17,535 nt of DNA, taken from assembly GCA_017397695.1 (NCBI GenBank), contig JAFQIF010000010.1, positions 1-17,535 of the forward strand, given 5' to 3'. Each line of letters starts with the position of its first letter. Position 1 is the first letter of the stretch. Below, in pieces: positions 1 through 17,535 of this stretch. Made by a program: the position numbers and the translations under genes. The notes below the pieces were generated by a model. That model saw only the letters and a list, made by a program, of their open reading frames with translations, was not told where the DNA came from and did not search any database. This DNA is from Clostridia bacterium (lineage in GTDB: Bacteria > Bacillota_A > Clostridia > Christensenellales > Aristaeellaceae).

Positions 1-789
1 GCGCTTGATCAGCTCAAAGATGACGGCGGAGTAGTCGTAGTCCGCAGCAGCACGCACGACGTTCGGGAAGTCAACGATCTGAGAGGTGGTCTGGCCAACC
101 CAAGTCACGCCCTCGGAGGAATCGACGATGCGGATCGCGCCGACAGCCTGCTGAGCCGGGCCGGTGAGCACGTCGCAGCCAGCCTCGATGAAGGTCTTGC
201 CGATGTCGCCGGCACCGACGGTGTCGGAGAAGCTGCCGGTCCAGGAGAGCATGTAATCAACGTCAGCCTTGGTGTCGTTCAGACCCTTGACGAAGCCGCG
301 GACAAAGCGGGCGGAGTCGCCGCCGTCGGTGGAGCCGACGATACCGACCTTGCCAACCTTGGTGGTCAGGGCAGCAATCACGCCGTTGATGTAGCCCGGC
401 TCTTCGGACATCGGCATGTAGGTGAAGATGTTGTCGCCCAGGATCTGATCGCTGGTGCCCAGCGCAAAGACCTGATCCGGATACTCCTCGGCCATCTCAG
501 TGGTGGCGGCGGTGAACTGGGCGCCGTGCACGATGATCACGTCGTAATTCTCAGCCAGCTGATCCAGGGTGTTCGGCGCGTCCGGGATCTGGACGGACTC
601 GATCGGGGTGTACTCGATCTCGTAGCCCATCTCGATGGCCTTCTTTACGCCGATGTCCATGCTCTGGCACCAGCCCTTATCGTCGACGGTATCGGAATAA
701 ACAATGGCGATGGAGACGCTCTCAGCGACGGCGGTGCAGGCGATGGCCAGCATCAGCAGGGCCGCGAGAAGAACAGCAATCTTCTTCAT
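1..789 (-). CDS. BMP-family (PnrA-like) ABC transporter substrate-binding lipoprotein, partial
   Basis: The reading frame stays open from ATG at 789 to the window edge, giving 263 residues without a stop; the C-terminus is missing. The start is fixed by AAAAGGAG at 799-806, nine bases upstream. Residues 1-22 form a signal peptide (KK, then a hydrophobic run). Cys18 in AIAC could be a lipobox, or the signal may be cut after AVA. The mature part opens IAIVYSDTVDDKGW and continues with YDVIIVHGAQF, a glycine/acid-rich VGIVGSTDGGD segment and GCDVLTGPAQQ, all typical of the BMP/PnrA family of periplasmic-binding-like proteins. Known members bind purine nucleosides or related ligands for an ABC importer. 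The ligand here is unknown, but the divergent neighbour is a xanthine dehydrogenase-type operon, which makes a purine-like ligand plausible. The permease and ATPase genes would lie beyond the left edge. Confidence 0.9.
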   Translation of the reverse strand, partial: MKKIAVLLAALLMLAIACTAVAESVSIAIVYSDTVDDKGWCQSMDIGVKKAIEMGYEIEYTPIESVQIPDAPNTLDQLAENYDVIIVHGAQFTAATTEMAEEYPDQVFALGTSDQILGDNIFTYMPMSEEPGYINGVIAALTTKVGKVGIVGSTDGGDSARFVRGFVKGLNDTKADVDYMLSWTGSFSDTVGAGDIGKTFIEAGCDVLTGPAQQAVGAIRIVDSSEGVTWVGQTTSQIVDFPNVVRAAADYDYSAVIFELIKR

Positions 790-825
790 GACGAAATGCT
801 CCTTTTATGCATGTGTCGGAAGGGA

Positions 826-852
826 GATTTGTGCGCGTAATTCGCACAAATC
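826..852 (-). promoter_or_regulatory. Perfect 10-bp inverted repeat in the leader of the BMP gene
   Basis: GATTTGTGCG (826-835) and CGCACAAATC (843-852) are perfect inverted copies separated by 7 bp. The repeat lies between the promoter (868-896) and the ribosome site (799-806) of the leftward gene, just after the expected transcription start. It could be an operator or an mRNA leader hairpin. There is no T-tract after it, so it is not a normal terminator. Confidence 0.55.
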
Positions 853-867
853 AGATTCATCCCGAAA

Positions 868-896
868 ATCTTACGCGAAAAAAGTCTGCTTGTCAA
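868..896 (-). promoter_or_regulatory. Sigma-A type promoter of the BMP gene
   Basis: Read on the minus strand: TTGACA (891-896), a 17-bp spacer, then TAAGAT (868-873). Spacing and both boxes fit a vegetative promoter directed at the gene starting at 789. Confidence 0.75.
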
Positions 897-953
897 CACA
901 AAAACCGATGATTTAACAAACTCATAATATAAATGTTCGGATTTAGCTGTTTG

Positions 954-983
954 TTGACAAAGAGAGGACACTTCTTATATAAT
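954..983 (+). promoter_or_regulatory. Sigma-A type promoter of the molybdenum hydroxylase operon
   Basis: TTGACA at 954-959 and TATAAT at 978-983 with an 18-bp spacer, about 50 bp upstream of the first gene of the operon. It is back-to-back with the BMP promoter; the two -35 boxes are about 57 bp apart, so one regulator could serve both. Confidence 0.8.
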
Positions 984-1032
984 ATATAATGAATTTGTAC
1001 ATGCCGCGGAGGAAGTGCGGCGGAGGTTTGCG

Positions 1033-1809
1033 ATGGCGAAATACAGAAGCTATGTCCTTGCCGGCACCCTGGAGGAGGCTTACGCGCTCAATCAGAAGAA
1101 GAGCAGCGTGATTGTAGCGGGCAATATGTGGCTGCGCATGTGCGGCCTGAATAAGCAGACGGCGATCGATCTGTCTGCGCTGCACCTGAATGAAATCGAA
1201 GAGACGGATGACGCCTTTGTCGTCGGCGCGATGACGGCGCTGCGCCAGCTGGAAATGCATCCGGCTCTGGATGCGGCGTTTGGCGGCGTGTTTGCCAAGG
1301 CGCTTGCGCCGATTGTGGGTACACAGTTCCGTAATACGGCGACTGTGGGAGGCAGCGTGTATTCCCGTTTCGGTTTTTCGGATGTTAGCGCGCTGCTGCT
1401 GGCAATGGACGCGGAGGTTGTGCTCTATAAGCGCGGCGTGGTTAAGCTTAGCGAGTATCAGCAGGAGGTCTGGGATCGCGATATCATCACGCATATCCGC
1501 ATTCCCAAGGGTCAGACTGCCGATGTGCAGAGCGTGCGCGTGAGCGGCACGGATATTCCCACGCTGGTATGCGCGGCTGCGAACTCCTGCCGCGGCGTTC
1601 GCGTGGTGCTGGGCGCGCGGCCTGCCCGCGCGATGATTGTAGCGGATACCCTTGCTGCGTTTGATACGGATACATTTGAATTGATTGCAGAAAGCGTGCC
1701 CTTTGGCACGAACCTTCGCGCAAGCGAAGCATATAGAAGGAAGGTTGCACCGGCGCTTATGGAGCGTGCCGTGCATGCATGTATGGAGGTGAGGCAGGAT
1801 GAACGTTGA
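1033..1809 (+). CDS. Xanthine dehydrogenase-family FAD-binding subunit
   Basis: 258 residues. ATG at 1033 is chosen because GGAGG (1022-1026) sits six bases before it; an earlier in-frame GTG at 1015 has no such site. The protein resembles the CO-dehydrogenase flavoprotein type FAD domain. IVAGNMWLRM near residues 27-36 stands where the usual AGGTD loop binds the FAD pyrophosphate, and GTQFRNTATVGGS near residues 97-109 matches the family signature (RN-ATVGG). It is somewhat shorter than the usual ~280-290 residues. It should pass electrons from the 2Fe-2S subunit to FAD and on to an acceptor in the cytoplasm. It is the first gene of the operon and overlaps the next by 11 bp. The substrate of the complex cannot be read from this subunit. 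Confidence 0.9.
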   Translation: MAKYRSYVLAGTLEEAYALNQKKSSVIVAGNMWLRMCGLNKQTAIDLSALHLNEIEETDDAFVVGAMTALRQLEMHPALDAAFGGVFAKALAPIVGTQFRNTATVGGSVYSRFGFSDVSALLLAMDAEVVLYKRGVVKLSEYQQEVWDRDIITHIRIPKGQTADVQSVRVSGTDIPTLVCAAANSCRGVRVVLGARPARAMIVADTLAAFDTDTFELIAESVPFGTNLRASEAYRRKVAPALMERAVHACMEVRQDER

Positions 1810-2266
1810 ATTCATGCTCAACGGACGCAGGGTATCCGTATCCGTCGAGGCGGACGATTCTCTGTTTACCGTCCTGCGCAGGCTTGGCATGTATTCCGTC
1901 AAGTGCGGGTGCGAAACGACGAACTGCGGCCTTTGCACCGTACATATGGACGGCAAAGCCGTGCTGTCCTGCTCTGTGCCGGCTGCGCGCTGCGCGGGGC
2001 ATGAGATTGCCACCCTGGAAGGATTGCAGCAGGAGGCGAAGCGCCTGGGCGATTGTCTTGCAGGCGAAGGTGCGGAGCAGTGCGGCTTCTGCGCACCGGG
2101 CATGATGATGAATGTGTTTGCGCTTGCTAGGGAGAATCCGCATGCGACGGAAGCGGAGATCGATGCATTCCTGGCGGGCAATCTTTGCCGGTGCTCGGGC
2201 TATGTGAGTCAGCGCCGTGCTGTCAGGAAGTATCTGGATATGGTCGCGCAGGAGGTTCAGGCATGA
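1799..2266 (+). CDS. Xanthine dehydrogenase-family 2Fe-2S subunit
   Basis: 155 residues, the normal length for a separate small subunit. The N-terminal plant-ferredoxin-like domain carries the first cluster ligands in GCETTNCGLC (Cys38, Cys43, Cys46) plus Cys58. The C-terminal four-helix domain carries the second cluster in QCGFCAPG (Cys95, Cys98) and LCRCSGY (Cys130, Cys132). All eight ligands are present. The two clusters relay electrons between the Mo centre and FAD. ATG at 1799 follows GGAGGTGAGG and overlaps the FAD gene by 11 bp; the stop overlaps the next start as ATGA, so translation is probably coupled. Confidence 0.95.
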   Translation: MNVEFMLNGRRVSVSVEADDSLFTVLRRLGMYSVKCGCETTNCGLCTVHMDGKAVLSCSVPAARCAGHEIATLEGLQQEAKRLGDCLAGEGAEQCGFCAPGMMMNVFALARENPHATEAEIDAFLAGNLCRCSGYVSQRRAVRKYLDMVAQEVQA

Positions 2267-4569
2267 GCGAAAACAGAGATAACCGTATCCTTGGCGGCGT
2301 TGGCAGGCCTGTGCCCAAAAAGGATGCGCCTGCGCTGCTCACCGGTAAGCCGGTGTATACGGCCGATATCGCCCCAAAGGACTGCCTGTGCGTCAAGCTC
2401 CTGCATAGCCCGTATGCGCACGCCTTGATCGAGGAGATCGACGTTTCCCGCGCCGAAAAGCTGCCGGGCGTTGCCTGCGTGCTTACCTATAAGGATGTGC
2501 CGGATGTGCGCTTTACGCAGGCTGGGCAGACGTATCCGGAGTTCAGCCCGTATGATCGCTTGATTCTGGACCGTCATCTGCGCTGTGTCGGCGATCCGGT
2601 TGCTATTGTTGCAGCCGATACGGAAAAACAGGCACTGGCTGCGATGAAGCTGATCAGGGTCAGATATCAGGTCCTGCCCGCTGTGCTTGATGCGAAGGCT
2701 GCGATGGACAATGAAACGCTGATTCATCCGGAGGAAAACTGGCGTACGCTCGTGCCCTCCTGCGGTGCGGATAACCGCCGCAATCTGGTTGCCGAGGGCG
2801 AGGATGTGCATGGCGACGTCGAGGCCGAGCTTGCTGCCTGCGATATTGTGATTGATCGCGAGTATTCTACACAGGCAAACCAGCAATGCATGATGGAGAC
2901 CTTCCGAGCCTTTACACGGATGGATTACTACGGCAGGCTGGAGATTGCATCCTCCACACAGGTTCCTTTCCATGTGCGTCGCATTATCGCAACGGCGCTG
3001 GATATTCCAAAGAGCCGCGTGCGCGTGGTCAAGCCGCGTATCGGCGGCGGCTTCGGCGCAAAACAGACTGCGGTCTGTGAGCAGTATCCGGCAATTGTGA
3101 CGATGAAGACCGGTCGTCCGGCGATGATCATCTATACCCGAGAGGAATCCATGACGATCTCCTCGCCGCGCCATGCGATGACCATGCATGTGCGGCTGGG
3201 CGCGATGAAGGACGGCACTATCCGTGCGATCGATCTGCATACGCTCTCCAATTCCGGCGCATACGGTGAGCATGGACCGACTACGGTAGGTTTGTCCGGC
3301 CACAAGTCCATCCCGCTGTATACGCATCACATGAAGGCTTTCCGCTTTGCCTGGCATACGGTGTATACCAATACCATGAGCGCCGGCGCCTATCGCGGCT
3401 ACGGTGCGACGCAGGGTCTGTTTGCTGTGGAATCTGCGGTCAATGAGCTGGCGCATGCGCTCTGTATGGATCCTGCAGTTTTGCGAGAACGCAATATCGT
3501 ACGCGAAGGCGAGGTTATGCCTGCTTACTACGGTGAAACGGCGGCCAGCTGCACCATCGACCGATGCATCGCGCATGCGAAAGACATGATCGGCTGGGAC
3601 GAAAAGTATCCGTCCAGAACGCTTGAAAATGGCCATGTCCGTGCGGTTGGCATGGCGCTGGCCATGCAGGGCTCGGGCATTTCGCATGTGGATACCGGTG
3701 CGGTTATGATCCGCCTGGGCGATGAGGGCATCTACAACATGTCCATCGGCGCGACGGACATGGGTACCGGCTGCGATACAATTCTGGCGCAGATGGCAGC
3801 GCAGAGCCTGGAATGTTCCGTGGATAATATCACCGTTCACGGCGTGGATACCGATACCTCGCCGTATGACTGCGGTTCCTATGCTTCCAGCACCACCTAC
3901 GTCACTGGCATGGCTGTCGTTAAAACCTGCGAGGAAATCCGAAAGAAGATTATCCGCGTTGGCGCGCAGCTGCTTGGCTGTACGCAGGATGAAGTACTCT
4001 TTGAGGGAAGCCGCGTCGTAAAAGCGGATGAAAGCGCCTTTGTGACCCTTGCGCAGATTGCGGAAAAGCACATGATGTGCGGTGTGGAGGATATCTCCGC
4101 CTGCGTGTCCAGCGGCTCAGAGGTTTCGCCGCCGCCGTTCATGTGCGGCTGCGCGGAGATTGATCTGGATCCGCTTACCGGCGAGGTGAAGCTGGTGGAT
4201 TACGTCGGCGTGGTAGACTGCGGCACGGTTATCAACCCGAATCTGGCTGCGCGCCAGACAGAGGGAGGTCTGCTTCAGGGTATCGGTATGGCGCTTATGG
4301 AGCGCCCGACGATGGATCATTTGGGGCGTACAGTCAGCAATTCCTTCCTACAGTACAAGATTCCTGCGCGCGTGGATGCGCCGAGCATCCGTGTGGCGTT
4401 TGAGCCAAGCTACGAACCGACCGGACCGTTCGGTGCGAAGTCCATCGGCGAAATCGTGATCAATACGCCCGCGCCGGCGATTGCCGATGCGGTGTATAAC
4501 GCCTGCGGCGTGCGTGTGCGCCATCTGCCTATCACAGCAGAAAAGGTGCTCCTGGGCAAGCGGGAATGA
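2263..4569 (+). CDS. Xanthine dehydrogenase-family molybdopterin-binding (catalytic) subunit
   Basis: 768 residues. ATG at 2263 overlaps the upstream stop (ATGA) and has AGGAGG at 2250-2255. Family motifs appear in order: GGGFGAK (261-267), GAYRGYG (375-381, the usual GAFRGFG), GATDMGTG (496-503, the usual GxEMGQG), GSYASST (538-544), and GAKSIGE near the C-terminus, where Glu730 corresponds to the catalytic glutamate that activates the Mo-bound water. The fold is the aldehyde oxidase/xanthine dehydrogenase Mo domain, hydroxylating a heterocycle or aldehyde. By hand count I see no arginine about 32 residues before the RGYG arginine, where mammalian xanthine oxidase has a substrate arginine. 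That is unaligned and weak, but it is a reason not to call the substrate xanthine. A MocA-like gene follows, consistent with a cytosine-dinucleotide form of the cofactor. Confidence 0.92.
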   Translation: MSENRDNRILGGVGRPVPKKDAPALLTGKPVYTADIAPKDCLCVKLLHSPYAHALIEEIDVSRAEKLPGVACVLTYKDVPDVRFTQAGQTYPEFSPYDRLILDRHLRCVGDPVAIVAADTEKQALAAMKLIRVRYQVLPAVLDAKAAMDNETLIHPEENWRTLVPSCGADNRRNLVAEGEDVHGDVEAELAACDIVIDREYSTQANQQCMMETFRAFTRMDYYGRLEIASSTQVPFHVRRIIATALDIPKSRVRVVKPRIGGGFGAKQTAVCEQYPAIVTMKTGRPAMIIYTREESMTISSPRHAMTMHVRLGAMKDGTIRAIDLHTLSNSGAYGEHGPTTVGLSGHKSIPLYTHHMKAFRFAWHTVYTNTMSAGAYRGYGATQGLFAVESAVNELAHALCMDPAVLRERNIVREGEVMPAYYGETAASCTIDRCIAHAKDMIGWDEKYPSRTLENGHVRAVGMALAMQGSGISHVDTGAVMIRLGDEGIYNMSIGATDMGTGCDTILAQMAAQSLECSVDNITVHGVDTDTSPYDCGSYASSTTYVTGMAVVKTCEEIRKKIIRVGAQLLGCTQDEVLFEGSRVVKADESAFVTLAQIAEKHMMCGVEDISACVSSGSEVSPPPFMCGCAEIDLDPLTGEVKLVDYVGVVDCGTVINPNLAARQTEGGLLQGIGMALMERPTMDHLGRTVSNSFLQYKIPARVDAPSIRVAFEPSYEPTGPFGAKSIGEIVINTPAPAIADAVYNACGVRVRHLPITAEKVLLGKRE

Positions 4570-5159
4570 AGAAGCATGTGAAGCTGGGAGTTGTTCTGCT
4601 GGCAGCAGGTCGCAGCGAACGGTATGGGAGCAACAAGCTTCTGGCCTCCTGGCGGGGTAGACCGATGGTCTGCTGCGCGATAGATGGGGCTTTGCGCCTG
4701 GATGCTGCTCGTGTAGCTGTCGTAACGGGCAACGATGAGATCGTCCGGATTGCGCAGGCATATGGCTGTCAGGTAATCCGCAACGATGTGCCGCAGTTGG
4801 GTCAGGCGCATTCTATCGCGCTGGGTGTTCGGGCGATGCAGGGAATGAATGCGGTGCTGCTCATGGTCTGTGATCAGCCGCTGCTTACCGGTGCGTCTTT
4901 GCTGAAGCTGGTAGATGCATATGCCTGCTCTCAGTACGGCATGGCCTGTTTGTGCGATGATACGCATAGGGGAAATCCTGCCCTGTTCTCGGCAAAGTAT
5001 TTCGATCAGCTGCTTGCCCTTTCAGGGGATTGCGGTGCAAAATCGATTTTGAGGCGTCATGAGGACGATCTGCTTGTCGTATCCTGTATCAGCAGGCATG
5101 AGCTCTCTGATGCGGATACGCCGCAGGCGCTTGCCCGTATCGGGAATGATGAACTGTAA
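4566..5159 (+). CDS. mocA: Molybdenum cofactor cytidylyltransferase-like NTP transferase (MocA family)
   Basis: 197 residues. The N-terminal nucleotide-binding loop LAAGRSERYGSNK (12-24) is the LAAGxSxRxGxxK signature of MobA-like transferases. CDQP at 102-105 is the metal/nucleotide acidic motif in the DQP form usual for MocA rather than MobA, and RGNPALF follows further on. MocA joins CMP from CTP to molybdopterin, making the dinucleotide cofactor used by xanthine dehydrogenase-family enzymes; some homologues also help insert it. The start overlaps the Mo-subunit stop as ATGA, with only a weak ribosome site (GCGGGA), so translation is probably coupled. A strong terminator follows at once. 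Family confidence is high, CTP specificity is inferred from context. Confidence 0.85.
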   Translation: MKKHVKLGVVLLAAGRSERYGSNKLLASWRGRPMVCCAIDGALRLDAARVAVVTGNDEIVRIAQAYGCQVIRNDVPQLGQAHSIALGVRAMQGMNAVLLMVCDQPLLTGASLLKLVDAYACSQYGMACLCDDTHRGNPALFSAKYFDQLLALSGDCGAKSILRRHEDDLLVVSCISRHELSDADTPQALARIGNDEL

Positions 5160-5162
5160 ACA

Positions 5163-5192
5163 AAAAGCCATCGGCGGTAGCCGGTGGCTTTT
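5163..5192. terminator. Bidirectional intrinsic terminator between convergent genes
   Basis: Hairpin with a 13-bp stem: AAAAGCCATCGGC (5163-5175), loop GGTA, and GCCGGTGGCTTTT (5180-5192), one G-T pair. A and T tracts flank the stem, so it can end the mocA operon (+) and the SGNH gene (-), whose stop is at 5210. Confidence 0.85.
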
Positions 5193-5209
5193 ATGCTTAA
5201 GCGATGTGC

Positions 5210-6550
5210 TCATGGGTTTTGGTAGTCATTGTAGATGTGGGTCAGCTCTTCGCCTGATCCCTGCGGCCTGGCATACACGCGAATTTCCTTGCTGTCATGC
5301 AGGCCTGTTTCGCAGCGGTATTCGGCGTCAGCGCTGTAGGGGCGCAGCAGTTCGTGGCTGCCGTCCTCGCCGAGCAGGTAGAATGCGTATTCCGGGCTGA
5401 TGGTTCTGCCATGCAGGCAGCCGGCCGTGTATACATCGGTTCCGTTTTCGCTGTGCTTGTCGATCCATGTGTTGGTGATGAAGTCAATGGAATCCAGATA
5501 TTCGTCGAGTGTTGCGTAGAACAGGTGATCCACAGGTTCACCGGCGATGTACATGTTCATGAACTCCGAAAACCTGCTGCTGAAGATGTCAGCGCCTTTG
5601 CCGCTGAGGTGATACCAGTCGTAGTAGTAGTCATCCAGCGGGGGAATGAATTCCGGGCGTGCCATGGACATGTCGTAGCAGGGGATGTTTTCTTCCTGGC
5701 AGAACTCAGTCAGAGCCACATTTTTGTTCAGAAATCCTGCCCGGCCCAACCCCTGTGCGGTGATATTGGGCGAGATGATGACCAGAAGTTCGCTGCCGTT
5801 TTTCTCACAGAGTTTTTTGTATTCAATTAGCTTGCGCTTGGATACGTCCTGCAGTCCGTCGTTTGCGTCGGCATGCTGAGGGCGCAGCGGCGTGAAGCGG
5901 AGCACGCCGTCGCCGTCGCCGTCGGCCATGTAGCGCAGGAATCCGTTGCCGGCGTAGGTCATCATGCCCTCGGTTAGTCCGGATTCGGGATAGTACTCCT
6001 CTGGGCGGGTGCGCAGCGCAATGGAATGCTTCACATCGTTTAAGTCACGTGCAAAAAAGCTCTTGAAGAGCAGGATGCGGTCCAGATACTTCTGATCCTG
6101 CGTGCAAAGATCCAGGTAGTAGCGCAGCGAGATCAACGGGTGTTTGAGCAGGAACGGGGAAAGGCGCATCTGTGTCTGAATGTCTTCTGTAGTCTTGGAG
6201 AAATTGTCCGATTCCACGACAAGAGCAACATAGCTCGGCGTGTGCGTTTTGTACATGAGCCGCGTAGCCGCCAGCGCACCGGGCATGCTCATGTGGCCGA
6301 TCGTCACGCTGAATGTGTTCAGTCCGGTCTGCTCGGTAATAATTTCAGGGTTAAAATCAGCAAAAACGATCGAGGAACCCACAAGCGCCAGATCGATATC
6401 GTCGGTCTGCGTCATTTCAAGGAATGTGTAGTAGCTGTGTGCGTCTGTGCGCAGCAGCAGTGTGTTTGCCGCGGTGATTGCCAGAGCGGGAATCAGAAAG
6501 AACGCAAGGAAGCGCAGGATGCCGCGGCTTTTGCGCGGAGAAGGCGTCAT
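5210..6550 (-). CDS. Membrane-anchored SGNH/AlgX-like protein paired with an MBOAT acyltransferase
   Basis: 446 residues. ATG at 6550 has AGGAGG six bases upstream. Residues 11-34 form an N-terminal membrane anchor; the rest should be outside the cell. DLALVGSSIVFADF places a nucleophile serine at Ser59 or Ser60 in a GSS turn, and DWYHLSGKGA gives the Asp311-x-x-His314 pair, together an SGNH/GDSL-type triad as in DltD and AlgX/AlgJ-like partners. LLVIISPN near 255-262 matches a core strand of the fold. These proteins work with MBOAT membrane enzymes to put acyl (often acetyl) groups on cell-wall or exopolysaccharides. The gene follows the MBOAT gene by 18 bp, so they are co-transcribed. The C-terminal 130 residues show no motif I recognise. 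The glycan acted on is unknown. Confidence 0.8.
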   Translation of the reverse strand: MTPSPRKSRGILRFLAFFLIPALAITAANTLLLRTDAHSYYTFLEMTQTDDIDLALVGSSIVFADFNPEIITEQTGLNTFSVTIGHMSMPGALAATRLMYKTHTPSYVALVVESDNFSKTTEDIQTQMRLSPFLLKHPLISLRYYLDLCTQDQKYLDRILLFKSFFARDLNDVKHSIALRTRPEEYYPESGLTEGMMTYAGNGFLRYMADGDGDGVLRFTPLRPQHADANDGLQDVSKRKLIEYKKLCEKNGSELLVIISPNITAQGLGRAGFLNKNVALTEFCQEENIPCYDMSMARPEFIPPLDDYYYDWYHLSGKGADIFSSRFSEFMNMYIAGEPVDHLFYATLDEYLDSIDFITNTWIDKHSENGTDVYTAGCLHGRTISPEYAFYLLGEDGSHELLRPYSADAEYRCETGLHDSKEIRVYARPQGSGEELTHIYNDYQNP

Positions 6551-6568
6551 GGAATACCTCCTGGTTCG

Positions 6569-8152
6569 TCAGAATGCGGCGTAGATGAAGCCGGTCAGTG
6601 CATTGGGAACAAAGAAAAGCATCGTGTAAAACAGCAGAATGTAGAGAAGCAGCCAGCGTTTGGGCAGGCTGAGCGTCATCAGCCACTGACGCATGCGAAC
6701 GCCGCGCTCCTGCATCACAGAGACGAACAGAAGAATGACCAGCGCGCCGGCGAGTACGGCGAAGTCCGCACCGGATAGGCCGAGCGAGAGCAGCGTGCCG
6801 TCTGTCAGCTGTGAGGGCATCGGTTTGCATACCGTCTTAAACAGCATGGAGAATGCATCCGAAAGATGCAGGCAGCGGTCGAAGTACCAGCCAATGTTCA
6901 CGATTACAAATGTTCGGATGATGCGAAATACGTAGAAGCTTCGGCTGGTGGTAAGCGCGGCGTGCTTTTCGTTAAAGCGCTTGTAGGCAGGCTCCAGCAG
7001 CGCGCTGACAGCCAGAATCACGCCGTTGTACAGGCCCCAGGCGATGTAGTTGCCCGTCGCACCGTGCCACAGACCAACCAGCAGGAACACCAGAATATTA
7101 CCCAACGCAGCCGGAAGGGCGCGGGCAATATCCGCGCCGACATGCTGCTTGGCGGCTTTGGTCAGCTTCTGCATGGGATGGGTCAGCGCAAAGGGATAGA
7201 AAACGTAGTCGCGCATCCAGCTGCCCAGCGAGATGTGCCACCTGCGCCAGAAGTCGCCCAGAGACACAGAAAAATACGGACGCCTGAAATTGGCCGCCAG
7301 GCGGATCCCCATCAGCTGGGCGCCGCCTGTCACCAGGTCGATACCGCCGGAGAAGTCGGCGTATTGCTGCAGCGAATACATCAGCACAGCGGCAACGATG
7401 ACCGCGCCGCCGTAAGGCGTATGATCGGAGAATACGGTGTCGATGAGCGGCAGCGCGTGGTCGGCAATGACCTTCTTTTTAAAGAATCCCCAGAGCATCA
7501 GGATCAGGCCGTCGCGGATGTTGCACAGCTGCAGCCGGTTGGGCGCAGTCAGCTGCGGGGCAAGCGCGTCATACCGGCTGATTGGCCCCTGAATCAGCTG
7601 AGGAAAGAAGGAGACGAACAGAGCAAACTTAAATGGATTGCGCTCCGGTGCGTATTTCCCATGATATATGTCGATGAGATAACCCATCGACTGAAACGTA
7701 TAAAAGGAAATGCCCAAAGGAACAAACAGGCGGACAGAGGGAACGCCGCTTCTGCCCAGCAGACCATAAGCTGCGCCGATCGCTTTGCCGGGGAGATCGG
7801 GCACATATTTGAGCACGGCCAGCAGGCCGAAGTTGAACGCCAGCGTAAGCCAGAAGAGAACACGCTGTCTGCCTTTGGCAGCTTCTTTGAGCCGCTTCTT
7901 TTCGTCCCGGCCGAGCGTATCCTTGTTTGCTTTCAGATACGCCTTGCTCTTTTCGCCGATCCTGCCGATCAGCAGCGCGCCGGCCCAGGTGCTCATCGTA
8001 GTCATGAGCAGGAACAGCAGCGCCTGTTTGCCGCCGCTGGCGAAAATGGCATAGCTGAACGCCAGAAGAAGAATCCACCTTATCCGGGCGGGAAAGATAT
8101 AATACAGCGCTGCGGCTGCAAGAATCAGATAAATGATGGTATATGTGGTCAT
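6569..8152 (-). CDS. MBOAT-family membrane O-acyltransferase (AlgI/DltB-like)
   Basis: 527 residues, close to the usual ~470-520, with about ten to twelve hydrophobic segments. The family core is clear: VPLGISFYTFQSMGYLID (144-161), GPISRYDALAPQL (189-201), FWRRWHISLGSWMRDY (301-316), and LVGLWHGATGNYIAWG (358-373). His363 is the invariant catalytic histidine and His306 the second conserved one. It should move an acyl group from a cytoplasmic donor across or onto the membrane for transfer to a glycan by the SGNH partner downstream. ATG at 8152 has only a short AGG ribosome site about eight bases away. A TTGACA-17-TATGTT promoter lies about 50 bp upstream. Confidence 0.93.
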   Translation of the reverse strand: MTTYTIIYLILAAAALYYIFPARIRWILLLAFSYAIFASGGKQALLFLLMTTMSTWAGALLIGRIGEKSKAYLKANKDTLGRDEKKRLKEAAKGRQRVLFWLTLAFNFGLLAVLKYVPDLPGKAIGAAYGLLGRSGVPSVRLFVPLGISFYTFQSMGYLIDIYHGKYAPERNPFKFALFVSFFPQLIQGPISRYDALAPQLTAPNRLQLCNIRDGLILMLWGFFKKKVIADHALPLIDTVFSDHTPYGGAVIVAAVLMYSLQQYADFSGGIDLVTGGAQLMGIRLAANFRRPYFSVSLGDFWRRWHISLGSWMRDYVFYPFALTHPMQKLTKAAKQHVGADIARALPAALGNILVFLLVGLWHGATGNYIAWGLYNGVILAVSALLEPAYKRFNEKHAALTTSRSFYVFRIIRTFVIVNIGWYFDRCLHLSDAFSMLFKTVCKPMPSQLTDGTLLSLGLSGADFAVLAGALVILLFVSVMQERGVRMRQWLMTLSLPKRWLLLYILLFYTMLFFVPNALTGFIYAAF

Positions 8153-8201
8153 GGCAATACCTGCATATCTAGTATTTGGAGCGGACGATTAATTCCAGTC
8201 A

Positions 8202-8230
8202 AACATAGCATTTTTCGCTATGCTTGTCAA
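8202..8230 (-). promoter_or_regulatory. Promoter of the MBOAT-SGNH operon with internal inverted repeat
   Basis: On the minus strand: TTGACA (8225-8230), 17-bp spacer, TATGTT (8202-8207). An inverted repeat CATAGC (8204-8209) / GCTATG (8217-8222) overlaps the -10 and spacer and could be an operator. Confidence 0.7.
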
Positions 8231-8319
8231 GGTGTGTACAGGCCAGTGCGTTTGTGGATTCTGTGGACAGAAAGAGCGCGATTGCTGTGGATTCTTGCGG
8301 ATGGCAATTGATGATGAAA

Positions 8320-8334
8320 GTGGTATAATACCAC
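8320..8334 (+). promoter_or_regulatory. Extended -10 promoter inside a perfect palindrome, upstream of the MATE gene
   Basis: TGGTATAAT (8321-8329) is an extended -10 element and lies within GTGGTA-TAA-TACCAC (8320-8334), a perfect 6-bp inverted repeat with a 3-bp centre. No good -35 is visible 17 bp upstream, which fits an extended -10 promoter. A protein on the palindrome would block the polymerase directly, as expected for a MarR-, TetR- or GntR-type repressor; none is encoded beside it. Confidence 0.6.
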
Positions 8335-8376
8335 CGCTTCCCAAAGATGGGTATATATGGAAAGAAGGCCAGAATA

Positions 8377-9726
8377 ATGACCAAGGATATGACACAGGGA
8401 TCACCTGTCAAGCTGATTCTCGGGTTTGCGCTGCCGCTGCTGGCGGGCATGCTCTTTCAGCAAATGTATAATCTGGTGGATACGATGATCGTCGGCAGGT
8501 TTCTGGGAGTTGCTGCGCTTGCGGGCGTGGGCGCAACCGGTTCAGTCAATTTTCTCGTGCTCGGTTTTTGCATGGGCGTGACCAATGGCTTTGCCATTCC
8601 GGTTGCACAGCGCTTTGGCGCGCGTGAAGAGGGGCGCATGCGTGAGTTTGTGGCCAATGGTATCTATCTTGCAGCTTGGTTTGCCGTGCTGATTACGTCT
8701 GTTACGGTGGTATTCTGCCGCGATATTCTTACGGCGATGGGTACGCCTATGGATTGCTTTGAGCAGTCACATCAGTATATTTCGGTCATTTTTGCAGGCA
8801 TTCCGTTTACGATCCTGTATAACCTGTGCTCGGGTTATCTGCGTTCTCTGGGCGACAGCCGTATGCCGCTGGTCTTCCTGATCATTTCATCCGTTCTCAA
8901 TGTGGCGCTGGATCTGCTTCTGATTCTTGCGTTTGATATGGGCGTGCGCGGCGCGTCCATGGCGACGGTGATCAGCCAGGCTGTATCTGGTCTTCTCTGC
9001 CTGGGATGGATTGCCTGGAAGGTGCCTGCGCTACATGTTTCTGGCCTAGAGTGGCGTGTGCAGAAGGTGCGCATGCAGGAACTGTGTGCCTGCGGCGTGC
9101 CGATGGGTCTGCAGTATTCCATTACGGCAATCGGTTCGGTCATCCTGCAGGTGGCGGTCAATTCGCTGGGCTATCTGGCGGTAGCGGCGATGACTGCTGC
9201 GCTGAAGGTACTCGGCTTCCTCGCGTGTCCGTTTGATGCGCTCGGTTCCACCATGGCGACATATGGCGCGCAGAACGTCGGCGCAGGCCGCTATGACCGT
9301 CTGAATAGGGGGGTGGTGAGCGCATCTGCTATGGGATTTGTGTATACCGCTGCTGCGCTTGCCGTTTCCTGGTTCTTCGGAGAGAATCTTGTGCAGCTCT
9401 TCGTTACGGACGGCGGTGCGGAGATTATCGACATGGCGCAGCAGTACATGGTGGTGCAGGTATTCTTCTATCCGCTGCTCACGCTGGTGAATGTCGTCCG
9501 CTTCACCATTCAGGGTATGGGCTTTTCCGTTTTTGCGGTTATTGCCGGCGTGCTGGAGATGGTTGCCCGCGCGCTTACGGGTGTTTTCCTGGTGCCGATA
9601 CTGGGCTTTACCGGCGTCACGCTGGGCAGCCCGCTGGCTTGGATCATGGCAGATGCATTTCTGATTCCGGCGTATTTTCGGTGCAAAAAGCGCCTGATGG
9701 GGAAGGTGCATCACGCAAAAATCTAA
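8377..9726 (+). CDS. MATE-family multidrug/cation efflux protein
   Basis: 449 residues with about twelve hydrophobic segments, the normal size. ATG at 8377 is chosen because AGAAGG (8363-8368) lies eight bases upstream; an upstream in-frame ATG at 8347 has no ribosome site. The opening GSPVKLILGFALPLLAG followed by QQMYNLVDTMIVGRFLG is the classic MATE N-terminus, and GYLRSLGDSRMPL and NVALDLLLI mark the middle of the first half. MATE proteins export drugs or metabolites using Na+ or H+ gradients; the substrate here is unknown. It is a single-gene unit, divergent from the MBOAT operon, with its own palindrome-covered promoter. Confidence 0.93.
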   Translation: MTKDMTQGSPVKLILGFALPLLAGMLFQQMYNLVDTMIVGRFLGVAALAGVGATGSVNFLVLGFCMGVTNGFAIPVAQRFGAREEGRMREFVANGIYLAAWFAVLITSVTVVFCRDILTAMGTPMDCFEQSHQYISVIFAGIPFTILYNLCSGYLRSLGDSRMPLVFLIISSVLNVALDLLLILAFDMGVRGASMATVISQAVSGLLCLGWIAWKVPALHVSGLEWRVQKVRMQELCACGVPMGLQYSITAIGSVILQVAVNSLGYLAVAAMTAALKVLGFLACPFDALGSTMATYGAQNVGAGRYDRLNRGVVSASAMGFVYTAAALAVSWFFGENLVQLFVTDGGAEIIDMAQQYMVVQVFFYPLLTLVNVVRFTIQGMGFSVFAVIAGVLEMVARALTGVFLVPILGFTGVTLGSPLAWIMADAFLIPAYFRCKKRLMGKVHHAKI

Positions 9727-9785
9727 TAATATACTAGCCTTTTTTGCGAATGCTGAGAAAAATACAAATTTCTTCAATTTTTGTG

Positions 9786-9814
9786 TTGACAAATCGCACG
9801 CGTGGTTGTATAAT
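9786..9814 (+). promoter_or_regulatory. Consensus promoter of tRNA-Ser
   Basis: TTGACA (9786-9791), 17-bp spacer, TATAAT (9809-9814): a perfect consensus promoter, 33 bp upstream of the tRNA, as expected for a strongly expressed stable RNA. Confidence 0.9.
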
Positions 9815-9847
9815 AGGTTTCGCTGATTGAGCAACAGCCAAGCAGAT

Positions 9848-9938
9848 GGAGAGTTGGCTGAGTGGTCTAAGGCGCACGACTGGAAATCGTGTGTGGGCTG
9901 ATACCCCACCTAGGGTTCAAATCCCTAACTCTCCGCCA
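9848..9938 (+). tRNA. tRNA-Ser (anticodon GGA), 3' end supplied by the integrated element
   Basis: A 91-nt class II tRNA. The acceptor stem GGAGAGT pairs fully with ACTCTCC. The anticodon arm is CACGA-CTGGAAA-TCGTG, giving anticodon GGA. A long variable arm (GTGGG/CCCAC) is typical of tRNA-Ser, the T arm is TAGGG-TTCAAAT-CCCTA, the discriminator base is G (9935), and CCA is encoded (9936-9938). From about 9875 onward the sequence repeats at 14204-14264, where CCA is replaced by ACA. The gene is therefore a hybrid of a chromosomal 5' half and an element-derived 3' half that restores an intact tRNA. Confidence 0.97.
9875..9935 (+). repeat. Left attachment repeat (att) in tRNA-Ser
   Basis: 61 bp matching 14204-14264 at 60 of 61 positions; the single difference is C9910 versus A14239, between the variable arm and T stem. 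The repeat covers the anticodon arm to the discriminator base, a common target of tyrosine recombinases. Confidence 0.92.
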
Positions 9939-9960
9939 AGCCATGATGGGAAACCATCAA

Positions 9961-9999
9961 ACCCGTTCAGGTCTCGACCACCTGAGCGGGTCTTTTTTT
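9961..9999 (+). terminator. Intrinsic terminator after tRNA-Ser, inside the element
   Basis: ACCCGTTCAGG (9961-9971) pairs with CCTGAGCGGGT (9981-9991) over 11 bp with one G-T pair and a 9-nt loop, followed by seven T. It ends the tRNA transcript. Just before it, TGATGG-GAAA-CCATCA (9944-9959) forms a small tetraloop hairpin. It is element DNA that replaces the chromosomal terminator now at 14268-14298. Confidence 0.88.
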
Positions 10000-10059
10000 A
10001 TGCTGTGCCTCGACCGCACAGCACAACGCACGATCAACCCCGTGCCTCCTTTCTGCGGC

Positions 10060-10254
10060 TTATGCGCCGCGCTTCGTCAAGTACTCTTCCAACGCTCTGA
10101 TGACCACATCCGTGATCGTCAGCATCGATCCCTCTACGTAGGCCTTAAGTCTGGCATTCAGATCTAGCGGGATCCTCGCTGCGATCCGCTTTGTGAAAGC
10201 CGTTTCCTCCGTCCACTCTCTGGGCGTTGGCGTCTTCCGTGCTCTGCTGGCCAT
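10060..10254 (-). CDS. Small ribbon-helix-helix (CopG/Arc-like) DNA-binding protein
   Basis: 64 residues. The start is set at ATG 10254 because GGAAGGAGGT lies seven bases upstream; an in-frame start 11 codons earlier would bury this site. Residues 1-25 are basic. Residues 26-61 read AARIPLDLNARLKAYVE then LTITDVVIRALEEYL, the beta strand plus two helices of an RHH fold with a regular hydrophobic pattern. Such proteins bind DNA as dimers and act as repressors, antitoxins or plasmid copy/partition regulators. There is no toxin-like gene beside it, so an element regulator is the better guess. A likely promoter is at 10290-10318, and its own operator may lie there. It is the leftmost gene of the element. 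Confidence 0.78.
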   Translation of the reverse strand: MASRARKTPTPREWTEETAFTKRIAARIPLDLNARLKAYVEGSMLTITDVVIRALEEYLTKRGA

Positions 10255-10289
10255 GTTCTGCACCTCCTTCCGGGATAATTGTTGCACAC

Positions 10290-10318
10290 ATCATATCACG
10301 GAGCAGGAAGAAGCGCAA
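10290..10318 (-). promoter_or_regulatory. Likely promoter of the ribbon-helix-helix gene
   Basis: On the minus strand TTGCGC (10313-10318), 17-bp spacer, TATGAT (10290-10295), about 35 bp from the start codon. The -10 is good, the -35 only partial. Confidence 0.5.
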
Positions 10319-10429
10319 GACCCAATCTGCAAAATGGCGCGAAATTTGCCGTCTGAGAGCGTTTCTGATGGGGTAGGTAAGGGAATCACCCGTCCGACTC
10401 CGTGAAAATCGCTCTGAGAGGCCGTCAGG

Positions 10430-11150
10430 AGGGGAGAACGGACACAACCGACGCCCGCCTTCGCCTGTGCCTCGCGCCTCGCCGCCCCCGCCTGTTGCCG
10501 CCCGCCGTCTCCTCGCCTCGATCGCGGCCCGCCGTCGCTCTCGTTGGCGTCAGCGAAGAGGGCAGAGGATAAGCCGCGCGGCGGTCTGCTCCTCGGCTCG
10601 TCGCCTACGCTAGGCGGCGGCGTGGCCTTCGGTCGCTCTGCCCGCTCTCCGGCGCGCTGCTGATCATACCTCCGATCGTCACTGCCGGCGGGCGCGCGCC
10701 CTTGGCTCCTGCGCCCTGGCTTGGCTGCCGCTCCTATGGGTCGCTTTGCCGATGCTTCCTCTCGGCGCGTCGGCGTAGTTGTGCGCTCCCGCTTCCGGGG
10801 CCCGCCCCCCTCGTGCCAAGTCTGTCGCCTTGCTCTTGTTGGCGTCGCCCCCCCGCTGCGGGCCCACCTCGCCCGCAGCGGGTTTTTGTTCTCCGCTTCG
10901 CTGCGCGCCTCGGGCGGCCGCCTCCCGCCCTCGCCCGCGGGGGCCAGCAGGCCACTCCCGCGGGGCTTGCACAAGCGCACGGGGGGCTTTTCGCCCCGGC
11001 TCGCGGACGTGGGTTTGCTTGCGGCTCCGCTTCGCTGCGCGTCCGGTTCGCTGCGGCGCTCTCGCCTCCGCTTCGCGCCTTGCGCTCCGGCCCTTGCCGC
11101 GTCCCGTGCGCCCCCGCTTCGCCGGTCGCCCGGGCCGGTTGGTGTATCAG
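10430..11150. other. Very GC-rich, strand-biased tract without a credible gene
   Basis: About 720 bp, strongly pyrimidine-rich on the + strand and far richer in GC than its surroundings. Several frames on both strands are open for 150-296 codons, as expected when stop codons are rare. The translations are low-complexity (Arg/Ala/Gly/Pro/Glu on -, Arg/Pro/Ser/Ala on +) with no domain or good ribosome site. It contains an intrinsic terminator (10852-10887), a 17-bp direct repeat CTCCGCTTCGCTGCGCG (10891-10907 and 11025-11041) and short hairpins. It could be a structured RNA locus, a degenerate region, or a disordered basic protein on the minus strand. I assign no function. Confidence 0.6.
10852..10887 (+). 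terminator. Intrinsic terminator embedded in the GC-rich tract
   Basis: CCCGCTGCGGGC (10852-10863) pairs perfectly with GCCCGCAGCGGG (10871-10882), 12 bp of nearly all G-C, with a 7-nt loop, then TTTTT (10883-10887). The direction is rightward. No protein gene ends here, so it may end a non-coding transcript from the left part of the tract. Confidence 0.65.
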
Positions 11151-11176
11151 GTTCACGGTAGGGAACGAGGGAATGA

Positions 11177-11249
11177 AACACAAAAGGCGCCTGCAGTCAA
11201 GGGTACCCTCCGGCGCTGCGCGCCCTTGACAGCAGGAGCCTTTTGTGTT
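11177..11249. repeat. Large 27-bp hairpin upstream of the SLOG gene
   Basis: The arms 11177-11203 and 11223-11249 are inverted copies matching at 25 of 27 positions (outer part AACACAAAAGG / CCTTTTGTGTT, inner part GTCAAGGG / CCCTTGAC), with a 19-nt loop. It is too long and too distant from a gene end for an ordinary terminator. It could be a mobile-hairpin relic, a recombination site or part of the leader RNA of the SLOG gene. Confidence 0.75.
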
Positions 11250-11261
11250 CTCCCGCGATCA

Positions 11262-11302
11262 AGTTGGCGGCGCCCTCCGCTCTGCGGAGGTTCCCGCCAA
11301 CT
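11262..11302 (+). promoter_or_regulatory. Nested hairpin sequestering the only strong ribosome site before the SLOG gene
   Basis: The outer stem is AGTTGGCGG (11262-11270) / CCGCCAACT (11294-11302). The inner stem is CCTCCGC (11274-11280) / GCGGAGG (11284-11290) with loop TCT. Both are perfect. The inner stem buries GGAGG (11286-11290), the best Shine-Dalgarno match before the gene, although it stands 18 bases from ATG 11309, farther than normal. Confidence 0.55.
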
Positions 11303-11308
11303 CGAATC

Positions 11309-11680
11309 ATGGGGGTGCGTGCTGTGTTCCGTCTCGTCGTCGCTGGTTCTCGCTCGTTCGCCGATTATGATCGGCTGGCCGCCGATCTGGATCGGCTCCT
11401 CGCTCGACGGCTCCCCGCCGTCGAGATCGTCTGCGGGGACTGCCCCTCCGGGGCAGACGCGCTCGCTGTCCGCTATGCGCGTTCGCGGGGTCTCGCGCTC
11501 CGCCTGTTCCCCGCCGATTGGGCCGCCTATGGCCGCTCCGCTGGCCCCATCCGCAACAGGGCCATGGCCGAATACGGCCACGCCCTGGTTGCGTATTGGG
11601 ACGGTCGCTCCCGCGGCACGGCGTCCATGATCGGCGCGGCCCAGGCTCGCGGTCTGCGGGTGGTCGTGCGCCGCTTCTAG
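11309..11680 (+). CDS. SLOG-superfamily protein, DUF2493 (YspA-like)
   Basis: 123 residues. The family pattern is plain: VAGSRSF (11-17), GDCPSGAD (43-50), FPADWAAYGRSAGPIRN (67-83) and YWDGRSRGT (96-104), ending with a short beta strand, RGLRVVVRRF. These are the nucleotide-phosphate loops of a Rossmann-like SLOG fold. SLOG proteins bind or process nucleotide-derived ligands, and several families occur in conflict and signalling systems; the exact role of DUF2493 is unknown to me. ATG 11309 is taken as start, but GTG 11324, six bases after GGGGGTG, would begin MFRLVVAGSR and fits the family equally well. It is the only rightward cargo gene, is GC-rich like the tract before it, and has a hairpin-filled leader. 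Confidence 0.85.
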   Translation: MGVRAVFRLVVAGSRSFADYDRLAADLDRLLARRLPAVEIVCGDCPSGADALAVRYARSRGLALRLFPADWAAYGRSAGPIRNRAMAEYGHALVAYWDGRSRGTASMIGAAQARGLRVVVRRF

Positions 11681-11691
11681 CGCCGCCCAGC

Positions 11692-11739
11692 CCAACAATC
11701 CTGTGCTTTCTCCAACGATAGATCTACCGAGATTGTTGG
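11692..11739 (+). repeat. Inverted repeat after the SLOG gene
   Basis: CCAACAATC (11692-11700) and GATTGTTGG (11731-11739) are perfect inverted copies 30 bp apart, starting 11 bp after the SLOG stop; an overlapping TCCAAC/GTTGGA pair offers a second folding. No T-tract follows. It may be a 3' RNA structure. Nearby, ATTATC-GT-GATAAT (11760-11773) is a perfect short palindrome of unknown meaning. Confidence 0.45.
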
Positions 11740-11818
11740 AATTATAGCGTTTAATGCAAATTATCGTGATAATTCCTCTCGTTTTCGACTCAAGCGTTGC
11801 GAAAATGTTTCACTTAAC

Positions 11819-11851
11819 AAAAAAGTGCAGGTCGGCTCTTCGATCCTGCAC
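11819..11851 (-). terminator. Intrinsic terminator of the XRE-Lar-Cys operon
   Basis: On the minus strand GTGCAGG (11845-11851) pairs with CCTGCAC (11825-11831), extended by TCG/CGA inside, followed by six T (11819-11824). It lies seven bases after the stop of the last gene. Confidence 0.8.
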
Positions 11852-11857
11852 AATGCT

Positions 11858-12082
11858 TTAGCTCTTTTTCTGGTGGTTCTGGTGGTTTCGGTGTTGGTAT
11901 ATCGTTCCCTTGCGGCCGTTGGCCACGTAGTGAACGTAGCGCTTCCAGCACCGCTTGCAGGCGGTACCGTCGTCCACGTCCTCGATTTTGCATAGCTGCG
12001 TGCCCGCCTCCGGCGGGCATTCGTCATCAAGAATCATCATCGCACAGCCCAGCAGGCTGGGCTTGGTCTTCGCTTCGGTCAT
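11858..12082 (-). CDS. Small cysteine-rich protein, phage/island type
   Basis: 74 residues. I do not recognise a named family. Cys22, Cys31, Cys42 and Cys45 (the last two as CKRC) could bind one zinc ion, like small zinc-ribbon proteins encoded in early regions of phages. The C-terminal 18 residues are basic and His/Gln/Asn-rich. The ATG overlaps the stop of the Lar-like gene upstream (ATGA, 12079-12082), so translation is probably coupled. A terminator comes seven bases after its stop. The overlap, the Cys spacing and the terminator support a real gene. Confidence 0.65.
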   Translation of the reverse strand: MTEAKTKPSLLGCAMMILDDECPPEAGTQLCKIEDVDDGTACKRCWKRYVHYVANGRKGTIYQHRNHQNHQKKS

Positions 12083-12357
12083 GCGCCTCCTCCGCCGCGC
12101 AATTCTATTGCGCTGTTCCAGTGCTCAGCCGCTTGCTCTCTGGCCCTGTTCAGCCCGGGGAGCAGACTTTCTCCGTACTCTCTGCCCGACGCTTTGCCAT
12201 CAAAGTATATCCACGGCCCGGTCAGCTTGCAGACGTCGCATTCCACACGCAGCGCCGGATCTGGCCATGCTGGCCATACCAGCACGATCGGCTGCCCTCC
12301 GCAGCAGGGGCATGGGATCAGCCTGATATCGACATCCTGTCTCCGATCAGGCAACAT
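12079..12357 (-). CDS. Lar-like (restriction alleviation family) zinc protein
   Basis: 92 residues. ATG at 12357 is chosen because GGAGGT lies seven bases upstream; an ATG at 12375 has no such site. LIPCPCCGGQP (14-23) and VECDVCKLTG (38-47) give a four-Cys zinc ribbon (Cys16, Cys19, Cys40, Cys43), and EHWN (78-81) near the end is the A-x-x-x-W-N helix usual in Lar-like proteins. Rac-prophage Lar of E. coli modulates type I restriction; many relatives in phages are annotated only by similarity, so an anti-restriction role is inferred. It overlaps the XRE gene by 11 bp and the Cys-rich gene by 4 bp. Confidence 0.72.
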   Translation of the reverse strand: MLPDRRQDVDIRLIPCPCCGGQPIVLVWPAWPDPALRVECDVCKLTGPWIYFDGKASGREYGESLLPGLNRAREQAAEHWNSAIELRGGGGA

Positions 12358-12607
12358 TGTCCGCACCTCCAGCAATCCAGCCCATCACGGCCCTCGGATC
12401 GTATCGCTTGATTTCACAGAGAACCAGGTTGCTGCCGACGTCCGGCAGCATCCTGCTTTCAGGAGATTCCCACCTGGCTACGGTGCCTCTGCTTACGCCG
12501 CATATCCTCGCGGTGCTGGTCTGACTCATGCCCAATACCTGCCGTCTCAGGTATCGCCATCTCGTCTTGACCTTCAGGCGGATTCTTTCCACCCTCTTTC
12601 GATCCAT
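12347..12607 (-). CDS. XRE/Cro-type helix-turn-helix regulator
   Basis: 86 residues. Residues 1-22 are very basic (RKR, RIRLKVKTRWR). Residues 27-48 read MSQTSTARICGVSRGTVARWES, a standard helix-turn-helix of the XRE/Cro class, followed by a Pro-containing linker and a short helix ending in AVMGWIAGG. It is the first gene of a three-gene leftward unit transcribed from an extended -10 promoter overlapped by a LexA-like box. It may be the element's repressor or activator, and the palindromes at 12808-12940 are candidate targets. Whether it controls excision cannot be seen. Confidence 0.8.
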   Translation of the reverse strand: MDRKRVERIRLKVKTRWRYLRRQVLGMSQTSTARICGVSRGTVARWESPESRMLPDVGSNLVLCEIKRYDPRAVMGWIAGGADNVA

Positions 12608-12631
12608 GCCTCTCTCACCTTCCCATGCAGT

Positions 12632-12640
12632 ATTATACCA
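12632..12640 (-). promoter_or_regulatory. Extended -10 promoter of the XRE-Lar-Cys operon
   Basis: On the minus strand TGGTATAAT, an extended -10 element, 25 bp upstream of the XRE start. The -35 position (AGAACA) is poor, which fits an extended -10 type. Confidence 0.65.
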
Positions 12641-12646
12641 TATTTC

Positions 12647-12660
12647 CGAACATTTGTTCT
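12647..12660 (-). promoter_or_regulatory. LexA-like SOS box over the XRE operon promoter
   Basis: CGAACATTTGTTCT on the + strand matches the Gram-positive LexA box CGAAC-N4-GTTCG at every fixed position but the last. It lies 9 bp upstream of the -10, covering the -35 and spacer, where a repressor would block transcription. If real, the operon is induced by DNA damage. Confidence 0.6.
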
Positions 12661-12807
12661 CATAAATTTTCCCGTAATCGCAGAAACACGACCGGGTACG
12701 TGTCTTTTTTTTGCCCCTTATCCATGCCGTTTGCGTTCGGATATGGGGAATTGTTAAATCCTGATGGATGTATAGTGCTCTGTCTATTCAGCCGCCGCCG
12801 TTCCTAT

Positions 12808-12940
12808 CCGGCCAAATTGGCCGGGTAGAGTAGTAGCTGCTAATCTTAAGAGTATTTGAGATACGTATTATACTAGGCGGCCACTGTGGCCGGATTATAA
12901 CCCGGCCACGCTGGCCGGATAGACGTGACAATTTGGCCGG
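12808..12940. repeat. Palindrome array CCGGCCA-N3-TGGCCGG (iteron/operator-like)
   Basis: Two full 17-bp palindromes lie at 12808-12824 and 12902-12918, and a copy with one changed base at 12877-12893. A half site TTGGCCGG lies at 12933-12940, two bases before the end of the RepA_N-like gene. Starts are 69 and 25 bp apart, and an AT-rich stretch (12837-12875) lies between the first two. Several also carry ATTAT or TATAA next to the outer GG. This may be a replication origin for the RepA-like protein or operators for the XRE protein. The rest of the 12608-12941 gap contains the promoter and LexA box described separately, and a weak hairpin with eight T near 12709. Confidence 0.7.
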
Positions 12941-12941
12941 A

Positions 12942-13292
12942 TTATTGATTTCTCAGCGCATCCGTGATAGCCTCATGAAGGAAATATCTGTTCGATGCTT
13001 TATACGCTGCCTTGCGCCACCACACAAGGCCGTCGTCGTGCAGTTGCTTCAGAGATCTTCTCACCGTCCTCTCTCCAACGCCGATCTGATCCGCCAGTTC
13101 GGCGTGAGAGAAGACACAATAAACCCGCTCTTCCTGTGGATCATACCACTTGGTCCCAGTTGGATCACCGATCAGGTTGTAATTGCTCAGCCGGATCCGG
13201 TTATACAGCGCGCCGATCACAGCGCGCGTGATCAGGTCATAGTCCTTGAATAGTCCCTCCGGCAATGGAATCAGCATATACTTTTGTGCCAT
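12942..13292 (-). CDS. Stand-alone RepA_N-like winged-helix protein (replication initiator or regulator)
   Basis: 116 residues. YMLIPLPEGLFKDYDLITR (5-23), NRIRLSNYN (31-39), ERVYCVFSHAELADQIGVG (55-73), RTVRRSLKQLHDDGLVWW (75-92) and ASNRYFL (99-105) follow, in order, the N-terminal winged-helix domain of RepA_N-type plasmid initiators. Those proteins are usually about 300-400 residues; here only the DNA-binding domain exists, with a clean stop. Residues 60-105 are the winged helix. It could start replication with a host or phage partner, or be a regulator derived from an initiator. ATG 13292 has no visible Shine-Dalgarno site. The gene is divergent from the integrase with only 37 bp between start codons, so each promoter must overlap the other gene. 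The palindrome array lies directly after its stop. Confidence 0.75.
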   Translation of the reverse strand: MAQKYMLIPLPEGLFKDYDLITRAVIGALYNRIRLSNYNLIGDPTGTKWYDPQEERVYCVFSHAELADQIGVGERTVRRSLKQLHDDGLVWWRKAAYKASNRYFLHEAITDALRNQ

Positions 13293-13329
13293 GATGGGAT
13301 GGGGAAATCATCATGCGTGAGGTGATATC

Positions 13330-14193
13330 ATGACTTACTCAGAGTGGTTCTCGCTGTATCTGTCCCTGTACAAGCGCAGAATCAAGCCCAAGACGAGAGA
13401 GAGCTACGATCGGCTGCAAGGTCTTCTCGCGCCGATCCTCGGCCCGCTCGACCTGGCAGCCATCACGCCGGATCATATCCAGGCGGCCCTGATCCAGGTC
13501 GAGGAGCAGACGGGCAGCCGGCAAGCGCAGCTGGCCTTCACGCTGCTGAATGGCTGCTTCTCTCGTGCGGTCCGTTCCGGACACATCCAGAAGAATCCAG
13601 TCGAAGCCGTCGACAAGCCAGTCCATCACGCGGCCAAAGGCCGCGCGATCAAGGGTGCAGATTGGCAGCTGCTCAAGCCCGCCATCCTCGAAGACACTGC
13701 CTTCGCCCTGGCTGCCTTCGCCGGGCTTCGCCGCGGCGAGCTGCTAGGGCTTCGGCGTCAGGACGTCGACTTTGACGCCGGATTCATCCACGTCCGGCGT
13801 CAGCTCGTCAGGATCAAAGGCCAGCTCATCGAGCAGACGCCGAAGTCTGAATCTGGTGTGCGTGATGTGCCTATCGCCGTCGAACTGCTGCCGATCCTCA
13901 AGGCTGCCTGCAGGCTGCTACATCCAAAGGCGCGCCTGATCTCAGCGGCTCCAGAGACCATCAACCACCGATGGAAGAAGGTCCAACTGGAGGAGGGGAT
14001 AGAGCAGCCGTATCGGCTGCACGATCTCCGGCACACCTATGCTACCCGCTTAGTGGCTGCTGGTGCTCGTCTGGCCGTCGTTCAGTATGCTCTTGGCCAT
14101 AGCTCAATCAAGCTGACCGTGGACACCTACACCCACATTGATGGAGCAGATGCCGCCGAGGATATCAAACGAGTTTCTTCATTGATGCGCTGA
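13330..14193 (+). CDS. Tyrosine recombinase/integrase of the element
   Basis: 287 residues. ATG 13330 follows GAGGTGAT closely. An N-terminal SAM-like core-binding domain (about 1-85) is followed by the catalytic domain with the complete set: Arg134 (GLRRGELLGL), Lys172 (TPKSESGVRD), His231 and Arg234 (LHDLRHTYATR), His257 (LGHSS) and nucleophile Tyr267 (DTYTHI). It lacks the extra N-terminal arm-binding domain of larger Tn916- or lambda-type integrases, making it short, nearer to Xer size. It should integrate and excise the element at the tRNA-Ser repeats, the right one starting 10 bp after its stop. No excisionase is recognisable; the XRE, RHH or Cys-rich protein could fill that role. Confidence 0.95.
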   Translation: MTYSEWFSLYLSLYKRRIKPKTRESYDRLQGLLAPILGPLDLAAITPDHIQAALIQVEEQTGSRQAQLAFTLLNGCFSRAVRSGHIQKNPVEAVDKPVHHAAKGRAIKGADWQLLKPAILEDTAFALAAFAGLRRGELLGLRRQDVDFDAGFIHVRRQLVRIKGQLIEQTPKSESGVRDVPIAVELLPILKAACRLLHPKARLISAAPETINHRWKKVQLEEGIEQPYRLHDLRHTYATRLVAAGARLAVVQYALGHSSIKLTVDTYTHIDGADAAEDIKRVSSLMR

Positions 14194-14203
14194 AAACATT
14201 GCA

Positions 14204-14264
14204 CACGACTGGAAATCGTGTGTGGGCTGATACCCCACATAGGGTTCAAATCCCTAACTCTCCG
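14204..14264 (+). repeat. Right attachment repeat (displaced tRNA-Ser 3' half)
   Basis: Same 61 bp as 9875-9935 with A14239 for C. It is followed by ACA where the tRNA has CCA, and then by a terminator. It is not a functional tRNA, since the 5' acceptor strand and D arm are absent; it is the original chromosomal 3' end displaced by integration. Confidence 0.92.
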
Positions 14265-14267
14265 ACA

Positions 14268-14298
14268 AAGAGCTTCGAGTTTTATCGAAGCTCTTTTT
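14268..14298 (+). terminator. Original chromosomal terminator of tRNA-Ser
   Basis: AAGAGCTTCGA (14268-14278) pairs perfectly with TCGAAGCTCTT (14285-14295) with a 6-nt loop, followed by more T. Before insertion it would have ended the tRNA transcript; now it ends read-through from the integrase. Confidence 0.88.
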
Positions 14299-14417
14299 AT
14301 GTATTATTGAATTTTGCAGAATACAAGCCTGAGATGAGCATTGGTTTGACGACATAGATTTCGGGGAATTCAGGTCGATTTACTGCGTATATGCCGTGCT
14401 AATTGTCATGGAATGTG

Positions 14418-14454
14418 AAAAAAACACCCCGCCTGCAGCGATTTGCAGGCGGGG
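14418..14454 (-). terminator. Intrinsic terminator of the GH4 gene
   Basis: On the minus strand CCCCGCCTGCA (14444-14454) pairs perfectly with TGCAGGCGGGG (14427-14437), loop of 6 nt, followed by TG and seven T. It lies about 20 bp after the stop at 14474. Confidence 0.9.
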
Positions 14455-14473
14455 CGAGTGCTTTTAAGAAAAC

Positions 14474-15781
14474 TCAATGATACTCAGGCAGCCAGCCCTT
14501 GTGCGCATCAATCAGCGCATCGCACAGCGCAACGATGTCGTCGATGGAGAGCTCGCTCTGCAGGTGAGGATCCATCATCGCAGCCTGATAAATGCATTCC
14601 TTCTTCAGGGTGCGAGCGGCTTCGAGCGTCAGCAGCTGCACATTGATGTTCGTGCGGTTGAGCGCAGCACAAATCTCCGGCAGATCGCCCACATGGGTCG
14701 GCGTCACGCCGCTTGCATCCACCAGACAGGGGACTTCGACCACGGCGTTTTGCGGCAGATTGGTGATCAGTCCATTGTTGAGCACGTTGCCGCCGATCTT
14801 GTAGGGCTTGTCGGTGACCATGGCTTCGATGATGTAGCTGGCGTACTCATGCGTGCGCTCGTGGCTCAGGTTCGGGTTCTCGGTCAGCGTCTTGCTGCGG
14901 GTTTTCCAATCTTCAATTTGCTTAATGCAGCGGCGCGGATACTCGTCCAGCGGAATATTGAAGCGGTCGATCAGCTCCGGATACTTGTCCTTGATGAAGA
15001 AGGGCATGTATTCCGCGTTGTGCTCGCTGGATTCGGTTACGTAGTAGCCAAAGCGCTTCATGATCTCCAGACGCACCATGTTGTCGTGCTTCTCGGTGAG
15101 CGCGGCGGCCTTCGCCTTGATTTCGGGATAGAGGTCGCGTCCATTCTTGGTGATTTCCAGCAGCCAGGCCATGTGGTTGATGCCGGCTATCTTGGTCTGC
15201 ACAGCAGGGTCATTCTCCATGCCGACAGATTTAAACAGGCTTTCTGCGCACACCTGCACGCTGTGGCACAGGCCAACGGTCTTAACGCTGGTTTCGCGAA
15301 GCATCGCGCCGGTAAGCATGGCCATCGGATTGGTGTAGTTAAGGAACCATGCATTCGGACAAACCGCCTGCATGTCCTCGGCGAAGTCGAGCATCACAGG
15401 AATGGTGCGCAGCGCGCGGAAGATGCCGCCGATGCCCAACGTATCGGCGATCGTCTGACGCAGGCCGAACTTCCTGGGCACTTCAAAATCAATGATCGTG
15501 CATGGATCGTACAGGCCGACCTGAATGGCGTTGACCACGAAATCCGCGCCGCGAAGCGCTTCTCGGCGGTTTTCCACGCCCAGGTAGCTGCGGATGGTCG
15601 CCTCAGCGCCGCAGTTGCGGTTGATGGCGTCGAGCATTTTCTGGGATTCTTCAAGACGCACGGGATCGATGTCATACAGCGCAATATCCAGACCGTGCAG
15701 CACGGGCGTGCACATGCAGTCGCCCAGCACGTTCTTGGCAAATACTGTGGAGCCGGCGCCCATAAACGTTACTTTGATCAT
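14474..15781 (-). CDS. melA: Glycoside hydrolase family 4 protein, alpha-galactosidase (MelA)-like
   Basis: 435 residues. ATG 15781 is preferred over a frame opening at 15892, because AAGGAGT lies about nine bases before it and the family begins here with IKVTFMGAGST. GAGS (8-11) is the NAD-binding loop; LNYTNPM (148-154) is strongly conserved; GLCHSVQ (170-176) supplies the metal-binding Cys172; GINHMAW (200-206) supplies His203. GH4 enzymes need NAD+ and a divalent metal such as Mn2+, and cleave by an oxidation-elimination route in the cytoplasm. The CHSVQ and INHMAW forms are typical of alpha-galactosidases like MelA; an alpha-galacturonidase is the main alternative. It is a single-gene unit with a consensus promoter and its own terminator; no sugar transporter is in view. 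Confidence 0.87.
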   Translation of the reverse strand: MIKVTFMGAGSTVFAKNVLGDCMCTPVLHGLDIALYDIDPVRLEESQKMLDAINRNCGAEATIRSYLGVENRREALRGADFVVNAIQVGLYDPCTIIDFEVPRKFGLRQTIADTLGIGGIFRALRTIPVMLDFAEDMQAVCPNAWFLNYTNPMAMLTGAMLRETSVKTVGLCHSVQVCAESLFKSVGMENDPAVQTKIAGINHMAWLLEITKNGRDLYPEIKAKAAALTEKHDNMVRLEIMKRFGYYVTESSEHNAEYMPFFIKDKYPELIDRFNIPLDEYPRRCIKQIEDWKTRSKTLTENPNLSHERTHEYASYIIEAMVTDKPYKIGGNVLNNGLITNLPQNAVVEVPCLVDASGVTPTHVGDLPEICAALNRTNINVQLLTLEAARTLKKECIYQAAMMDPHLQSELSIDDIVALCDALIDAHKGWLPEYH

Positions 15782-15847
15782 AAATGAAAGACTCCTTCGC
15801 AGTCGATAGGGAACAGAGGCTTGCGTGAACCTGAATGAACTACAAAA

Positions 15848-15876
15848 ATTATAGCAATTACATATCTTTCTGTCAA
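15848..15876 (-). promoter_or_regulatory. Consensus promoter of the GH4 gene
   Basis: On the minus strand TTGACA (15871-15876), 17-bp spacer, TATAAT (15848-15853), both perfect. The leader to the start codon is about 60 nt. Confidence 0.88.
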
Positions 15877-16020
15877 TTGCATACGTGCTCAATGCGCTGA
15901 TAAGCGCACAATAACAGGGGAAGATAACAAGGAGATAGAGAGCGCTTCACGCATAAACATGTATGCAAGGCGAGAAGATACATAAATCGTTAAAGATTTG
16001 ACGGAAGAGACTGTATATTG

Positions 16021-16081
16021 TTGACCAAATTTACAAATTCTTGTAAACTGTCTTGATTTTGCCGCCTTTCTGGTGTATCAT
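16021..16081 (+). promoter_or_regulatory. Candidate pckA promoters and operator
   Basis: Two possibilities: TTGACC (16021-16026), 17 bp, TAAACT (16044-16049); and TTGATT (16053-16058), 17 bp, TATCAT (16076-16081). The perfect inverted repeat TTTACAA-ATTC-TTGTAAA (16030-16047) lies between the boxes of the first and touches its -10, as an operator would. The rest of 15877-16189 shows only a ribosome site (AGAGGTAA near 16174) and no further gene. Confidence 0.45.
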
Positions 16082-16189
16082 GTTATGCGTATCATGAGGC
16101 TACAGGGGCAATGCGAAAGCGGCTGCTGTGCCTGCTGTCACCAATACCGACAGATTATGACTTACTGAAAGAAAGAGGTAACGTGCAAC

Positions 16190-17535
16190 ATGGCTAAGAT
16201 TGATCTGACCAAGTACGGTATCACCGGCGCGACCGAGATCGTCTACAATCCGTCTTATGAGCTGCTGTTCGAAGAAGAGACCAAGCCGGAGCTGGAAGGC
16301 TTCGACAAGGGTCAGGTGACCGAGCTGGACACCGTCAACGTCATGACCGGCATCTACACCGGCCGTTCCCCCAAGGATAAGTTCATCGTCATGGACGAGA
16401 ACTCCAAGGACACCGTTTGGTGGACTTCTGACGAGTTCAAGAACGACAATAAGCCGATGTCCGAGGAAGCTTGGGCTGTCTGTAAGGACCTGGCTGTGAA
16501 GCAGCTGTCCGACAAGCGCCTGTTCGTCGTGGACGCCTTCTGCGGCGCCAACCCGGATACCCGCATGGCCATCCGCTTCATCATGGAGGTTGCCTGGCAG
16601 GCTCACTTCGTGAAGAACATGTTCATCGCGCCGACCGCCGAGGAGCTCGAGACCTTCGAGCCGGACTTCGTTGTCTACAATGCGTCCAAGGCGAAGGTTG
16701 AGAACTACAAGGAGCTGGGCCTCAACTCTGAGACCGTTGCTGCCTTCAACATCACTTCCCGCGAGCAGGTTATCCTGAACACCTGGTACGGCGGCGAGAT
16801 GAAGAAGGGTATGTTCTCCATGATGAACTACTTCCTGCCGCTCAAGGGCATCGCTTCCATGCACTGTTCCGCCAACACCGACATGAACGGCGAGAACACC
16901 GCTCTGTTCTTCGGCCTCTCCGGCACCGGCAAGACCACTCTGTCCACCGACCCCAAGCGTCTGCTTATCGGTGACGACGAGCACGGCTGGGACGATGAGG
17001 GCGTATTCAACTTTGAAGGCGGCTGCTATGCAAAGGTTATAAACCTTGACAAGGAATCCGAACCCGACATTTACAATGCTATCAAGCGCAACGCACTTCT
17101 CGAAAACGTAACCGTTGACGAAAATGGCGTATGTGATTTTGCTGACGGATCCGTTACCGAAAATACCCGTGTATCTTATCCTATCGATCACATCGAAAAG
17201 ATAGTACGCCCTGTTTCCGCTGCTCCCGATGCAAAGAATGTTATCTTCCTTTCCGCTGACGCGTTCGGTGTTCTTCCTCCTGTCTCCGTTCTTACTCCCG
17301 AACAGGCTCAGTACTACTTCCTCTCTGGCTTCACCTCCAAGCTTGCAGGTACCGAAAGAGGTATTACCGAACCTACTCCTACCTTCTCCGCATGCTTCGG
17401 TCAGGCGTTCCTCGAACTCCATCCTACCAAGTACGCAGAAGAGCTCGTTAAGAAAATGGAAAAGAGCGGTGCAAAGGCATACCTCGTAAACACCGGTTGG
17501 AACGGCACAGGTAAGCGTATCTCCATTAAGGATAC
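16190..17535 (+). CDS. pckA: Phosphoenolpyruvate carboxykinase (ATP), partial at the right edge
   Basis: 448 codons visible of about 530; the C-terminus is beyond the window. ATG 16190 follows AGAGGTAA by about nine bases. [13 protein letters not shown] (53-65) binds oxaloacetate/[14 protein letters not shown] (242-252) is the P-loop, LIGDDEHGW (259-267) is the second metal/nucleotide motif, and GCYAK and ENTRVSYPI follow. The enzyme interconverts oxaloacetate + ATP and PEP + CO2 + ADP; in anaerobes it may run toward oxaloacetate. Oddity: before about 17,000 Glu is GAG 21, GAA 4 and Leu is mostly CTG; afterward Glu is GAA 13, GAG 1 and Leu has no CTG. The protein reads on without a break, so the 3' part seems to come from another genome or allele. 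Confidence 0.95.

What the first reader, a model, noticed from the sequence alone, without database searches (positions are those of the whole stretch)
9875..14264. Minimal tRNA-Ser island combining a recombinase, a lone RepA_N-like domain, Lar-like and SLOG proteins
Seen: 61-bp direct repeats 4,329 bp apart, a complete tyrosine recombinase at one end, and only seven other small genes, mostly DNA-binding or zinc proteins. No capsid, packaging or transfer genes exist. Known: phage satellites combine an integrase, divergent regulators, a replication gene and host-interference cargo. Inference: this is a very small satellite or plasmid-derived island of a type I cannot name, with a possible anti-restriction gene (Lar) and a possible nucleotide-sensing gene (SLOG).
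Basis: partly seen in the sequence, partly recalled or inferred. Interest (0 to 1): 0.75.

Follow-up and report, generated by a model that had tools for sequence, protein, structure and literature searches.

The report
Tiny tRNA island with half initiator
A 4.3-kb piece of mobile DNA in a gut bacterium's serine-tRNA gene belongs to a family of very small islands that carry little more than an integrase, one half of a plasmid-type replication starter with its likely binding sites, and a promoter that DNA damage probably switches on, which suggests a very small parasite of phages.

Summary
A 65/68-identical tRNA-Ser(GGA) repeat bounds a 4,329-bp block with an intact tyrosine recombinase at one end. 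Two relatives have the same tRNA followed about 290 bp later by the PEP carboxykinase gene (empty site); others carry related islands.

Seven related islands were found in searches of 308 genomes of one family and 396 of its order, overlapping sets. Four of the eight, window included, have both ends: 4.3, 4.8, 3.0 and 2.4 kb. The gene divergent from int is replication-type in all eight: a lone RepA_N N-terminal domain in five, a DnaD-like domain (below curated cut-offs) in three. In the five, palindromic boxes follow the gene directly, each island with its own sequence, as Rep boxes follow the N-terminal domain in plasmid pSK41; the plasmid's essential C-terminal domain is absent.

Five of eight islands carry one LexA-type box in front of a gene (chance 0.003-0.006 each), matching host lexA boxes. 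In one it precedes a terminase-small-subunit-like gene.

Best reading: SOS-linked, helper-dependent minimal islands, probably phage satellites. No helper, replication, excision or packaging is shown, and the window island has no recognised packaging gene.

The parts
9848..9938 (+). tRNA-Ser(GGA), intact, at the left end (attL)
   Evidence: ARAGORN; Rfam
9872..9939 (+). left copy of the attachment repeat
   Evidence: 65/68 identical to 14201-14268
10060..10254 (-). 64-aa ribbon-helix-helix protein, at the tRNA end also in L077 and L075
   Evidence: PHROG transcriptional repressor E 2.8e-5 for the longer ORF 10060-10287; 60% and 52% identity in L077 and L075; 19 homologues of 52-71 aa
10400..11240 (.). 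GC-rich (72%), pyrimidine-biased stretch, probably not coding; GC-rich stretches also in L075, L076, L077, L088, L121, L122
11177..11249 (.). 27-bp imperfect inverted repeat; RNA fold of an 85-nt stretch holding it -45.4 kcal/mol
11309..11680 (+). SLOG (YAcAr) protein, 123 aa from the ATG at 11309; cargo, not found in the other seven islands by tblastn
   Evidence: PF10686 E 1.8e-18 on the longer ORF from 11243; (several of those islands incomplete)
11858..12082 (-). 74-aa Cys-rich protein, shared with L076 and L077
12079..12375 (-). Lar-like zinc protein, 98 aa, shared with L076 and L077
   Evidence: PHROG 599 E 7.3e-10; Pfam and NCBIfam below cut-off
12347..12607 (-). 86-aa HTH protein, first gene behind the SOS-type box
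12632..12659 (-). probable SOS-type promoter: LexA-type box (12648-12659) and a TATAAT (12632-12637) read by eye; the consensus promoter scan did not list it
12808..12824 (.). palindromic box 1 (CCGGCCAAATTGGCCGG)
12825..12876 (.). AT-rich spacer (67% AT; top 1.1% of island 52-mers), possible melting site
12877..12945 (.). palindromic boxes 2 (12877-12893), 3 (12902-12918) and a half box reaching the stop codon of the RepA_N gene
12942..13292 (-). 116-aa lone RepA_N-type N-terminal domain
13330..14193 (+). tyrosine recombinase, 287 aa, no matched N-terminal arm-binding domain
14201..14268 (+). right copy of the attachment repeat (attR)

Best explanation
The block is a member, with both ends, of a family of minimal integrating islands (2.4-4.8 kb). 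Shown: int at one end, a tRNA 3'-end repeat at both ends, filled and empty sites in relatives, a replication-type protein divergent from int, and in five of eight islands a LexA-type box in front of a gene. Inferred: DNA damage or phage induction derepresses the cargo operon; int excises the circle; the RepA_N-type domain binds the palindromic boxes at 12808-12945 and bends or opens the AT-rich spacer; because the plasmid-type C-terminal domain is missing, helicase or primase comes from the host or, more likely, from an infecting or induced helper phage; the DNA is then packaged by that helper. It works like a satellite with a half initiator.
For: Discrete element: repeats 65/68; empty sites in L067 and L068; sister islands with both ends L077, L121, L122. 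RepA_N domain. A short family rather than one truncation: 70 of 73 homologues are 97-132 aa, the other three 74-82 (that search cannot list proteins over 1.75 times the query). Boxes directly behind the gene in 5 of 5 RepA_N islands. The four strong RepA_N hits and four of the five int hits at E 1e-40 fall in the same 4 genomes of 308; the other three ints found sit beside DnaD-like proteins. LexA-type boxes in 5 of 8 islands, expected 0.05-0.095 in each of those five; one box of the same type near the start of lexA in 4 of 4 host lexA loci over the family cut-off. L121 has a TerS-like gene behind its box. Literature: PLE RepA_N plus iterons (PMC7145576, PMC8263062, passages); LexA control of SaPI operon I, which holds terS (PMC5052747, passage); [quoted passage not shown]
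Against: No helper, circle, replication or packaging was observed; the window's own genome is not held. I recognised no TerS, primase, cos or pac in the window island (cos/pac not searched). The TerS call rests on one island: PHROG E 1.8e-5, no Pfam or NCBIfam terminase hit (best Pfam is HEAT_2), model pLDDT 73, no Foldseek match at E 0.001. L122, with both ends, has no LexA-type box; of five recA loci only one has such a box; the consensus promoter scan of the window island found no more promoters than chance and not this one; in L077 the box stands before the Lar-like gene, not the HTH gene. IMG/VR scans found no relative of the RepA_N protein or of int. The C-terminal domain that is essential in pSK41 Rep is absent. 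Islands share descent, so their counts are not independent.
Confidence: 0.5

Rival explanations
1. Mobile island that does not replicate: the RepA_N-type protein is a regulator acting at its boxes, controlling the neighbouring operon or int, and the island moves by integrase alone with transformation, generalized transduction or a passing conjugative element.
Against: The best matches by Foldseek E-value and by sequence profile are RepA_N initiators; the boxes sit behind the domain as in pSK41 Rep (PMC5703833, section 14 read); in the window and L074 boxes flank an AT-rich spacer; sister islands have DnaD-like replication proteins in the same slot.
Confidence: 0.25
2. Conjugation-dependent island (IME-like) whose transfer origin lies in the GC-rich stretch or the long hairpin at 11177-11249 and which borrows a relaxase in trans.
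For: Long inverted repeat, a core of which recurs in Rhodopseudomonas plasmid pRPA and in three IMG/VR contigs; an RHH protein of L122 has weak, sub-cut-off matches to mobilisation proteins NikA and MobA; RepA_N genes are linked to recombinases on presumed conjugative transposons (literature passage).
Against: No relaxase family in the scanned window ORFs; BLASTN between islands shows no match over the hairpin; the TerS-like gene in L121 points to phages.
Confidence: 0.15
3. Degraded remnant of a prophage or integrated plasmid that lost most genes.
For: Only half of a Rep protein is present; ORF-poor GC-rich stretch; the RepA_N frame of L074 is interrupted.
Against: Four islands of 2.4-4.8 kb with int, the replication slot and both repeats; int 94% identical at the same site in L076 while the rest has diverged; 73 homologue clusters of the domain.
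Confidence: 0.07

Closest known systems
PLE satellites of Vibrio cholerae (PMC7145576, PMC8263062; passages seen)
   Same: RepA_N-type initiator with iterons; origin sequence changes together with the RepA_N domain; integrated island
   Different: PLE RepA has a C-terminal domain and PLE uses a large serine recombinase; here only the N-terminal domain and a tyrosine recombinase; helper unknown
PICI/SaPI (PMC6092414, PMC5052747; passages seen)
   Different: No pri-rep module found; 2.4-4.8 kb instead of about 15 kb; phage induction unknown
PICMI (PMC10803314; passages seen)
   Same: Minimal gene set; no capsid-remodelling genes found
   Different: PICMI models require int, AlpA, a primase (DUF3987/DUF5906) and fis; PICMI115 is 6,110 bp; no AlpA or primase found here, and the site is tRNA-Ser
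RepA_N plasmids such as pSK41 (PMC5703833, section 14 read)
   Same: N-terminal domain of about 120 residues; Rep boxes directly behind the DNA coding for it; winged-helix fold
   Different: C-terminal domain (DnaG-binding, essential) missing; integrated in tRNA genes

Membership tests
Tyrosine-recombinase genomic island in a tRNA gene | intact tRNA at one end, displaced 3' fragment at the other, integrase inside, empty site in relatives | tested here: met
RepA_N replicon | RepA_N N-terminal winged-helix domain | tested here: met
   by fold and PDB profile; Pfam RepA_N itself is far below cut-off in the window protein (E 0.12, 12.8 of 30 bits)
RepA_N replicon | Rep boxes directly behind the DNA coding for the N-terminal domain | tested here: met
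   palindromic boxes in 5 of 5 islands; binding not tested
RepA_N replicon | C-terminal domain needed for replication | tested here: not met
   protein ends at 116 aa; the four strong genome hits have open frames of 132-165 aa; 70 of 73 homologues 97-132 aa, in a search limited to 0.55-1.75 times the query length
PICI | primase-replication (pri-rep) module | tested here: not met
PICI | no phage structural or lytic genes | tested here: met
PICI | terS or helper cos/pac site | tested here: inconclusive
   none recognised in the window; TerS-like gene in L121 only; cos/pac not searched
PICI | phage-dependent induction and packaging | not testable with these tools
   needs a cultured host and helper
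[quoted passage not shown]
   tyrosine recombinase; lone domain
PICMI | AlpA, DUF3987/DUF5906 primase, site beside fis | tested here: not met
   no such family; site is tRNA-Ser
IME | relaxase gene | tested here: not met
   none among window island ORFs

The most novel reading that the evidence does not exclude
These are the smallest phage satellites known (islands of 2.4-4.8 kb), each encoding only half of a replication initiator: either the origin-binding RepA_N N-terminal domain with its own boxes, or a DnaD-type loader domain. The missing half is taken from the helper phage or host, which ties replication to a helper, and a LexA promoter times the cargo (in one island a terminase small subunit).
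Probability: 0.3. Interest if true: 0.82.

Novelty: new variant of a known kind. Interest (0 to 1): 0.6.

Why it matters
Chromosomal RepA_N genes next to recombinases have been noted before, and the PLE authors suggested that such pairs may mark cryptic phage satellites rather than conjugative transposons (passage in PMC7145576). These islands are compact examples with almost nothing else to confuse the question. If they replicate, they narrow down how little a satellite must encode and how a RepA_N domain starts replication without its C-terminal domain. If they do not, they show an initiator domain turned into a regulator.

Tried and rejected
Scans of the genome collection with the RepA_N alignment and of IMG/VR with the RepA_N protein, its alignment and int found no relatives; the pattern method needs short conserved stretches, and one search did find relatives in genomes, so this is weak absence. 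The second genome scan used the neighbouring GH4 gene to find the host group; the GH4 neighbourhood is not syntenic. Searches with the int alignment at E 1e-50: order 1 of 396 genomes, class 0 of 391. The family search with the single int at E 1e-40 missed G117, which by its handle number belongs to the same 308 genomes and which the alignment found, so other islands may have been missed too. The RepA_N alignment in the order gave 5 of 396 genomes, all with frames of 288-340 aa; the one scanned is RepA_N, E 1.4e-16. Nine of the 13 family genomes are weak hits (E 3e-5 or worse; the weakest of the four kept is 2e-10); they were dropped, several being longer RepA_N-like or regulator frames.

Rejected: prophage remnant; coding function of the GC-rich stretch. 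The hairpin match in R. palustris pRPA and three IMG/VR contigs with its core share a GC-rich stem core; not pursued. PADLOC gave only weak HTH-type hits for two of nine proteins, none for the rest. No plasmid or phage record holds more than the tRNA or a SLOG fragment.

Results against or neutral: lag autocorrelation of the window boxes is not significant (328 of 1000 shuffles as good), that of the other four sets is (0 of 1000); box regions were chosen after seeing them. CRP/NtcA regulators score close to RepA_N, so the fold alone does not decide initiator against regulator. The upstream stretch for L077 was taken before the Lar-like gene because the box lies there. The -35 and -10 elements were read by eye. 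For recA, L108 has its upstream cut by the contig end and L107 an uncertain start; one box in five loci (L107).

Longest-contig lengths of 4280, 4251 and 3343 occur for both RepA_N and RHH homologue clusters, suggesting the two genes lie on the same short contigs; contigs were not read.

Recalled, from no call: the B. subtilis-type LexA consensus and the catalytic residue set of tyrosine recombinases.
Full report
1. The element. tRNA-Ser(GGA) at 9848-9938 is followed by a block whose far end repeats the tRNA 3' part (9872-9939 and 14201-14268; 65 of 68 identical, mismatches at 9874, 9910 and 9936). Int (13330-14193) points at the right repeat. Six further genes are supported: RHH (10060-10254, -), SLOG/YAcAr (11309-11680, +), a Cys-rich 74-aa protein (11858-12082, -), a Lar-like protein (12079-12375, -), an 86-aa HTH protein (12347-12607, -) and a 116-aa winged-helix protein (12942-13292, -). 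The GC-rich stretch 10400-11240 (72% GC, strong T over A) has open frames, but the six scanned have no Pfam match and the one compared has no similarity to its counterpart in L077.

2. Filled and empty sites. The window's genome is not held. A scan with the neighbouring GH4 gene led to related Clostridia (41 loci). Of nine of their genomes searched with window 8347-9938, four hold the MATE gene and tRNA-Ser in the same order (G001, G002, G003, G007). In G001 and G002 the tRNA is followed 288-289 bp later by the PEP carboxykinase gene (PF01293), which in the window lies beyond the island, with no island between. In L069, L070 and L071 no ORF with the recombinase motif was seen downstream of the tRNA, within the 2.0, 9.3 and 11.3 kb held (a motif test only). 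In L076 (G215) a related int (94% identical) lies at the same tRNA fragment beside the PEP carboxykinase gene. So the site is filled in some and empty in others.

3. The family. Searching 308 genomes of the family of G002, the RepA_N-type alignment gave 13 genomes at E 1e-3, four kept as strong (G297, G008, G215, G291; E 1e-36 to 2e-10). Int gave five at E 1e-40: the same four and G122. In 396 genomes of the order, a set that overlaps the first, the int alignment at E 1e-50 gave one genome with two copies (G117); in 391 of the class none. This makes seven related islands: L074, L075, L076, L077, L088, L121, L122. Four of eight (window, L077, L121, L122) have both repeats in hand: 4,329, 4,765, 3,007 and 2,432 bp start to start, in tRNA-Ser(GGA) twice, tRNA-Lys(CTT) and tRNA-Lys(TTT). 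L074 and L088 hold tRNA-Lys-like sequence beyond int. L075 begins at tRNA-Lys(CTT), but its right end was not resolved before the contig stops. Window, L076 and L077 share the order Cys-rich protein, Lar-like, HTH, RepA_N, int; RHH lies at the tRNA end in window, L075 and L077, and L122 has an RHH protein there too. SLOG was not found in the other seven by tblastn, so it looks like cargo. Between window and L076 the right-hand 1 kb is 93-94% identical while the rest has diverged (RepA_N 34%, HTH 45%, Lar 49%), so the islands are mosaic.

5. Boxes. Directly behind the RepA_N gene the window has CCGGCCAAATTGGCCGG-type palindromes at 12808, 12877 and 12902 and a half box at 12928-12945, with a 67% AT spacer between the first and second. 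The same position in L077, L075, L074 and L076 has its own palindromic set at 22-23-bp steps. At least seven of eight arm pairs complementary: three such 17-mers in 161 nt of the window, reached in 0 of 2000 shuffles; likewise 0 for L077, L074 and L076, and 0.04 for L075; the regions were chosen after seeing them. The layout, domain then boxes, is that of pSK41, where the N-terminal 120 residues bind four Rep boxes central in the gene; here the gene stops at the boxes. Box sequence differs with the protein, as RepA_N domain and origin covary in PLE (PMC8263062, passages).

6. SOS control. The window holds exactly one GAACN4GTTC in 17.5 kb, at 12648-12659, 10 nt from a TATAAT in front of the HTH operon. 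L076 has the same spacing. In L121 and L077 the box lies in the spacer of TTGTCA-17-TATAAT and TTGACG-17-TAAGAT; in L075 it precedes TAGAAT (read by eye). Counting GAACN4GTTY, five of eight islands have one box each (expected 0.05-0.095 in those five); L122, L088 and L074 have none, the last two being incomplete. Within 120 nt upstream of the gene concerned the chance is 0.003-0.006 per island. Background: 5 boxes in 130,414 nt of twelve other loci, 0 in 13,114 nt of window flanks. All four lexA loci over the family cut-off (G297, G002, G003, G008) have one GAACN4GTTT near the start of the gene; of five recA loci one has a box. The consensus promoter scan found two sites in the island against 1.6 expected and not this one.

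7. A packaging hint. The gene behind the box in L121 (127 aa) matches PHROG terminase small subunit (E 1.8e-5; five of five aligned rows match, two of them the same protein). Pfam gives only weak HEAT hits and NCBIfam none. Foldseek against viral models has no match at E 0.001; 20 of the 50 rows shown are named terminase small subunit (best E 2.4e-3), on a pLDDT 73 model. In SaPIs operon I, with terS, is LexA-controlled (PMC5052747, passage). No such gene is recognised in the window island.

8. Judgement. That this is a discrete mobile island of a family is close to certain (about 0.95). That the slot is a RepA_N-type N-terminal domain with cognate boxes is likely (0.85). That it replicates with outside help and is spread by phages is inference (0.5). 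It fails defining features of PICI, PLE and PICMI, so I file it under none. Among the titles and abstract starts listed I saw none describing such islands; only openly licensed papers are held. PICMI115 at 6,110 bp is called the smallest satellite element with characterised activity (PMC10803314, passages).

Noticed in passing
window 14474-15892: The GH4 glycosidase gene between attR and the PEP carboxykinase gene is absent from that place in L067, L068 and L076: a second, separate gain beside the island.
   Followed up: partly
window 11177-11249: A 27-bp-arm hairpin whose core (about 50 nt, 86%) recurs in a stretch of the Rhodopseudomonas palustris plasmid pRPA without a listed gene and, as GGCGCTNCGCGCCCTTGAC, inside long hairpins of three IMG/VR contigs.
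   Followed up: partly
window 10400-11240; L075, L076, L077, L088, L121, L122: A GC-rich stretch (66-73% GC) lies between the tRNA end and the replication slot in the seven islands that reach it, T-biased in five of seven; role unknown.
   Followed up: partly
L121 4933-5002: A perfect 35-bp tandem duplicate just inside the left repeat, upstream of the TerS-like gene; could be a packaging or regulatory site.
   Followed up: no
window 13330-14193: The integrase begins at the core-binding domain; no N-terminal arm-binding domain is matched, and its four aligned relatives start at the same place.
   Followed up: no
L074 9702-10049: The RepA_N frame of this island is interrupted by a TGA, so this copy may be inactive or mis-assembled.
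   Followed up: no
L071, L072: One genome (G006) has two contigs that both carry an identical copy of the tRNA-Ser at or near a contig end, as expected if something repeated sits at this tRNA.
   Followed up: no
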